From Chloroflexota bacterium (GTDB lineage Bacteria; Chloroflexota; Limnocylindria; P2-11E): 64,000 bases of DNA. Positions 1 through 64,000 of this stretch are shown one piece after another (position 1 is the stretch's first letter; each line of letters begins with the position of its first letter). The stretch lies in contig VBFY01000055.1 in assembly GCA_005889405.1 (NCBI GenBank), forward strand, positions 1 to 64,000, in the 5' to 3' direction. The notes beneath the pieces were generated by a model. It ran no database searches and was not told where the DNA came from. It was given only the letters and a program-made list of their open reading frames with translations. Both the position numbers and the translations under genes were made by a program.

Positions 1-851
1 GTCGTTCCGAGATCCACCTTCGCACGCGTATGCACGTCGACGACATACAGGGTCGTTGCGGCGCCGTCCGCCGCCAGTGAGTTGCTCGTCGTTGCGAGCT
101 CCCAGAACGCGACGCGTCCATCGAATGACCACTTGAGCCCGTACAGGAACGACAGCGCGTTGCTCGAGTCGAAGATCTTCGTCAGGGCGCCGCGCCGGTC
201 GAGATGCCACAACGTGTTGCGCGTCGACGGTTCGAGCGCCGGGATAGGACCGGCGCGCGGCTCGTTCCGGACGATCACGAGCTCGAGGCCATCGGGGCTC
301 CACGCGTAGCTACCCGCGCCCCAGTCGGCGGGAAGCAGCATTTGCACCCCACTGCTGCCGCGATCGACGTATACCGCACTGTCTCCACCGACACCGGTGA
401 ACGCGCATGTCCCGCGGATGCTCACCGCCGCGAAGCTGCCTCCCGGGCACCTTGGCTCGGTCGCGCCATCCCAGTGGAGGAGGGTGATGCCGCCGTGCCG
501 CCCGAGCACATAGGGTCCATTCGCAGTCTCAATTGACAGCGTCGACATTCCCCATACCCGCGTCAGCGCTCCGGTCGCGCCCTCGTAGCGGTAGATCCCA
601 TCATCCGCGCCCCAGACATACAGCACGCCCGCTTCCACGACGGCACCGGCGCTGAGCGGCGCGGTACCCGGCGGCGGTGCGGTCGGTGACACCGTCGCTG
701 ACGCTGGCGCCGCCGAGACTGCAGGCGACGACACCGAACGCGTCGACGCGCTCGCGGACGCCGTCGCAGCCGCTAGCTCCGGCTGGGATCCCGTGCTGCC
801 GCAAGCCGCGGCCAAAAGGCTGACGAGGCAAGCGATCCGAAGGCCACGCAT
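1..851 (-). CDS. Propeller-type lipoprotein, C-terminus cut by window edge
   Basis: The frame is open from an ATG at 851 to the left edge, giving 283 codons without a stop. The N-terminus is a lipoprotein signal (LLAAAC, lipid-accepting Cys at residue 17), followed by an Ala/Ser/Pro/Thr-rich linker to about residue 62. The rest has propeller-like repeats, including a YAWSPDG motif typical of TolB/WD40-like blades and a second 'KWSFDGR' blade. It is probably an exported, membrane-anchored protein of unknown ligand, similar in design to the protein at 12106-13287. An in-frame ATG at 887 would add 12 residues. A GGGAGG lies between the two candidate starts but suits neither well. Confidence 0.72.
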   Translation of the reverse strand, partial: MRGLRIACLVSLLAAACGSTGSQPELAAATASASASTRSVSSPAVSAAPASATVSPTAPPPGTAPLSAGAVVEAGVLYVWGADDGIYRYEGATGALTRVWGMSTLSIETANGPYVLGRHGGITLLHWDGATEPRCPGGSFAAVSIRGTCAFTGVGGDSAVYVDRGSSGVQMLLPADWGAGSYAWSPDGLELVIVRNEPRAGPIPALEPSTRNTLWHLDRRGALTKIFDSSNALSFLYGLKWSFDGRVAFWELATTSNSLAADGAATTLYVVDVHTRAKVDLGT

Positions 852-958
852 CCGTGTCAGCGTGGTCCTCCCAAGATCGTTCCGCATCCGAGTTCGCGCG
901 CGCTAACTCGTAGTCGTTCGCGCAATGTGACCAGGCTGATGAGACCGATGGATCGAAC

Positions 959-978
959 ATGTGTATGATATGTGTATG
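959..978 (+). promoter_or_regulatory. Direct repeat and -10-like box at the vapB start
   Basis: ATGTGTATG occurs twice (959-967 and 970-978) separated by AT. The TATGAT at 964-969 is one mismatch from a TATAAT -10 box. If used, transcription would begin at about 976, the A of the best antitoxin ATG, giving a leaderless mRNA. The repeats could also be an autoregulatory operator, as is usual for VapB. No -35 box is evident. Confidence 0.35.
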
Positions 979-1251
979 TTGACCGAGCGCCTTCAGGTGC
1001 TTCTGAGCCGAGCCCAGCGAATCCGCCTCGTGGCCGAAGCGAAGCGTCGCCGCACCTCAGTGGGTGCGCTCGTCCGCGAGGCGGTCGATGCTCGTCTCCA
1101 CAGCGTCCCGTTGGAGAAGCGCCGACGCGCGATCGCCGAGATCAAGGCGATGAGCGGGGGCCGCTACCTGACCACCGCAACGCTTGAGCGGATCGTCGAC
1201 GCGGAACGTGAACGGCCACTTCAGCGGATCGGGCGACGCGCGCGCCGTTGA
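976..1251 (+). CDS. VapB-like antitoxin
   Basis: A 91-residue basic protein with a ribbon-helix-helix-like N-terminal region ('MLTERLQVLLSRAQRIRL' followed by 'TSVGALVREAVDARL') and a positively charged C-terminus. It directly precedes and overlaps a PIN-domain toxin by TTGA, so it is read as the cognate antitoxin, binding operator DNA and neutralising the toxin. GTG 961 and ATG 970 are in-frame alternative starts. ATG 976 is preferred because the residues it removes come from the promoter-like repeat. The family call rests on the RHH pattern plus context. Confidence 0.7.
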   Translation: MLTERLQVLLSRAQRIRLVAEAKRRRTSVGALVREAVDARLHSVPLEKRRRAIAEIKAMSGGRYLTTATLERIVDAERERPLQRIGRRARR

Positions 1252-1673
1252 CCTTCCTGATCGATGCGAACGTCATCGTCTACGCCGCCGTGCCATCGAA
1301 GTACCGCGACGCCTGCCTGGAGATCCTCGAGGCCGTGGCGGAGGGCAAAGCCGACGGGCGGGTTTCGACCGCCATCATCGAGGAGGTCTGGCACATCGAA
1401 CTCTCTGGGCGTGCGGGCGCGATCGATGGGCTCGCGCGGCAGACGTACTTGGCATTCTCCCCGCTGCTCCCGGTCAACGATCAGATCATCGGACGGGCCC
1501 TCGATCTCGAGGCTCGTCGACTCGGCGCGAACGATCGCATCCACGTCGCGACCGCACTGGCCAACGACATCGACACGATCGTGTCAGCCGACGCTGACTT
1601 CGATCATGTCCCGGCGATTCGCCGTGTCGACCCGCTCGACGCGGCGCAGCGGTCGCGCGTGCTCAGGAGTTGA
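1248..1673 (+). CDS. VapC-like PIN-domain toxin ribonuclease
   Basis: A 141-residue PIN-domain protein. The acidic residues expected for metal binding are visible: D6 in 'FLIDANVIVYA', E46 in 'IIEEVW', D96 in 'GANDRIHVATAL', and D115/D117 in 'SADADFDHV'. PIN toxins cleave RNA, often tRNA or rRNA. The TTG start at 1248 overlaps the antitoxin stop (TTGA), which implies translational coupling. Convergent with the endonuclease III gene, with a 22 nt gap. The target RNA cannot be inferred. Confidence 0.82.
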   Translation: MTFLIDANVIVYAAVPSKYRDACLEILEAVAEGKADGRVSTAIIEEVWHIELSGRAGAIDGLARQTYLAFSPLLPVNDQIIGRALDLEARRLGANDRIHVATALANDIDTIVSADADFDHVPAIRRVDPLDAAQRSRVLRS

Positions 1674-1695
1674 GCCTCGCCTGAGGTCTCGGTCC

Positions 1696-2358
1696 TCATC
1701 GCGCATCGAGGACGCCGACGCGCGGACACAGCGAAGACAGCACGCACTGCGAGCAGTGCGGCCGTCGCGCGATGCAGACCTCGCGCCCGTGCCGGATGAG
1801 ATGCATGTGTAACGAGTACATCTCGCTCGGCGGCACGGAGGCCTGCAACACCTCTTGCGCGACGACCGCATCGGCGCGCTCGTCGACTATGCCAAGCCGG
1901 CGCGCCACGCGGTGCACATGTGTATCGACCGGGAAGTACGGGCGGTCGAGGGAGAAGAGCAGGACACACGCGGCGGTCTTCGGGCCGACACCAGGTAACG
2001 ACATGAGCAGGTCCCATAGCGGCTTCGAACGCATGCGCGACAGCGCGCGCTCGTCGAGGGCGATGCCGCGCTCGCGCAACGCCCGGAGGATCGCGCGGAT
2101 GCGGATCGCCTTGGTCGGTCCGAGACCGCCGCGATGGATCGCGCGCGCGATGGCCGGCAGGGGCGCGTCGGCCACGTCGTCCCACGATGGGAAACGCGCG
2201 CGCAGGTCGGCGTACGCGCGGTCGCGGTTCGTGTCGCTGGTGTGTTGCGACAGCACGGTGAGGATGAGCTCGTCGAGCGGCGGGAGGCGGCGCGGCGCGG
2301 GCGGCGACCCATAGACGTTGCGCAGTCGGAGCGCGATAGCGCGAAGACGTCGCCGCAC
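1696..2358 (-). CDS. nth: Endonuclease III-family DNA glycosylase/AP lyase (copy 1)
   Basis: Base-excision repair enzyme removing oxidised pyrimidines. From the GTG at 2358 it is 220 residues, the usual family size. The helix-hairpin-helix is 'LPGVGPKTA' with catalytic Lys about 127, followed by 'VDTHVHRVARRL' with catalytic Asp about 145. The C-terminus has the 4Fe-4S loop with standard C-x6-C-x2-C-x5-C spacing ('CIARRPHCSQC'). It begins 11 nt after the stop of the GH63-like gene on the same strand, so the two are probably co-transcribed. A second paralogue lies at 11379-12122. Confidence 0.88.
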   Translation of the reverse strand: MRRRLRAIALRLRNVYGSPPAPRRLPPLDELILTVLSQHTSDTNRDRAYADLRARFPSWDDVADAPLPAIARAIHRGGLGPTKAIRIRAILRALRERGIALDERALSRMRSKPLWDLLMSLPGVGPKTAACVLLFSLDRPYFPVDTHVHRVARRLGIVDERADAVVAQEVLQASVPPSEMYSLHMHLIRHGREVCIARRPHCSQCVLSSLCPRVGVLDAR

Positions 2359-2369
2359 CAGACGAGTAT

Positions 2370-3665
2370 CTAGCCCGACGTCTCCGCGGCGATCAGATCC
2401 AGGCTGAGGCACGACCAACCGAAGTCCGTCGCGCCGTAGCCCTCGGCCGTGAACGGGTCGTAGAACTCGCGGATCCCGCCTCGGGCCTGCATCGCGACGG
2501 TGCGGCGCGCAAGCTCGCTCGCGATGTCGTCGAAGCCGTGCGCGCGGAGGCCCCAGTAGAGGTACCAGTTGACGTTCACCCAGGTCGGACCCTGCCAGGT
2601 GGTCTTCGTCTGCCACGCCGGATCGAAGGTCACCTCGCTCGCAGCCACGCTCGGCACCGGGTACGGGAGCCAGAACTCCTTCTCATTCAACAGGTGCTCG
2701 CGGACCAAGCGCTTCGCGACCGCGGCATCGAGATCGGGGAGGATCAGTGGGAACAGCGACGTGAACGTGAGCACTCGGGCCCGCTCCTCCGCCACGCCTG
2801 AGAGATCCCAGAAGAGACCCGCGTCCGCGTCCCAACATTTGGCCATCAGCGCGTCCAGCGTCCGCTGGGAGGCGCGCTCGAAACGGTCTGGCTCAGGCGC
2901 GCCCACCGCACGCGACAGCCGCGCGAGTGCGCGAAGGCCGTCGGCATAGATCGCATTCACCATCACGTCCTCGAAGAGGAACACGTCAAGGAGCGGCTGC
3001 GCCTCGGCCGTGGCGCCCTTGTAGGCGTCGAACAGCCGCTGCATGGACTGCTGCAGCGCGGGCAACGTGTGGGTCGGCGGGTCGTAGGGGATCCGCATCG
3101 CCTTGTCGTACTTGGGACTCGCGTCAAGGCCGGATTCGTCGGGCTGGATGATCGCGATCAGTCCATCGTCATCGGGATCGCGCACCCGCGCGAGCCAGTC
3201 GAAGAACCGCACCATCGGCGGGAGGATCTCGCGCACGAAAGCCTTGTCGCCGGTCACTTCGAAGATCCGCTCCACGGCCCGCGCCACGACCGGCGGCTGG
3301 ATCGTCGCGGTGTAGAAGGGGTGCGCAAGGCGGATGGAGTACTCCTCATTGAGCCACCGCTTATGCGCGTCCCGCTCCCAGAGCAGCATGTGCCCCTGAA
3401 ACCCGTTGGACTGCGCACCCTGCATGAGGCAGCGCAGCTCCTGCCTTGAGAGCTCGGGGTCGATGTGAAGGAGCGCGATGGCATGGAACGCGCTATCCCA
3501 GAACCACTGGAATGGGTAATGCGTCGGCGATGGGCACACGAAGTCATAACGCATGCCATCCCAGTCAGAGATGCCGGACTGGCGGTTGCTTCTCAGCACG
3601 CGGCGCGCTTCGGCCGCGACTCGCTCCGCATCAGCCGAGTCGATGCGCCTCCCCGTAATCGTCAC
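2370..3665 (-). CDS. GH63-like (alpha/alpha)6-barrel glycoside hydrolase
   Basis: 431 residues from the GTG at 3665. It resembles the bacterial GH63/MGH1-like glucosidase group, which includes mannosylglycerate hydrolases. Seen are 'PFQWFWDSAFHAIAL', an acidic 'QPDESGLDASPKYD' likely holding the general acid, 'WQGPTWVNVNWYL', and a C-terminal 'EFYDPFTAEGYGA' then 'FGWS'. No signal peptide, so it is cytoplasmic and probably acts on an imported alpha-glycoside. It diverges from a sugar ABC importer, which supports a shared substrate. Upstream in-frame sequence overlaps the importer promoter and is unlikely to be translated. The exact substrate is not established. Confidence 0.75.
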   Translation of the reverse strand: MTITGRRIDSADAERVAAEARRVLRSNRQSGISDWDGMRYDFVCPSPTHYPFQWFWDSAFHAIALLHIDPELSRQELRCLMQGAQSNGFQGHMLLWERDAHKRWLNEEYSIRLAHPFYTATIQPPVVARAVERIFEVTGDKAFVREILPPMVRFFDWLARVRDPDDDGLIAIIQPDESGLDASPKYDKAMRIPYDPPTHTLPALQQSMQRLFDAYKGATAEAQPLLDVFLFEDVMVNAIYADGLRALARLSRAVGAPEPDRFERASQRTLDALMAKCWDADAGLFWDLSGVAEERARVLTFTSLFPLILPDLDAAVAKRLVREHLLNEKEFWLPYPVPSVAASEVTFDPAWQTKTTWQGPTWVNVNWYLYWGLRAHGFDDIASELARRTVAMQARGGIREFYDPFTAEGYGATDFGWSCLSLDLIAAETSG

Positions 3666-3774
3666 GGCCGAGCGTCGGCGCCAGCACTCATTTCGCGTAC
3701 TGTCGCCCAAGTGGCCGCCCCAAGCCAGCGCGCGGCGCGCGAGGTAATGTACGAGTCCGCATAGGAGGTGTGCC

Positions 3775-5085
3775 ATGGTGCGATCCACGCGGCCGTTAGC
3801 CGCGATTGCGTTCGCTTTCTCGATCGTGATTACGGCCTGCGCGCAAACGGGGGGGACGCCGACGCCGTCGGGGTCAGCGGCAGGATCAGCAGCATCCGGC
3901 AGCACGATCACCGTCACGTCGCTCTGGGGCGGGAGCGAGCAGACATCGTTCCAAAAGGTGCTCGACGCCTTCAAGGCGAAGACGGGCGTCACTGCTAACT
4001 ACGAATCCGTCCGTGATAACTATTCGACGATCCTTCAAACGCGCATCTCCGGCGGCAATCCGCCGGACGTCGCGATCATGCCGGGCATCGGGTTCCTGCG
4101 CCAGTTCGCGCGGCAGGGATCCCTCAAGAAGATCGCCGACATTGGCATCGACGTGAACGCGCTGAAGGCCAACTACCCACCCGGAATCCTCGAGATCGGT
4201 CAGGTCGACGCGACGCAGTACGCCATCATGGTGAAGTTCAACAGCAAGAGCACCATGTGGTTCCGACCTGACAAGTTCAAGACGCTTGGCGTCACGACCC
4301 CCAGCGACTTCGCCGGCTTCACGAAGCTGCTCGCCGATATCAAGGCCAAGGGCCAGGCACCAATGGGTCTCGGCGCGGCTGACTCGTGGACGTTGACCGA
4401 CTGGTTCGAGAACATCTATGCGAAACAAGCCGGCCCTGAAAAGTACGACCAGCTCTTCAGCGGCAAGCTCCCCTGGACCGACGCGTCCGTCGCCGCGGCG
4501 GTCGACACGATGAAGTCGGCGATCAAGGATGACTTCGTCGCGGGCGGCATCACCGCCGCTCTCGGTCGTAGCTTCACCGACGGCATCGGCCAGGCGTTCA
4601 GTACGAACCCGCAGGCGGTCATCTACTACGAAGGTGGCTTCGTCGGCGGCATCGCGATGGGTCAGACGAACACCGCGCTCAAGGTCGGTGAGACGATCGA
4701 CTGGTTCGACTTCCCCGCCGTTGGCAGCGGCAAGACGGTGACCATCGGCGGCGACGTGATCGCCGCCTTCACCACCAAGCCAGGCGTGAAAGAGTTCATC
4801 AACTACATGACCACAGCAGATTCGGGATCCGTGTGGGCCGGCACGGGCGCGATCATCTCGCCCATCAAGTCCGTCCCCGCGAGCGCGTACCCGAACGACC
4901 TCGCCAAGCGAGAGGCTGCACAGGTCGCAAACGCCAGTGCGGTCCGTTTCGACGGCTCGGACCTGTTGCCCTCCGGTGGCGGAGACAACCTCGGCGCGGC
5001 GCTCCAAAACGCGATCCAGGGCAAGACCGTCGACTGGGCGGCGTTCGAAACAGCGATGGCCGCCAAGTGGAAGGCGGAAAAGTAA
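3775..5085 (+). CDS. Carbohydrate ABC transporter substrate-binding lipoprotein
   Basis: 436 residues. A lipoprotein signal (ITAC, Cys22) is followed by a low-complexity Gly/Ser/Ala linker and an extracellular solute-binding (SBP family 1) fold: 'TITVTSLWGGSEQTSFQKV' at the start of the mature domain, then 'GNPPDVAIMPG'. The perfect AGGAGG at 3763-3768, 6 nt before the ATG, fixes the start. It captures a sugar, plausibly an alpha-glucoside given the AglE-like organisation, for the permeases that follow. A strong hairpin follows the stop. Confidence 0.86.
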   Translation: MVRSTRPLAAIAFAFSIVITACAQTGGTPTPSGSAAGSAASGSTITVTSLWGGSEQTSFQKVLDAFKAKTGVTANYESVRDNYSTILQTRISGGNPPDVAIMPGIGFLRQFARQGSLKKIADIGIDVNALKANYPPGILEIGQVDATQYAIMVKFNSKSTMWFRPDKFKTLGVTTPSDFAGFTKLLADIKAKGQAPMGLGAADSWTLTDWFENIYAKQAGPEKYDQLFSGKLPWTDASVAAAVDTMKSAIKDDFVAGGITAALGRSFTDGIGQAFSTNPQAVIYYEGGFVGGIAMGQTNTALKVGETIDWFDFPAVGSGKTVTIGGDVIAAFTTKPGVKEFINYMTTADSGSVWAGTGAIISPIKSVPASAYPNDLAKREAAQVANASAVRFDGSDLLPSGGGDNLGAALQNAIQGKTVDWAAFETAMAAKWKAEK

Positions 5086-5108
5086 GCGGCCGGTCGAGCT
5101 GAATCCAC

Positions 5109-5145
5109 GGAGCGGGCGGGCGTCTTGAGACCGCTCGCCCGCTCC
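5109..5145 (+). other. Stable hairpin between binding protein and permease genes
   Basis: A perfect 10-bp stem (5109-5118 GGAGCGGGCG with 5136-5145 CGCCCGCTCC) encloses a loop containing a further GTCT/AGAC pairing. No T tract follows, so it is more likely an mRNA-stabilising or partial-termination element raising binding-protein levels over permease than a strong terminator. Confidence 0.55.
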
Positions 5146-5162
5146 ATAACGAACGGAGACAG

Positions 5163-6140
5163 ATGGGCCTCGCGCCAACACCGGTAGCACCGACCACCCG
5201 GTATCCCGCGCGGGCGGATCTCACGGCTGCGCGGCGCGCGCGTGGCCCGGAAAGCCCGAGGTGGGGCACAACGCTCCTCTTCCTGGCGCCTGCGGTTCTC
5301 CTGCTGCTCGTCTTCCTGATCTACCCCGCCCTTTACACCATCCTGCTCAGCTTCAACCGCGGCCGGAACGGCATCTTCGAGCAGTGGGTCGGGCTCGACA
5401 ACTACACACGCCTCTTCGCCGATCCGGACTTCCTCGATCTGTCGACGTTCCCGCCGTCAGGCGCGCTCTGGAACAACGTTCTCTGGATCGTCTTCTACGT
5501 GAGCATCGTCATCTTCCTCGGCCTCGTGATCGCGGTCGTCGCGGCACGGGTGCGCTATGAGTCGGTCCTGAAGGCGATCGTGTTCATTCCCATGTCGATC
5601 GCGGCGACGGCCCTCGCCGTCATCTGGAAGTTCGTCTACTCACCGGACGCGAACATCGGCCTCATCAACGCGCTCCTCGGGGCTGTCGGCGTGGCCCCCG
5701 TCTCCTGGTTAGGCGATCCCGGACTCGTCAATTTCGCGCTCATCGCGGTCGGGATATGGGGTTCGGTGGGGTTCGCGACGATCATCCTGTCGGCGGCGGT
5801 GAAGAGCATCCCAGCGGAGGTCGTCGAGTCGGCCCGCGTCGAAGGGGCCACCGAACGGCAGATCTTCTTCCGGATGATCCTGCCGATGGTCAGCCTGCCC
5901 ATGTCGGTGCTGGCGGTCACGCTCGTCGTCAATGTCATCAAGCTCTTCGACCTCATCTACGTGATGACTCGCGGCGGTCCGGGCAAGTCGAGTCAGGTGA
6001 TCGCCTTCACGATGTTCCAGCAGGCCTTCGAGGCGGGTCAGTACGGCTACGGGTCCGCGGTGGCGGTCGTGATGCTCGTCCTCCTCATTCCGATCCTGAT
6101 CTTCAACGTGCGGCGCTTCCGCACCTCGTCCGTCACTTGA
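5163..6140 (+). CDS. Sugar ABC transporter permease, MalF/AglF type
   Basis: 325-residue integral membrane protein with six predicted hydrophobic segments starting near residue 37 ('LLFLAPAVLLLLVFLIYPAL'). It carries a binding-protein-dependent permease (EAA) loop: 'IPAEVVESARVEGATERQI', which docks the ATPase. GGAG just before the ATG serves as ribosome site. Its stop overlaps the start of the second permease by TTGA. No ATPase gene is in this operon, so the partner must be encoded elsewhere. Confidence 0.87.
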   Translation: MGLAPTPVAPTTRYPARADLTAARRARGPESPRWGTTLLFLAPAVLLLLVFLIYPALYTILLSFNRGRNGIFEQWVGLDNYTRLFADPDFLDLSTFPPSGALWNNVLWIVFYVSIVIFLGLVIAVVAARVRYESVLKAIVFIPMSIAATALAVIWKFVYSPDANIGLINALLGAVGVAPVSWLGDPGLVNFALIAVGIWGSVGFATIILSAAVKSIPAEVVESARVEGATERQIFFRMILPMVSLPMSVLAVTLVVNVIKLFDLIYVMTRGGPGKSSQVIAFTMFQQAFEAGQYGYGSAVAVVMLVLLIPILIFNVRRFRTSSVT

Positions 6141-7030
6141 GCGTTCTCGCCGGCGGCGTGGTCCACGCGAGGCCGACACCCGCTGGGCGGATCGTCGCAG
6201 CGCTCAACCGCACGGTCATCCATGTCAGCCTCGCGCTGATCGGCCTGATCTGGCTGGTCCCCACCGTCGGGCTGCTGGTGACCTCGTTCAGGCCGCGTTC
6301 GGACATCCAGGCCACAGGTTGGTGGGACTTCTTCAACTTGCACCTCACCGTCGAGAACTACCGACAGGTGCTCGAAGCGCAGGGGATGCTCCAGGCATTC
6401 GCAAACACGGTCTTCATCGCGGTGCCCTCGACACTGCTCCCGCTGGGCATCTGCGCGCTCGCCGCCTACGCGTTCTCATGGATGCGCTTCCCGTTCCGCG
6501 ACACGCTCTTCCTCATCGTGGTGGGCCTCCTCATGGTGCCCGTCCAGGTCGCCTTCATTCCGGTGCTCACGGGCTTCCGGGAGCTGGTCCCGGGGTTGGA
6601 GCTGACGAAGGGCTACGGCGGGATATGGCTCGCGCACACGGCCTTCGCACTGCCCTTCGGGATCTTCCTCTTGCGCAATTTCTTCATCACGTTGCCACCC
6701 GACATGATCGAGGCGGCGCGGATCGACGGGGCCTCCGACGCCTGGATCTTCAGAAAGATCGTCGTGCCCGTCTCGGTACCCGCCATCGCCGCGTACGGCA
6801 TCTTCCAGTTCCTATGGGTCTGGAACGATCTACTGATGGCGCTGGTCTTCGTGCAGGACGCCAGCAAGTTCCCGATGACCCGCGCGATCCAGAACCTGCT
6901 CAGCCAGTACGGCACCGAGTGGCACCTGCTTGCGGCGGGTGCCTTCCTGCTGATGATCGTCCCTCTGATCGTCTTCTTCAGCCTGCAGCGCTACTTCGTC
7001 CAGGGTCTGCTCGCCGGCTCGATAAAGTGA
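6137..7030 (+). CDS. Sugar ABC transporter permease, MalG/AglG type
   Basis: 297 residues from a TTG at 6137 that overlaps the upstream stop. A GTG at 6158 is the alternative start. Six membrane segments are visible, the first at 'VIHVSLALIGLIWLVPTVGL'. The EAA loop is 'LPPDMIEAARIDGASDAWI', and the C-terminal 'RYFVQGLLAGSIK' is typical of MalG-like permeases. Last gene of the operon, converging on the ParB-like gene. Confidence 0.86.
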   Translation: MSVLAGGVVHARPTPAGRIVAALNRTVIHVSLALIGLIWLVPTVGLLVTSFRPRSDIQATGWWDFFNLHLTVENYRQVLEAQGMLQAFANTVFIAVPSTLLPLGICALAAYAFSWMRFPFRDTLFLIVVGLLMVPVQVAFIPVLTGFRELVPGLELTKGYGGIWLAHTAFALPFGIFLLRNFFITLPPDMIEAARIDGASDAWIFRKIVVPVSVPAIAAYGIFQFLWVWNDLLMALVFVQDASKFPMTRAIQNLLSQYGTEWHLLAAGAFLLMIVPLIVFFSLQRYFVQGLLAGSIK

Positions 7031-7064
7031 CCTCTACCAGGCGGCCGCCGACCTAGCTCCGGGC

Positions 7065-7958
7065 TCAGGGTCGCGCCTTTCGTCGGATCGTCCGGGTGAG
7101 CCGCTTCAGCGGAAGCTCGCTGTGCTCCTGAACGTATTCCTTGACGATCCCGTCGATGCCATGTCCCTTGGCGAGACCCGACTCGTGCATGTACCAGTGG
7201 TGTTCGGTGATCCAGAGATAGAGGTCGGCCTCGGTGCGGTTCGGGAAGTCCCGCAGCGCATCCCCGCTCCGGATCGCTTGAACGGTCGGGAGATAGACAC
7301 GGTCGTACCAGCTCGCAACAGCCTCGGGGTACGGGATCTCGCGCTTCTGCTCGACCCCCAGGTACCACTGATGCGTCGCGATGTGCTGGAACAGCTTCTC
7401 GTACTGACCCGCGAGGGTGAGCTCGATGCGCGCGCCGGGCCGCAGCCGGCTGATCCCCGTGGCCTCGTGGAACTTCACGGCATCCTCGTTGCGGATCCAT
7501 TCGAAGAGGTCTTCGACCGAGGTGACCGGCGCAGGTGACTCCACCTCGATGACTCTCGCGTCGACGAAGACCTGACCCCGCTCCCGCGCCACCGACACAC
7601 GGTGGTTGCCGTCCTTCACGAAGTAGGTCTCGCCGATCTTGTACAGCTCGATCGGGGGCAGCTCGACATGTGTGAGGTAGGCGGTGTCGATGCTTTCCCA
7701 GCGTCCTCGCGTGCGCGCCTGACGCGGCAGGAACGCGCGGTCGAAGTCGCGATAGCGGCCGACGCTCCCGACGATCTGGTCGATCTCGACCTCGCGAACG
7801 CCGCCGTCGTGCTGGAGATGGGCATGCAGCTGCTTCCGCACGTCGTCGAACGCGAGCAGGGCGTCATCTGATCGGAGGAGCCACTTCGCGATACCCCGCC
7901 AGAAAGCCTTGCGCCGTACGCGCAGGAAGTCGCTGTGCGCGGTGTTAGCGACCTGCAT
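7065..7958 (-). CDS. ParB/sulfiredoxin-fold protein of unknown function
   Basis: 297 residues from the ATG at 7958. An ATG at 7982 would add 8 residues, more overlapping the upstream phosphoesterase. The middle carries a ParB N-terminal-like motif: 'LPPIELYKIGETYFVKDGNH' followed by 'RVSVARERG', the GNHR-type box of ParB/Srx-like folds. The C-terminal half ('QWYLGVEQKREIPYPEAVAS') has no assigned function here. No DNA-binding HTH was recognised, so a role in partition is not claimed. It follows the metallophosphoesterase with a 14 nt overlap and may share its transcript. Confidence 0.6.
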   Translation of the reverse strand: MQVANTAHSDFLRVRRKAFWRGIAKWLLRSDDALLAFDDVRKQLHAHLQHDGGVREVEIDQIVGSVGRYRDFDRAFLPRQARTRGRWESIDTAYLTHVELPPIELYKIGETYFVKDGNHRVSVARERGQVFVDARVIEVESPAPVTSVEDLFEWIRNEDAVKFHEATGISRLRPGARIELTLAGQYEKLFQHIATHQWYLGVEQKREIPYPEAVASWYDRVYLPTVQAIRSGDALRDFPNRTEADLYLWITEHHWYMHESGLAKGHGIDGIVKEYVQEHSELPLKRLTRTIRRKARP

Positions 7959-8577
7959 CGAGCTCGATCTCGCGGGCGCCATAGACGTTGATCACTGCCG
8001 TGTCGTGATACTGCGTGCGGGTCACCGTTCGCCGGTCGTACACGTGAGAGTGGCCGTGGAGGTGGTAGCGCGGCCGGAACGTTCGCAGGAACCACGGGAG
8101 CGCACCGAACCCGCGGTGTGGGAGATCCGGACCGTCGTGGATACCGCGTGGAGGCGCATGCGTCACGAGCACGTCGAGGTAACGACCTCGCGCGATCCTG
8201 TTCGCGATGAGCCTGGGGACCATACGCAGGAGTGCGGACCACGTCTCGCTCTCGGTGAGCTGATAGGGCCCGTTGCTATACCGGCCCGACCCACCCAGAC
8301 CCCCGACGAGGAGGCCACCGATGTCCCGGACACGGCCGTGGAGGTCGATCCCGCGCCACCACACACCGACCTCCGGATCATCCAATTGCTCAGGCGGAAT
8401 GTCGTGATTCCCGTGCACCGCGAATAGCGGCGCGCCGAGCTGAGTCGCCAGATAGTCGAGATAGTCGTACGGAAGGTCGCCGCAGCCGAGCACCAGGTCG
8501 ATGTGTCCGTAACGATCGCGCAGCGATGACTGGTAGGCGTTCTCGTCCACCTCGTCGCTGACCGCCAACACCCGCAC
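7945..8577 (-). CDS. Calcineurin-like metallophosphoesterase
   Basis: 210 residues from a GTG at 8577 (another GTG at 8571). It shows the dinuclear-metal motifs 'GCGDLPYDYLDYL', 'VHGNHD', 'THAPPRGIHD' and 'LHGHSH'. It lacks the usual N-terminal D-x-H: the first strand reads 'VRVLAVSDEVDEN', with Asp and Glu in place of the expected Asp-His. Predicted cytosolic phosphodiesterase or phosphatase of unknown substrate. Lies 14 nt after the APH-like kinase gene. Confidence 0.78.
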   Translation of the reverse strand: MRVLAVSDEVDENAYQSSLRDRYGHIDLVLGCGDLPYDYLDYLATQLGAPLFAVHGNHDIPPEQLDDPEVGVWWRGIDLHGRVRDIGGLLVGGLGGSGRYSNGPYQLTESETWSALLRMVPRLIANRIARGRYLDVLVTHAPPRGIHDGPDLPHRGFGALPWFLRTFRPRYHLHGHSHVYDRRTVTRTQYHDTAVINVYGAREIELDAGR

Positions 8578-8591
8578 CCACAAAGTCTCTC

Positions 8592-9509
8592 TCACTCGGG
8601 AAATCGCGGAGCCGATCGCTGTCGCGCGTCGACGCCGATCCCGAGCGCCGCGATGTCCGCGAGCGCCCGCGGGGCCGCATCGAGGCGGCGATCGATCCAT
8701 TCGGGGTCGTGCGCGATCGCGCCGCTCACGAAGCCGATGATGATGTGGGCCGCATAGAGCGCGATAGTCGACGGCTCGGCGACACCGAGCAGATGGCGCC
8801 AGAGCGGACCGCGGCAATCTTCGTGGTCGTAGATGCAGAACCAGAGATAGGCGACGTCGTACGCCGGGTCTCCCGAGGTGCTGTTCTCCCAATCGACGAC
8901 GCCCGTCACGTGCGCGCCGACAGCCAGGACGTTCCCCGGATTGAGGTCCTTGTGGACGACGCCGTCGGTCGGCCCGCCGGCCGCGGCATTCTCCGCGCCG
9001 AGCTGCTGCAGCGTGTCGAGCAGCGCCGCAGCGCGCGGTGACTGCGCGCGCATCGCTTCCGGGTGGCAGTAGCCGTCACCGCCCTCGCGGACGCCGCGCA
9101 CGATCTCGGCGGGCCAGGTGCTCGTCAGCACGCCGGCTCGGTATTGCAGCGCGTTCAGCCGCAGCACGCGCTCGGTCTGGGCGAGCGCGTGCTCGCGGAA
9201 CTCGGCGGGCTCGCCCGGAAGCTTCGTCATGAGCACGTAGCCACCGTCGCCGTACGGCTCGACGTGCTCGTACTTGGGAACGGGATAGCCTTTCGCCGCG
9301 AGCGCCCGTGTCACGCGCTGCGCGTTCCGCTGTGCCTGGAGCGACCGTGCTGTCGCTACCCACTTGAGGATCCGCTCGCCGTCGGACCCTTCCACGAGGA
9401 GCGCGCCTGAATTGACGGTGGCCGGGAACTCGCGCCGGATATGGAAGTCGGTGCCGTGGCGCTCGTTCACCTCGCGCAGCAGCCGCTCGTCCGTGCCGTC
9501 AGCTCTCAT
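8592..9509 (-). CDS. Aminoglycoside phosphotransferase-family kinase
   Basis: 305 residues with an APH/choline-kinase fold. The catalytic loop 'VVHKDLNPGNVL' (HxDxxxxN) and metal-binding 'GVVDWENS' are intact. The N-terminal ATP lobe includes 'LLVEGSDGERILKWV'. Such enzymes phosphorylate small molecules or sugars. Nothing here points to antibiotic resistance specifically. Its ATG overlaps the stop of the SnoaL-like gene by ATGA. Confidence 0.8.
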   Translation of the reverse strand: MRADGTDERLLREVNERHGTDFHIRREFPATVNSGALLVEGSDGERILKWVATARSLQAQRNAQRVTRALAAKGYPVPKYEHVEPYGDGGYVLMTKLPGEPAEFREHALAQTERVLRLNALQYRAGVLTSTWPAEIVRGVREGGDGYCHPEAMRAQSPRAAALLDTLQQLGAENAAAGGPTDGVVHKDLNPGNVLAVGAHVTGVVDWENSTSGDPAYDVAYLWFCIYDHEDCRGPLWRHLLGVAEPSTIALYAAHIIIGFVSGAIAHDPEWIDRRLDAAPRALADIAALGIGVDARQRSAPRFPE

Positions 9510-9946
9510 CCGCGCGCGCGCATGACTCCGAGGAATTTCGGCTGCTCGTTCTCCGAGACGACCTGGACGATCTTCAGCTCGCCATGGAACAGCGCAAGCG
9601 TGTAGGTCGCAGCGAATTCGTAGAGCGGCCGATCGCCGTCACCGTGCAGCGCCCAGAGCACATGGGCCAGGGCGACCTGTGGCGACACGTCGCTGAGGCG
9701 CAGCTCGCGAATCGCCGCGCCACGAACGCCCATCGCCCGGTACATCTCGAGGATGCGATCGATCACTACCATCCAGACCTCACGGGTCGGGACGGCGAGA
9801 AGGCGGACGCCGCCGTCGTACGTGATGACGTGAGCGGGGTAGCCGTAACGATCGGCCACCGCCTCCTTGTCCAGTCGCTGGAAAGCCGACGCGTAGCCGT
9901 CGAGGAACGCCCTCACCTGTTCCGCACTGATACCCGGTGTCGACAT
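9506..9946 (-). CDS. SnoaL/NTF2-like protein
   Basis: 146 residues fitting the small SnoaL/NTF2-like alpha+beta cone fold: an N-terminal helix pair ('EQVRAFLDGYASAFQRLDKE') then strands ending 'YEFAATYTLALFHGELKIVQ'. Family members bind or modify small ligands, but no catalytic residues can be assigned. First gene of a minus-strand group with the kinase, phosphoesterase and ParB-fold protein, divergent from the sigma factor gene. Confidence 0.6.
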   Translation of the reverse strand: MSTPGISAEQVRAFLDGYASAFQRLDKEAVADRYGYPAHVITYDGGVRLLAVPTREVWMVVIDRILEMYRAMGVRGAAIRELRLSDVSPQVALAHVLWALHGDGDRPLYEFAATYTLALFHGELKIVQVVSENEQPKFLGVMRARG

Positions 9947-10003
9947 GGTTCGAGCCTAGTGGGAATGCCCTGGACGGCTCGGCGCGTTCGGTAGAGTGGG
10001 CAG

Positions 10004-10579
10004 GTGGCAGGCGACGAGTTCGAAGCCGAGGCGCTGCGCCATCTGGATGCGCTCTACCGGACCGCGCTGCGCATGACGCGGTCGGAGGCCGATGCGGAGG
10101 ACCTCGTGCAGGAGACCTACATCAGGGCGTTCCGGTTCCGGGAACAGTTCACGCTCGGCACGAACATGAAGGCTTGGCTCTTCCGCATCCTCACCAATAC
10201 GTTCATCAACACCTACCGCCGCAAGGCGGCACAGCCGGAGGTCACCGACCTCGAAGGCGTCGACGAGTTCTCGCTCTACCGGCGGATGGCCGACGACAGA
10301 GCCGCTTCCTCCTCACCGGATCCCGAGACCGAGCTGCTCAACAGCGTGGTCGATACCGAAGTGACCGACGCGCTCGAGGAGCTGCCGGAGAAGTTCCGCA
10401 CCACCGTGCTCCTCGACGTCGAGGGCTTCTCCTATAAGGAGATCGCGGAGATGCTCAGCATCCCGATCGGCACGGTGATGTCGCGGCTGCACCGGGGTCG
10501 AAAATTCCTCCAGAAGCGGCTGTACGACCTCGCACGCGAGCGCGGCATCGCTGCCGTGCGGACGCCGCAGAAGGGTTAG
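10004..10579 (+). CDS. ECF RNA polymerase sigma factor, SigR/SigH-like
   Basis: 191 residues starting at GTG 10004. Region 2 includes '[20 protein letters not shown]' and '[20 protein letters not shown]'. Region 4 includes '[20 protein letters not shown]' and the recognition helix area '[18 protein letters not shown]'. The next gene encodes a small zinc anti-sigma factor, which together resembles the redox-responsive SigR-RsrA pair of Actinobacteria. The stress sensed is inferred from that resemblance. Confidence 0.87.
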
Positions 10580-10586
10580 GGACGCG

Positions 10587-10826
10587 ATGAACTGCACCGA
10601 CTGCGTGGAGCGGCTATACGCGTTCCTCGACCTCGAGCTCGACGAGAAGGAACTCGCTCAGGTGCGCGCTCACGTCTCCGGCTGTGACGACTGCGGTGAT
10701 CAGTTGGGCCTCGAGCGCCGCTTCCTCGACCGTCTTCGCGACTGTTGCACCTCCGACGTCGCCCCGACACAGCTCCGAGAGCGCGTCATTCAGAAGCTCC
10801 GAGGCACAAGTCCGCCGGCGAGCTGA
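10587..10826 (+). CDS. Zinc-binding anti-sigma factor, RsrA-like
   Basis: 79 residues, 7 nt downstream of the sigma gene. The ZAS motif H-x3-C-x2-C ('HVSGCDDC') and an early 'MNCTDCVERLYAFLD' are present, as in RsrA/ChrR-type anti-sigma factors that release sigma upon thiol oxidation. A CC pair at about residues 53-54 is an extra redox candidate. Soluble, no membrane segment. It very likely inhibits the sigma factor at 10004-10579. Confidence 0.82.
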   Translation: MNCTDCVERLYAFLDLELDEKELAQVRAHVSGCDDCGDQLGLERRFLDRLRDCCTSDVAPTQLRERVIQKLRGTSPPAS

Positions 10827-10839
10827 GACCGCTCACGTG

Positions 10840-10870
10840 TTGACATTTGCGACGTGAATGTGTCTATATA
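10840..10870 (+). promoter_or_regulatory. Strong sigma-70-type promoter for the lysine-rich micro-gene
   Basis: A perfect TTGACA (10840-10845) is followed by TATATA at 10865-10870 (19-nt spacer) or TCTATA at 10863-10868 (17-nt spacer). The start site would be near 10877. It lies just after the anti-sigma stop, so the downstream micro-gene has its own promoter. Confidence 0.65.
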
Positions 10871-10877
10871 ACGAACA

Positions 10878-10907
10878 ATGCGTGGCCAAGAGGAGGTGAT
10901 TCACTAA
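10878..10907 (+). other. Possible 9-codon leader ORF
   Basis: ATG at 10878 opens a reading frame MRGQEEVIH that ends with TAA at 10905-10907. That stop overlaps the micro-gene start (TAATG). The AGGAGG of the micro-gene sits inside this leader. With transcription starting near 10877 it could be leaderless-translated and coupled. Its translation is speculative. Confidence 0.25.
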
Positions 10908-10960
10908 TGCCAGCGAAGAAGAAGGCTGCAAAGAAGTCCAAGAAAGCGAAGAAGAAGTAA
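10907..10960 (+). CDS. 17-residue lysine-rich microprotein
   Basis: ATG at 10907 to TAA at 10958-10960 encodes MPAKKKAAKKSKKAKKK: 11 of 17 residues are lysine, net charge about +11. AGGAGGTGA at 10891-10899, very close to the full anti-Shine-Dalgarno complement, lies 10 nt upstream. It has a consensus promoter before it and hairpins after it, so it looks like a deliberately expressed unit rather than a chance frame. The composition recalls histone H1/HU-type tails and small basic ribosome-associated peptides. No family is assigned, and nucleic-acid binding is inferred from charge only. Confidence 0.6.
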   Translation: MPAKKKAAKKSKKAKKK

Positions 10961-10966
10961 GTTGTG

Positions 10967-10990
10967 AGTGCGACGAGCGATCGTCGCACT
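10967..10990 (+). other. Perfect 10-bp GNRA-loop hairpin after the micro-gene
   Basis: AGTGCGACGA (10967-10976), loop GCGA (10977-10980), TCGTCGCACT (10981-10990). A perfect stem with a GNRA tetraloop begins 6 nt after the micro-gene stop. Only a weak T run follows, so it probably protects the 3' end or acts jointly with the terminator at 11025. Confidence 0.6.
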
Positions 10991-11024
10991 TGTTAAATCC
11001 CGATCTGGCACCTTTCGCGAACCC

Positions 11025-11061
11025 ACCGATCCGCGTAGGCCTCGCGGATCGGTTTCTTTTT
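11025..11061 (+). terminator. Intrinsic terminator of the micro-gene unit
   Basis: A perfect 11-bp stem ACCGATCCGCG (11025-11035) / CGCGGATCGGT (11043-11053), loop TAGGCCT, then a TTCTTTTT tail. This is a textbook Rho-independent terminator. It closes the transcript that starts near 10877 and isolates it from the membrane protein gene downstream. Confidence 0.85.
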
Positions 11062-11155
11062 AGGAACATTCACGTCGTACAGTCGCGTCATCAACTCACC
11101 TCGCCGTGCGCCGCACGTTCGTTGGCCCGCGGTCCTCGCGGGTGTTGCGGTCGCT

Positions 11156-11473
11156 GTGGTGATCAGCGTTCTAGGTGACGCGGTGCTGCCCCCGATCCCG
11201 GCAGCGGTCGCATCCTTTTTAGGACTCTTCTTTTCGGGACTTTTGGCCGGAAAACTGGCGTCCGGTGCACCTATGTACCAGGGCGCGCTGGTCGGCGCAG
11301 GCTACGTGATCTGCGAGGCGCTGGGTGTCGTACCCAGCGGCGCGTACTTCGCCGATCCGCTGTCCGATACCGTCGCGCTCATCGCCTCGGACGCGCTGGT
11401 GATCGTGGTCGCGGCGCTGGGCGGGTTGTTCGCGCGTCTTTGGTCTTCTTCGGATACGGGCACAGGTCATTGA
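11156..11473 (+). CDS. Small polytopic membrane protein
   Basis: 105 residues from GTG 11156 with about three hydrophobic segments ('AAVASFLGLFFSGLLAG', 'GALVGAGYVICEALGV', 'ALIASDALVIVVAALGGLF'). The same frame is open upstream to about 11063 and would complete a first membrane helix (Trp-Pro-Ala-Val-Leu-Ala-Gly...), but no ATG, GTG or TTG occurs there, so the true start is uncertain. Unknown function. Its 3' end overlaps the convergent endonuclease III gene by 95 nt. Confidence 0.5.
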   Translation: MVISVLGDAVLPPIPAAVASFLGLFFSGLLAGKLASGAPMYQGALVGAGYVICEALGVVPSGAYFADPLSDTVALIASDALVIVVAALGGLFARLWSSSDTGTGH

Positions 11474-12122
11474 TCGGGCACACCGGGCACCTCGGCGTCG
11501 GGGTGCAGATTCGGCGACCGTGGAGCACGAGATTCCACGTCGCTTTCACCCAGTTCTTCTTCGGATAGAGCGAGCGCAGCTCCTCCTCGATGCCGTCCTT
11601 CCCCTTCCGGCTGAACCCGAGTCGGGTGGCGACGCGAGCCACATGTCGGTCAACGGCGACCGCCGGGACGCCAAAAGCGTTCCCCAGCACGATCGATGCG
11701 GTCTTGCGACCGACGCCGCGAAGCCGCACCAGCGAATCCATGTCGCCGGGCACCTCGCCGCCGAACTCGGCAAGCAGCTGCTCCGACGCGCCGCGGATCG
11801 CCTTCGTCTTCATCCGGAAGAAGCCCGTGGCGTGGACATCTCGCTCGAGCTCCTCGACCGGCACCTTCAGGTAGTCGGCGGGCCCGCGGTACTTGGCGAA
11901 GAGCGAGCGCGTCACTTGATTGATGTGCTCGTCCTGGGCCTGCGCCGCGAGGATCGTTGCCACAAGCAGCTCGAACGGGCTGGAGAATTCGAGGGTCGGG
12001 CCCCAGTCCGGATTCTCCTTGGCGAGGCGCCTCAGGACCGCGCGCGCCCGGAGGCGCCTCGCTGCCGGATCCTCGCGGCCCCGCGCGGTGCGGGCCGCGG
12101 CGGGCTTACGTGCGCGGGGCAC
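11379..12122 (-). CDS. nth: Endonuclease III (copy 2)
   Basis: 247 residues from a GTG at 12122, overlapping the end of the upstream propeller gene by 17 nt. A basic N-terminal extension of about 35 residues precedes the core. Catalytic Lys about 140 ('LRGVGRKTASIVLGNAFG') and Asp about 158 ('VAVDRHVARVATRLG') are present. The cluster loop reads 'CTPTPRCPVCPINDLC', C-x5-C-x2-C-x5-C, one residue shorter in the first gap than the canonical motif. The C-terminus is a Lys/Arg/Pro tail. It is closer to canonical bacterial Nth in its core than the copy at 1696-2358. Confidence 0.88.
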   Translation of the reverse strand: MPRARKPAAARTARGREDPAARRLRARAVLRRLAKENPDWGPTLEFSSPFELLVATILAAQAQDEHINQVTRSLFAKYRGPADYLKVPVEELERDVHATGFFRMKTKAIRGASEQLLAEFGGEVPGDMDSLVRLRGVGRKTASIVLGNAFGVPAVAVDRHVARVATRLGFSRKGKDGIEEELRSLYPKKNWVKATWNLVLHGRRICTPTPRCPVCPINDLCPYPKKTKDARTTRPAPRPRSPARPRR

Positions 12123-13287
12123 AGCGGCACCACTCCGGTCGCCAACCACCGGGCGTGACGCGGCCGACGGGACCGGCACGGTCGGGTTGGAAGTACAGCC
12201 ATTCGTCGCCGTCGTCGACCTGGACGAGAAGGACGGCGCCGTCGGGTGACCAGGTGAAGTCAAGGAAGTGCTTCGGCGAGTCGTACAGCTCGCGGCGCTG
12301 ACCGCCGACGGGATCGATGACGCTGAGCCAGTGGTGATGTGGCTGCGCGTTGATGATCGAGTAGGCGAGCACTGGCGCCGTCGGAGACCAGCGCAGATCG
12401 GCGACGTGGTGGATCGCGCCGGTCTTCCCGATCACCCACAGTTTCGGCGGCGCGCCGTGCACCGGCTCCTGGGTGTAGACGATCTGCTCCGCCTCAAGGA
12501 TCGGCCCCTTCTCGATCGCCACGTAGGCCATGAGCTTCCCGTCCGCCGAGAACTGCGGGCCGCCGATGAGACCCATGCCCTTCGGCGCGATGTTCGTCGA
12601 GTACCGCGTGAGATCGGCGAGCGTGACGAGCATCTGCGTCGGAAGCTCTTTCGACATGCCGGACGCAAGCACGCGCAGATCCGCGAGCGCGATCGCGCCG
12701 GTCACGTGCGCGTAGCCGAGATGCGTGCCGTCGGGTGTGAACGCCGGATGTGTCCCAGGCCCGACGATCAGGTTGGTCGACGTGGTCACGTCATATACGT
12801 GGACGTCGCCGACAGCGCCCGCGAGCGATCCGCCCGCGGCGGCGGTGCCGCCGGAGATCACCTCGCCATAGGTGAGGTAGCGGCCGTCGGGGGACCACGC
12901 ATACCCGTCGAGGAAGGTGTCCGGCTTCGTGAGTCGCAGCGGCGCGGCACCCGCGCGGACGAGGAAGAGCGAGCTCCCCCCGTCGCCAGGCACCGCGCGC
13001 TCGGCCGCGATGAGCGCTCCGTCGGGTGACCACTTACCGCCGAGGTAACCCCCGCCGGTCGCGCCGTCGGCTGTGACAGGGACTCGGCCGCTCCCATCGG
13101 GAGCCGCGGTCCAGAGATCGAGTCCCCCCTTACTGAAGAGGACCGTCCCCGAGGGAAGGCCCCTGGGCGCATGGTCCGGCGGGAGGGTCGAGATGGGTGT
13201 CGGGCGCGTGATCTGGGGGGACGGCGCGGAGCACGCCGCGACGATGAACAGGAGCAGAGCGAGCCCGGTAGCGCCACGAAGCCGCAC
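12106..13287 (-). CDS. Propeller-type lipoprotein (TolB/PD40-like)
   Basis: 393 residues. A lipoprotein signal peptide (LFIVAAC, Cys19) is followed by a Pro/Thr-rich linker and a beta-propeller with repeated WSPDG or related blades: 'GGKWSPDGALIAAE', 'GYAWSPDGRYLTYG', 'FTPDGTHLGYA', 'FSADGKLMAYV', 'DFTWSPDGAVLLV'. Predicted to be anchored on the outer face of the membrane as a scaffold or sensor. Ligand unknown. Similar in plan to the truncated protein at 1-851. Confidence 0.8.
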   Translation of the reverse strand: MRLRGATGLALLLFIVAACSAPSPQITRPTPISTLPPDHAPRGLPSGTVLFSKGGLDLWTAAPDGSGRVPVTADGATGGGYLGGKWSPDGALIAAERAVPGDGGSSLFLVRAGAAPLRLTKPDTFLDGYAWSPDGRYLTYGEVISGGTAAAGGSLAGAVGDVHVYDVTTSTNLIVGPGTHPAFTPDGTHLGYAHVTGAIALADLRVLASGMSKELPTQMLVTLADLTRYSTNIAPKGMGLIGGPQFSADGKLMAYVAIEKGPILEAEQIVYTQEPVHGAPPKLWVIGKTGAIHHVADLRWSPTAPVLAYSIINAQPHHHWLSVIDPVGGQRRELYDSPKHFLDFTWSPDGAVLLVQVDDGDEWLYFQPDRAGPVGRVTPGGWRPEWCRCAPRT

Positions 13288-13435
13288 CAGCCGAGCCTAG
13301 CAAGGGTGGTCGTTTGCCTTCGTTGACGCACGGGGCGCTCGACCCCAGACTTGCCCGATCACGCGGCAGTCGGCGCAAGGGAGGCGGCCCGCAGGGTCGA
13401 GCCATTATCCGATTAGACCGCTAGGGAGGGTTTGC

Positions 13436-14665
13436 ATGCAGAGACGTTGGACAGCGGCCGCCGCGGCCATCACCGCTCTCGCGCTCGTCATGGGGGCGTG
13501 TGGCGGTGCCGGTACGGGCGGAACAGGTGCGTCGACCGCCAAGACGGTCAAGATCATCTCCAGCCTGCCCATGACCGGGGCGTCGCGCACACAGACCGTC
13601 GAGATCGTGAACTCGATCAAGATGGCGATCGACGAGACCAAGATCACGAACGTGACCGTGCTCTATGACGCCCTTGACGACGCAACGGCGGCGAAGGGCT
13701 CGTGGGACGCGGCGCAGGAGGCGGAGAACGCCCGCAAGGCCATCAACGACAAGCAGGTCGTGGCCTACATCGGGACGTACAACTCCGGCGCGGCGAAGGT
13801 CTCGATCCCGCTCCTGAACCAGGCGGGCATGGTCATGGTCTCGCCGGCCAACACGTACCCGGGTCTGACAAAGGGGCCCGAGCGGGGCGCTGAGGCGGAT
13901 GAGCCGGGCAAGTACTACCCGAACGGCAAGCGCAACTACGCGCGCGTCGTTCCCGCCGACGACATCCAGGGCGCTGTGGGCGCGACCTGGGCGCAGGAGC
14001 TCGGCGCGAAGAAGGTCTACATCGTCCACGACACCGAGCTCTACGGAAAGGGCATCGCGGACGTCTTCCGCGCGAAGGCGAAGGCGCTGGGCCTGACCGA
14101 GGCCGGCTACGAAGGCGCGCAGAAGGCCGACAACTATCGCGCGCTTGCCAACAAGATCAAGGACAGCGGCGCGGACCTCGTCTACTACGGCGGCATCGTC
14201 GACAACAACCCCGCGGTGCTGGTCAAGGACCTGAAGGCTGTCGCGCCGACCGTGAAGTTCATGGGACCGGACGGCATCAACTGCTCCGAGTTCCTGAAGC
14301 AGGCTGGCCCCTCTGGCGAGGGCGTGTACTCCACCTTCGGTGGCGTGCCGCCGGAGAAGTACACCGGCAAGGCCTCCGAGTGGCTGAAGAACTACAACAC
14401 CAAGTTCAACAACAACAACCCGAACCCGTACGCGATCTACGGTTACGAGGCCGGCAAGGTCGTCCTCGCGGCGATCGCCAAGGCGGGCGACAAGGCCGAT
14501 GACCGCGCGACGGTCATGGCCAATGTCATGGGCACCAAGGACTACGACGGCGTTCTCGGCAAGTGGTCGTTCGACGCGAACGGCGACACCACGCTGACGC
14601 AGTTCTCGGGCTCGATCGGCAAGAGCGGCTCCTGGTCGTTCGTCAAGGAGCTCGCGGCCAAGTAG
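13436..14665 (+). CDS. livK: Branched-chain amino acid ABC transporter binding lipoprotein
   Basis: 409 residues. Lipoprotein signal (LVMGAC, Cys22), then a periplasmic-binding-protein type I fold: 'KIISSLPMTGASRTQTVEIV', 'QVVAYIGTYNSGAAKVSIPL' and 'DLVYYGGIVDNNPAVLVKDL'. It is the extracytoplasmic receptor of the complete Liv system that follows. GGGAGG at about 13424-13429 precedes the ATG. The true ligand may be another amino acid or amide, as is common in this family. Confidence 0.88.
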   Translation: MQRRWTAAAAAITALALVMGACGGAGTGGTGASTAKTVKIISSLPMTGASRTQTVEIVNSIKMAIDETKITNVTVLYDALDDATAAKGSWDAAQEAENARKAINDKQVVAYIGTYNSGAAKVSIPLLNQAGMVMVSPANTYPGLTKGPERGAEADEPGKYYPNGKRNYARVVPADDIQGAVGATWAQELGAKKVYIVHDTELYGKGIADVFRAKAKALGLTEAGYEGAQKADNYRALANKIKDSGADLVYYGGIVDNNPAVLVKDLKAVAPTVKFMGPDGINCSEFLKQAGPSGEGVYSTFGGVPPEKYTGKASEWLKNYNTKFNNNNPNPYAIYGYEAGKVVLAAIAKAGDKADDRATVMANVMGTKDYDGVLGKWSFDANGDTTLTQFSGSIGKSGSWSFVKELAAK

Positions 14666-14687
14666 CGGTCCAGGGTAGTGACAGAAT

Positions 14688-14725
14688 CGGGGCGGGAAGC
14701 CGGAGCGATCCGGTCTCCCGCCCCG
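14688..14725 (+). terminator. Attenuator-like hairpin between livK and livH
   Basis: A 10-bp stem CGGGGCGGGA (14688-14697) / TCCCGCCCCG (14716-14725) encloses a second 5-bp stem capped by GCGA. TTCTCGTTGT follows. It probably allows partial read-through so that livK is made in excess of the membrane components. Confidence 0.6.
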
Positions 14726-14771
14726 TTCTCGTTGTAGGGAGTGTGGCGAGATAGACCTCTTCCTGGCGGCG

Positions 14772-15683
14772 GTGATGATCGGTATCACCAATGGCGCGTT
14801 CATCGCGCTCATCGCCCTCGGCTACACGCTGGTGTACGGGATCATCGAGCTGATCAACTTCGCCCACGGCGATCTGTTCATGCTCGGCACCTTCGTATGT
14901 CTCAGCACGCTCACGCTTCTCGGATTCAGCACCGAGGTCGGGACGACCGGCACGCCCTGGTTCGCGCTCCTCCTCGCGATGCTCGCGGCGATGATCTTCT
15001 GCGGTCTGCTCAACGTGCTCGCCGAGCGCATCGCGTACCGTCCGCTGCGCCGCGCGCCGCGGCTCGCGCCGCTCATCTCGGCCATCGGCGTCTCATTCAT
15101 CTTCGTGAACATCGGACTCTTCTGGCAGGGCCCGACCCCGCGGCGTTTCCCTGACCTGTTGCCGCAATACGACTTCATGAGCCAGCTCTTCGGCTTCACG
15201 ACGCTCATCCGCTTCACGTTCAAGGATCTCTTCGTCCTCGCGCTCGCGATCCCGCTCATGCTCGGGCTCGCCTGGGTCATCCGGAGCACGCGCATGGGCA
15301 AGGCGATGCGCGCCGTCGCGCAGGACAGCGAGATGGCGCAGCAGATGGGCATCGACGTGAACCGCGTCATCGCCTTCACCTTCCTGCTCGGCGGCGTGCT
15401 CGCAGGCGCAGCCTCCCTGATGTACGGGCTCTACAACAACAACACCGTCTTCACCCTCGGCTTCACCGCCGGGCTGAAGGCGTTCACCGCCGCGGTCCTC
15501 GGTGGCATCGGGAACGTGAACGGCGCGGCGCTGGGAGGATTCGTCCTCGGCCTGTTATCGGCGCTCACGGTGACGTACGCGGGGGGCCAGTGGGAGAACG
15601 TCGGCGTGTTCTCGCTCCTGGTGATCATCCTCGTGTTCAAGCCGACGGGCCTCCTGGGTCAGGAGACCGGAGAGAAGGCATGA
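14772..15683 (+). CDS. livH: Branched-chain amino acid ABC permease LivH
   Basis: Integral membrane permease of the LivH family: 'GYTLVYGIIELINFAHGDLF' near the N-terminus and 'GKAMRAVAQDSEMAQQMGID' in the cytoplasmic loop. The first canonical start in frame is GTG 14772 (303 aa). LivH proteins usually begin with a 'MDLFL' stretch, and the same frame reads ATA-Asp-Leu-Phe-Leu-Ala-Ala from 14751, with GGGAG 9-10 nt before the ATA. The true start may therefore be ATA 14751 (310 aa). The stop overlaps livM by ATGA. Confidence 0.87.
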   Translation: MMIGITNGAFIALIALGYTLVYGIIELINFAHGDLFMLGTFVCLSTLTLLGFSTEVGTTGTPWFALLLAMLAAMIFCGLLNVLAERIAYRPLRRAPRLAPLISAIGVSFIFVNIGLFWQGPTPRRFPDLLPQYDFMSQLFGFTTLIRFTFKDLFVLALAIPLMLGLAWVIRSTRMGKAMRAVAQDSEMAQQMGIDVNRVIAFTFLLGGVLAGAASLMYGLYNNNTVFTLGFTAGLKAFTAAVLGGIGNVNGAALGGFVLGLLSALTVTYAGGQWENVGVFSLLVIILVFKPTGLLGQETGEKA

Positions 15684-16846
15684 AAGGCAAGCCGCCACCT
15701 CGCGGGCGTTCGACCCTCGGCTGGTGGTACACGGCGACCGGCAAGGCGCGCGAGCGGAAGATGTGGGGAACGATCGTCGGCATCGGCGGAGCGCTGCTCT
15801 TTCCGGTCGTCAACAACGTCCTCGGCCTGGGGTGGGAAGCGAAGTCCATCCCGATCACGCTCTTCATCGTGCTCGCGCTCGGTCTCAACGTCGTCGTCGG
15901 CTTCGCGGGCCTGCTCGACCTCGGATACGCGGCCTTCTTCGCGATCGGCGCCTACACGATGGCCTTCCTCACGTCGACGGTGAGTCCGATCGGGTTCGTT
16001 CGCGAGGGCAACCACGTGAACTTCTTCCTGGCGATGTTCGTCAGCTCTGCGGTCGCTGCGCTCTTCGGTGTGCTGCTCGGTGCACCGACGCTGCGCCTGC
16101 GCGGTGACTACCTCGCGATCGTGACGCTGGGGTTCGGTGAGATCGTGCCCCTCGTGATCAAGAACACACCGGAGATCACCAAAGGCACACAGGGTATGAA
16201 TCCCATTGGCTATCCCGAGATCCCGGGCCTGCAGTTCGCCGTGGATCCGATCCCCTGGTACTACCTCATCGTCGCGGTCCTCATGGTGTCGGTGCTCATC
16301 ACCGCGCGACTCCGAACCTCGCGCGTCGGCCGCGCATGGGCCGCCATGCGCGAGGACGAAGTCGCGGCCGCCTCGATGGGTGTGAACCTTGTGACCACGA
16401 AGCTGTTCGCCTTCGCCCTCGGAGCGAGCTTCTCGGGATTCGCGGGATCGATCTGGGCGAGCTACCTGCAGGTCATCGCACCGGAGCAGTTCGATTTCTC
16501 GGTGTCGATCTTCGTCCTCTGCATGATCATCCTGGGCGGTCTCGGCAACATCGGCGGGGTCATCGCCGGCGGGCTCCTGCTCGGCTTCGTCGACCGCATC
16601 CTGTTCGACTGGATCAACGGTCTGGTTCACGGCGTCGGTGCCGCGATCGGCAATCAGGACCTGGCGATCATGGACGTGAGCCGCTCGCGCCAGCTCATCT
16701 TCGGCGTCGCGCTGGTGGCGATGATGTTGCTGCGACCTGAGGGCCTCTTCCCGAGCGCGACGCGCCGTGCCGAGCTGCACGCCGCGGAGGAGGACGAGGG
16801 CGCGCTCGAGCAGGAGCGCGCCATCCTGGTGGACGTCGAGCGATGA
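15680..16846 (+). CDS. livM: Branched-chain amino acid ABC permease LivM
   Basis: 388 residues from the ATG in the ATGA overlap with livH. A basic N-terminal extension of about 30 residues precedes the membrane domain. Characteristic blocks are 'LALGLNVVVGFAGLLDLGYA', 'LRLRGDYLAIVTLGFGEIV' and 'GRAWAAMREDEVAAASMGVN'. The acidic C-terminal tail ('HAAEEDEGALEQERA') is longer than usual. It pairs with LivH as the translocation pore. Confidence 0.88.
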   Translation: MKGKPPPRGRSTLGWWYTATGKARERKMWGTIVGIGGALLFPVVNNVLGLGWEAKSIPITLFIVLALGLNVVVGFAGLLDLGYAAFFAIGAYTMAFLTSTVSPIGFVREGNHVNFFLAMFVSSAVAALFGVLLGAPTLRLRGDYLAIVTLGFGEIVPLVIKNTPEITKGTQGMNPIGYPEIPGLQFAVDPIPWYYLIVAVLMVSVLITARLRTSRVGRAWAAMREDEVAAASMGVNLVTTKLFAFALGASFSGFAGSIWASYLQVIAPEQFDFSVSIFVLCMIILGGLGNIGGVIAGGLLLGFVDRILFDWINGLVHGVGAAIGNQDLAIMDVSRSRQLIFGVALVAMMLLRPEGLFPSATRRAELHAAEEDEGALEQERAILVDVER

Positions 16847-17625
16847 CCGGGATGCAGAACGTTCTTGAAGCGCGCGCGGTCACAAAGCAGTTCGGCGGGC
16901 TCGTCGCCGTCTCAAACATCGACTTCGTCATCCCCGAGGGCTCGATCGTGAGCCTCATCGGTCCGAACGGCGCGGGCAAGACGACGTTCTTCAACGTCAT
17001 CGCCGGCCTCTACCGCCCGACGAGCGGCACCATCACGTTCGGCGGCCGCAACATCTCGGGCCAGCCGCCGCACCGCATCACGCGGCTCGGCATCGCGCGC
17101 ACATTCCAGAACATCCGGCTCTTCCACAACATGAGCGCGATCGAGAACGTCATGGTCGGGCACCACTCGCGCATGGAAGCGACGCCGTTCGAGGCTATCC
17201 TGCGCCTGCCGCGCGAGCGGCGCGAGGAGCGCGAGACGCGCGATGTCTGCCGCGAACTGCTGAAGTACGTCGGCCTCGAGGGGCGCGACGATGTGACCGC
17301 GAAGAACCTGCCGTACGGCGACCAGCGCCGGCTCGAGATGGCGCGGGCCCTCGCCACGGAACCGAAGCTCCTGCTGCTCGACGAGCCGACCGCCGGAATG
17401 GATCCGAACGAGACCGGACGGATGACGCACTTCATCCGCCGGCTGCGTGAGGAGCGCAAGATCACGATCCTGCTCATCGAGCACGACATGAAGGTCGTCA
17501 TGGGCATCTCGGATCGTGTGACCGTGCTCGACCACGGCACGAAGATCGCCGAAGGCGCGCCTGAGGCCGTGCAGCGTGACCCGCGCGTCATCGAGGCCTA
17601 TCTGGGGAAAGCCAAGGTCGCCTGA
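16843..17625 (+). CDS. livG: Branched-chain amino acid ABC ATPase LivG
   Basis: 260 residues. Walker A 'GPNGAGKTTFFNVIAG', the LivG-type 'GIARTFQNIRLFHNMSAIEN', signature region 'NLPYGDQRRLEMARALATEP' (canonical LSxGQ replaced by LPYGDQ, common in LivG), Walker B 'LLLLDEPTAGMDP' and the H-loop in 'ILLIEHDMKVVMG'. ATGA overlap with livM. Confidence 0.92.
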   Translation: MTGMQNVLEARAVTKQFGGLVAVSNIDFVIPEGSIVSLIGPNGAGKTTFFNVIAGLYRPTSGTITFGGRNISGQPPHRITRLGIARTFQNIRLFHNMSAIENVMVGHHSRMEATPFEAILRLPRERREERETRDVCRELLKYVGLEGRDDVTAKNLPYGDQRRLEMARALATEPKLLLLDEPTAGMDPNETGRMTHFIRRLREERKITILLIEHDMKVVMGISDRVTVLDHGTKIAEGAPEAVQRDPRVIEAYLGKAKVA

Positions 17626-18341
17626 TGCCGCTGCTCGAGGTCCAGCAGGTCCACACCTATTACGGCAACATCCAGGCCCTCAAGGGCGTCTCGCTCAAGG
17701 TCGAGAAAGGCGAGATCGTCACGCTCATCGGAAGCAACGGCGCGGGGAAGACGACGACCCTGCGCACCATCGCCGGCGTCCTGCGTCCCCGGAAGGGCAC
17801 CGTCCGCATGGGCGACCGCGACCTCACGAAGGTTCCGGCGAACGAGATCGTTCGGCTCGGTGTCGCGCACTCGCCGGAGGGACGACGGATCTTCTCGCGT
17901 ATGTCGGTGAAAGAGAACCTGGAGATGGGCGCCTACGCGCGGACCGATCCGCCCGCGGAGCTCGCGAAGGACTTCGAGCGCGTCTACGAGCTCTTCCCGC
18001 GGCTGAAGGAAAGGCTGACCCAGCGCGCCGGCACACTCTCTGGGGGCGAGCAGCAGATGCTCGCGATCGGACGCGCCCTGATGGCACGACCGACGGTGCT
18101 GCTGCTCGACGAGCCATCGATGGGGCTCGCGCCGGTGCTGGTCGAGCTCGTATTCAAGACGATCCAGGACATCAACGCGCAGGGCATGACCGTGCTGCTG
18201 GTCGAGCAGAACGCGCACATGGCGCTCTCGATCGCGCATCGCGGCTATGTGCTGCAGACCGGGCGCATCGTCCTCTCGGACAGCGCGAAGAACCTCGCGG
18301 AAAACGAGATGGTCCGTAAGGCGTACCTCGGCGAGGAATAG
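17625..18341 (+). CDS. livF: Branched-chain amino acid ABC ATPase LivF
   Basis: 238 residues. Walker A 'GSNGAGKTTTLRTIAG', signature 'LSGGEQQMLAIGRALMARP', Walker B 'VLLLDEPSMGLAP' and 'VLLVEQNAHMALSIAHRGYV'. The start overlaps the livG stop as TGATG. Last gene of livKHMGF and 22 nt before the tRNA nucleotidyltransferase gene. Confidence 0.92.
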   Translation: MPLLEVQQVHTYYGNIQALKGVSLKVEKGEIVTLIGSNGAGKTTTLRTIAGVLRPRKGTVRMGDRDLTKVPANEIVRLGVAHSPEGRRIFSRMSVKENLEMGAYARTDPPAELAKDFERVYELFPRLKERLTQRAGTLSGGEQQMLAIGRALMARPTVLLLDEPSMGLAPVLVELVFKTIQDINAQGMTVLLVEQNAHMALSIAHRGYVLQTGRIVLSDSAKNLAENEMVRKAYLGEE

Positions 18342-18363
18342 TCGCCACCGCGATACTCAGGCC

Positions 18364-19707
18364 GTGACCATCACCGAACTGCGGGTCCCAAAGGACGTTG
18401 AAAAGGTCGTCGCGACGCTCACCGCGGCCGCTCACGACGCGTACGTGGTCGGCGGCTGCGTGCGTGACGCGATCCGCGGTGTCGATCCGCAGGACTGGGA
18501 TGTCGCGACCGACGCGACGCCGGAGGAGATCCAGAAGCTCTTCGCGCGCTCGCTCTATACGAACCGCTTTGGCACGGTGGTGGTGCGCTCGGGCGAGCAT
18601 GAGGTCGAAGTCACGACCTACCGCACCGAGGCCGGCTATACCGACCATCGGCGACCCGATCACGTGGCCTTCACCGACTCACTTCGCGACGACCTCTCTC
18701 GCCGCGACTTCACGATGAACGCGATGGCCTGGCGGCCCGGCAAGAACGGGACGCCGGGCGAGCTCGTCGACCCGTTTGGTGGCCAGCGCGACCTCGACGC
18801 GCGTCTGTTGCGAGCGGTCGGCGAGCCGGAGGAGCGCTTCCGCGAGGACGCGCTCCGGATGCTGCGCGCCGTGCGCTTCGCGACGCTGCTGGATATGCGG
18901 ATCGACGAACGGACGGTCATCGCGATCCGCCGGAACGCGCATCTTGCGGCGACCCTTTCCGGCGAGCGCCTCAATCAGGAGCTCACGAAGATCCTCGCCG
19001 CGGAGCGTCCCTCGGTCGCCTTTCGGTTGCTTTCGGATGTCGGCCTGCTCGCCGTCATCTGCCCTGAGCTCGAGGAATGCAAGAAGACGCCGCAGGACAA
19101 GGTCGCGGCGCAGGACGTCTTCGAACACTCACTGGCGACCGTGGACGCGACGCCGGCGAACGATCTCGTGCTGCGGCTGGCCGGCCTGTTCCACGACATC
19201 GGCAAGCCGGATACGTTCGCTGACGGTCACTTCCACCAGCACGAGTTCGTCGGCGAATTCAAGGCGCGTCAGATCCTGCGTCGCTGGAAGTTCGACAAGG
19301 AGACGGTGGCCGAGGTCACGCACCTCATCCGCCATCACATGTTCTGGTACGAGACTCACTGGACCGACTCGGCCGTGCGTCGCTTCATCCGGACCATTGG
19401 TCTCGACTACATCCCCGCGCTCTTCGCGCTGCGGCGCGCCGACAACATCGGCAGCGGCGCGCGCTCGCCACGGATGTACGCGCTCGAGGCGCTCTGGCGG
19501 CGCGTCCAGGAGCAGATCGCCGCGGCAAACGCATTCTCGTTGCGCGACCTCGCGATCGACGGCAACGACATCATGCGGGAGCTCGCGATCCTGCCAGGGC
19601 CGGAGGTCGGCCGTATTCTGAACGTGCTGTTCGAGCGGGTGCTCGACGAGCCATCGCTCAACACGCGCGAGAAGCTCATCGAGCTCGCGAAAGCCATGCG
19701 ACCCTAG
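18364..19707 (+). CDS. cca: CCA tRNA nucleotidyltransferase / poly(A) polymerase-family protein
   Basis: 447 residues from GTG 18364. The class II nucleotidyltransferase head has 'VVGGCVRDAIRGVDPQDWDV' with the metal-binding DxD as D-W-D, then 'RRDFTMNAMAW' and 'EERFREDALRMLRAVRFA'. The C-terminal half carries an HD domain ('LFHDIGKPDTF', 'VTHLIRHHMFWYE'). Head plus HD is typical of bacterial CCA-adding enzymes, though PcnB-like or A-adding activity cannot be excluded from sequence alone. It may be co-transcribed with liv by read-through. Confidence 0.86.
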   Translation: MTITELRVPKDVEKVVATLTAAAHDAYVVGGCVRDAIRGVDPQDWDVATDATPEEIQKLFARSLYTNRFGTVVVRSGEHEVEVTTYRTEAGYTDHRRPDHVAFTDSLRDDLSRRDFTMNAMAWRPGKNGTPGELVDPFGGQRDLDARLLRAVGEPEERFREDALRMLRAVRFATLLDMRIDERTVIAIRRNAHLAATLSGERLNQELTKILAAERPSVAFRLLSDVGLLAVICPELEECKKTPQDKVAAQDVFEHSLATVDATPANDLVLRLAGLFHDIGKPDTFADGHFHQHEFVGEFKARQILRRWKFDKETVAEVTHLIRHHMFWYETHWTDSAVRRFIRTIGLDYIPALFALRRADNIGSGARSPRMYALEALWRRVQEQIAAANAFSLRDLAIDGNDIMRELAILPGPEVGRILNVLFERVLDEPSLNTREKLIELAKAMRP

Positions 19708-19718
19708 GGAAGCGAGCC

Positions 19719-20204
19719 TTGAACGAGGCCGTGGCGGCAGAGCTCGTTCGGATGGCCGACGAGGATCAGCAGATGCGTCGGAAGATGCAGGCCGTCCACG
19801 AGGAACTCCGGGCGATCGACGCGCGTAACACCGAGCGCCTTCGCGCGATGGTTGCGGAGATTGGCTGGCCAACACGCTCCAAAGTCGGTCCGGCGGCCGA
19901 GCACGTGGCGTGGCTCCTGGTGCAGCACGCCGATCACAACGTCGCGTTCCAGCGGCACTGCCTCGCGCTGATGGAGCGCGAGTCAGGCGATGAGGTGTGC
20001 GCGAACCACCTCGCCTACCTTGAGGACCGAATCCGCGTGGCCGAGGGCCGGCCGCAGCGATACGGCACTCAGCTCAATATGACCGACCACGGCCTCGACG
20101 TGAAAGAGCTGGAAGATCCGGCCAACGTAGACGAACGCCGTCAGCGCGTCGGACTGGAACCGATCGCGGAGTACATCAAGCGCGCGAGGGGTTCGGCTTC
20201 CTAA
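19719..20204 (+). CDS. DUF6624-like protein
   Basis: 161 residues beginning with TTG 19719. It matches the DUF6624 pattern: 'ELVRMADEDQQMRRKM', 'EIGWPTRSKVGPAAEHVAWL', 'VQHADHNVAFQRHCLALM', 'YLEDRIRVAEGRPQRYGTQL' and 'DPANVDERRQRVGLEPIAEY'. Soluble, mostly helical, function unknown. Overlaps the convergent YtxH gene by 4 nt at its 3' end. Confidence 0.7.
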   Translation: MNEAVAAELVRMADEDQQMRRKMQAVHEELRAIDARNTERLRAMVAEIGWPTRSKVGPAAEHVAWLLVQHADHNVAFQRHCLALMERESGDEVCANHLAYLEDRIRVAEGRPQRYGTQLNMTDHGLDVKELEDPANVDERRQRVGLEPIAEYIKRARGSAS

Positions 20205-20578
20205 CTACGCTCGTAGACGGTCGTGGGCGTCGTGTAGGCCTGCGTCCCGCCGTTCCCGCTCTTCGCGGCGTGGATCTGCTCGATCCCCTCTTCGCCCGGA
20301 CGCTTCATCTTGTCGACCTGCTGCACGAGGCGCCGCCGGGTCTCGTCCCCCGGATACGGTGCGGCGATGAGCGCGATCGCCACGCCGACCACCGCGCCGA
20401 GAACGAGCCCGACACCAAGCCACACGATTCCGGGCGGCTCGCTGCGCCGACCGAAGTCCGACAGCTTCATCTTCCCGATGTCCGACGCCTTTGCGTCACT
20501 GACGAAGTCAGATGCTCGCTTGCCCGCTTCGCTGCGGATCTCCTCGAACATGTCCCGCAGATCTTTCGCGCTCACCAT
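20201..20578 (-). CDS. YtxH-like single-span membrane protein
   Basis: 125 residues. An amphipathic, charged N-terminal region of about 50 residues precedes one membrane helix ('IVWLGVGLVLGAVVGVAIAL'). Then comes the YtxH-type 'IAAPYPGDETRRRLVQQVDK' after the membrane span and a Gly/Thr-rich tail. YtxH proteins are small envelope or stress-associated proteins of unclear mechanism. A second shorter relative is at 49063-49320. Confidence 0.65.
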   Translation of the reverse strand: MVSAKDLRDMFEEIRSEAGKRASDFVSDAKASDIGKMKLSDFGRRSEPPGIVWLGVGLVLGAVVGVAIALIAAPYPGDETRRRLVQQVDKMKRPGEEGIEQIHAAKSGNGGTQAYTTPTTVYERS

Positions 20579-20681
20579 GCCATGACCTCCACGCGGGTAC
20601 GCCGCTCGGCGCCCATGCGATTACGGCCGTTACTCATGGAGCAGCGAGCTGCTCCAGAAAGCCGGAGCCGTACGGCGGAGG

Positions 20682-21786
20682 TCACTGAGCAGTCGGTGTG
20701 CCACCGGCCGGCTTTGACAGCGCCGCCTCGATGAAGGCGTCGATATCGCCGTCGAGCACACGCGTGGGGTCCCCGACTTCGACGCCGGTCCGGTGGTCCT
20801 TCACCAGGGTGTACGGGTGGAGGACATACGAGCGGATCTGGCTGCCCCAGTCGGCCGAGCGCATCTCGCCACGCTCGCGGGCCTGTTCGGCCTCCTGTTC
20901 GAGCACCCGCTTCTCGAGAAGCCGAGCCTTCAGGATGCGCATCGCGGTCTCCCGGTTCTGCAGCTGCGAGCGCTCGTTCTGGCACGACACGACGATGCCG
21001 CTCGGTAGGTGCGTGATGCGCACCGCGGTCTCGGTCTTGTTCACGTTCTGCCCGCCGGCGCCGGTCGCGCGATAGGTGTCGATCTTCAGCTCCTCGGGTC
21101 GGATGTCGATCTCGGCGTCATCCTGGACCTGTGGCGTCGGATCGACGAGCGCGAATGAGGTCTGCCGGCGCTTTTGGAAATCGAAGGGCGAGATCCGCAC
21201 CAGACGATGCGTGCCACGCTCGGTCTTGAGATATCCGTAGGCGTACGGACCCTCGACCGTAAGCGTCGCACTGCGGATGCCTGCCTCTTCGCCTGGTGTC
21301 GACTCGACGATCTCGGCTTTGAACCCGTGGCGCTCGGCCCAGCGCAGATACATCCGCACGAGCATCTGCGCCCAGTCGGCCGCATCGGTTCCGCCGACGC
21401 CCGCGGAGATCGCGACGACGGCATCGCGTTCGTCGTACGGGCCACCGAGCTGCGCCTCGAGGCTCGCTTTGTCGACCTCACCGATCAGTTCCTGCAGCTC
21501 GCGCTCGAGGTCGGCGCTCAGAGCGGGATCCTCAGCCATCGACGCGAGCTCGGCGAGGTCAGCCGTGCGCTGTCGGAAGGAATCCCAGCGCTCGACGCGG
21601 GCCCGGACCAGGCCGAGCCGCTTCATGACCTGCTGCGCGCGTTGACGGTCGTTCCAGAGATCGGGCGCGGAGGACTCGGCCTCTAGACGCGCAACCTCGC
21701 CGCGGAGAGAAGGGAGGTCAAAGGAACACCGCCATGCGGTCGATGCGCTCGCGCAGAGCGGCGAGCGCCGCTGGGTCCAGCGTCAC
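20682..21786 (-). CDS. prfB: Peptide chain release factor 2, with programmed +1 frameshift
   Basis: Coding runs from GTG 21786 for 22 codons to CTT, meets an in-frame TGA at 21720-21718, and resumes in the +1 frame at GAC 21719 through to 20682. The joined product is 367 residues, the normal RF2 length. RF2 hallmarks are the stop-reading tripeptide SPF (about 199-201, in 'VRISPFDFQKRRQTSF') and GGQ (about 244-246, in 'TGAGGQNVNKTETAVRITH'). RF2 reads UGA and UAA, so low RF2 favours the shift: classic autoregulation. The gene starts 6 nt after the cysteine-rich gene. Confidence 0.93.
21717..21723 (-). promoter_or_regulatory. prfB programmed +1 frameshift site CTTTGAC
   Basis: On the minus strand the sequence is CTT TGA C, the conserved slippery codon, stop and following C. 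A purine-rich GGCGG lies 5 nt before the CTT and may act as the stimulatory internal Shine-Dalgarno, weaker than the E. coli AGGGGG. Confidence 0.9.
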
Positions 21787-21792
21787 GATGCT

Positions 21793-21990
21793 TCAGCGCT
21801 TGCGGGGTCGTTCGAAGGAGGTCGTGACGGGCTGAGCGACGGGTGCCAGCTTGCCAGCGGCGAAGCTGACGAAAGTCACGCAGGGGCAGTAGGTGTTGCG
21901 AGGGCAGCGAGGGCAGTCGCCGTCACAGTCCAGGGTGGCGCCGTAGGAACACTTGAGGCAGTTGTCCTCGCAGACGATCCACTCTTTCAT
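21793..21990 (-). CDS. Cysteine-rich mini-protein with two CX3CX2C motifs
   Basis: 65 residues from ATG 21990, with GGGGAG 5 nt upstream. Eight cysteines occupy residues 7-37: 'CEDNCLKC' and 'CDGDCPRC' each have C-x3-C-x2-C spacing, followed by 'CPC'. The C-terminal 28 residues are Cys-free and end basic ('FERPRKR'). No known family is assigned; a zinc or iron-sulfur site is likely. It sits directly upstream of prfB, 6 nt apart, and downstream of lgt2 on the same strand. Confidence 0.6.
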   Translation of the reverse strand: MKEWIVCEDNCLKCSYGATLDCDGDCPRCPRNTYCPCVTFVSFAAGKLAPVAQPVTTSFERPRKR

Positions 21991-22039
21991 AACCGCTCCC
22001 CAACAGGCGCGGCATCTGTGCCGCTTTCCGTACGCGAGT

Positions 22040-22876
22040 TTACCGGTCTGACACCTGCTTGAGAAGGGGTTTTTCCCCATTTCGTGCTCGGGATGTGGTT
22101 GCCAGCCGGGCTGCTCGGCGCACCAGCACAGGCAGACTGACCGCTCCAGCGCCCAAATACAGGAGGCCGAGCACCTGGGCTTGCTGCAGGCCGTCGAGGA
22201 AAAGGGGGTCCGTCCGAAGGAAGGAAAGCAGGAAACGGCCGCCGCCCAGCAGGAGCAGGTAGGCAAGCCAGACCCGGCCCTCTGGCGGGTGCCCCCGAAC
22301 GCGCCGCCAGTAGAGGTAGAGCAGGACGAAGATCCCCAGCATCAGCAGGCCGTCGTACGCGCCGATGGGATGGACGGACGTGCTCTGGCCAAGCGTGCTT
22401 GGATGGGTGTAGCGCACGCACCACGGGACGTCGCCGCACGGGACGGAGTGGTGCTCGCCGTTGACGATGTCGCCGATCCGCCCGATGGCCTCACCGAGCG
22501 CGATCCCGATGACGCTGATGTCGAACATGAAGCCGACCGGCAGACGCAGCCGGCGCGCGGCGAGGTAACCGGCGATGGTCGAGCCGATCGGTGCGCCCAT
22601 AGTCCCGATGCCGCCGCTCCAGAACTGAAGCGCGCGCAGCGGGTCGTTCGCGTACAGGGCCCAGTTGTCCGTGACATGCGCGATGCGCGCGCCGATGAGT
22701 CCACCGATGACGACCGCGATCGCGAAGGGATAGATCCGCTCGTCGCGCACCAAGTAGCGCGCGCAGCGGATCGACACGAACGCTCCAGCGAGCATTCCGA
22801 CGAAGGCGAAGATCGAGTGCCAGGCGACGCGGAGTGACCCGATCAGCAGATCCGGGTCGAACGGCAGCTCGATCAG
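22040..22876 (-). CDS. lgt: Prolipoprotein diacylglyceryl transferase-like protein (second copy)
   Basis: 278 residues if started at CTG 22876, which overlaps the first lgt stop as CTGA. The two N-termini align residue for residue (L-I-E-L-P-F-D-P here, M-I-S-I-P-F-D-P in copy 1) and no ATG, GTG or TTG is available at that point. Seven membrane helices are suggested. The Lgt signature is 'AIGRIGDIVNGEHHSVPCGD'. The loop 'FWSGGIGTMGAPIGS' is less conserved than in copy 1. It may transfer diacylglycerol to lipobox cysteines or be a diverged paralogue. Confidence 0.78.
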   Translation of the reverse strand: MIELPFDPDLLIGSLRVAWHSIFAFVGMLAGAFVSIRCARYLVRDERIYPFAIAVVIGGLIGARIAHVTDNWALYANDPLRALQFWSGGIGTMGAPIGSTIAGYLAARRLRLPVGFMFDISVIGIALGEAIGRIGDIVNGEHHSVPCGDVPWCVRYTHPSTLGQSTSVHPIGAYDGLLMLGIFVLLYLYWRRVRGHPPEGRVWLAYLLLLGGGRFLLSFLRTDPLFLDGLQQAQVLGLLYLGAGAVSLPVLVRRAARLATTSRARNGEKPLLKQVSDR

Positions 22877-23670
22877 GTCGTCGCCATCTCCGGCGCACGA
22901 CGCCCGAACACCGTCAGCCGGATGATCATCGGAATCGCCCCGGCGAGCACGAAGAGGGCGATGACTTGGTCTTCGCGGAGCCCGAAGACGTAGGTCGGGT
23001 CGTTGATGCGTAGGAAGCCGAGCAGCAGTCGACCGATGCCGTACCACGCGGCGGCGAGCCAGAAGATCAGGCCGTCGCGAAGCCCGCGCCCGCGAAGCGC
23101 AAGCGCGGCCGCCATGCCGATCAGATTCCAGACGAGGTCATAGCCGACGACGAGATGCACCGGCCCCGGCTGACCCAGATATCCCGGACCGTCATACGTG
23201 TAGCCGACGCAGAGCCCGTACGGGGCTTCGCAAGGGACAGCGTGATGCTCGCCGTTGATGATGTCGCCGATCCGCCCGATCGCGAAGCCGAGCAAGATGC
23301 CAGGGGCTGCCGCGTCGGCGCCGAACCCGATCGGCAGATGCCGGCGGATGCCGACGAGAAGGCCCGCGAGCACGCCGCCAACCGCGCCGCCCCAGATCGC
23401 GATCCCGCCCTGCCAAATCAGGAGGATCTGCACCGGGTCCGCGAGATAGAACTGCCACCGATCGATGATCGCAACGAGGCGCGCGCCGAGGATGCCAGCG
23501 ACGACGCCCCACGTCGCAACGGCGGTCGCGTCCTCCTCGGAGATGCGAAGACGAACGAGCCGCAGCGGGAGCCACACGCCGAACAGGATGCCAACCGCGG
23601 TGAAGATGCCGTGCCACGCGATGCTCAGCGGCCCGATGTGGATGTTGGGATCAAACGGAATCGAGATCAT
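22873..23670 (-). CDS. lgt: Prolipoprotein diacylglyceryl transferase
   Basis: 265-residue membrane enzyme that attaches diacylglycerol to the cysteine of lipoprotein precursors. Hallmarks are 'IWQGGIAIWGGAVGG', signature 'AIGRIGDIINGEHHAVPCEA' and the C-terminal 'LLGFLRINDPTYVFGLREDQ'. The window encodes several lipoproteins that would be its substrates. It sits between secA and the second lgt copy, coupled to the latter by a CTGA overlap. Confidence 0.88.
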   Translation of the reverse strand: MISIPFDPNIHIGPLSIAWHGIFTAVGILFGVWLPLRLVRLRISEEDATAVATWGVVAGILGARLVAIIDRWQFYLADPVQILLIWQGGIAIWGGAVGGVLAGLLVGIRRHLPIGFGADAAAPGILLGFAIGRIGDIINGEHHAVPCEAPYGLCVGYTYDGPGYLGQPGPVHLVVGYDLVWNLIGMAAALALRGRGLRDGLIFWLAAAWYGIGRLLLGFLRINDPTYVFGLREDQVIALFVLAGAIPMIIRLTVFGRRAPEMATT

Positions 23671-23835
23671 GGAACTCTTGCTGTGGGTCGACGCCGCGGA
23701 TCCTGCCGCGGCTCGGGGTCCTCGCTCGCTCGAAACACGCCCGCTCGGTCTTCTTCTAGGTCGTCCCCTCGTATCGCGGGCTCAACTCTCGCTCGCGAGG
23801 ACCCGACTCGCCGCGTCACCCGCGGCGTCGCCTCG

Positions 23836-26451
23836 CTAGCGTCCATGACATTTCTTGAACTTCTTCCCGGACCCGCACCAGCATGGATCGTTCCGCCCGA
23901 GTTTCGCTTTCCCCGTGCTCGTGGTCGGCGTCTGTTCGTCGCGATTCGTTCGCAGGTCCGCGCGGCCCGTCGCAGTCGTACCGTTCCCTGAGGTCGACGT
24001 CTGCTGCGGCGGCGCACTTCCCTGCTGCTGCTCCGTCTGCTCGGCTTGCTCGGCGGTACGCACCGAGACACGCAGCACCGTCTGGGCGACTCCGGCGGCG
24101 ACGCGAGATTGCATCTGCTGGAAGTAATCGTGTGCCTCGCGTTTGTAGGCGACGAGCGGATCCTGCTGTCCGTAGCCCCGCAGGTAGATCCCTTCGCGGA
24201 GCTCCTCCATCGCGGTGAGGTGCTCGACCCAGTGCGTGTCGATCGTCCGCAACATCACCCAGCGCTCGACCGCGCGCATGACCTCTGGATCGCCGAGCTC
24301 GGCCTCCTTGGCGGCGTACGCGTCGTCGACGATCTGCGCTACGGTGTCGCGCAGCTCCTCGAGGCCGGATGGCTCGCCGAACGAGCCTTCCGCGAGGTCA
24401 TGACCCACGAGCGCGCCGAGCGCGGCCGCCAGCTTGTGTAGATCCCAGTCCTCGGGATCCGGTGAGGTCGCCTCCGCATCGACGATGGCCGAGGCCTCGT
24501 CGTGCAGGAAGTCGAGGACGGTCTCGCGGACGTCGCCCTTCTCCAGGATTTTGCGGCGGTCCTTGTAGATCTCGTTGCGCTGGTTGTTGAGCACGTCGTC
24601 GAACTCGAGCGCGCGCTTGCGCATGTCGAAGTTGCGTGTCTCGACCTTGATCTGCGCCTGCGTGATCGCGCCCGTGACCATCCCCGACTCGATGGGTGCC
24701 TCGTCGTTCATGCCCATCTTCCCGAGGAGCCCGGCGACTCGCTCGGAGGCGAAGATGCGGATCAGGTCATCCTCGAGCGAGTTGAAGAAGCGCGTCGTTC
24801 CCGGATCGCCTTGGCGGCCGGAGCGACCGCGGAGCTGGTTGTCGATGCGACGCGCCTCGTGGCGCTCGGTGCCGATAACGTGAAGACCGCCGAGGTCGAC
24901 GACGCCCTGGCCGAGCAGGATGTCGACACCGCGACCGGCCATGTTCGTCGAGAGGGTGACCGCGCCCCGCTGCCCGGCCTCGGCGATGATGAGCGCCTCG
25001 CGCTCGTGGTTCTTCGCGTTCAGGACTTCGTGCTTGATGCCGTGCCGGCGCAGCTCGTCCGACAGCTGCTGGCTCTTCTCGACCGAGGTGGTGCCAATGA
25101 GCACTGGCTGGCCGCGCTGATTGCGCTGCTTGACATCGGCGATGACCGCGTTCCACTTCCCCTTCTCGGTGGCATAGACGAGGTCGGGATCGTCCTTCCG
25201 GACCATCGGTCGATGCGTGGGGATCTGCGTGACCTCGAGCTTGTAGACCTTGAAGAGCTCTTCGGCCTCGGTCGCAGCGGTACCGGTCATGCCCGCGAGC
25301 TTCTCGTACATCCGGAAGTAGTTCTGGATCGTGATCGTCGCGAAGGTCCGCGTCTCGCGCTGGATCTTGACCGCTTCCTTCGCCTCGACCGCCTGGTGCA
25401 GGCCGTCGCTCCAGCGGCGGCCGGGCATCAGGCGGCCGGTGAACTCGTCGACGATGACGACCTCACCGTCCTTGACCACGTATTCCTTGTCGCGGTGGTA
25501 CATGGCATGCGCCTTCAGCGCGTTGTCCATGAAGTGCACCGCCGTCACGTCGCCCTCGTACATGTTTTGTATCCCGAGCATCTTCTCGGTCTTCGCGATG
25601 CCCTCCTCGGTCAGCGACACGGCGTGCTGCTTTTCCTCGAGGAGGTAGTCCGTCTCGGGCCGCAGCTTCTTCGCCACCGACGCGAAGCGGTGGTACTGCT
25701 CGGAGACATCCTCCGCTGGCGAGCTGATGATGAGCGGCGTTCGCGCCTCATCGATGAGGATCGAGTCGGCCTCGTCGACGATCGCGTAATACAGGTCGCG
25801 CTGCACCATGCGGGCGAGGTCGTCGACCATGTTGTCGCGCAGGTAATCGAAGCCGAACTCGCTGTTCTGGCCATAGGTGATGTCGGCGAGATACGCCTCG
25901 CGTCGCGTCACGTCGCGCCAGTGGCGGTGACGCTCGTCCACCGCCTCGAGCACGACGCTCGTGTCGTAGATCGCCGATTTCTCGTGCGCGATGTACGCCA
26001 CGGTCATGCCGAGCAGGTCGTAGATCGGCGCCATCCAGCCGGCACCGGTCTTCGCGAGGTAGTCGTTCGTTGTGACGAGGTGCGCACCCTTTCCCGCGAG
26101 CGCGTTCAGGTACAGCGCGGCTGATGCGACCAGCGTCTTGCCCTCGCCCGTCTTCATCTCCGCGATGTGACCCTTGTGCAGCGCCATCGCGCCCATCAGC
26201 TGAACATCGAAATGACGCTGGCCCAGCGTTCGTCGCGCCGCGTCGCGGACGACCGCGAACGCCTCCGGCAGGATGTCGTCGAGCGTCTCGCCCTTTGCGA
26301 GGCGGTCGCGGAACTCCGCCGTGCGCGCCCGCAGGGCGTCGTCGGACAGCGCCTTCGTCCCGGCCTCGAGCGCGTTGATCTTCACGACGACCTTCTTCAG
26401 TCGTCGGAGCTCGGCCTCGTTGGAGTCGAAGATGCGCCCGAGGACGCTCAA
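23836..26451 (-). CDS. secA: Preprotein translocase ATPase SecA
   Basis: 871 residues, full length. Walker A is in 'EMKTGEGKTLVASAALYLNA', followed by 'DYLRDNMVDDLARMVQRDLY' and the DEAD-type 'AIVDEADSILIDEARTPLII'. The C-terminus has a complete zinc-binding SEC-C motif ('PCWCGSGKKFKKCHGR') after a Thr/Gln-rich linker. It drives protein export through SecYEG. It begins 10 nt after the prs stop, so prs-secA are probably one transcript. Confidence 0.97.
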   Translation of the reverse strand: MSVLGRIFDSNEAELRRLKKVVVKINALEAGTKALSDDALRARTAEFRDRLAKGETLDDILPEAFAVVRDAARRTLGQRHFDVQLMGAMALHKGHIAEMKTGEGKTLVASAALYLNALAGKGAHLVTTNDYLAKTGAGWMAPIYDLLGMTVAYIAHEKSAIYDTSVVLEAVDERHRHWRDVTRREAYLADITYGQNSEFGFDYLRDNMVDDLARMVQRDLYYAIVDEADSILIDEARTPLIISSPAEDVSEQYHRFASVAKKLRPETDYLLEEKQHAVSLTEEGIAKTEKMLGIQNMYEGDVTAVHFMDNALKAHAMYHRDKEYVVKDGEVVIVDEFTGRLMPGRRWSDGLHQAVEAKEAVKIQRETRTFATITIQNYFRMYEKLAGMTGTAATEAEELFKVYKLEVTQIPTHRPMVRKDDPDLVYATEKGKWNAVIADVKQRNQRGQPVLIGTTSVEKSQQLSDELRRHGIKHEVLNAKNHEREALIIAEAGQRGAVTLSTNMAGRGVDILLGQGVVDLGGLHVIGTERHEARRIDNQLRGRSGRQGDPGTTRFFNSLEDDLIRIFASERVAGLLGKMGMNDEAPIESGMVTGAITQAQIKVETRNFDMRKRALEFDDVLNNQRNEIYKDRRKILEKGDVRETVLDFLHDEASAIVDAEATSPDPEDWDLHKLAAALGALVGHDLAEGSFGEPSGLEELRDTVAQIVDDAYAAKEAELGDPEVMRAVERWVMLRTIDTHWVEHLTAMEELREGIYLRGYGQQDPLVAYKREAHDYFQQMQSRVAAGVAQTVLRVSVRTAEQAEQTEQQQGSAPPQQTSTSGNGTTATGRADLRTNRDEQTPTTSTGKAKLGRNDPCWCGSGKKFKKCHGR

Positions 26452-26461
26452 GGGTCGATCG

Positions 26462-27451
26462 CTAGGTGACCGGCAGCGGCATCTGCGATCCCGGTGGATT
26501 GAAGAGCGCGCCGACGGATTCGCCCTCGTGGATACGGCGGATCGCCTCCGCGAAGAGCGGGGCGACCGTCAGGACACGCACCTTCTCGTTGTTGCGCACA
26601 GATGGCGGCATCGGGCAGGTATCCGTGGTGATGAGCTCCACGATACCGCTCGCCGTGAGACGCTCGGCGGCGTTGTCGCTGAAAACGCCATGCGTGCAGG
26701 CGGCCCAGATCTCATCGACGCCGCGCTCCTGCAGGACCCTCACCGCGTTCAGCTGCGTCGTGCCACGGTCGATCTCGTCATCGATGACGATCGCGCGTTT
26801 GCGGTCGATGTCGCCGATCACTCCCACGATCTCGCTGCGACCGCTGTTGTCGCGGTGCGTCTTCTGCATGAACACGAGTGGGATGTCCAGCATCTCGCCG
26901 ATCCGGCGCGCTTGGTTCGCATAGCCGAGGTCGGGTACGACGAGCGCACATTGGTCGGGGGCCGACTCCACGATCGTGCGGAGGTGCTCGACGATCAGGT
27001 TACGCGCCGACAGCTCGTCCCCCGGGATGCTGAAGAAGCCCTGGATCTGCATCTGGTGCATGTCCATGGTGAGGAAGCGATTCGCTCCCGCGACGGCGAT
27101 GATGTCCGCGAGCAGGCGCGCGGTGATGGGCACGCGTGGCTGGTCCTTCTTGTCGCTCCGGCCGTAGGCGTAGTAGGGCATGACCGCGGTGATGCGCCCC
27201 GCCGAAGCGCGCTTGAACGCGTCGACCATGATGAGCAGCTCCATGATCGCGTCGCTCACCGAGGGACCGGTGAGGGACTGGACCACGAACACGTCGTGCT
27301 CGCGCACGTTCTCGTTGACCTTCACGAAGATGTTGTCGTTCGCGAACTTGAAGACCTCGGCCGCTCCCAGCGGGATCTCGAGGGCACGGCAGATGTCGCG
27401 CGCAAACGTTGGATGAGCGTTGCCGGTGTAGACGGACAGTCCCCCGTACAC
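26462..27451 (-). CDS. prs: Ribose-phosphate pyrophosphokinase
   Basis: 329 residues; makes PRPP from ribose 5-phosphate and ATP. Seen are 'MPYYAYGRSDKKDQPRVPIT', 'FLTMDMHQMQIQGFF' and the PRPP loop 'AIVIDDEIDRGTTQLNAVRV'. The loop reads D-R-G-T-T where most class I enzymes have D-T-A/G-G-T, and a divergent nucleotide-binding segment ('QKTHRDNSGRSEIVG') is present, so regulation or kinetics may differ. A TATACT at 27510-27505 could be its -10 box. Confidence 0.9.
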   Translation of the reverse strand: MYGGLSVYTGNAHPTFARDICRALEIPLGAAEVFKFANDNIFVKVNENVREHDVFVVQSLTGPSVSDAIMELLIMVDAFKRASAGRITAVMPYYAYGRSDKKDQPRVPITARLLADIIAVAGANRFLTMDMHQMQIQGFFSIPGDELSARNLIVEHLRTIVESAPDQCALVVPDLGYANQARRIGEMLDIPLVFMQKTHRDNSGRSEIVGVIGDIDRKRAIVIDDEIDRGTTQLNAVRVLQERGVDEIWAACTHGVFSDNAAERLTASGIVELITTDTCPMPPSVRNNEKVRVLTVAPLFAEAIRRIHEGESVGALFNPPGSQMPLPVT

Positions 27452-27529
27452 GGCTCCCCCTCAGCGCGTGGTGAGTAGCAGGAGCGTGCGTCCCCTGCAA
27501 CGAAAGTATACGGACGATACCCTCCCCTC

Positions 27530-27700
27530 GTGAGCGCCGCGACGGGCCACCGCATCCGCTGGATCCTGGTCTGGCTGCTCGTCGCGGCGTGGTTCGTCGC
27601 CCTCGCGCTGAACATCGCCGGCAACCTCGTGCACCTGTTGCTCTTGGGCGCGATCGGCATCCTCGTCTACGAGCTCCTGGTGGAGGACGCGCTCGCTTAG
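27530..27700 (+). CDS. lmo0937-type small membrane protein
   Basis: 56 residues, GTG 27530 to TAG 27700. Two hydrophobic segments ('WILVWLLVAAWFVALALNIA' and 'LVHLLLLGAIGILVYELL') are separated by 'GN', matching the widespread ~50-residue lmo0937/DUF5670-type membrane proteins. Function unknown. Divergent from prs and overlapping the convergent PHP gene by 4 nt. Confidence 0.62.
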   Translation: MSAATGHRIRWILVWLLVAAWFVALALNIAGNLVHLLLLGAIGILVYELLVEDALA

Positions 27701-28482
27701 CGCGCCGCGCGCACCCGTTCGCCCGCGAGGAATCGCTCGTGGGGCAGCGAAGCCGCCTGGATCATCGCCGCGGTCCGCTCGAGCGGCGCGAGGGGCCCAT
27801 GCGTGTCGGACCCGACCGAGAAACGGGCGCCCATCCGCTGCGCTCGCTCGAGGAACTGGCGGTGCGGCACGCCATACGCCTCGTTGACCTCGATCGCGAC
27901 GTCGGCGTCGAGGCAGAGCTGGATGAGCCTCTCCTGCCAGTCCGTGGGATACGTGCGTTCGGGCTCGCCGAGCGCCGCAAGCGGCGACATCGTGCCGTGC
28001 CCGAGGATGTCGATCCCGTCGCGCTCGAAGCTCTCGCGCACGACCTCGAGCATGCGCTCGCGGATGCGCTGTGCGAGCGCGCTATCGCCGAAACGCTCGC
28101 GCTCCGAGAACGACGCGAGCTTTCCCTTGAGGAAAGCGCCAGCCTCATCGAACGGGATCCGCACGCCGTCGACCTCCAGCTGGTGTAGCGCGCCGATCAC
28201 GTAGTGGAGCGACGCACGGGTCGACGCGCGCAGCGGCGGCGCGACGCCGATGTCGTACTCGAGACCGACGCGCAGTCCGAGTCGCGCGGCGTCGTCGAGA
28301 TACCGCAGGACATCGTCATCGTCGCGCATCTTCCCTGGCCACGGGAAGTGATCCGAGACGCCGTGCGGCCGCACGGACACCGTTCTCGCGCGCTCCGCCA
28401 GCGTTACCGTCCCGTCCGAGCGCTCGCTGTGGATGTGGTGGTCAAAGAGGCGCAGGCTCAAGGCTCGGGATGTCCGGACCAC
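27697..28482 (-). CDS. PHP-domain phosphoesterase
   Basis: 261 residues. PHP metal motifs are 'FDHHIHSERSDGTVTLAERA' (HxH), 'HGVSDHFPWPG', 'LEYDIGV' and the C-terminal 'FSVGSDTHGP' (DxH). The architecture resembles histidinol-phosphatase-like or YcdX-like PHP proteins. Substrate not determinable. It overlaps the end of the preceding gene by 25 nt. Confidence 0.8.
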   Translation of the reverse strand: MVRTSRALSLRLFDHHIHSERSDGTVTLAERARTVSVRPHGVSDHFPWPGKMRDDDDVLRYLDDAARLGLRVGLEYDIGVAPPLRASTRASLHYVIGALHQLEVDGVRIPFDEAGAFLKGKLASFSERERFGDSALAQRIRERMLEVVRESFERDGIDILGHGTMSPLAALGEPERTYPTDWQERLIQLCLDADVAIEVNEAYGVPHRQFLERAQRMGARFSVGSDTHGPLAPLERTAAMIQAASLPHERFLAGERVRAAR

Positions 28483-29564
28483 GCGGCTTCGACCAGTGTC
28501 CAGAGCACGCCGGACACGAGGGTGTGCCCGCCCAGGAGCAGCGGGAAGCGAGCCGCTCGTGCGGCCGCGGTGAAGGCGCGCAGCTCCCCGTCCGCCAGCG
28601 AGTCCGCGCGGAAGAGATCCGACGCGAAACGTTCCTGCGCGTTCGGCTGCCAGCCGAGGTGCGAGAAGAGCACGCGCGTGTCGAAGAGCATCCCGTCGCC
28701 GAGCTCACCGAGCCGCGCGAAGAAATCCTCCGGCCCGATCTCGCGATAGAGAAAGCCGAGCACGGTACGCGCCTCGCCCGACGTATCTCGGCCCGCGGCC
28801 TGCATGCCTCGCTCTTCCGCCAGCATGCGCACGCGGCACGCGGTCTGGGACTCGAGATACGACCACACCGGTGCGCCGACGCGGCCAGCGACGACGAGCT
28901 CGCGCTCCGGGGTCGTCACGAGCCGCATGAGCGCATCGATGCGCTCGCCGAGCTCGTGCTCCCATGTGTCGAGGGCCCGCAGCTCCGGTGGACACGCGGG
29001 ATGTCGCTGCAGGACCGCGGCGTCGGCCGGCGTGTCGACATCGAGAAGCGTGGCCGCGGACCGGTCGAGCTGGCGCGACGAGAGGCCGCCCTGCTGATGC
29101 AAACGGCGCGGGAGTGGATTGTCGGTGGCCGGAAGGTCGATAACGGTAAGGGCCGATGCCGGCGTGAAGGCGACGAGATCGGCGGAGTAGTAGTTGTTCG
29201 AGAGCACGAGCGCCTCGCCCGCGTCGATCTCCTCGCGCAGCCGCGCGAGCTCCTCGGTGCTCAGGAGCGCCCCGGCGCCCGCGCCAATTGTCGCCATCCG
29301 CTCGAGGCGGCGCGCGTGCGAGAGACCAAGAAGCTCCTGGCCGAAGTGGAAAGGATCGGTGCGCGGAGCGACGACGTCCGCGCCGCCGTGCGCGAACGCC
29401 GCCCGCGCTTCGGCGTCGGCGGTCACCCCGATGAGCGGTGCGAAGCCCGCGCCGCCCGCACGCGAGAGCACCACGGCACCGATCGCGATCTTGATCGAAT
29501 CGAGGCGCCGCTCGATCTCGGATGGACCGCCGCGGCCGAAGAAGACGATGAACGCCGTCGTCAC
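28458..29564 (-). CDS. Unrecognised two-part protein with nucleotidyltransferase-like N-terminal half
   Basis: 368 residues from GTG 29564, overlapping the upstream membrane protein by GTGA. The first ~200 residues resemble a MobA/CofC-like GT-A nucleotidyltransferase ('LVLSNNYYSADLVAFTPAS', 'DNPLPRRLHQQGG', 'ATLLDVDTPADAAVL'), but the usual N-terminal LAGG-x-S-RMG loop is absent. The second half ('LGFLYREIGPEDFFARLGEL', 'DTRVLFSHLGWQPNAQERFA') is helical and unassigned. Coupling with the GT-C-like gene hints at cell-envelope sugar work. Function not claimed. Confidence 0.6.
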   Translation of the reverse strand: MTTAFIVFFGRGGPSEIERRLDSIKIAIGAVVLSRAGGAGFAPLIGVTADAEARAAFAHGGADVVAPRTDPFHFGQELLGLSHARRLERMATIGAGAGALLSTEELARLREEIDAGEALVLSNNYYSADLVAFTPASALTVIDLPATDNPLPRRLHQQGGLSSRQLDRSAATLLDVDTPADAAVLQRHPACPPELRALDTWEHELGERIDALMRLVTTPERELVVAGRVGAPVWSYLESQTACRVRMLAEERGMQAAGRDTSGEARTVLGFLYREIGPEDFFARLGELGDGMLFDTRVLFSHLGWQPNAQERFASDLFRADSLADGELRAFTAAARAARFPLLLGGHTLVSGVLWTLVEAAWSGHPEP

Positions 29565-31012
29565 CGACGCGACGGTAACACCGACTCCACCCGTAGCAGG
29601 AAGAGCAGTGCGAGCGCGCTCAGCCCGGCCGCGGCGATCACGCGGATGCCGCCCTCGGGCATGCTGCGCAGCACGAAGAGCCACTGCGGATCGCCCCAGT
29701 CCAGCAGGCGCGACGGATCGACGTTGATGTTCGCGGGATGGAGATCCCAGGTGTTCTGGTCGTAGACGAACGCTGCGGCCTGGAAGATGAGGAGCGACCA
29801 CGCGGCACAGAGGCCGAACACAACGCGTGCGGCGACGCGCGCGAGCAGGCCGTGCCCGATCCCCCACGCCAGGATCACGAACAACGCCGGCGCGAGATCG
29901 TCGAGGAAGCGCGGGCCGAACACACGACCGCCCCACCACTCCGCGTAGGTCGAATACAGGATCGCCGTCGCAGCCCAGGCGTACAAGAGCGACAGGAGCC
30001 GAAGCTCGAGGTGATCACGGCCGGGCCGGAGGAGCACGATCGTCGCGAACGCGAAGAGGATGTATGGCTCGTAGACGAAGAGCCCGCGGCTCGGCGAAAT
30101 CAGTAGGCCATACAACCCGACGAGCGGCGACGTATCGAACGGCTTGGTCCCGTACCCCTGTTCGAGCGGGTTGCCGAAGGCGACAGCGTTGTAGGCGAGG
30201 AGCGGGAGCACGCCGATCGCCGCTCCGACGATCGCGAAGATGGTGGCGCGTACGCGACCGGCGGGCACGAACGGGACGAGCATCGCGGTCGTCTGGCGTA
30301 CCACGGCGCCGAAACCAAGCGCGGCACCCGCCACGAGTTCCCGCCACAGCGCAACAGGTCTCGCGAGGAAGACGAGCCAGAGCGCGAGCGCGATGGCGAG
30401 ATGGACGCCGGCGTGCTGCCAGAGCGCCTGCGACGCGACGGTGCGCACGCTCGTGCCAAAGAAGTACAGAAGCACGAGAACGAGCGCCCAGCGTTCGCGA
30501 GCGAAACGGCGCATGACCGACCACAGCAGCAGTGTCGCGATCACCTCGATCGTCGCGGCGGCAAGGTGGCCCACGCGCACGAGCAGCCCGAGGTCCAGCG
30601 CGTGCGCCCCCGCGAGCACGAACGGCACGAAGAACGGGAACGCAAGGAATGCGATCCCCGGCGGGAAGATCGAGCAGACGTGGTCGTTCGGACCCGGGGC
30701 TGGAGGACCACCGGGACTCCGAGTAGCTTTGGGCGGCTCCGTCGCGGTGGACTCGCCACAAGCGCGGAAGAAATAGGCCTCTGAATCAAGCAACCCTGAA
30801 TTCGCAGGTGCATTTCTGTTGTTCGGATCGACCAATCCGGGTCTGAAGACGAACTCGTCGTAGTCGACGTTGCCCTCACGCACGACCGTCCATGCGAAGA
30901 GCGCGTTCGGTAACACGTCGGGCGACCAGATGTCGTTCAGGTTCGCGAAGGCGAGGACGAAGAGCAGCAGCCCACGCATGAACCACTTCGCGACGCCGAC
31001 ACGGTCGCTCAT
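29561..31012 (-). CDS. Polytopic membrane protein, GT-C glycosyltransferase-like
   Basis: 483 residues from ATG 31012, which overlaps comF by ATGA. About ten hydrophobic segments with a large first extracytoplasmic loop containing 'EGNVDYDEFVFRPG', the pattern of GT-C enzymes with acidic residues in loop 1. 'YAEWWGGRVFGPRFLDDLAP' is a further conserved-looking block. It probably uses a lipid-linked sugar donor or is a related membrane protein; no substrate is evident. Confidence 0.62.
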   Translation of the reverse strand: MSDRVGVAKWFMRGLLLFVLAFANLNDIWSPDVLPNALFAWTVVREGNVDYDEFVFRPGLVDPNNRNAPANSGLLDSEAYFFRACGESTATEPPKATRSPGGPPAPGPNDHVCSIFPPGIAFLAFPFFVPFVLAGAHALDLGLLVRVGHLAAATIEVIATLLLWSVMRRFARERWALVLVLLYFFGTSVRTVASQALWQHAGVHLAIALALWLVFLARPVALWRELVAGAALGFGAVVRQTTAMLVPFVPAGRVRATIFAIVGAAIGVLPLLAYNAVAFGNPLEQGYGTKPFDTSPLVGLYGLLISPSRGLFVYEPYILFAFATIVLLRPGRDHLELRLLSLLYAWAATAILYSTYAEWWGGRVFGPRFLDDLAPALFVILAWGIGHGLLARVAARVVFGLCAAWSLLIFQAAAFVYDQNTWDLHPANINVDPSRLLDWGDPQWLFVLRSMPEGGIRVIAAAGLSALALLFLLRVESVLPSRR

Positions 31013-31629
31013 GCGTCCAGCGCGACGACGTACGAGCGGACGGCTCGAGCACCGGCGGCCCGCAGCGCGCCGATTGCCGCCGCGAGGGTCGCACCGGTCG
31101 TCGCGACGTCGTCGACCAGCGCGACGCGCGCGCCGCGTAGCGCCCCGGCTTCGGCGACGTACGCGCCACGGAGGTTCGCGGCTCGCGCAGCGCGATCGAG
31201 CGCGACCTGCGGTACGGCGGGCCGGATGCGTCTGAGCGGGACGCGCAGCGGCAGCGCGGTGCGCTCGGCGACGGTGGCCGCGAGCAGCCAGGCCTGGTCG
31301 TAGCCGCGCGCGCGAGCGCGTTCGCGATGCAGGACCGCGGGCACGACGACATCGAGCGCGGTGCCCGTCGCGAGATCGCTCGCGACGCACGAAGCGACGA
31401 GCGTGCCGAGCTCTTTCGCGAGCGCCCGTTCGCCCCCGTACTTGAAGCGGTGGATGGCCTCGCGGAGCGCACCGCCGTACGTGCCGGCGGCGGTCACGCG
31501 TCCATGGCGGACCGGCTCGCACAGATCACGGCACGCCAGGCACAGCCAGCTACCGGCGGCGCCGCATCCGGCACACCGCGGTGCGAGGAGCAGGTCGAGT
31601 GCGGCATCCGCGGCCGTGTTGGAGATCAC
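31009..31629 (-). CDS. comF: ComF-family phosphoribosyltransferase-like protein
   Basis: 206 residues from GTG 31629. An N-terminal zinc-finger-like part ('APRCAGCGAAGSWLCLACRD') is followed by a PRT domain with PRPP loop 'VALVDDVATTGATL'. ComF proteins assist DNA uptake or recombination in competent bacteria. The proximity of the Tad pilus locus is suggestive but not proof of competence. Coupled both sides: GTGA with DUF192, ATGA with the membrane protein. Confidence 0.83.
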   Translation of the reverse strand: MISNTAADAALDLLLAPRCAGCGAAGSWLCLACRDLCEPVRHGRVTAAGTYGGALREAIHRFKYGGERALAKELGTLVASCVASDLATGTALDVVVPAVLHRERARARGYDQAWLLAATVAERTALPLRVPLRRIRPAVPQVALDRAARAANLRGAYVAEAGALRGARVALVDDVATTGATLAAAIGALRAAGARAVRSYVVALDA

Positions 31630-31988
31630 GCGGGCTCGAAGACGAGTTCGTCGCCGGCTTGCGTGCGCGTCTCCGAGGCGGTGCCCGCGGGGAGCTCGAT
31701 GACCTCGGCGGCCCCGCGCGCGAAGACCGCGGTGCGCCACGGGGCAAGACGCTCGGCGACGCGCACGACGCGGCCGGCCTTGTCGACGAACACCGCATCG
31801 ATGGCGAAGCGCATGAGCCACATCGTGATGGAAGACGTCTTCGTCAGGCGGAGGCCCTCGCCCGCGCGGAGGCTGGAGCGCGGGAGCAGCCCTAGACCGC
31901 GAGACAGGAACGAATCCGCGACACGGCAGTCAGACGCGAGGACGGTCCCTTTGGTGATGTTCCGGACGCGAAGCCGCGCGGGTCGGAC
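31626..31988 (-). CDS. DUF192 protein with no canonical start codon visible
   Basis: The DUF192 fold is recognisable over about 115 residues ('LRVRNITKGTVLASDCRVAD', 'SRGLGLLPRSSLRAGEGLRL', 'TMWLMRFAIDAVFVDKAGRV'). The frame opens directly after the TadC stop, in the same frame, and contains no ATG, GTG or TTG before ATG 31823, which would delete the N-terminal half. By comparison with family N-termini, translation should begin near CTT 31973. Options are a rare start codon, read-through of the TadC TAA, or a sequence error. The listed range is the open frame. Confidence 0.6.
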   Translation of the reverse strand, partial: VRPARLRVRNITKGTVLASDCRVADSFLSRGLGLLPRSSLRAGEGLRLTKTSSITMWLMRFAIDAVFVDKAGRVVRVAERLAPWRTAVFARGAAEVIELPAGTASETRTQAGDELVFEPA

Positions 31989-32906
31989 TTAGAAGGACCC
32001 GCAGGACGACAGCGCGGAGAGGGCGGCGGGCGCGAGGATGACGATGAACAGCGATGGGAAGATGCAGCCGACGGTCGGAAGCATGATCAGGATCGGGGCG
32101 CGCGCGGCCTTTTCCTCAGCGCGCTGGCGCCGGTCCTGGCGGAGCTGCTCGGACTGGATCCGCAGCACCTTCGACATCGACACGCCGAGCTGGTCCGCCT
32201 GGATGATGGCCGAGATGAAGTTCTTGAGCTCCTTCACGTCGACCCGCTCGGAGATGCCGCGCAGCGACTCCTGACGCGACTTGCCCACGCGCTGCTCGCC
32301 GGAGGCACGCTTGAACTCCTCGCTGAGCGCGCCCTTCATCTTCTCGGTGACCTTCACGAGCGCGGCGTCGAAGCCGAGCCCGGCTTCCACCGAGATCGTG
32401 AGCAGATCGAGCGCGTCGGGGAGCTGCTCGATGATGGAGTTCGCACGCCCACCCGCCCGGCTTGTGAGATAGAAGTCCGGCAGCAGGAAGCCGAGGATGA
32501 TGCCGACGATGAGCCCGATGAGCGTCTGCACCGGATCGCCCGTGATGGCGTTGACGAGGCCGGAGACGAGCACGCCGACGACGATCGACGCGAAGCCCTT
32601 CACGCCGAGGAAGAATTCGGTGCTCGTCGTCTCCATGCCGGCGCGCTTGAGGCGCAGCGAGAGGCTTCGCACCGTGTTCTGCGGGTAGAAGCGCCCGACC
32701 AGGCCCGAGAAGCCGCGGATGATCGGCTGCAACATGCGCTCTGAGAGCGGGCGCTGCAGCTCGAGCTCTTCGAGTGTCCTCGGGCGGACGGCGATCTGCT
32801 GGAGGCGTGCCTGTACCGGATCGAGCTGTGATCCGATGACCATCGACACGAACACCACCAGGACGCCGAAGAACATAAGGCCGGCGAAGACGAGCGGTTC
32901 CACCAA
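31989..32906 (-). CDS. tadC: Tad pilus inner-membrane protein TadC
   Basis: 305 residues with a type II secretion F (T2SF) domain: 'QLPDALDLLTISVEAGLGFD', 'SVEAGL' and 'KELKNFISAIIQADQLGVSM'. Membrane segments at the N-terminus, middle ('LIGLIVGIILGFLLPDFYL') and C-terminus. With TadB it forms the platform on which the TadA ATPase works. Starts immediately after the tadB stop. Confidence 0.88.
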   Translation of the reverse strand: MVEPLVFAGLMFFGVLVVFVSMVIGSQLDPVQARLQQIAVRPRTLEELELQRPLSERMLQPIIRGFSGLVGRFYPQNTVRSLSLRLKRAGMETTSTEFFLGVKGFASIVVGVLVSGLVNAITGDPVQTLIGLIVGIILGFLLPDFYLTSRAGGRANSIIEQLPDALDLLTISVEAGLGFDAALVKVTEKMKGALSEEFKRASGEQRVGKSRQESLRGISERVDVKELKNFISAIIQADQLGVSMSKVLRIQSEQLRQDRRQRAEEKAARAPILIMLPTVGCIFPSLFIVILAPAALSALSSCGSF

Positions 32907-33869
32907 CTACACCTTGATGTTCGTGATCTTCTGGATCGCGATGAAGCCGATGACCATCATCACCGCGCCCACACCGAGGAGAATCTGGCCGAGGAGCTGG
33001 GTGAAGAGCGGCTGCATGAACTCCGGGTTGATGAAGTTGAGCGTGATCATGATGCCGATCGGCAGGAACGCCACCAGGTAACCCGAGTAGCGGCCCTGTG
33101 CGGTGAGCGTGTTGATCTCGCCCTTGATGCGGACGCGCTCGCGGATCGTGAAGGCGATCGTGTCGAGGATCTCCGCGAGGTTTCCACCGACCTGCTGCTG
33201 CACGCCGATGGCGGTCACCATCAGATCGAGGTCGTCGCTCCGGATCCGGCGAACGAGGTTCGATAGTGCCTCCTCCATGCCGAGGCCGAGGTTGACCTCA
33301 CGGACGACGCGGCCCATCTCCTCGCCCATCGGATCGGGCGTTTCGCGCGACACGAGCTCGATCGACTGCAGGAAGCTCGAGCCGGCGCGCAGGGAGTTGG
33401 ATAGGAGCGTGATCGTGTCGGCGAGCTGCTTGTTGAAAGCGGAGAGGCGTCCGCCGATGCGCCGTCCGACCCACAACCGCGGTACGAAGTACCCAAGGAT
33501 CGCGCCGACGACGCCCGAGAGCGGGTCCCGCAGCACGCCCAGCAGCAGGCCGAGCCCGACCGCGAGACCGATCCGGATCGCGTAGTACTCAGAGACGCGC
33601 AGCTTGAGGTTCGCACGAGCGAGGTCACGCTGGACACGGATGCGGAAGCGCTTGTCCTGGACGTCGCTCGACAGCGTCGCGAATGGATCGACGAGGTTGC
33701 GCTGACGCGTCTCGCGCCGGCCGCCCGATTTGACCTCGGTCTTGCCACCGGCGTAGCGCGCCATGCGCTCCTCGACGGACCCCGCGCCGCCGCCCGAGAG
33801 CATCGTGGAGATTCCCCAGAAGAAGAACAGGACACCGGCGAACATCCCGGCGGGAAGGGCGTATTCCAT
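32907..33869 (-). CDS. tadB: Tad pilus inner-membrane protein TadB
   Basis: 320 residues with a T2SF domain ('QLADTITLLSNSLRAGSSFL', 'LMVTAIGVQQQVGGNLAEIL'). Membrane segments lie at the N-terminus ('MFAGVLFFFWGISTML') and C-terminus ('LLGVGAVMMVIGFIAI'). It directly abuts tadA upstream and tadC downstream, a standard Tad order. Confidence 0.88.
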   Translation of the reverse strand: MEYALPAGMFAGVLFFFWGISTMLSGGGAGSVEERMARYAGGKTEVKSGGRRETRQRNLVDPFATLSSDVQDKRFRIRVQRDLARANLKLRVSEYYAIRIGLAVGLGLLLGVLRDPLSGVVGAILGYFVPRLWVGRRIGGRLSAFNKQLADTITLLSNSLRAGSSFLQSIELVSRETPDPMGEEMGRVVREVNLGLGMEEALSNLVRRIRSDDLDLMVTAIGVQQQVGGNLAEILDTIAFTIRERVRIKGEINTLTAQGRYSGYLVAFLPIGIMITLNFINPEFMQPLFTQLLGQILLGVGAVMMVIGFIAIQKITNIKV

Positions 33870-35285
33870 CTACCTGAGACCGACGTTCATGTCGCCGAAG
33901 ACGCCCTGCGGCAGCTTGATGCCGGCCGCCTCGAACTTCTCGCTGAACTTCGGGCGGATGCCGGTCGGGCGCAGTCGGCCCTGGACCTTGCCCTCGACGT
34001 AGCCGGTCTGCTCGAAGACGAACACATCCTGGAGAACGATCGCCTCGCCTTCCATTCCCTGGACCTCGGTGATATTCGTGACCTTGCGCGAGCCGTCCTT
34101 GAGACGCGAGATCTGCACGATGACGTCAAGCGCACTCGCGATCTGCTCTTTGATAGCGCGCGCGGGTAGGTCGACGCCGGCCATGAGGCACATCGTCTCG
34201 AGTCGAGCGAGCATGTCGCGGGGTGAGTTGGCGTGACCCGTCGACAGCGAACCGTCGTGACCGGTGTTCATGGCTTGGAGCATCGAGAGCGCCTCGCCGC
34301 CTCGGATCTCACCGACGACGATGCGCTCGGGGCGCATACGGAGGGAGTTCTTCACGAGGTCCATGATCGAGACCTGGCCCTTGCCCTCGATGTTCGCGGC
34401 GCGGGACTCCAGGCGGACCACGTGATCCTGCACCAAGCGGAGCTCCGCGGCGTCCTCGATCGTGATGATCCGCTCGTCCTCGGGAATGAAGCCGGACATG
34501 ATGTTGAGGAGCGTCGTCTTGCCGGAGCCGGTGCCGCCGGAGATGAACATGTTGAGGCGAGCTTCGACACAAGCCCGCATGAACTCCATCATCTCGGCGG
34601 TCGCCGTGCCGAACTTGATGTAGTCCTCGACGGTGATCCGATACTTCGGGAACTTACGGATCGTCACCGTGGGACCGTTCAGCGCGAGCGGCGGGATGAT
34701 GATGTTCACGCGTGAGCCGTCCGGAAGACGCGCGTCTTCGTATGGCTTCGACTCGTCGACGCGCCGGCCGATCGGGGCGATGATGCGCTCGACGATCCGC
34801 ATGACGTGCTCGTCGCTCTGAAAGGTCACATCCGAGAGCTGCAGCTTGCCCTTGCGCTCGACGTAGCAGCGGAACGGACCGTTGACCATGACCTCGGTGA
34901 TCGTGTCGTCCTTCAGCAGCGGCTCGATCGGTCCGAACCCGAGGATCTCGTCGAGGATCGATTCGAGCATCTTCTGACGCTCGACGCGCGTGACGACCAC
35001 GCCTTCCTCGTCGATGAACTTGTTGAACATCTCCTCGATGCTCGAGCGGACCGCTTTGGCGTCCGCGAGGTCGAGGCGAGGGTCGAGGTTGTTGATGATC
35101 CGGGTCTGGAGCTTGATGCGAACGTCGCGGTTGGCATCGCGCGTCGGGGAGGCGCTCTGGGTGAGGGGTCCCTCGGCCGGTGGCTTGGGGGGCCCGCCCG
35201 GAGGCGGTGGCGTTCCAGGAGCCTGGGGCGCGGCGGGTTGCTGCCCAGCGGGACGCTGACCTTCGATGCGCCTCAGTAGTGACAT
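33870..35285 (-). CDS. tadA: Tad/CpaF-family pilus assembly ATPase TadA (locus A)
   Basis: 471 residues. A Pro-rich N-terminus (residues 8-45) precedes the secretion-ATPase core: '[20 protein letters not shown]', Walker A '[14 protein letters not shown]', Asp box '[11 protein letters not shown]', and Walker B/His box '[20 protein letters not shown]' with '[10 protein letters not shown]'. It powers pilin polymerisation. A 139-nt leader separates it from cpaE upstream. Confidence 0.93.
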
Positions 35286-35424
35286 CTGTCCTAAGAAACC
35301 CTCATCTCCGGCTCCCGTTATGGCGGGCGCCTGCTCCCTCGGCGTTTGAGTCTACGTCCACTCACCCGGTCCTTGGCCGTCCTTTTGGGGGATCAGACCG
35401 GTGACTAATGCCGAGGTCGCCGGC

Positions 35425-36687
35425 CTAACGGGCTCCGAAGAGCTTGAGCCCACCGCGCGCCGGCGCCTGCTTGCCCGCCGCGGCAGGGGCGGACTCAGCG
35501 GATGCGACCCTTTGCGCGAGCGCGAAGATGTCCTTCGCGACCTGGCTGTCACGATGGCTGATGACGAAGGGGACTCCGCGGTTGACCGCCAGCACGAGCG
35601 TCCGGCCATCGGAGACGATCGTGTGCGGGATCTTGCGACCGAGGCTGGCCTCGACATCCGACGCTTTGATCCCACCGGAGCTGTCGTTACGGTTGGCGAC
35701 GAGCTGCACTTTCGCCTCGTCGTACCCCAGCTTCTCGACGACCTCCATGAAAACGCGGACGTTCTTGAGGCTGGTGATCTCGAGCGTCATCAGCGTAAGG
35801 ATCACATCGGCAACGTCGAGCATCGTGATGACCTGCTCCTGGAATGACGGCCAGGTGTCGACGACGATGTAGGCGTATCGCTCGCGAAGGAGCTCGAGAA
35901 CGTGCTTGATGTGCGCGCCGGTGATGAGCTCGGTGGATTCCGGCGTCGGCGGCGCGAGCATGACCTTGATGCCGGTCGAATGCTGGACCAGGATCGACTC
36001 CACGACGTCGGAGTCGGCGGTCTCGAACGACCCGATGAGGTCCGCGATCGTCTTCGCCTTCGGGCTCATGTTGAGGATCACGGCGATGTCGCCGAACGGC
36101 AGACTTCCGTCGACCAGCACGACTGGCTTTCCGGTCAGTTGATGCAGCGCGACGGCGAGGTTGGTGGCGATCGTCGTGCGTCCCACACCGCCTTTGGGGG
36201 AGAAGAAGGTGATGATCTTTCCCGTCTCGCGACCCGCCACCGGGACAGCCGGACCGCCGACCGGGGCGGCCGGCGCCACGGGCGCGTAGCGTGCGCGCCG
36301 CACCTTCTCGAGCTCGTGGACGTGCCGGATGGAGTTGATGAGCTCATCGGCCGAGAACGGCTTGACTAGGAACTCGCGCGCGCCGGCGAGCATCGAGCGC
36401 CGCAGGTAGTCCTGCTCGCCCTGGACACTCATCATGATGATCGGCGACTCCGGGACGGTGTTCGAGATGATCTCGGTGGCCGTGATCCCGTCCATGTCCG
36501 GCATGTTGATGTCCATGAGGATCACGTGAGGCCGATGCTGTTTGGCCATGTTGACGGCTTCCTGCCCGCCGCCGGCGGTTCCGGCGACCTCCATGTCGGG
36601 CTCGAACCCGATCAGCTTCGCGAGGTTCTCTCGCGTGTCGGCGATGTCGTCGACGATGAGGATGCGGATCTTTTCGCCGTCAGCCAA
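35425..36687 (-). CDS. cpaE: CpaE/TadZ-like protein with N-terminal receiver domain
   Basis: 420 residues. Residues ~8-120 are a response-regulator receiver with acidic pocket 'VDD' and phospho-acceptor Asp in 'LMDINMPDMDG', and Lys in 'LVKPFSADEL'. After a Pro/Ala linker comes a ParA/MinD-like ATPase with 'FFSPKGGVGRTTIATNLA': the second lysine of the deviant Walker A is Arg. TadZ/CpaE proteins localise the pilus machine. The intact phosphorylation site suggests control by an unlinked histidine kinase. Confidence 0.87.
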   Translation of the reverse strand: MADGEKIRILIVDDIADTRENLAKLIGFEPDMEVAGTAGGGQEAVNMAKQHRPHVILMDINMPDMDGITATEIISNTVPESPIIMMSVQGEQDYLRRSMLAGAREFLVKPFSADELINSIRHVHELEKVRRARYAPVAPAAPVGGPAVPVAGRETGKIITFFSPKGGVGRTTIATNLAVALHQLTGKPVVLVDGSLPFGDIAVILNMSPKAKTIADLIGSFETADSDVVESILVQHSTGIKVMLAPPTPESTELITGAHIKHVLELLRERYAYIVVDTWPSFQEQVITMLDVADVILTLMTLEITSLKNVRVFMEVVEKLGYDEAKVQLVANRNDSSGGIKASDVEASLGRKIPHTIVSDGRTLVLAVNRGVPFVISHRDSQVAKDIFALAQRVASAESAPAAAGKQAPARGGLKLFGAR

Positions 36688-36722
36688 GCGTCATCGCTCC
36701 CCTTTGCGGTGCTCGGGCGAGT

Positions 36723-37247
36723 CTAAACCGTCACCTGGATGTAGCCCCCCGCCTCGAGTGCGAGCGCGAGCAGCCCGCCTATACCGAGCGCGACCCCGTA
36801 CGGGATCGAGGACTTCATGATCCCGCCGAGCGTGTTCGGCGCGGCGCCCGCGACTGGGCGCGCGAGCTTTCTGCGCAGGATGAATCCGACGGCAAGGACG
36901 CCGCCGATGAGAGCACCATAGACCGCGGCAAAGAGCAGGAAGTTGACGCCGCGCAGCGCGCCGATGGCCATCAGCAGCTTGGCGTCGCCTGCCTTGAGGC
37001 CGCCCGCGGCGTAGAACGGGTAAGAGATCGCGAATGCGAGGACGAGCGCTGCGACGTGGTCGACGAGGCCGTGGGTGAACAGACCACCTGGGATGCCTTC
37101 GATCGCGCCGAAGACGACTCCGACGAGCATCGCCGGGTAGGTGAAAGCATTGGGGATGCGGAGGAACCGCCAGTCCGTGTACATGACGGTGATGAGGAGC
37201 GCGGCGAGCGTGACGCTCTCGATGACCCGTAGAACCTCGAGGCTCAA
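36723..37247 (-). CDS. tadV: Prepilin peptidase, TadV/CpaA (A24) type
   Basis: 174 residues, six membrane helices. The two catalytic aspartates are visible in 'YTDWRFLRIPNAFTYP' and 'GGLKAGDAKLLMAIGAL' (GxGD variant AGD). It cleaves the leader of Flp-type pilins, and the pilin gene lies directly upstream, with a terminator between. No N-methyltransferase domain, as is usual for TadV. Confidence 0.88.
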   Translation of the reverse strand: MSLEVLRVIESVTLAALLITVMYTDWRFLRIPNAFTYPAMLVGVVFGAIEGIPGGLFTHGLVDHVAALVLAFAISYPFYAAGGLKAGDAKLLMAIGALRGVNFLLFAAVYGALIGGVLAVGFILRRKLARPVAGAAPNTLGGIMKSSIPYGVALGIGGLLALALEAGGYIQVTV

Positions 37248-37274
37248 GTTCTGGGCGTTTCCTCTCTAAAAGAT

Positions 37275-37306
37275 GATGAGCGGCGCCGGTGAGGGCGCCG
37301 CTCATC
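37275..37306 (-). terminator. Intrinsic terminator after the Flp pilin gene
   Basis: A perfect 13-bp stem (37275-37287 with 37294-37306) and 6-nt loop, followed on the minus strand by TCTTTT. It lies between the pilin stop and tadV, so it likely uncouples abundant pilin mRNA from the assembly genes, allowing partial read-through. Confidence 0.82.
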
Positions 37307-37325
37307 ACATTGACAGGTCCGTGCG

Positions 37326-37478
37326 CTAGGTGAGGTTGTTGCCGATGTTGCTGAAGATGTTCTGGATCTGGCCCCGCAGGAAGACCATCGCGACGATGAC
37401 GGCGATGGCGATGACTGCGATGATGAGCGCGTACTCGACGAGGCCTTGTCCTTCGTCTTCGCGGATGAATGCGAGCAC
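37326..37478 (-). CDS. flp: Flp-family type IVb pilin
   Basis: 50 residues from GTG 37478, preceded by GGGGG about 7 nt upstream. A short charged leader 'MLAFIREDEGQG' is followed by 'LVEYALIIAVIAIAV', the Flp motif with Glu5 of the mature protein, then a hydrophobic helix and 'NIFSNIGNNLT'. Processing is expected after the second Gly (GQG/LVEY). It is the major subunit of the pilus built by the surrounding genes. Confidence 0.9.
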   Translation of the reverse strand: MLAFIREDEGQGLVEYALIIAVIAIAVIVAMVFLRGQIQNIFSNIGNNLT

Positions 37479-37615
37479 TTACGTTCCCCCTTTCTCCGTG
37501 TCCTAGGTGCCGCCAGTGTGCCTGCCAGTACGGCCAACGAGCCAGTAGGAAGGTCGTACTAGGAGCATTTCGCCAGCGAATCTAGACTCCGGACCGTGGA
37601 AGGGGGTCTTTGTCT

Positions 37616-38044
37616 ATGACTGCTGAAGCGACGACGGTCGCGGTAACCACGAACAAAGCGGGCTTCTGGGTCCGATTCTTCGCGATCTTCATCGACAGCG
37701 TAGGTGTCGGCATCGTGTCGAACATCATCGCTGGTCTCATCAACTCGAGTTCCGATCCTTTCGACGCGAGCCGGAGCTCGGTCCAGACGCTGATCGGCGT
37801 TCTGTACTTCTGCTACTTCTGGTCGGCGCAGGGTGGCGGGCAGACGCTCGGGATGCGCGTGCTGAATATCAAAGTCATACGGACCGACGGATCTTCGCTG
37901 ACGATCCTTCAGGCGTTCATCCGTTACATCGGATTGATCGTCTCCGTCGCGTGCATCTTCATCGGTGTCATCTGGGCCGCATTCGACGCCAACAAGCAGG
38001 GCTGGCACGACAAGATCGCTGGCACCTACGTCATCCGGACCTAA
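37616..38044 (+). CDS. RDD-family membrane protein
   Basis: 142 residues from ATG 37616 (in-frame TTG at 37610). AGGGGG lies about 9 nt upstream. The RDD signature is 'AGFWVRFFAIFIDSVGVGIV' (Arg and Asp in helix 1) with 'GQTLGMRVLNIKVIRTDG' and a closing 'DANKQGWHDKIAGTYVI'. Three or four membrane helices. Function of RDD proteins is mostly unknown. Divergent from the Flp operon. Confidence 0.78.
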   Translation: MTAEATTVAVTTNKAGFWVRFFAIFIDSVGVGIVSNIIAGLINSSSDPFDASRSSVQTLIGVLYFCYFWSAQGGGQTLGMRVLNIKVIRTDGSSLTILQAFIRYIGLIVSVACIFIGVIWAAFDANKQGWHDKIAGTYVIRT

Positions 38045-38250
38045 GCACTCTAGAGCCGCTCGCGCGCGGTAGTGACGCGGACGTGTACGCGCTCGATGCG
38101 CGTACCGTCCTGCGTCGTTATCGACCCGCGACGTTGCCGCCCGAGAGGCAGGAGTCATGCGTTATGTGCGAGAGCATGGGTATCCCGCGCCCGACGTCGT
38201 GAGGGTCAACGGATCGGATCTCGTCCTCCAGCGCGCGAACGCGAGCTCAC
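38045..38250 (+). pseudogene. Frameshifted, truncated phosphotransferase remnant
   Basis: From 38045 the frame reads 'LEPLARGSDADVYALDARTV' then 'LRRYR', a kinase glycine-loop region of APH-type proteins. After about 38125 the homologous reading continues in another frame as 'DVAAREAGVMRYVREHGYPA' then 'PDVVRVNGSDLVLQRA'. The kinase then ends, with no catalytic loop, where the convergent Nudix gene begins. There is also no start codon in frame at the left end. This is a decayed N-terminal fragment. Confidence 0.6.
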
Positions 38251-38288
38251 TCCCCTGGTCCGCGCCTAAGCGCCGCCTCGATGCCGGC

Positions 38289-39239
38289 TCAGCTCTGCTG
38301 CGAGCGAAGGAGATTGAGATCGGCGTCGTATTCGAACTTCGCGCTGAACGTCGCGCCGTCCTGCAGGAGACGTGGAAAAAAGACCGCGTCGGCCGGCGGG
38401 ATCGGCAGCTTCGCCACTTCGTCGACCGGCACCCAGCGGAACTCGCCGATGCCGGGCGCGGGAGTGAACGTGCCATCGAAGTCCCACGCGACAAAGATGA
38501 ACGTGAGCCACTGGTAATCGGCGCGCGGTGAGGTCTCAGTGATCACGGCGCGAAGCACCGGTCGTTCGATGGCCAACCCCGTCTCCTCGCGCATCTCGCG
38601 CACCGCGCACTCCACCGGAGACTCGCCTTGATCGAGTTTCCCGCCCGGCGCGACCCACAGCCCACGGTTCGGCTCGGAGCTTCGCCGCAGGAGCAGTACG
38701 CGCTCATCGCGGAGCGCGTACACCAGCGTCGCGAGCTTGAGCTCCGGATGCGCGGGGATGATGTGCGGCCGGCTCGGGATCCAGCGCGGCACGTGTTCGA
38801 CATACGACTCGTACGCCGGACCGAATCGTCGCTGGAGAGTCGGTTCCTCATACAGCACGACGAAGACGTGGAAGAAGATCCAGGCGACGGCAGCCCACGC
38901 GAAAAGCGCGACCGATCCATAGAACATCGCCTCACCGACGAGGATCGTCGTCACCGCCACGTACATCGGGTTGCGCATCCAACCGTAGAGGCGGCCGGTC
39001 ACGAGACGGTGTGGCGGGTCATACGGCGCGGGCGTGCCTTCGCCTTCCACGATGAAACCGGCGAAGCACCAGGCGAGGACCGCGATGCCGAGAACGAGCG
39101 GCACGAGCCCGACGAGGCGTACGAGTCCGCCCTCGCCTTCGGTGCCGGTGACGTTGAGGATCATCGCCGGAATGAGAACGAGGAACGTCGCCGGCACCAG
39201 CGCGCCAAAGAGAAGCGTGCGCAGGAATCGGGCACCCAC
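38289..39239 (-). CDS. Fusion: isoprenylcysteine methyltransferase-like membrane domain plus Nudix hydrolase
   Basis: 316 residues. Residues 1-165 are a membrane domain of the ICMT/PEMT type: 'LYGWMRNPMYVAV', 'YEEPTLQRRFGPAYESYVEH' and 'VPRWIP'. Residues ~170-316 are a Nudix domain with a full box 'GGKLDQGESPVECAV' followed by 'REMREETGL'. The Nudix half probably hydrolyses a nucleoside diphosphate derivative. The methyltransferase partner and biological purpose are unknown. The frame is continuous, so the fusion is not an assembly of two overlapping frames. Confidence 0.82.
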   Translation of the reverse strand: MGARFLRTLLFGALVPATFLVLIPAMILNVTGTEGEGGLVRLVGLVPLVLGIAVLAWCFAGFIVEGEGTPAPYDPPHRLVTGRLYGWMRNPMYVAVTTILVGEAMFYGSVALFAWAAVAWIFFHVFVVLYEEPTLQRRFGPAYESYVEHVPRWIPSRPHIIPAHPELKLATLVYALRDERVLLLRRSSEPNRGLWVAPGGKLDQGESPVECAVREMREETGLAIERPVLRAVITETSPRADYQWLTFIFVAWDFDGTFTPAPGIGEFRWVPVDEVAKLPIPPADAVFFPRLLQDGATFSAKFEYDADLNLLRSQQS

Positions 39240-40307
39240 TCACGGGGAGAGTAGCGATAGCAGCGGCGGACCAAGGAACACCAGAAGCAGGGCTGGCAGG
39301 ATCGTGAGCGACAACGGGAACAGCATCAGGACCGGCAAACGACGCGCCTCCGCTTCCGCGCGGCGGCGCTCGGTCGTGCGTAACGCGTCAGCCTGTATGA
39401 CCAGCAACTCGGCGAGCGGAGCGCCGAAGCGTGTCGCGGCAACGACGAGGGCGGCGACGCGCGCGTCATCACCACCACGCCCGAAGCCGCGGAGCGCGTC
39501 GGGTAGCGAGCGCCCCAGCGCGAGGTCGGCGAGAAGGCGTCGCGCATCCGCGATGCGGCCGAAGCTCGGCGCGCGCTCGACGAGCGCGGCCAGCGCCCGC
39601 TCGAACGTGAGCCCGGCCTCCAGACCAACGACGACCGCGTCAAGGAACGTCGCGAGATCCGGCGGCGGTTCGGTCGCGCGGACGATGCGCCAGAGCCACA
39701 GCGCGCCGGCGACCTCGAGTGCGATGGCAATGCCGAGAAGACCGATGCCCTGTCCGAGGAAGATCGCCGCGTAGTCGGGCGTCGCGAGCGCGAAGAAAAG
39801 TGCGCCGAGTGGCGCGAGGGCAACCAGAACGATCGCGGATACGCGACCCTGCGCCGTCAGCGCCGCGCGCTCGTCCTCGAGTGCGAGCCTTCCTCGCATG
39901 AGCGCAGCGACCCGTGCGAGGCTGCGCCCGACACGCCCGCCGCTGCGCGCGAACGCGGCGAGCACGACCGCCAGCGGGGCGACGTCCTCATCCGGGACGG
40001 TCCCCGCGTACGTGTGGAGCGCTTCGCCCACCGGTGCACCAAGTGCGAGCGCCGCAGCGACACGGCGTGTCGGCGCGGCGAGACCGGATGGCAGCGTCGG
40101 CGCGACCTCAGCGAACGCGACCGGTAACGAGAGTCCACTCGCGAGCGCCGCGGCAACCGCGTCCACGAGCGCGGGGAGCGCCGCACGCGTCTCGCGCGGA
40201 TTCCGACGATGAGCGCGCAGCGCTCGCCCTACCGCGTCGGCGAGACGCCGGTCGAGCACCGCGGCCGCGAACGCGGTCGCGGCGGCAAGCGCGAGTAGCA
40301 GGGTCAG
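39240..40307 (-). CDS. TadB-TadC fusion, T2SF protein of Tad locus B
   Basis: 355 residues if begun at CTG 40307, which overlaps the tadA2 stop as CTGA. The next canonical start is GTG 40259 and would remove a first hydrophobic helix ('LLLALAAATAFAAAVL'). Two T2SF domains occur in tandem: 'LPALVDAVAAALASGLSLPV' with 'FARSGGRVGRSLARV', and 'LATFLDAVVVGLEAGLTFER' with 'VVAATRFGAPLAELLVIQAD'. It therefore seems to replace separate TadB and TadC. Confidence 0.8.
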   Translation of the reverse strand: MTLLLALAAATAFAAAVLDRRLADAVGRALRAHRRNPRETRAALPALVDAVAAALASGLSLPVAFAEVAPTLPSGLAAPTRRVAAALALGAPVGEALHTYAGTVPDEDVAPLAVVLAAFARSGGRVGRSLARVAALMRGRLALEDERAALTAQGRVSAIVLVALAPLGALFFALATPDYAAIFLGQGIGLLGIAIALEVAGALWLWRIVRATEPPPDLATFLDAVVVGLEAGLTFERALAALVERAPSFGRIADARRLLADLALGRSLPDALRGFGRGGDDARVAALVVAATRFGAPLAELLVIQADALRTTERRRAEAEARRLPVLMLFPLSLTILPALLLVFLGPPLLSLLSP

Positions 40308-41416
40308 GCGACGCTCCGCAGCGCGTAGCCGTCACCATCGCCGACGACCAGCTCGGCGATCTCGACGATGCGGCGCCGACCATCCTCGCCGCGCTCCTGG
40401 TGCACGACGAGGTCGACACCGCGTCGGATCTGCTCGCGGATCGCGGCCAGCGGCAGATCCACGCCACCCATGAGCGCCATCGTCTCCACGCGGAGCAGTG
40501 CGTGATAGGCGCCGTTCGCATGCGCGGTCGTGAGCGACCCACGGTGTCCGGTGTTCATCGCCTGGAGCATGTCGAGCGCTTCGCCGCCGCGGACCTCACC
40601 GACGACGATCCGGTCAGGTCGCATGCGCAGCGCGGCGCGCAGCAGAGCGCGGACATCGACGGCACCGGTCCCCTCGACGCTCGGCGCGCGGGTCTCGAGC
40701 GCGACAACGTTCGGCTGCGGCAGCCGGAGCTCGGCAGCGTCCTCGATCGTCACGACACGTTCGCGCTCGCCGATCGCGTACCCGAGCGCGTTGAGTGTCG
40801 TCGTCTTTCCGCTCGAGGTGCCGCCCGAAACGAGGATCGTTCGCCGCTGACGCACCGCGGCAACAAGAAGATCCATCGTCTCGCGCGAACAGGTCCCGAG
40901 ACGGACGAGGTCCTCGGGCGTCAACGGTCGGCTCGCGAAACGGCGGATGGTCAGGACCGGGCCGTGAAGCGAGATGGGCGGGATCACCGCGTGCACGCGC
41001 GAGCCGTCGGGCAGACGTGCGTCGACGAGGGGCGTCGCGAGATCGATGCGTCGCCCCAGCGGCGCGACGAGACGCTCGATGAGGACGAGGATCTCGTCGG
41101 GATCCGCGAAGCGGATGCCGGTCTCCTCCAAACGACCGTCGCGCTCGACCCACACACCTCGCGTGCCGTTCACCATCACCTCGCTGACGCGCTCGTCACG
41201 TAGAAGGGGCGCAAGCGCGGCGAGCCCGAAGAGTCGATCTTCGAACCAGCGCTCAAGCTCACGAAGCTCGCCGGATGGGACGACGACGCGCTCCGACGAC
41301 ATCGCTTCTCGCAGCGCGCCCGGGAGCTGATCGCGGCGGGGCCGTCCGTTCTCCTCCTCGCGCAGTCGCGCCACGATCGCGCGTTCGAGCCGGACGCGAA
41401 CGCCTTCTGAGGTCAC
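40304..41416 (-). CDS. Tad/CpaF-family ATPase (locus B)
   Basis: 370 residues from GTG 41416 (GTGA overlap with the cpaE-like gene). Core motifs are 'VSEVMVNGTRGVWVERDGRL', Walker A 'SGGTSSGKTTTLNALG', '[20 protein letters not shown]' and 'RPDRIVVGEVRGGEALDMLQ' with 'GSLTTAHANG'. All ATPase residues look intact. It lacks the Pro-rich N-terminus of the locus A TadA. Confidence 0.88.
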   Translation of the reverse strand: MTSEGVRVRLERAIVARLREEENGRPRRDQLPGALREAMSSERVVVPSGELRELERWFEDRLFGLAALAPLLRDERVSEVMVNGTRGVWVERDGRLEETGIRFADPDEILVLIERLVAPLGRRIDLATPLVDARLPDGSRVHAVIPPISLHGPVLTIRRFASRPLTPEDLVRLGTCSRETMDLLVAAVRQRRTILVSGGTSSGKTTTLNALGYAIGERERVVTIEDAAELRLPQPNVVALETRAPSVEGTGAVDVRALLRAALRMRPDRIVVGEVRGGEALDMLQAMNTGHRGSLTTAHANGAYHALLRVETMALMGGVDLPLAAIREQIRRGVDLVVHQERGEDGRRRIVEIAELVVGDGDGYALRSVA

Positions 41417-42351
41417 GACGCGTCGAGCGCGATGAGCTCAGCGAGCTCGTCGTACGCGCGGCCAAGCGCACCACCCGCGCCACGCCGTCCGGACAGCGCC
41501 GCGCCGACCGCGGTCTCATCACGCGGCAGAGCGCGGAACGCCGCGCGCTCTCCGACGCGCGCCGTGCGTGACTGCGAGGCGACGAGCCACGCGGCATTCG
41601 GAAGATCGACCGCGTCGAGGGTCGCGAGTGAGAGCGGATCGTCATACGAGAGGACGAGCACGCGCTCGGCACGACTCGCGAGCGCGAGGCCGCGCTCATC
41701 CGCGAGCACGGGAGCATCGACCAGCACGAGCTCGGCGAGCGATCCGGCCGCCCGCACCGTCGACTCGGCGAGCGCGCGCGTCGGCGCGACCGGAGCGCCG
41801 CCGATCACGCGCACGCCCACGCTCTCGGCGGCGACGACTGCAAGATGCTCCGCGGTGAGCTCGTTCGTGAGACCCTCGAGCTCGGCCCACGTTCGTGGCG
41901 CGCACTGCAGCCACCACCCGAGCGCTCCCGTCCCGGTCGCATCGACCGCAGCCAGACTGAGTCGGGATGCGAGGCGACGCGCGAGGTTCGCGACGAGCAA
42001 GGTGCGGCCGACGCCTCCGCGCGCCCCGGTCACGACCACGACGCGTGTCGCTGAGCGCACCGTCCGTGGCAGTGCCGCCACGACGAGCGGGCCGAGCGCT
42101 GCCGCTTCGCAGGTCGACGCGATCGACGACGCGTCGTAGCCGAGAGCCGCGGCGAGTGCGCGTTCGGACTCGCCAGCGACCGCGACACGCGGGATCGCGG
42201 AGTCGAGCGCGGCGGCGGCGGCGCACGCCGAGGCGTCACGCAGGTCCACGAGGACCACATCGGGTCGGCCGGCGTCGCAGGGCTCGAGCCCGAGCACCGC
42301 CGCAGCGGCGCGCAGATCGTCACCGCCGCAGATCGCGGCCCGCGCGCTCAC
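41413..42351 (-). CDS. CpaE/TadZ-like ATPase with degenerate Walker A (locus B)
   Basis: 312 residues from GTG 42351. The N-terminal ~95 residues look like a degenerate receiver ('PDVVLVDLRDASACAAAAAL'). The ATPase part has 'VVVTGARGGVGRTLLVANLA', where both lysines of the MinD-type K-G-G-x-G-K motif are replaced by Arg. Hydrolysis is therefore doubtful and it may only bind nucleotide. Assigned to pilus positioning by context between TadA-like and CpaB-like genes. Confidence 0.72.
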   Translation of the reverse strand: MSARAAICGGDDLRAAAAVLGLEPCDAGRPDVVLVDLRDASACAAAAALDSAIPRVAVAGESERALAAALGYDASSIASTCEAAALGPLVVAALPRTVRSATRVVVVTGARGGVGRTLLVANLARRLASRLSLAAVDATGTGALGWWLQCAPRTWAELEGLTNELTAEHLAVVAAESVGVRVIGGAPVAPTRALAESTVRAAGSLAELVLVDAPVLADERGLALASRAERVLVLSYDDPLSLATLDAVDLPNAAWLVASQSRTARVGERAAFRALPRDETAVGAALSGRRGAGGALGRAYDELAELIALDAS

Positions 42352-42364
42352 GCAACTGCTCTCG

Positions 42365-42781
42365 TCAGCGCGCCGAGCGCAGCAGCGGCACCAGCAAAAG
42401 GCCGCCGCCGCGCGCGATCGCAATGGCGCTCGCGCCCTCTTCGTCGAGCTCAAGCACGATGCCGTGTTCGTCCGCTGCCATGACACGCGCCGCGTATGCG
42501 ACCGGCACGGCGTACGCGTGATCTCCCTGGCGCACCGCGAGCACGTCGATGACATCGCCAGTGCGCACGCGTGGAACGGGCGCCGCGAGCCACGAGGCTG
42601 GAAGACTCATCGCCCAGGTCGACGGCGCGAGCAACTGCGCGAGCGATGGCTGCGCGGCTGGCGCGGCGGCGCCACCGATCTCGGCGCCCAGCGCACCGAG
42701 CGTAAGGAGTGCCGACGCCGCGCCGAGAGCAAAGCGGCGCGCTGGCAGCCGGCGGCGCGTGGCGGTCAGCGCGGGGAGCAC
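42365..42781 (-). CDS. CpaB/RcpC-like SAF-domain protein
   Basis: 138 residues. One N-terminal membrane helix ('RFALGAASALLTLGALGAEI') is followed by an exported SAF-like C-terminal domain: 'VRTGDVIDVLAVRQGD', 'AARVMAADEHGIVLELDEEG' and 'AIAIARGGGLLLVPLL', the typical end of CpaB. Shorter than usual CpaB (about 230), missing most of the first SAF repeat. Overlaps the upstream TadG-like gene by 16 nt. Confidence 0.65.
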   Translation of the reverse strand: MLPALTATRRRLPARRFALGAASALLTLGALGAEIGGAAAPAAQPSLAQLLAPSTWAMSLPASWLAAPVPRVRTGDVIDVLAVRQGDHAYAVPVAYAARVMAADEHGIVLELDEEGASAIAIARGGGLLLVPLLRSAR

Positions 42782-43206
42782 GCGTCCACCTGCAGCGAGG
42801 CGCGGTGCAGCCGCCCGGCGTGCCGAAGGTCGATCTCGATCGTCGCACCCGCGCAGCGCGCGTCGACCGCTCCATCGAATATCGCGCCGTTCTGCGCCGC
42901 GGCCGCCGCGGCGGCGGCCCGCGCGGTCTCGCGGGTCGCAGGATCCGCGAGCAGCGCGACGACATCCACCGTGGGACGGGGGACGTTGAAGACGTGCGCC
43001 CGCACCGAGTCGAGATGCGCGATATACGCGTCCGCGACCGCCGCGGCCGCGGCTTCGACCGCGGCTTCGCCGACGTCTTGCGTACGTGCGTTCGCCAGCA
43101 CGCGCTCCTGGACCACGCGCAGGCCGACGATGGCGAGCGCACCGATCCCGATCAGCAGCGCCGCGACTACGAGCGCCTGGCCGCGCTCGCCACTCAAGGC
43201 ATCCAC
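42766..43206 (-). CDS. TadG/TadE-like pilus-associated membrane protein
   Basis: 146 residues from GTG 43206. It starts with 'MDALSGERGQALVVAALLIG', the ERGQA-hydrophobic pattern of TadG/TadE-like pseudopilins, then an Ala-rich exported region. The two cysteines 'DARCAGATIE' and 'VDACSPR' could pair. Overlaps the TadE-like gene by 13 nt. Confidence 0.62.
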   Translation of the reverse strand: MDALSGERGQALVVAALLIGIGALAIVGLRVVQERVLANARTQDVGEAAVEAAAAAVADAYIAHLDSVRAHVFNVPRPTVDVVALLADPATRETARAAAAAAAAQNGAIFDGAVDARCAGATIEIDLRHAGRLHRASLQVDACSPR

Positions 43207-43586
43207 TCGATGCGGCGCGACGCGCTGGCCGTCACGACCAAACGCGGAAGCCCGACGAAGCCCAGCGGTACCGGCAACGTGTAGCTCGCGTTGACGGTGA
43301 GCATCGATCCGCGTGGGTCGCGGTTACGCGGGGGCTCGTCTTGCGGCGGCGCGATGGCGCTCGTGACGCGCTCCGGCGCGAGCGGCGCGACCGTGGCGGC
43401 GAGCGTTCCGCGGATCTGTTCGTCGTCGTTCGTGAGGGCGCCCGCGCGCGCCGCCTCAGCGGTCGCGTGCTGGAGCGCGAGACGCGCAACACCGAGCTCC
43501 GCGACGAGCACCATCGCGAGCGCGACGACGAGGAGTGTCGGAAGCACGAGAGCGAATTCGACGATCGCCTGACCGCGGTCGTTCAC
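43194..43586 (-). CDS. TadE-like minor pseudopilin
   Basis: 130 residues from GTG 43586 with 'NDRGQAIVEFALVLPTLLVV', the TadE motif with the conserved Glu after the cleavage Gly-Gln. The helix is followed by 'ATAEAARAGALTNDDEQIRG', and the protein ends in beta-rich sequence. The start overlaps the hydrolase stop by GTGA. Presumably processed by the prepilin peptidase of locus A. Confidence 0.78.
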   Translation of the reverse strand: MNDRGQAIVEFALVLPTLLVVALAMVLVAELGVARLALQHATAEAARAGALTNDDEQIRGTLAATVAPLAPERVTSAIAPPQDEPPRNRDPRGSMLTVNASYTLPVPLGFVGLPRLVVTASASRRIEWMP

Positions 43587-44638
43587 TCGCTGATCGGCGG
43601 CCACGGCAGCGCGTGACGTAGCGTGCGGCGGAAGAGGCCGCCGATGCCTCCGATGAGGCACACGACGCAGATCCCGTCGAGCACCACCTGCGCCTGAAGG
43701 TCGGTGGTCTGCGCGAACATGTCGGCGGCCGCGCGAAGCGCGAGGCCGCGCTCGTCCGGCGGTACGGCGCGAGCGCGGATCGTCGCCATCGTGAGGTCGA
43801 TGGCCTGCTTGCTCTTGAGGATGCCACCGTGGCCTTCGACCTCGGCGGCCGACATGGGCAGCAGGACCCGTGACGGCACGCCGGGGTCCCGCGCATCCGC
43901 GGTGCTGACGAGTCCGTCGGTCGCGAGACGCAGATCGAGCCGCACGACGCCCGGCGGCGGCGCGGACGCGTGCAGCCGCGCCATGTCGCGCACCGCGGCA
44001 GTGTCTGGATCGCGGAGGACCGCTTTGGCGAACGCGCGCGTGTCCTCGCGCGCAGGTCCGCTCGCTGCGAGCCAGCTCTGCGCCTCTGCGGCCGCGTGTA
44101 CACCGTCGTGGGGCGTGGCCCATGCGACGTAGGTCGTGACGCCGTCGCTCGCGGAAAGGCCAAGGTCGAAGGCGCGATCGGCCACGTTGCCACCCATCGA
44201 GTGCGTGACGATGTGCACGCCGCCGTAGCTCTTCGACAGCCTTCGGATCGTGTCGCGCAGCTGGACCGCGTTCGCGTCGATCGCACCGAACGTGTCATAG
44301 GTCCCGACGTCGCGGCCGAACTCCATGACGTCGTAGCCGCCCGTCTTCGCAACGCGGTCGCGGAATGCGCCGAAGGCAGGCGGGTCCTCCTCGGAGGCAT
44401 AGCCGCCGACCAGGATGATCAGCTCCTTCTTCGGCGCGTCCGGCGTCGCAGACGCCGCGGGCGCACGCTCGACGGGACGGAGGACCGTGAGCGGCGGACG
44501 GAGGGGAGGACCCGCGTCCACCGAACGGAGCGGCGGGTCCTCGTCCGCCAATGCAACGAGCGCCAAGGCCGGAAGGGCGACCCACGCCAACAGCGTCGCG
44601 CCGATCAACGCTCGCATCCGCATCGCGGCACATGTCAT
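43583..44638 (-). CDS. Exported alpha/beta hydrolase at the head of Tad locus B
   Basis: 351 residues (in-frame ATG at 44620 is the alternative start). A hydrophobic N-terminus (residues 8-30) suggests a signal peptide or anchor. The nucleophile elbow is 'THSMGGNVADRAFDL' (GxSxG as H-S-M-G-G), and the oxyanion region is 'LIILVGGYAS'. A C-terminal hydrophobic 'VVLDGICVVCLIGGIGGLF' may be a second anchor. Lipase/esterase-like, substrate unknown. GTGA overlap with the TadE-like gene links it to the pilus operon. Confidence 0.7.
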   Translation of the reverse strand: MTCAAMRMRALIGATLLAWVALPALALVALADEDPPLRSVDAGPPLRPPLTVLRPVERAPAASATPDAPKKELIILVGGYASEEDPPAFGAFRDRVAKTGGYDVMEFGRDVGTYDTFGAIDANAVQLRDTIRRLSKSYGGVHIVTHSMGGNVADRAFDLGLSASDGVTTYVAWATPHDGVHAAAEAQSWLAASGPAREDTRAFAKAVLRDPDTAAVRDMARLHASAPPPGVVRLDLRLATDGLVSTADARDPGVPSRVLLPMSAAEVEGHGGILKSKQAIDLTMATIRARAVPPDERGLALRAAADMFAQTTDLQAQVVLDGICVVCLIGGIGGLFRRTLRHALPWPPISE

Positions 44639-44712
44639 CAGCGCATGAGGCAGTGGCGAAGAGGAGCCGCGACCGGTACGGGAGTACTAGTTTTCTTGTA
44701 ACCTGCAGAACC

Positions 44713-45480
44713 GTGAATAGAGCATTACTGCTAATGCTGGTCGTGGTCGCGTGCGCGCCCACGCCGACTGCGAAGCTGCCGGTCATCTGCGGCGCGACCG
44801 CGGGAGGCCGCGCCGGCGCCGAGACGCAGCTGCGATTCGTCGAGGCGAGCGACACCGAGATCGTCCTCACTTTTGGCGCCAGCTCGACGTCGAACGTCTT
44901 CGACGTCCCGGCGTTCAAGCTCACGCCGCTCGAGGGCGCGGGATCTCCTCGCGCGTATCGCCTCAAGGTGAGTGGCACATCGACGCTCAATCCGGACGGG
45001 ACGGCCAGCTACCGCGGACTGAAAGGGCTCGAGCCCGGTGGCCGCACCGTGCGCGCCATCGATCTCATCGACGAATCGGCACGTGTCGTGACCTTCACGG
45101 TCGCGCTCGAACGGGAGGTCTGTCCGTTCGTCGCCGCGAAGATCTATCAGTACGGGAAGAGCCCGCGCGCGCAGATCGCCCTCACGTTCAACGGTGCGAG
45201 CGCCCTGACGCTCGAAACGATCTCGGACGCCGTTGGTGGCGCGCCGATCGGCACGCCGGTGCAAGGGAGCGGCGCGGGCTACGAGCCGTCATCGAAGATC
45301 AGCATCACCATCGGCGGCCGTCTGGTCTGGGATACGACCGCGAATCGCGACGGGACATTCGACTCCGGCTTTTGGATCCCGGACCGCGAGCCCGGCCTGT
45401 ACACCGTCACCGCGACCGACGGCCACGGGCATGTCGGGACGACCACGCTGCGCGTGATGGCACAGCGCACCAAGAAATGA
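44713..45480 (+). CDS. Lipoprotein with Ig/FN3-like C-terminal region
   Basis: 255 residues from GTG 44713. The lipobox is VVVAC (Cys14). Mature part contains beta-strand-rich sequence, ending in an Ig-like block 'GYEPSSKISITIGGRLVWDT' and 'FDSGFWIPDREPGLYTVTAT', typical of bacterial extracellular Ig or FN3-like domains. It is probably a surface-exposed protein of unknown function. ATGA overlap with the CGNR gene. Confidence 0.72.
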   Translation: MNRALLLMLVVVACAPTPTAKLPVICGATAGGRAGAETQLRFVEASDTEIVLTFGASSTSNVFDVPAFKLTPLEGAGSPRAYRLKVSGTSTLNPDGTASYRGLKGLEPGGRTVRAIDLIDESARVVTFTVALEREVCPFVAAKIYQYGKSPRAQIALTFNGASALTLETISDAVGGAPIGTPVQGSGAGYEPSSKISITIGGRLVWDTTANRDGTFDSGFWIPDREPGLYTVTATDGHGHVGTTTLRVMAQRTKK

Positions 45481-46016
45481 CGGTGCTCGGCATCGACGCG
45501 CTCATCGTCGTCGCGAGCAGCGCCCACGGTCCGGAGGGACACCTCGGGCTGCCGCGCGGGGGCGTGCGCTCGAACGACGAGCACGATCACCTCACCGACG
45601 CCAGGGCCGCGCGCGAGTTCCTCGCTGCACGTCATGAATTCGCGGCGCCAGCCGGAGCACCGCCTATGACCGAGCTGCGACGGCTACGTCTGCTGCGCGA
45701 CGCCGTGCGGTCGCTCGTGCGCGGCGACGTGCAGTCGTATGCGCGCCGCCGCGACGCCTTGCTCCGCGGCGCGCGCTACCGGCTCGCGCCGGACGGGACG
45801 CTCGCCAGCGACCACGAGGGCTGGACCGAGTTCTGCGATCTTCTCATCCCACCGCTCGTCGCCCTCGGGAGCGAGAAGCGGCGTCCGCACGCGTGCGGCA
45901 ATCGTCGCTGCGGCTGGCTCTTCGTCGATCGGTCCGCGAATGGTCTGCGGCGCTGGTGCGATGCGAAGGCCTGCGGCAACCGGATGAAGGTGCGCCGCTA
46001 CCGCGCGCGCCATTAG
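45477..46016 (+). CDS. ABATE/CGNR zinc-finger putative stress regulator
   Basis: 179 residues. The C-terminal CGNR finger is clear: 'ACGNRRCGWLFVDRSANGLR' followed by 'RWCDAKACGNRMKVRRYRAR', with paired C-x4-C motifs. The N-terminal ABATE-like segment has 'LTDARAAREFLAARHE'. Such proteins are proposed transcription regulators. It starts in ATGA with the lipoprotein gene and overlaps the convergent gatD by 4 nt. Confidence 0.83.
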   Translation: MTVLGIDALIVVASSAHGPEGHLGLPRGGVRSNDEHDHLTDARAAREFLAARHEFAAPAGAPPMTELRRLRLLRDAVRSLVRGDVQSYARRRDALLRGARYRLAPDGTLASDHEGWTEFCDLLIPPLVALGSEKRRPHACGNRRCGWLFVDRSANGLRRWCDAKACGNRMKVRRYRARH

Positions 46017-46738
46017 GCGCGTACCTTCGCGACCTCTACCGCCTGCTCGCTCGCGGCCTTCTCCTCCCGGTCATCGAGCGGCATGAGCTTCTGCGGGCCA
46101 TGTCGCCGCTCGAGCGCCCACGCGAGCAGACGATCGGCGAGCCAGGGATTCTTCGGGAGGCACGAGCCGTGGCTGTACGTGCCGACGATCTTTCCCTGCA
46201 CCGCGCCCTCGGTCTTGTCCTCGCCGTTGTTCCCGTTGCCAACCACGACGGTGCCGAGCGGCTTCGCCTTCGGTCCGAGGTAGGTGCGACCGCTGTGGTT
46301 CTCAAATCCGACGAGCACGCCGTCGGGCGTCTCGGCGACGAGGTTGCCGACGAAACGCAGCGTGCCGGCGCGCGTGCGAACGTCGAGCACGCCCAGTCCC
46401 GGGATGGACGGCGCGTTCTCGGGAACGTACTCATGTCCGAGCAGCTGGTAACCGCCACAGATCGTCAGCGCCGCGGCGCCGTTCGCGAGGGACGCTCTGA
46501 GCGCGTCTCCATTCGGGCCGACGAGATCGGCACTCACGATGTCCTGACCCTGGTCCTGACCGCCACCGAAGAACCAGAGGTCGGGCCAGTCCGCGTCGAA
46601 CGTCATGCCAGCGGTGAACGCGCGCACTTCCACGGAAATATCTCGCCAGCTCGCGCGCTGCGTCAGCGCGAGGACGTTGCCGCGGTCACCGTAGATGTTC
46701 ATGAGGTCGGGGTACAGGTGCGCGATATGTAGATCCAT
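46013..46738 (-). CDS. gatD: Lipid II isoglutaminyl synthase glutaminase subunit GatD
   Basis: 241 residues, a class I glutamine amidotransferase of the CobB/CobQ type: 'HLYPDLMNIYGDRGNVLALT', nucleophile Cys in 'ALTICGGYQLLGHEY' and His in 'VGTYSHGSCLPKNPWLAD'. With MurT it amidates the D-Glu of lipid II. Start lies 3 nt after the murT stop. Confidence 0.9.
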   Translation of the reverse strand: MDLHIAHLYPDLMNIYGDRGNVLALTQRASWRDISVEVRAFTAGMTFDADWPDLWFFGGGQDQGQDIVSADLVGPNGDALRASLANGAAALTICGGYQLLGHEYVPENAPSIPGLGVLDVRTRAGTLRFVGNLVAETPDGVLVGFENHSGRTYLGPKAKPLGTVVVGNGNNGEDKTEGAVQGKIVGTYSHGSCLPKNPWLADRLLAWALERRHGPQKLMPLDDREEKAASEQAVEVAKVRA

Positions 46739-46741
46739 CGC

Positions 46742-48133
46742 TCAATCTTCCCAAAAATTCGCGACGTGCCCGCGGCGTGCGAGCTCACCGCGCAGCGCCA
46801 GCATCGCGGTGTACGTCGCGAGCACGACGACCTCGCCGCCCGGCGCCGCTCCTCCGAGCGCCCGGTCGATGGCGCTCCCCCACTGGTCAACGACCTCGAT
46901 CCTGTCGCGCGCGACCCCGGCATACTTCAGGCGGTTCGCGAGGTCACGCGAGCGGATCCCGGTCACGACCGCGTGCTCGACCGTGGGCGCGAGCGTTTCG
47001 AAGTCGGCGTCCCAGATCCACGAGACGTCGCGGCCGTCGGCATCGCGATCGTTCAGGGCGGCGAGCAGGCGCGAGCGCCGGCCCGATTCGAGTAGGGCAC
47101 CGATCGCGGCGTTGAAGCCGGCAGGATTCTTCACGAGGATCAGGCGCAGCTCGCGTCCGTCGACGGCGACCTGCTCCAGGCGGCCGAACGCCGGCCGGAA
47201 GTTGGCGATCGCCAGTGCCGCGGTCGGCAGCGCGATGTCCAGCGCGCGCGCCACCGCGAGCGCGGCCAGCGCGTTGTAGGCGTTGTACAGGCCGGCGATC
47301 GGCACCCGCACCGGGTCGAAGGCGCTCGCGACCGCGGTCCGCAGCTGGATCTCGCTCGACAGTGGTGTGAGCACGACGCGTGTCGCAGACACATCGCGCT
47401 CGGGCCGCGTCAGCCCGCACGACGGGCACGACCAGTCGCCCTCATGCGCAAGAACGACCCGCTGATAGCGCAGCGGCTGACGGCAACGCGGACAGCGCGT
47501 GGCATCGCTGATCGCCTGCGGCACGAGCCCGCCGACATCTGGATCGTCGAGACCGAAGTAGAGGACCGGGCCGGAGTGTCGCTGACCGAGCCACGCCACG
47601 ATCGGATCGTCCGCGTTCAGCACGAGAATGACGCGCGGATCGAGCTTCGCGACCGCGTCGCCGATACGGCGCGCGAGCTGATCGATCTCGAAGTAGCGAT
47701 CGAGCTGGTCGCGGAACAGGTTCGTGACCAGCACGACGCGCGGGCTGATCCGCCCGAGCACGCGCGGCAACGACGCCTCGTCGACTTCGAACATCCCGAT
47801 GTCACCCCGAAGCACACCGCGCCAGTCGTTCTCGGTGAGGAGCGCGCCGGCGATGCCTCGCTCCAAGTTGGAGCCCGAGCGGTTGTGTATCGGACCCCAG
47901 CCTGTCGCGCGCACGATGTCGGACAGCATCCGCGCCGTTGTCGTCTTTCCATTCGTGCCGGAGACGAACACCACTCCGTGCGCGAGCTCGCTCGCGACCG
48001 CACCGATGAAGTCCGGATCGATGGTGAGCGCGACCAGCCCAGGCAGCGCGGTGCCGCCGCGACCGGTGAGTTGAAGTCCGAGGCGCGTCAGTTTTCCTGC
48101 GGTGTTCGCGAGAAGGGCGAGGGGGTCGGGCAT
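46742..48133 (-). CDS. murT: Lipid II isoglutaminyl synthase subunit MurT
   Basis: 463 residues, Mur-ligase fold. ATP loop 'VFVSGTNGKTTTARMLSDIV', a zinc ribbon inserted in the central domain ('CPRCRQPLRYQ' and 'WSCPSCGLTRPERD'), and a DUF1727 C-terminal domain with 'LVKNPAGFNAAIGALLESG'. The ribbon is characteristic of MurT. Presence of MurT/GatD supports a peptidoglycan with amidated stem peptides. Confidence 0.92.
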   Translation of the reverse strand: MPDPLALLANTAGKLTRLGLQLTGRGGTALPGLVALTIDPDFIGAVASELAHGVVFVSGTNGKTTTARMLSDIVRATGWGPIHNRSGSNLERGIAGALLTENDWRGVLRGDIGMFEVDEASLPRVLGRISPRVVLVTNLFRDQLDRYFEIDQLARRIGDAVAKLDPRVILVLNADDPIVAWLGQRHSGPVLYFGLDDPDVGGLVPQAISDATRCPRCRQPLRYQRVVLAHEGDWSCPSCGLTRPERDVSATRVVLTPLSSEIQLRTAVASAFDPVRVPIAGLYNAYNALAALAVARALDIALPTAALAIANFRPAFGRLEQVAVDGRELRLILVKNPAGFNAAIGALLESGRRSRLLAALNDRDADGRDVSWIWDADFETLAPTVEHAVVTGIRSRDLANRLKYAGVARDRIEVVDQWGSAIDRALGGAAPGGEVVVLATYTAMLALRGELARRGHVANFWED

Positions 48134-48172
48134 CGTGGTAAGCCTATGGGCCGGCAGGCGAGCGCGACGCGA

Positions 48173-48787
48173 CTACGCGGGCGCTTGGACCTCACGTAGA
48201 AGGATCTCGATCTCGTCGACCGCTCGGCCGAGACGCATGACGAGCGACTTCGCGCCCTCGCCGTTCGCGCTCTCGCGGAGCTCTCCCATCGTCTCGAGCC
48301 GCGCGAGCTCCGCAACGGCCTTCCGCAGCCGCGCTACCGACAGCGATGTCGGTAGGTTGCGGCGGAGCAGAACGATCCGCTCTTCGAGACGCTCGAGCCT
48401 GCGGCGAAGCTCGCCTTCGAGGTCTTCGGGTGCGAGGTCGTCGAGGCGCTTCGCGTCTGCCTGCAGTGAGCTCAGGTCGCGCTGGACCAGCTGCGATGCC
48501 TTCTCGAGGGAATAACCTTTGGCGAGGGCTTGGCGAATGCGGATGACCTTCTCCATCGCATAGACGTCGTAGTCGTGCTCGCCGTCGGCCGACGGCTTGA
48601 CCAAGCCCTTCTTGGTCCAGTAGATGAGCTGCCGCGGCGTCACGTTGCAGACGCGGGCGGCTTCGGCGGCGGACAGCCGTAGACGCGAGAGGACTTCGCC
48701 GTCATTGGCGATGAGCACTCGCGCGAGGACGTCTCGGATCTCTGTGTCTGCCACGGAACGCAGATTCTTCGGCTCGCGGTCGGCCAT
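48173..48787 (-). CDS. MerR-family regulator
   Basis: 204 residues from ATG 48787 (an upstream in-frame start at 48823 adds 12 residues). MerR HTH: 'LSAAEAARVCNVTPRQLIYW' with 'TKKGLVKPSA' and 'VIRIRQALAKGYSLEKASQL'. A long coiled coil follows ('DLEGELRRRLERLEERIVLL'). It has no obvious effector-binding cysteines. Targets unknown. Confidence 0.75.
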   Translation of the reverse strand: MADREPKNLRSVADTEIRDVLARVLIANDGEVLSRLRLSAAEAARVCNVTPRQLIYWTKKGLVKPSADGEHDYDVYAMEKVIRIRQALAKGYSLEKASQLVQRDLSSLQADAKRLDDLAPEDLEGELRRRLERLEERIVLLRRNLPTSLSVARLRKAVAELARLETMGELRESANGEGAKSLVMRLGRAVDEIEILLREVQAPA

Positions 48788-48833
48788 GTCAAGAACCGCG
48801 ACAGATGGTACGCAGCGCCCCACGGGCGGCGGT

Positions 48834-49082
48834 TCAGACCTTCGCGCGGGGTGGTGCCTTGAGCGCCTGGCGGTAGGCGACCTTCACGGTCGCATGAAAA
48901 CGGCTCAGCTTGCCGCGTTCCCAGTTGGCCCAAAGACGCGCGACCTCGACGCCCAGCGGCGTCTTCACATCGCTGGCCTTCACCGCCGCAGCAACGGCAT
49001 CTTCCCAGCCGCGCGATGACGAACCTGTCGCCTCACTCAGTCGGATAACGCCGGCAGTTGTCTTAGCTCGTAGTGCGGGCAC
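48834..49082 (-). CDS. Dodecin-family protein
   Basis: 82 residues from GTG 49082, with GAAGGA about 5 nt upstream; a TTG at 49094 would add four residues. The dodecin pattern is seen: 'VIRLSEATGSSSRGWEDAVA' then 'HATVKVAYRQAL'. Dodecins form dodecameric flavin/CoA buffers. Sequence 'VARLWANWERGKLSRF' in the middle is family-consistent. Overlaps the YtxH-like gene end by 20 nt. Confidence 0.75.
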   Translation of the reverse strand: MPALRAKTTAGVIRLSEATGSSSRGWEDAVAAAVKASDVKTPLGVEVARLWANWERGKLSRFHATVKVAYRQALKAPPRAKV

Positions 49083-49320
49083 CGCGTCCTTCAACGGGAC
49101 GGCTGCGTTTTGGCATTGCGCTCTCGGGATGTCCGTTCGTCGCTGCCTGCGACGGCTCGATCGGCGGCAACGCGGCGATCTCGAGCAGCTGGTTGATCAT
49201 CGCGGCGAACCGCTCGTTCAGCATGCGGCGCGTCTCGGCTCCGGGGCGCGGCGCGATGAGCATGCCGACCACGACACCGACGACGAACGCGCGAAGAGCG
49301 GCGTTGATGACTCCGAACAC
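49063..49320 (-). CDS. Small YtxH-like membrane protein
   Basis: 85 residues: one N-terminal helix ('INAALRAFVVGVVVGMLIAP') with the YtxH-like 'APRPGAETRRMLNERFA', then a hydrophilic Pro/Ser-rich tail. Starts 13 nt after the stop of the NtrC-type regulator and overlaps the dodecin gene. Unknown function. Confidence 0.6.
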   Translation of the reverse strand: MFGVINAALRAFVVGVVVGMLIAPRPGAETRRMLNERFAAMINQLLEIAALPPIEPSQAATNGHPESAMPKRSRPVEGRGARTTS

Positions 49321-49333
49321 GGTGACCTCCTCG

Positions 49334-50725
<1,392 letters not shown>

Positions 50726-50863
50726 GGTTGTACGGTTCCTTCCCAGCGGGAGCCGGATTTAGGCTCTGAGACCACGCTCCCTGGTATGAGCCGTCAGTTT
50801 GTGTCCCGCGAAGCGTACATGTCAAATCGCCGCCTGCTTAGGTGGGCGTTCGGGAACCGCCCG

Positions 50864-52585
50864 TTAGGGCACGTCGCGTATGGCTGGCACGAAGGAGGCC
50901 GCCACCGCTGTAGCGACTGTGGCCAGACCGGCGACCGCGATGAGGATATTCACGCCGATGGCGTCGCCAAGCACGCCGCTGATCAGCACCAGGGGTAGCC
51001 AGCTCAGGTTCGTGAGGGCGATGCGCGCACCGAAGACGCGGGCGCGCACATTCGAGGGCGTCGCTTCCTGCAGGATCGTGACTGTCGGCACGAAGAAGAG
51101 CACGTTCGACGCACCGAGCAGTGCGAACAGGGCCAGTGCGATCGTGAAGCTGGGCGCGACAGCGATGAGTCCCGCGACGGTGCCCCAGATCGCGAAGCCA
51201 GCGATGAGCAGATGTCCCTTCCGGAACCCAACGATGTAGCGCGGGAAGATGGCGCTGCCCAGGACCGCACCGAACGCGATCGCGGCCTCTGCGCCGCCGA
51301 ACAGGACGGCTCCCTCTGTCACGTCACCCCCGGCAAAGCGCCGCACGATGAGGACCGGCGTGAGCCCGTTCACCACCGGGAGCGCCAACTGGGCCATGAG
51401 CGAGAAGACGGTGTTCGCCCATATGGCGCCCGTATCGCGTATGAAGCGGAGTCCTTCCATGCCGTCACGGACGACTCGACGCAAGGTCAGCGCTCGGCTC
51501 GTCTCGGTGATGACCACGCGCGACAGCAGCAGCGCCGACAGCGCGAACGTCAGCGCGTCGGCATAGAACGCCCCGGTGCCGAACGTCGCGACGAGGACGC
51601 CTGCGGCAAGCGCCCCACCGATCTCCACTGCGCGATCGGATCCGTACACGAGGGAGTTCGCGGCGGGTAGCCGATCGGGCGTCAGGAGCGCCGGCACGAT
51701 CGCGACGCGTGCGGGGTTGAAGATCGCGCCACAGATTCCAGCGAGGAACACGAGAAAGAACACCACTGCGAGCGGGGCACCGGCCTCGATCAACACCGGC
51801 ACCGCGGCGATGAAGGCGACGCGCAGCACGTCGCACCAAAGCATTGCTCGCCGCGCGCCGAGCGCATCAGCGATCGCGCCACCAAACAGGGAGAACAGCG
51901 CGTTCGGGATCGTCGCGATCACCACCGCGAGGGCCGTCCAGAGCGCGGAGCCGGTCGCGCGGTACGTGACGAACGTGAGCGCGATGAGGGTGATCGGGTC
52001 TCCGAAGCGACTGATGACCTGGGCAATCCAGAACAGCGCGAAGTTCGTCGACCGCAGCTCGTGACGGCCGGCGACCTCCTCGGGCGACGCCTGGAGCCAC
52101 AGGAACGGAATGAGGAAGCCACCGAAGGCGATCAGGAAGTCGCCGACGCTGTATACGCTGTGGAGGAAGCCGACAGGCACGAACGCGACGGGGATGATGT
52201 CGGCGAGGAATGGGAAGATCGTGTCCGGCCCGAGTGCGACATACAAGCCGTTGTTGGGTGGCAACGCGTTGATCTCGGTCGCGACCACGACGTCGTACGG
52301 CATGCCGTTGTTCAGAAGCACGACGAGGACGTTCGAGAACGTGCCGACGGAAATGAGCGCCGCACCCGGCAGCCGCCAGTTACGCGCCGCAACGACGGCG
52401 ATGCAGATGAGCCCGATGAAGTACACCGCGAGCGGCGAGGTCGGGACGAGTTCCCCGAACAAGCGCAGACCAGCGCCGATGACGAGCAATGGCCAGAGCA
52501 GCAACGTGAAGGTATTGAGGCGACGCCACTCCCCGCCGAATGCGATGCCGGCCGCGATCCCTGCTACTACACCACTAACTAGCAT
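50864..52585 (-). CDS. DUF5317-MFS transporter fusion
   Basis: 573 residues. The first ~165 residues match DUF5317 ('WPLLVIGAGLRLFGE', 'GTFSNVLVVLLNNGMPYDVV', 'YSVGDFLIAFGGFLIPFLWL') with about five helices. The rest is a 12-helix MFS exporter of the MFS_3/enterobactin-exporter type: 'LFWIAQVISRFGDPITLIAL', 'LFSLFGGAIADALGARRAML', 'GFRKGHLLIAGFAIWGTVAG'. A continuous frame of both parts suggests a fused exporter. Overlaps the HD-GYP gene by 11 nt. Confidence 0.78.
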   Translation of the reverse strand: MLVSGVVAGIAAGIAFGGEWRRLNTFTLLLWPLLVIGAGLRLFGELVPTSPLAVYFIGLICIAVVAARNWRLPGAALISVGTFSNVLVVLLNNGMPYDVVVATEINALPPNNGLYVALGPDTIFPFLADIIPVAFVPVGFLHSVYSVGDFLIAFGGFLIPFLWLQASPEEVAGRHELRSTNFALFWIAQVISRFGDPITLIALTFVTYRATGSALWTALAVVIATIPNALFSLFGGAIADALGARRAMLWCDVLRVAFIAAVPVLIEAGAPLAVVFFLVFLAGICGAIFNPARVAIVPALLTPDRLPAANSLVYGSDRAVEIGGALAAGVLVATFGTGAFYADALTFALSALLLSRVVITETSRALTLRRVVRDGMEGLRFIRDTGAIWANTVFSLMAQLALPVVNGLTPVLIVRRFAGGDVTEGAVLFGGAEAAIAFGAVLGSAIFPRYIVGFRKGHLLIAGFAIWGTVAGLIAVAPSFTIALALFALLGASNVLFFVPTVTILQEATPSNVRARVFGARIALTNLSWLPLVLISGVLGDAIGVNILIAVAGLATVATAVAASFVPAIRDVP

Positions 52586-53942
52586 GGGCGTCGCGCACGA
52601 GCGGCTCGCGCGCGAGCCGCCGTCGGAGCTCCGCCAGCGTCTCGTAATTGATGGGCGGCAGGTCGTTGGCCTCGAACGAGTCGGGACCGCGCCGCTGGAT
52701 GCAGGTCTGCAACGCACGGACGCAGACCGGGTCGAACTGGGTCCCTTTGTAGCGATTCAGCTGCTCCATCGCGCGGTCATGGCCGGGCGCTTTGCGATAA
52801 ATGCGGTCGGACGTCATCGCCTCGTACGTGTCGGCCACGATGAGGATCCGCGAGCCGATCGGGATGTCCTCGCCCTTCAAGCCTTGCGGATACCCAGAGC
52901 CGTCGAAGTTCTCGTGATGCGCTAGGACGATCGGCACCAGCGGACGGAGGGCCGCCGATGGCTCGAGGATTGAAGCCCCGTAGATCGGATGGCGTCGCAT
53001 GAGCTCCTGCTCATCAGGGTCAAGACGAGCTGGTTTCATCAGGATCCGGTCTTCGATGCCGATCTTGCCGATGTCATGGAGGAGGCCGGCGAGCTCGATC
53101 TGCTCGATCTCCCGCTCGGCGATCCCGAGCTCCCGCGCGATCGCACCCGCGATGCGCGACACGCGGTCAGCGTGGCCTCGGGTGAACCCGTCCTTCGCGT
53201 CGATCGCCTGCGACAGTGCCTGCACGGTTCCATAGAAAAGATCCCGCGTCTCGGTGTACCGGCTGAACGAGTAGCGCGCGAGCAGGAGCGGGACCATGAA
53301 TAGCACCGCCGCCCACTGACCGACCTTGTCGGCGACTTCCGACATCAGCCAGCCCAATGGGACTTGCGACACCAGACCGATGGCGATGTTGCTCACGGAC
53401 AAGGCCCACACGCGTGACAGCGGTGTTCCCGTGTTGAGACTGTTTGCCAAGATGGAGAGCCCGTTGTTGACGACTGCGAACGCGCCACCCGCGGCGACAA
53501 TTTGGGCGAGTACACCAAGTGGGTCTCCATGCTTGACGGCCGATTGCGTCATCGCAAGCACAGCCCATCCAGCGAATGCCGATAGCACCCAGTCGGCCCG
53601 ATTGAAAAGCGTGCCGTACCACTTCGGATCGCCACGGAGATCACGTGGCTCGAACGTTCCGATTAGAGCGACCCAACACACGCCAAACGGATTCGGCAAT
53701 CCAGGATCGAAGAGTGCTGCTAGAACCGGAGCGGTGGTGATGGTGGCGTGGACACCACCCGGAAGTCGAACGGGTAAAGCCGCTGCCACTAGAGTCACGA
53801 CAATCCAAAAGAAGACGCGACCGAGATCGAGCTCATCGGGCGGTGGCGCGGAGACACGCACGAGGATCACTCCTGCGAGCGCTACGACCGGAAAGAAGAG
53901 CAGCCGTAGCGAAGCTGGAACAGGTGCAAGCCAGGAGGTCAC
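52575..53942 (-). CDS. Membrane HD-GYP phosphohydrolase
   Basis: 455 residues from GTG 53942. About eight helices in the first ~230 residues form a membrane sensor. The HD-GYP domain has 'GFTRGHADRVSRIAGAIARE', 'LLHDIGKIGIEDRIL' and 'HHENFDGSGYPQGLKGEDIP', the full HD and GYP motifs, so c-di-GMP phosphodiesterase activity is plausible. A frame extension to TTG 54005 runs through the terminator of the micro-gene and is rejected. Confidence 0.85.
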   Translation of the reverse strand: MTSWLAPVPASLRLLFFPVVALAGVILVRVSAPPPDELDLGRVFFWIVVTLVAAALPVRLPGGVHATITTAPVLAALFDPGLPNPFGVCWVALIGTFEPRDLRGDPKWYGTLFNRADWVLSAFAGWAVLAMTQSAVKHGDPLGVLAQIVAAGGAFAVVNNGLSILANSLNTGTPLSRVWALSVSNIAIGLVSQVPLGWLMSEVADKVGQWAAVLFMVPLLLARYSFSRYTETRDLFYGTVQALSQAIDAKDGFTRGHADRVSRIAGAIARELGIAEREIEQIELAGLLHDIGKIGIEDRILMKPARLDPDEQELMRRHPIYGASILEPSAALRPLVPIVLAHHENFDGSGYPQGLKGEDIPIGSRILIVADTYEAMTSDRIYRKAPGHDRAMEQLNRYKGTQFDPVCVRALQTCIQRRGPDSFEANDLPPINYETLAELRRRLAREPLVRDAHAS

Positions 53943-53997
53943 GTGCGGGAGGATATGCGAGGCGCTCTGGCAGGCCGCATCGAAGGGGATACATACG

Positions 53998-54027
53998 AAA
54001 AACAAAAGAAGGGCCCTCAGGCCCTTC
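53998..54027 (-). terminator. Intrinsic terminator of the 25-codon micro-gene
   Basis: On the minus strand: GAAGGGCC, loop TGAG, GGCCCTTC, then TTTTGTTTTT. Stem 54008-54015 / 54020-54027. It ends transcription about 40 nt after the micro-gene stop and before the HD-GYP start. Confidence 0.82.
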
Positions 54028-54068
54028 CCTTGCGCGCTTTTACACGCCTCTAGAGGACGGAGATGACC

Positions 54069-54146
54069 TTAGAGTCCGTTCGTGCCTGCCCCGCCGGCCA
54101 ACACGAGCGCGGCCAGCATGGCCAGGGTTGCGAGAATCCGCTGCAT
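54069..54146 (-). CDS. 25-residue hydrophobic micro-gene product
   Basis: ATG 54146 to TAA 54071-54069 encodes a peptide starting MQRILATLAMLAALVLAGGA and ending TNGL. GGGAGG sits 6 nt upstream. It looks like a signal-peptide or single membrane helix with a short polar tail. The dedicated terminator downstream and a structured leader upstream (stem-loops at 54160-54189 and 54228-54242) indicate a stand-alone transcript. No known family. Might be a secreted or pheromone-like peptide, a membrane toxin, or a leader peptide. Confidence 0.5.
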   Translation of the reverse strand: MQRILATLAMLAALVLAGGAGTNGL

Positions 54147-54159
54147 TTGAGCCTCCCTT

Positions 54160-54189
54160 CGCCCGGGTTTCACTTCTCTTCATCGGGCG
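54160..54189 (-). promoter_or_regulatory. Stem-loop in the micro-gene leader
   Basis: CGCCCG (54160-54165) pairs with CGGGCG (54184-54189) around an 18-nt purine-rich loop (minus strand GAAGAGAAGTGAAA). Its 3' arm ends just before the GGGAGG of the micro-gene. A second hairpin, CCCGTC-AGA-GACGGG at 54228-54242, lies upstream. Together they may gate ribosome access. No known riboswitch was recognised. Confidence 0.35.
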
Positions 54190-54369
54190 GCTTGGTCGGT
54201 GACTTAAGGGCCTACCTAGGTCCGATACCCGTCAGAGACGGGAACAACTATCCGTAATCTGGCCGAAATCTGACTTTTTGCGCCACTAGCCTTTGACGGT
54301 TAAGCCAGCCTACGCGGGTTAGAGTCCTGACCGCACCGCGCTGACTGGACGCTTCGGGGAGGGCACAGG

Positions 54370-56049
54370 ATGTCGACCACTGGCCAGGCGCTGCCCGCCG
54401 AGCCTGATCTCTGGGCTCCGGTCGGATTCGAGCACCTGCCGGGCGAGCTTGTGTCCGCATTCCGCAGTGGCGACTGGCCAAAGGTCCGCCTCCGGCTCCA
54501 GACCGTCATGGACGCCATGATCACCGACGGTCCGTACGGTCGCGAGCTGTTCCAGCTCGTACTTCAGCTGCCGATCGGACTCGATCCGGTCTTCGAGCGT
54601 TATCGCGCGTCAGCAATGGTCGATCACGGTGAATGGGATGCGCTCCGCAACTCTCTCGCAGCGCGGCCGCTCGAGCCCACTGAGGTTCTCGGGGTGCGCG
54701 ACATCATCACCGCGCCCGCCGATCGCTGGAACTTCCCCGCGGCTACAGAGCTCCATCAGCGAGTGCTCTTCGAGTCGTACGAGTACCAAGCCCGTCGCTC
54801 GATGGGCGCGTATCGACATTGGGCGCAACGGATCTCGAACTACTACCCGGATTTGCTCTGGAAGCGCGACGACATACCAATTGGTAGGCATCTGCGCTTT
54901 CGCCGCTTGCACGACACGCTTTGCCTTGCGATCGGCGAGGCGCACGCGGGTCGGCTCGAGGTCGCGCATGCGCTCGCACGCGAGTCGCAAAGGCTTGGCG
55001 ACGAAGGCGAACCGATGCGCGTCCTCGCGCGTGACCTCGCGGAGCTCGTTCGGCTCGGCATGGGCGAGAAGCACGACTTCGAGCTCGCGATGCCCGAGCA
55101 CGTGTGCCGCCCCACGGGACCGTCACCGCAGGGCGTGTGGGAGATCCTCCTGTATCTCATGCCGTTCCTCGCGCTGCGAGAGGATGAATCTCTCGGATGG
55201 GCGGCGCGCCTCGCGGAACGCATCGCGGTGCGGCTGGCGGCGCCACGCGCCGAGCTGCAGGCAGCGTCGTGGCGAGTGGCAAGCGAGGTTCGTGCGGGAC
55301 GACGCGGTCGGGACACCGAGCTCGCGGGTCTCGTCGCGAAGTCACGGCGCGCGACACCCGGTCTCCGAGGGCTTCCGGTTTTCCTCTCCGGCTACGCCGA
55401 ACGAAGCTATGACGCGTTCCGGGAAGCCGAGCATCTCGCGCGGCGCGCCGGCAATGTGTGGCTGCAGGTGAGCTCGCTCGTCTGGATGTTGGCGATCGAG
55501 CCGCAGGCAGGGGTCGCCCGCCGTCTCCATCAGCTGCTAGATATCACCGCGTGGCGGCGGCCGATCCTCGCCCCGCCCGAGGTCGCGGCCGACGCCGCGC
55601 TGGCGATGACCGTGACCGGCGAGCGTGGCCGATCGATCCTCGAGCTCGCGCTCACGGCGGGCAGGCCCGCAGTCACGACGGAAGTGGTCATGCGCCACCT
55701 GGACGATCCGAACGCTACGAGTGCCGCGCGCACCGCGGCCGTCGATGTGCTGGGCCTCGTGGGCACGATGCAGGCGCGAGACATGCTCGGGCGGCTTGCG
55801 AAACGCAACGACGACATCGGACGCTCGGCTGCGAAGCTGTCCTCGCGCACCGGAGCGAACATCTCACTCAGCGAACGCGAGGTCGAGGTGCTCTCGCTCG
55901 CGGCAGATGGCCTGACGAACCGCCAGATCGCCGAGCGGCTCTACCTGAGCCCACACACGGTGGCGCGTCATCTCGCGAACGCGCGCGCGAAGCTCGGTGC
56001 CTCGAACCGTGCCGAGGCTGCGGTGCAGCTAGAACGGACGCGCCAGTAG
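54370..56049 (+). CDS. Large LuxR-type transcription regulator
   Basis: 559 residues. Residues ~1-485 are helical, TPR-like ('LEVAHALARESQRLGDEGEP', 'LARRAGNVWLQVSSLVWMLA', 'AADAALAMTVTGERGRSILE') with no P-loop, so it is not a full MalT/LAL protein. The C-terminal LuxR HTH (~492-556) is clear: 'LSEREVEVLSLAADGLTNRQ' and 'IAERLYLSPHTVARHLANAR'. Effector and targets unknown. The long solenoid suggests protein- or peptide-binding. Divergent from the 25-codon micro-gene, with a shared ~220-nt intergenic region. Confidence 0.82.
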   Translation: MSTTGQALPAEPDLWAPVGFEHLPGELVSAFRSGDWPKVRLRLQTVMDAMITDGPYGRELFQLVLQLPIGLDPVFERYRASAMVDHGEWDALRNSLAARPLEPTEVLGVRDIITAPADRWNFPAATELHQRVLFESYEYQARRSMGAYRHWAQRISNYYPDLLWKRDDIPIGRHLRFRRLHDTLCLAIGEAHAGRLEVAHALARESQRLGDEGEPMRVLARDLAELVRLGMGEKHDFELAMPEHVCRPTGPSPQGVWEILLYLMPFLALREDESLGWAARLAERIAVRLAAPRAELQAASWRVASEVRAGRRGRDTELAGLVAKSRRATPGLRGLPVFLSGYAERSYDAFREAEHLARRAGNVWLQVSSLVWMLAIEPQAGVARRLHQLLDITAWRRPILAPPEVAADAALAMTVTGERGRSILELALTAGRPAVTTEVVMRHLDDPNATSAARTAAVDVLGLVGTMQARDMLGRLAKRNDDIGRSAAKLSSRTGANISLSEREVEVLSLAADGLTNRQIAERLYLSPHTVARHLANARAKLGASNRAEAAVQLERTRQ

Positions 56050-56051
56050 CG

Positions 56052-56174
56052 CTACAGGTCTTTGCGAATCCGCCGGATGTTTTTGCCGACCATAGAGCCG
56101 CGGCAGAGCACGGGCCGAATGACTTCGATCATCCGCGCTCGGCAGACCTTCGCAAGAGTTACCAGAACGTCCAT
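56052..56174 (-). CDS. Possible 40-residue small protein
   Basis: ATG 56174 to TAG 56054-56052, with AAGGAG 8 nt upstream. The product is basic, with 'MDVLVTLAKVCRARMIEVIR' at the N-terminus and 'GKNIRRIRKDL' at the end. The last part resembles the first helix of XRE-type HTH proteins, so it could be a remnant. It converges on the LuxR-type gene, 2 nt from its stop. It could also be a chance frame; about 190 nt of otherwise unassigned sequence follow to darA. Confidence 0.35.
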   Translation of the reverse strand: MDVLVTLAKVCRARMIEVIRPVLCRGSMVGKNIRRIRKDL

Positions 56175-56299
56175 CTGCACGACTCCTTACCGTTGGCCGG
56201 CGTTTGTCGGCCGAGGTTTTCATCGCGCAGGCGGTCGTGTCATCCCCGCAACTGACCAATTCGGGGTCACGAGCATCGCCCGGCGGAGGCGCCTCGATG

Positions 56300-56336
56300 C
56301 ATGGTCATGCCTAAGTGATGGTCCCTTCTGACCATG
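56300..56336. repeat. 8-bp inverted repeat downstream of the LuxR-type and darA genes
   Basis: CATGGTCA (56300-56307) and TGACCATG (56329-56336) with a 21-nt spacer, followed by the palindrome GGCCCGGGCC (56341-56350). It lies between the 3' end of darA and the small ORF at 56052-56174. No T tract follows on either strand, so it is not a clear terminator. Confidence 0.35.
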
Positions 56337-56368
56337 GCCAGGCCCGGGCCAGCTAAAAGAGGTCGGCG

Positions 56369-56698
56369 CTAGAGGCGCTCGTAACGGGCCACATCGAGAA
56401 CGAACACGGTGGCCCCGCCGAACGTGACCTCCACTGGGTAAGGCATGTAGAACTCGCCCGGCTCCATGATCGGCGGCATCGGGCTGATGTGCTGGGTCCT
56501 CGCGTGGCAGGTCTCCCGGATCGTCGCGATCACGTCTTCGACCTGCGCTTCCTCGACACCGACGATGATCGAGGCGTTGCTCGTCTTGAGGAAGCCTCCC
56601 TGCGAGTGCAGGCGCGTGACGCGGTACTCCTTGTCGGTCAGTGCGTCGACGAGCGCACCGGCGTCTTCGGGGTGGACGATCGCGACGACGAGCTTCAT
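56369..56698 (-). CDS. darA: PII-like cyclic-di-AMP receptor DarA-type protein
   Basis: 109 residues from ATG 56698. PII-like fold: 'LVVAIVHPEDAGALVDALTD', 'EYRVTRLHSQGGFLKTSNAS' and 'IIVGVEEAQVEDVIATIRE', ending 'EVTFGGATVFVLDVARYERL'. This pattern corresponds to the DarA/PstA family (PF06153), which binds c-di-AMP in Firmicutes. Position next to tmk matches Firmicutes order. Ligand binding here is inferred. Confidence 0.86.
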   Translation of the reverse strand: MKLVVAIVHPEDAGALVDALTDKEYRVTRLHSQGGFLKTSNASIIVGVEEAQVEDVIATIRETCHARTQHISPMPPIMEPGEFYMPYPVEVTFGGATVFVLDVARYERL

Positions 56699-56727
56699 CC
56701 CGGCGGGACTATACCCTCGCGCTCCAG

Positions 56728-57366
56728 CTAAGCCGGCGCGCCGAGCAAGGTGTCCACTTCGCGCCGGATGTCCTTTGCGATGGCCGCCTCGTCGCGATCC
56801 GCCGCGATCACCACGAAGCGTTGCGGTTCCGCGGCGGCCAGGCGCAGGTAGGCGTCGCGGACGCGGACGTGAAAGTCGGTCGCGTCGGCCTCGAATCGGT
56901 CCCACCGTGCCTCCGCCCGCCAGCCGGAGCGCGTGAGACCGACCTCGACCGGAACGTCGAGGAGAAAGGTGCGGTCGGGTACGAGCGTGCCAACGGCAAG
57001 GGTGGTGACCTCACGGATCGCTTCAAGCGAAACGCCGTGACCGTGACCCTGGTACACGACGGTCGAATCGAAGAAGCGATCCGCGATCACGATCTTCCCC
57101 GCCTCGAGCGCGGGGCGGATCACCTCGCGAACAAGCTGCGCGCGCGCGCTGCTGAAGAGAAGGACCTGTGCCTCCGCGCTCAGCGGGATCTCGCGCGCGT
57201 GCAGAAGGATGTCACGGATGCGCTCGCCCGCCGCAGTGCCCCCCGGCTCTCGCGTGAGCACGACCTCGCGACCCCTCTCGGTCAGGATGTCGGCAAGGCC
57301 GCGCGCCTGGAGCGACTTCCCGGAGCCCTCGCCCCCTTCAAAGGAAAGGAAGAGGCCGCGCTTCAC
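56728..57366 (-). CDS. tmk: Thymidylate kinase
   Basis: 212 residues; phosphorylates dTMP to dTDP. P-loop 'FLSFEGGEGSGKSLQARGLA', 'LTREPGGTAAGERIRDIL' and 'VIADRFFDSTVVYQGHGHGV' (DRxxxS/T). The LID region reads 'FEADATDFHVRVRDAYLRLA'. ATG overlaps the stop of the upstream ATPase gene by ATGA. Confidence 0.92.
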   Translation of the reverse strand: MKRGLFLSFEGGEGSGKSLQARGLADILTERGREVVLTREPGGTAAGERIRDILLHAREIPLSAEAQVLLFSSARAQLVREVIRPALEAGKIVIADRFFDSTVVYQGHGHGVSLEAIREVTTLAVGTLVPDRTFLLDVPVEVGLTRSGWRAEARWDRFEADATDFHVRVRDAYLRLAAAEPQRFVVIAADRDEAAIAKDIRREVDTLLGAPA

Positions 57367-58880
57367 CGATATATCTGCACCCGGCGCACGGGATCGTGGC
57401 CGGTCGATCGCGACGAAAGGCTCGCGCGCTCCGCGAGCTCATGCTGGAGCCGTCGAACGTAGGCGTTCTGGGGCGCGAGCTCGATCTCATCGCTCTGCCC
57501 GCTCGCCACGGCCTCGATCGCCTCGCGCGCCTCCTCGAGGGCCTGGTCCTCCGGGCCGCGGCGCAGGTCGATGACACTGGCAAGCGCACTCGCGATCTGG
57601 CTCGACGAGTTGCTCCGAGCGATATAGATCGGGATGCCTGAGGACTCGGCGTTGCGGAGGCGCGGCGTCTTGCGTCGGTAGTAGTTCTTCAGGGTCAGAA
57701 CGACGTCGGCGTCCTCGGGCTCGCGGACGATCGCGACGGGCAGACCGAGACCGCGCGCCGCATCCTCGACACGCGTCCACGACACGCCGAATGGATACAC
57801 CTTGATCGTCTCGCGCATGCCGTCGTCAAGCGGGAGGCGTGGCGTGCTACGGCGCTCGACCGCATCGGCAGGCGCCCGAGTCGGCGCCTGCGTCGTGCGA
57901 GCGATCTCGCCACCCTCAGTGCGCGAGCGGATCTCAGGCGCGACCGGCATCCCCAGGAGAATGGCATCGACCACCTGCGACACGTCGTGGTAGACCGCGA
58001 CGCGCTGGTACGCCTGGATCTCGACCAGCACCTGGAACGTCGGTGGAGCCTTACGTTCGAGCACCGACTTCTGCGTACCGCGGCGCCGCGCTTCTTCGTC
58101 GGAGAGCGTGACGGTCTGGATCCCGCCGACGAGGTCCGTCAGGGTCGGGTTGAGCATGAGGTTTTCCAGAGTGTTGCCATGCGCGGTCGCGATCAGCTGC
58201 ACGCCACGCTCGGCGATCGTGCGCGCGGCGGCGGCTTCCTGCTCGGTCCCGATTTCGTCGATGACCACGACCTCGGGCATGTGGTTCTCGACCGCCTCGA
58301 TCATGACCGCATGCTGGAGGGACGGCGTCGGCACCTGCATGCGCCGCGCGCGGCCGATGCCGGGATGTGGGATGTCGCCGTCGCCAGCGATCTCGTTCGA
58401 GGTGTCGACGATGACGACGCGCTTCGCGAGGTCATCGGCGAGGACGCGCGCGACTTCGCGCAGCATCGTCGTCTTGCCGACGCCGGGCCGACCGAGAAGC
58501 AGGATGCTCCGCCCCGACTCGACGATGTCGCGGATGATCTCGACGGTCCCGTAGACGGCGCGGCCGACGCGGAGGGTGAGCCCGACGACTTTGCCCGCGC
58601 GGTTCCGCAGCGCGCTGATGCGATGCAGCGTTCGCTCGATGCCGGCGCGATTGTCGCCGCCGAACTGCCCGATGTGCGAGATGACATACGCGAGGTCCTC
58701 GGCGGACACCTCGCGCTGCGACAACAGCTCTTCACGTCCCACGAAGCGCGCTTCCGGGAGGCGACCGAGATCCATCACGATCTCGAGCAGACCCTCCAAT
58801 CCGTCCAGCGCGCGTACGCGCTGCACGAGGTCGGGTGGGAGTCCCCGGAGCAGCGCCTCGAGCTCGTCGCTCTGCTGCAT
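57363..58880 (-). CDS. SpoIIIAA/Ycf45-like AAA ATPase with C-terminal R3H-like region
   Basis: 505 residues. ATPase core ~120-310: Walker A 'LLLGRPGVGKTTMLREVARV', Walker B 'MPEVVVIDEIGTEQEAAAAR' and 'GVQLIATAHGNTLENLMLNP'. This matches the R3H-domain/SpoIIIAA-like proteins known in Chloroflexota, cyanobacteria and plastids (Ycf45). Residues ~345-505 include 'YPFGVSWTRVEDAARGLGLP' and 'NAYVRRLQHELAERASLSSR', the latter with the R3H pattern. Predicted single-stranded nucleic-acid-binding ATPase. Operon with tmk and darA. Confidence 0.85.
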   Translation of the reverse strand: MQQSDELEALLRGLPPDLVQRVRALDGLEGLLEIVMDLGRLPEARFVGREELLSQREVSAEDLAYVISHIGQFGGDNRAGIERTLHRISALRNRAGKVVGLTLRVGRAVYGTVEIIRDIVESGRSILLLGRPGVGKTTMLREVARVLADDLAKRVVIVDTSNEIAGDGDIPHPGIGRARRMQVPTPSLQHAVMIEAVENHMPEVVVIDEIGTEQEAAAARTIAERGVQLIATAHGNTLENLMLNPTLTDLVGGIQTVTLSDEEARRRGTQKSVLERKAPPTFQVLVEIQAYQRVAVYHDVSQVVDAILLGMPVAPEIRSRTEGGEIARTTQAPTRAPADAVERRSTPRLPLDDGMRETIKVYPFGVSWTRVEDAARGLGLPVAIVREPEDADVVLTLKNYYRRKTPRLRNAESSGIPIYIARSNSSSQIASALASVIDLRRGPEDQALEEAREAIEAVASGQSDEIELAPQNAYVRRLQHELAERASLSSRSTGHDPVRRVQIYR

Positions 58881-58912
58881 TCAACAAAGAGCATATCGAG
58901 GGGGTCGAACCG

Positions 58913-59899
58913 CTATCGCACCACCGCCGGCGCAAGTGCCGGCTCCTCGACGCGGACGGCGAGCTCCTTCACGAACAGCATCGACGTCGCCGCGTCGCGA
59001 AAACCCTCTGACAACAGCGCGCGCGCGACGTGCTCCTCGTACGAACGCACTGGAGACGTGATCGCCCGGCCCGCTGGCAGAACTCGTACGGCTGCGCGCA
59101 CGAGATCGCGCGCCTTGTCGACGTCGCCCGCGTCGGTGCGCACCTTCAGCACGTTCGGATGGCGATCCATTCCGGCGAATGCGAGCGCGACCGCGCTCGG
59201 CTGGGTCTGATCGTGTTCGATGAGCGCCATCCGACGGCGCATCGCGAGCGGGTTGCCGCCGATGAGATGCGGCGGGTCATACGCGCCGCCGCGGCGGCCG
59301 AGATCGAAATCCTGCACCGAGAGCTGCTCGGCGCGCTGCACTGCGTGCGGCGTCGTCATCGCGTAGAAACGAAAGAGGTCGTGCGCGTCGACGGCGGTGG
59401 CTTCGCGCGCGTGCATCCGCTGCGAGGGTGCCGCAAGCGCGGCGCCCGTCGCCGCGTACCAGGTCTCGCGCGTGTACGAGTAGAAGCCAGCCTGGAAGAA
59501 GGTCTCGCGGGGACGCGCCTCGTCCGGCACCGCGGCGAAGAGGCGCTGCATCCCGGATCGCGCCGCAGAGGCGCTGATGCCCGAGAGCAGACGGAACGCG
59601 CTATCGGTGCCGCCGGGCTCGGGCAGCGCTGCGAGCATGAGAACGACCCACTCCGGCCGCCTTCCGTCGTAGACGAACGCGGTGCTGCGCAGCTGGCCGC
59701 GGTATTCCTCGAGGTAGACGCGAAGGCGTCCATTGAGACCGAACAGTCCGTTCATCAGGCCGCGCCAACCACCGATCGCGCCACCTGCCAGCGGCACGGG
59801 GAGCGCCGAAGCGACGATGCCTTCGCGCGTGCGCACGGACGACTCCAGCAGCGCCGAGATGCGGCGCATGTCGAACGGGGTCGCGGCACGCGCCGGCAC
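58913..59899 (-). CDS. GNAT-like N-acetyltransferase-fold protein
   Basis: 328 residues with two GNAT-like halves: 'LRVYLEEYRGQLRSTAFVYD' to 'SAARSGMQRLFAAVPDEARP', and 'ALAFAGMDRHPNVLKVRTDA' to 'PVRSYEEHVARALLSEGFRD'. The acetyl-CoA loop R/Q-x-x-G-x-G/A is not clear in either half, so catalysis is uncertain. It starts 5 nt after pdxT ends and lies upstream of the SpoIIIAA-like gene. Confidence 0.55.
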   Translation of the reverse strand: MPARAATPFDMRRISALLESSVRTREGIVASALPVPLAGGAIGGWRGLMNGLFGLNGRLRVYLEEYRGQLRSTAFVYDGRRPEWVVLMLAALPEPGGTDSAFRLLSGISASAARSGMQRLFAAVPDEARPRETFFQAGFYSYTRETWYAATGAALAAPSQRMHAREATAVDAHDLFRFYAMTTPHAVQRAEQLSVQDFDLGRRGGAYDPPHLIGGNPLAMRRRMALIEHDQTQPSAVALAFAGMDRHPNVLKVRTDAGDVDKARDLVRAAVRVLPAGRAITSPVRSYEEHVARALLSEGFRDAATSMLFVKELAVRVEEPALAPAVVR

Positions 59900-59904
59900 G
59901 CGGC

Positions 59905-60537
59905 TCAGCCCTGCCCGAGCGTGAGGAACAGACGGTGGAAGCGTTCGTCGCGCGTCAACTCGGGGTGAAAGGAGGTCGCAAGTAGCGTGCCCTCACGCAC
60001 GGCGACCACCGTGCCGTCACGGAGCCGCGCGAGAACGGCGACGCCTGGACCGATCCGCGTGATCTTGGGCGCCCGGATGAACACGGCGTGAAACTCACCG
60101 CCCGCCATGCCCTCGACATCGAGATCCGCCTCGAACGAATCGATCTGACGGCCGAACGCGTTCCGCTCGACGGTGATGTCCATCAGCTCCGCGAGGGGAT
60201 GCGGATGACCAGGCACATCTTTCGCGAGGAAGATCGCTCCGGCGCAGGTGCCCCACACCGGCATGCCCTGGGCAGAACGTTCGCGGAGTTTCGGGATGAT
60301 CCCGTAGTTCTGCGCGAGCTTGCCGATCGTCGTGCTCTCGCCGCCAGGGATGATCAGGGCGTCGACGTCGTCGAGCTGCTCCGGCCGGCGCACATCGACG
60401 CCTTCAGCGCCGATGCCGCGCAGCGTCGCGAGGTGCTCGCTGAAATCGCCCTGGAGGCTGAGGACGCCGACGCGCGCGCTGCGTTCTGAGCCGAAGGCCT
60501 TACTGCCTAGCGAGGACGAGGGAATGAGCTTGCTCAT
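59905..60537 (-). CDS. pdxT: Pyridoxal 5'-phosphate synthase glutaminase subunit PdxT
   Basis: 210 residues. Glutaminase triad is visible: Cys in 'VWGTCAGAIFLA', His and Glu in 'LLATSFHPELTRDERFHRLF', with 'VDALIIPGGESTTIGKLAQN' as oxyanion region. It supplies ammonia to PdxS. A 20-residue N-terminal extension precedes 'VGVLSLQGDFSEHLATL', so a later start is possible. Lies 36 nt after pdxS. Confidence 0.93.
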   Translation of the reverse strand: MSKLIPSSSLGSKAFGSERSARVGVLSLQGDFSEHLATLRGIGAEGVDVRRPEQLDDVDALIIPGGESTTIGKLAQNYGIIPKLRERSAQGMPVWGTCAGAIFLAKDVPGHPHPLAELMDITVERNAFGRQIDSFEADLDVEGMAGGEFHAVFIRAPKITRIGPGVAVLARLRDGTVVAVREGTLLATSFHPELTRDERFHRLFLTLGQG

Positions 60538-60573
60538 TCATGAGGACGAGCGACGGCAGGAGCCGTGTAACGG

Positions 60574-61488
60574 CTACCAGCCGCGGATGGCAAGGCGTTC
60601 GCCGGCGGGGATGGTCTCGAGCGAGAGACCACGCATCGGCTCTCCGAGCCCGCGCGAGACCTCGGCGATGAGCTTCGCGTCGGTGAAGTGGGTCGTCGCC
60701 TCGACGATCGCCTTCGCGCGCCGGGCCGGGTCCTCGGACTTGTAGATGCCGGAGCCGACGAAGTTGCCCTCAGCGCCAAGCTGCATCGTGAGCGCAGCAT
60801 CGGCCGGCGTCGCGATCCCGCCCGCGCAGAAGAGAACGACCGGAAGCCGCTGATTCGTCGCGACGTCGCGCACCAGCTCGACGGGCACGCGATATTCCTC
60901 AGCCCTCGCGTCGAGCCCGGTGTCCTTCAGGCCGGCGAGCGTCCGGATCTCTGTGAGGATCGCGCGAAGATGGCGCACGGCCTCGACGATGTTGCCGGTG
61001 CCCGCCTCACCCTTGCTGCGGATCATGGCCGCGCCTTCGTTGATGCGACGCAGCGCCTCGCCCAGATCGCGCGCTCCGCACACGAACGGCACCTTGAAGT
61101 CATGCTTTTGGACATGGAACTGCTCGTCGGCCGGCGTGAGGACCTCGCTCTCGTCGACGTAGTCGACACCGAGGGCCTCGAGCACCTGCGCTTCGACGAA
61201 GTGCCCGATCCGGCACTTCGCCATGACCGGAATGGTCACAGCGCTCATGATCTCGATGATCTTCTGGGGATCGCTCATCCGCGCCACGCCACCCGCGGCG
61301 CGGATGTCCGCCGGCACGCGCTCAAGCGCCATGACCGCCACGGCGCCCGCCTCCTCCGCGATCCGCGCCTGCTCAGCGGTGACCACATCCATGATCACGC
61401 CGCCCTTGAGCATGCGCGCGAGGCCGCTTTTGAGCGTCCACGTACCGGTGGAACCGTTCGCTCCGGAGGTGTTCTGGAGGGAAGCCAT
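60574..61488 (-). CDS. pdxS: Pyridoxal 5'-phosphate synthase subunit PdxS
   Basis: 304 residues, TIM-barrel synthase making PLP from ribose 5-phosphate, glyceraldehyde 3-phosphate and ammonia. Highly conserved blocks: '[20 protein letters not shown]', '[20 protein letters not shown]', catalytic '[20 protein letters not shown]' and '[20 protein letters not shown]'. Forms the deoxyxylulose-independent B6 pathway with PdxT. Confidence 0.96.
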
Positions 61489-61527
61489 GTGTACGCAATC
61501 GTAACGCCCTGCCCGTAGAATCGGAAC

Positions 61528-62061
61528 ATGGCGGTCGTCGACGCGAACGTGCTCGTGCTCAACCTAGACTTTCAGCCGCTGAACGTGTGCAACGTGCGGC
61601 GTGCTGTCGTGCTGCTCTCGAAGCAGAAGGCGACCGTGATCGAGCAGAACGGCCACATCGTCACGAGCGAGCGACTCAATCTGCAGTCGCCGTCGGTGAT
61701 CCGTCTCGTCTATCACATCAAACGGCCGCGGCCCGTCGTCAAGCTCACACGCAAGGAGATCCTCCAGCGCGACGAGCACACCTGCCAGTACTGCGGCAAG
61801 CGAGGGAACGATCTGACCCTCGACCATGTGATGCCGCGTCACCGCGGTGGCCAGCACACCTGGGACAACGTGGTGGCTGCGTGCCGAGCGTGCAACCATC
61901 GCAAGGGTGGCCGCACGCTCGCCGAGTCGCACATGACGCTCCTTCGTCAGCCGAAGCGGCCGCCCGCCACGCCCACGTACCTGTATTCCTCATATGTCCG
62001 CGCCGGCGAGCGCGCATGGGCGAAGTTCATCGGTATGGACGAGTCCGCGGCCGCATCCTGA
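61528..62061 (+). CDS. HNH endonuclease-family protein
   Basis: 177 residues. Zinc-binding HNH: '[20 protein letters not shown]' then '[20 protein letters not shown]' and '[11 protein letters not shown]' (two CxxC pairs, catalytic His in LDHV). The N-terminal '[20 protein letters not shown]' is common to the stand-alone HNH proteins found widely in Chloroflexota, Actinobacteria and cyanobacteria. Probably a housekeeping DNA nuclease. No restriction or phage context is visible. Confidence 0.87.
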
Positions 62062-62101
62062 CCCGCGGCGCGGCAGCGAGTTTGCACGGGAGCGCGTCCG
62101 G

Positions 62102-63244
62102 ATGAAGGTCCTCTTCACGAAACGCACCTACGCGCCGATGGGTGGATCGGAAAGCCTCGCGTACCAATGGGCATCGCGGCTCGCGGCGCGAGGGCACGAC
62201 GTGCGGGTCGTGTGCGGTCAGGCCTTCGACGACCGGCCGCGCTTCGAAGATCGAGGCGTCGACGTCATCCAGGTGAAGCCGCGAGGCGGTTTCCTCGGCC
62301 ACGTCGCGGATGCGTCGACGCTGGTCGACCTCATGCGCGGTGAAGAGCTTGAGCGCTACGCGGAGGACCGTGACCTGATCCACAACGTCGGCCGGGAGTA
62401 CCTCGACAGCTCGCTCGGCGTCGCGGAGGGTCTCGATCTGCCGATCGTGTTGACCCCGCTCGCCCATCCCGGGCAGTTCCACGGCGGCGACACGCCAGCG
62501 GACTTCCTCCGCTATCGGCGCGCATCGGTCATCACGACGATGACCGACTGGGAGCGCGCCTGGTTCGGAGAGCACGGAGTCGATCCGTATCGGCTGATCA
62601 CGACCGGCATGGGGGCGAACGCGGTGCGCTCGCACGACGGGGCCGCCTTCCGCGCGCGTCATCGCATCCCCGGCGGAGCGCCCGTGATCCTCTACGTGGG
62701 ACGGCGCGAGCGCTACAAGGGCTATATCCACCTGCTCGACGCTGCCGAGCTCGTGTGGCAACGTCACGACGAAGCGCGCTTCGTCTTCATCGGCGTCCCT
62801 GGCTTCTACGGCGCGGTGATCGACGAGTTCGCGCGATACACCGACGAGCGCATCATCGTGATCGAACGCGCCGTGGCCGCGGAGAAGTCGGCCGCACTCG
62901 ACGCGTGTGACGTGTACGCGATGCCCTCCGCGCACGAGACGTTCGGGATCGGTTACCTCGAGGCGTGGTTGCACGAGAAGCCGGTGATCGGCGGCGACAT
63001 CCCGCCGCTACGCGAGGTCATCGCGCACGGCGTCGACGGGCTGCTCGTTCCGCAGAACGTCGAGGCGATCGCGCGCGCCATCACGCACCTCCTCGACGAC
63101 CCGGTGCTCCGACGAGCGATGGGGGTCGCCGGCAACGCGAAGCTCGGCGAACGGTGGGACTGGGAACGGGTCATGGACCGCGTCGAGGACGCGCATCGGC
63201 GCGCCATCGGTGCGCACCTCCCGGCGGACGAGGCGCTCGCCTAG
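62102..63244 (+). CDS. GT4-family glycosyltransferase
   Basis: 380 residues from ATG 62102. N-terminal donor-fold start 'VLFTKRTYAPMGGSESLAYQ' with the GG loop, and C-terminal 'PVILYVGRRERYKGYIHLLD' and 'YAMPSAHETFGIGYLEAWLH', the E-x7-E motif region typical of GT-B/GT4 enzymes. Likely builds envelope glycans. Ten nt upstream of a paralogue. Confidence 0.88.
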   Translation: MKVLFTKRTYAPMGGSESLAYQWASRLAARGHDVRVVCGQAFDDRPRFEDRGVDVIQVKPRGGFLGHVADASTLVDLMRGEELERYAEDRDLIHNVGREYLDSSLGVAEGLDLPIVLTPLAHPGQFHGGDTPADFLRYRRASVITTMTDWERAWFGEHGVDPYRLITTGMGANAVRSHDGAAFRARHRIPGGAPVILYVGRRERYKGYIHLLDAAELVWQRHDEARFVFIGVPGFYGAVIDEFARYTDERIIVIERAVAAEKSAALDACDVYAMPSAHETFGIGYLEAWLHEKPVIGGDIPPLREVIAHGVDGLLVPQNVEAIARAITHLLDDPVLRRAMGVAGNAKLGERWDWERVMDRVEDAHRRAIGAHLPADEALA

Positions 63245-63253
63245 CCTTCCGGC

Positions 63254-64000
63254 GTGCGCGTCGTCATCGCGAAGAAACTTCTTTCCACCGTCGGTGGCTC
63301 CGAGCTGTTCGCGCGCGCGCTCGATCGCGAGCTCCGTGCGCTGGGCCACGACGTGACGCTCGTCGGGCTGCGTCCAGCGTGGCCACGGCCCGGGATGCCG
63401 CGCGAAGCCCTCGCGGCGCCGCCGGGACCCGTCACCATCCGCACGAACGGAACGCGGCTCGTTTTCATCCCAGCGCGGGGCGGTCGGGTCGGAGCCGCAA
63501 TCGACGGTCTGTTGCCGACTGCCTTGGTCGAACCACAACATCTCGCACACGCGCTCGCGGGCGCAGATCTCGTTCACTCGATCGCGCGCGAATGGGTCGG
63601 TCCGCTCGAGCGCGCCGCGCGAGACGCCGGCGCCGCCTTCGTCGAGACGCCACTGATCCATCCCGGACAGCCGTTCTCGGGCACCGCGACGGTCGACGTG
63701 GCCCGCTATCGGCGAGATGACGGGGTCATTGCGCTCACCGAGTGGGAGGCGGCCTGGTACCGCGAGCGGGGAGTCGCGCACGTGCACGTCACCGGCGTCG
63801 GTCCGAACCTTCACGCGCTCCCCGAGGTCGGGCGCGACGAGGCGACAGTGCTCTTCGTGGGGCGTCGCGAGCGCTACAAGGGCTATCACGCTCTGCGCGC
63901 CGCGGCGCGACTGGTGTGGGCGGAGCGGCCGGACACGCGCTTCGTCGCGATCGGACAGGCGGCGTGGAACGCCGCGTTCGACCGCGGTCTGAACGATCCG
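63254..64000 (+). CDS. GT4-family glycosyltransferase, 3' end cut by window edge
   Basis: Open from GTG 63254 to the last base, 249 codons without a stop. The N-terminus 'VVIAKKLLSTVGGSELFARA' is the GG-loop of GT-B enzymes, and 'LFVGRRERYKGYHALRAAAR' is shared with the preceding glycosyltransferase, so the two are paralogues. The acidic catalytic motif would lie beyond the window. Confidence 0.82.
   Translation, partial: MRVVIAKKLLSTVGGSELFARALDRELRALGHDVTLVGLRPAWPRPGMPREALAAPPGPVTIRTNGTRLVFIPARGGRVGAAIDGLLPTALVEPQHLAHALAGADLVHSIAREWVGPLERAARDAGAAFVETPLIHPGQPFSGTATVDVARYRRDDGVIALTEWEAAWYRERGVAHVHVTGVGPNLHALPEVGRDEATVLFVGRRERYKGYHALRAAARLVWAERPDTRFVAIGQAAWNAAFDRGLNDP

Follow-up and report, generated by a model that had tools for sequence, protein, structure and literature searches.

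The window, the 64-kb stretch of Chloroflexota DNA analysed here, carries a very small gene, marked as real by its sequence and conservation, whose 17-residue product is lysine almost throughout; nearly all of its relatives among soil Chloroflexota have two copies. The gene, polyK-1, lies at 10838–11061 (+). It had been described in the initial annotation as a stand-alone transcription unit, and reading of the sequence confirmed to the base every element listed for it; the predicted promoter, Shine-Dalgarno (SD) sequence, reading frame and terminator are all present, and are conserved in relatives. The promoter (TGTTGACATT-N-TGTGTCTATATA, 10838–10870, +) contains a perfect TTGACA, as claimed, at 10840–10845. 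The -10 element had been given as TATATA; this alternative exists (10865–10870, +) but leaves a spacer of 19 nt, while TCTATA (10863–10868) gives 17 nt. The 5' UTR (10882–10901, +) combines GTGGCCA with the extended SD AGGAGGTGATT (10891–10901) and is near-invariant in 27 genomes. The SD had been described as a near-complete complement of the anti-SD; apart from the GGAGGTGATT of polyK-1, the window has no exact match to GGAGGTGATY. A 16S rRNA gene was sought for the anti-SD in the draft genome to which the window belongs, and none was found.

The reading frame (MPAKKKAAKKSKKAKKK, 17 aa, 10907–10960, +) is followed by hairpin T1 (AGTGCGACGA-GCGA-TCGTCGCACT, 10967–10990, +), with a 10-bp stem and, as annotated, a GNRA-type loop (GCGA); its pairing is kept in relatives though the sequence varies. 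Next come a near-invariant element (GGCACCTTTCGCGAACCCACCGA, 11007–11029, +), complementary to the 3' UTR of the rplL mRNA, and terminator T2 (CCGATCCGCG-TAGGCCT-CGCGGATCGG plus TTTCTTTTT, 11026–11061, +), with a 10-bp stem, compensatory stem changes between genera, and a TAGGCCT loop in which GGCC is kept. The intrinsic terminator of the initial annotation is thus present, but the 3' part is not termination machinery only, since it includes the stretch with the highest conservation at this locus, which is shared with the 3' end of rplL. That element, a second genomic copy of the gene, and the action of T1 as a terminator in some relatives are additions to the earlier description. GGCC is kept at two sites, in the 5' UTR (GTGGCCA, 10882–10888) and in the T2 loop (TAGGCCT, 11036–11042), and these two sites of the mRNA could pair with each other or allow dimerisation. 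Neither the window nor the polyK-1 locus has a match in Rfam, at gathering or permissive thresholds.

Upstream lie genes for a SigR-like ECF sigma factor (10004–10579, +; Pfam Sigma70_r2 and Sigma70_r4_2) and an RsrA-like zinc-finger anti-sigma factor (10587–10826, +; Pfam zf-HC2). That polyK-1 follows such a pair had been recognised, and in relatives the sigma gene is likewise upstream of polyK-1, with the anti-sigma homologue directly upstream. The anti-sigma factor contains HxxxCxxC, the arrangement of RsrA-type proteins. A SigR-type, autopromoter-like motif (GGAAT-N19-GTT, 9962–9988, +) stands 5' of the sigma gene, and GGAAT-N18/19-GTT precedes that gene in 24 of the 25 loci with readable upstream DNA, which is consistent with autoregulation. 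With this conserved motif, the two genes (10004–10826) look like a redox pair of RsrA/SigR type from uncultured Chloroflexota. A stress linkage of polyK-1 had been considered possible. The neighbourhood is conserved, yet the sequences do not support direct control by the adjoining sigma factor: the SigR-type site is at the sigma gene, whereas the promoter of polyK-1 is of the unrelated TTGACA/TGTGTCTATAT type. Membership of polyK-1 in a SigR regulon was rejected because its promoter sequence lacks GGAAT-N18/19-GTT. Downstream, at 11084–11473, is a gene for a small protein with no Pfam family; its position is kept in relatives and it has no ATG near its 5' end.

Conservation, coding evidence and a second copy

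Of 101 genomes searched at the DNA level, those with a match are the window's own and all 28 of its family or order; the remaining class genomes of the set have none. For 26 of these 28 relatives the match is the polyK-1 locus itself (27 loci with the window's own); the remaining two (G014, G021) are incomplete assemblies that show only the second copy, polyK-2, or the rplL element. A search with the anti-sigma gene found the same contigs, with the match just upstream of polyK-1. The initial annotation had proposed, as a check, a search for this arrangement in related genomes: a polyK-1 homologue follows the sigma/anti-sigma pair in 26 of 28 relatives, and promoter spacing, SD, lysine frame and terminator are conserved. 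In the alignments the distance from TTGACAT to TGTGTCTA is identical at every matching locus, and the leader GTGGCCAGGAGGAGGTGATC is almost without variation. In family f2 and much of genus g5 a T run follows T1, making it a full terminator and giving the polyK-1 unit two possible 3' ends.

The pattern of change across the 27 loci is that of a reading frame under purifying selection. Start and stop (TAA or TAG in all loci read) are kept, the 13–20 lysine-rich codons differ in number by whole codons only, and at fully conserved residues the variation is confined to third codon positions. For Ala3, the codon is GCG in 15 loci, GCA in nine, GCT in two and GCC in one, and the Pro2 and Ser codons likewise vary synonymously. 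The alternative outcome, in which promoter and hairpins are kept and the frame is lost, was not seen. Both the earlier call of a 17-residue poly-lysine microprotein and the remark that the locus has more machinery than a chance frame are borne out by this conservation. Lysine makes up 249 of the 450 residues in the 27 products; the others include 79 Ala, 51 Ser, 9 His and 8 Thr, and Arg is missing altogether. This lack of Arg is no general trait of the genome, as Arg outnumbers Lys by 225 to 107 in 11 neighbouring ORFs. Searches of Pfam, NCBIfam, PHROGs and PDB, with homologues of 20–25 aa as queries in place of the 17-mer, gave no family or structure match, as expected for low-complexity sequence. 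A polylysine of 17 residues is expected to be disordered.

A search pattern of SD, start codon, two codons and a Lys triplet picks out a pair of genes in most genomes of the family and none in the other 148 genomes of the class; the reversed control pattern has zero matches, and the pattern recovers essentially polyK genes only. The second gene, polyK-2, is unlinked to polyK-1 and was read in 26 genomes, with the frame kept in every one. It has an SD of the GGAGGTGATC type and encodes 12–20 residues (230 Lys and no Arg among 399, or 479 Lys and no Arg among 849 for both genes combined). The 3' region of polyK-1 is missing from polyK-2, which has instead its own 3' hairpin, with an 8-bp stem that varies in a compensatory way and a six-base loop that is GGGCGG in 26 of 26. 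Only the leader and the peptide are common to the two genes, an argument for the peptide as the product under selection. The end of the polyK-2 mRNA (G000:C109:5849–5914, locus L064, and 25 relatives), a hairpin with the GGGCGG hexaloop that lacks a U tract, seems to be an RNA element not described before.

The 3' element and its counterpart at rplL

The element between T1 and T2 of polyK-1 reads GGCACCTTTCGCGA(A/T)CCC(A/G)CCGA, is about 23 nt long, and is conserved above the level of the ORF. Its core has a single other exact copy in the genome (G000:C76:4167–4184), antisense to the 3' UTR of rplL (L7/L12). This copy sits directly 5' of the rplL terminator, at the untranslated 3' end of the rplK-rplA-rplJ-rplL operon. 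Throughout the family there are typically two sites per genome, in the same polyK-1/rplL arrangement, and the other class genomes contain none except one match with one mismatch. The rplL element is conserved in 21 genomes, and it is under selection there too, since the sequence from the rplL stop codon to the element diverges throughout. It further forms the 3' arm of a local hairpin (CGCGA..TCGCG) whose 5' arm changes, and may thus have a local role in addition. This hairpin and AAAGGTGCC stand directly before the terminator (G000:C76, about 4075–4215; L061).

The polyK-1 and rplL mRNAs are complementary over a 14-nt core and a further 8 nt, with a standing mismatch between them, and most genomes retain this mismatch at position 15 or 16. 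In the window's genome the energy of the duplex is about -65 kcal/mol, against a mean of -28 for shuffled sequence. Changes at the two sites tend to go together within a genome: position 2 is A/A in G003 and G028, position 15 is T/T in G005, G008 and G017, and position 19 is A/A in genus g1, in contrast to G/G elsewhere. Two genomes, G013 and G025, depart from this, with A at position 2 in polyK-1 only. For 19 genomes, the mean energy of the cognate duplexes is below that of all 10000 re-pairings, a count that relatedness makes optimistic and that serves as a guide, not a probability.

Such changes are consistent with pairing between the two mRNAs or with a shared ligand. The second possibility, which deserves serious weight even if we doubt it on balance, is that the element is the binding site of one protein (or other RNA) at the ends of both transcription units, with no polyK-1/rplL duplex. 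Recognition by a protein would also yield correlated changes, and it would suit both the palindrome TTCGCGAA found within the element in many genomes and the double use of the rplL copy as a hairpin arm; the site changes, moreover, are not strictly complementary, given the position 15/16 mismatch and the two exceptional genomes. However, the copies are oppositely oriented to their transcripts, which an RNA-binding protein should not tolerate, a DNA-binding protein would have no obvious role just 5' of two terminators, and all re-pairings are less stable than the cognate pairing. The opposite orientation of the sites and their joint changes make pairing of the mRNAs the preferred reading, if only slightly.

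Possible function of the peptide

From these features we infer that polyK-1 is transcribed and translated, and that its product, most likely a polycationic peptide that binds nucleic acid, possibly comes from a dual-function RNA. The reading that we consider rather probable is that polyK-1 (10838–11061) is a real gene for a lysine-rich free polycation acting on nucleic acid, with pairing to the rplL mRNA as a second, less certain layer. Its housekeeping-type promoter would produce a short mRNA with a near-complete complement of the anti-SD, and the extended SD would direct high-rate translation of a disordered, arginine-free, lysine-rich peptide of 13–20 residues. Free in the cell, this polycation would bind electrostatically to nucleoid DNA and/or to RNA, ribosomal RNA included, in a manner akin to the Lys/Ala-rich tails of H1-like bacterial proteins, minus the folded domain. 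The unlinked polyK-2 would supply the same kind of peptide. Less certainly, transcripts that pass T1 may form a 3' UTR duplex of roughly 22–24 bp with the 3' UTR of the rplJ-rplL mRNA, which would couple the levels of the polyK-1 and L7/L12 mRNAs. Binding to the ribosome or to nucleic acid is plausible, and neither the strength of the SD nor the content of lysine indicates which polyanion is bound.

A place for the polyK peptides among small ribosomal proteins or ribosome-associated factors, on the model of bL37 of mycobacteria, a 24-aa protein recognised only with cryo-EM (PMC5876184), is unlikely. Like bL37 they are tiny, very basic and easily missed by gene callers, they are predicted to be highly translated, and one copy is tied to rplL by its sequence. 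In contrast to bL37, however, polyK has no family match in searches with the homologues of 20–25 aa, and occurs as a paralogous pair, with two near-identical genes per genome. Its length varies from 12 to 20 residues within one family and there is no fixed order past the first Lys triplet; Lys is present without Arg, and aromatic residues are absent save for an occasional terminal His, unlike a peptide that fits an rRNA pocket. It is very improbable that polyK-1 is primarily a regulatory RNA with an incidental ORF: no part of the locus is better conserved than the 3' element, but all 27 polyK-1 and all 26 polyK-2 loci read keep the frame, and both polyK-2 and the distant analogues described below keep SD and peptide without the element. 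Least probable of all is a lysine-codon leader peptide for attenuation of the downstream gene, to which the run of Lys codons before two hairpins, the second a terminator, bears some likeness; this reading was rejected since there is no conservation past the terminator, where the DNA up to the next gene is variable in length, and that gene's product is a small protein of no Pfam family, while polyK-2 ends in an unrelated hairpin.

Among known systems, the free polycation is nearest in composition to the H1-like Lys/Ala-rich proteins AlgP and PhaF, with which polyK shares low complexity and lysine with Ala/Ser/Thr spacers (249 Lys, 79 Ala and 51 Ser among the 450 residues of polyK-1). Peptides similar in composition bind DNA in vitro, and electrostatic action on polyphosphate has been proposed for the Lys-rich tail of AlgP (PMC9239181). 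Whereas AlgP and PhaF carry tails of 100+ residues on larger proteins, the entire polyK product is 12–20 residues (17 for polyK-1), with its own promoter, SD and terminator. VcdRP of Vibrio cholerae (PMC8672173) is a dual-function sRNA with a 29-aa protein, VcdP. VcdRP and polyK-1 have in common a short transcript with a small ORF and, as a prediction for polyK-1, a segment able to base-pair in trans; the pairing of polyK-1 differs in being long, near perfect, directed at the 3' UTR of a ribosomal-protein mRNA, and predicted only. In the extended SD sites of Staphylococcus aureus (PMC13009471), as in polyK-1, the complement to the anti-SD is lengthened towards the start codon, although here it characterises a single pair of genes, in which it is fixed. 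Among the papers searched, none was relevant to bacterial lysine-rich microproteins or Lys-rich small proteins of Chloroflexota.

If translated, the polyK peptides would rank with the smallest proteins known to be conserved, their sequence reduced to charge (Lys, never Arg). Nearly every genome of the family encodes them twice and, as previously stated for polyK-1 with its 17 residues, they lie below the usual thresholds of gene calling. They would also offer a minimal system for the role of a free lysine polycation in a bacterium and for the reason why Arg is excluded. The link to rplL, if real, would be an uncommon contact between two 3' UTRs that controls a protein of the ribosomal stalk.

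Lysine-rich microgenes outside the family

Among 400 genomes of the phylum, the SD-Lys pattern found two further genes, both of them stand-alone ORFs (13 and 22 aa) with a strong SD and an intrinsic terminator immediately after. A search around them led to a whole family, f22, with genes of 20–25 aa, such as MMAKKKAAKKPAAKKKAAKKKK, that have the SD GAAGGAGGT and a hairpin with the conserved loop TTCTGTGGA. Many of these adjoin genes with matches to RecA (ImuA-like) and to the IMS Y-family polymerase domain (ImuB-like). Analogues in two distant Chloroflexota families combine SD, Lys-rich peptide and hairpin or terminator without an rplL-like element, which leaves the peptide as the common denominator. 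Sequences so short and of such low complexity are compatible with common ancestry with polyK as well as with separate origin. Given the link to rplL and the link of f22 to mutasome genes, the main partner may be DNA, mRNA or the ribosome. A bolder proposal, which we put forward tentatively and think may well not hold, is that one short transcript has two functions: it would encode a lysine-only polycation and, by pairing of its 3' UTR with the 3' end of the rplJ-rplL mRNA, link a peptide that coats nucleic acid to synthesis of the acidic protein of the ribosomal stalk. On this view, the stand-alone lysine microproteins of Chloroflexota would form a class of counter-ion proteins for nucleic acid that recurs within the phylum and has gone unannotated.

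The same search pattern also finds H1-like proteins of 152–157 aa (KKSSKKATAKRSTAKR...), with an SD upstream, in family f19 (L296–L298). Within the f22 loci (L299–L325), the Lys-rich genes are sometimes arranged as tandem pairs (L309, L314), and many have CUUCUUC right after the stop codon, which could pair with the AAG codons that precede it.
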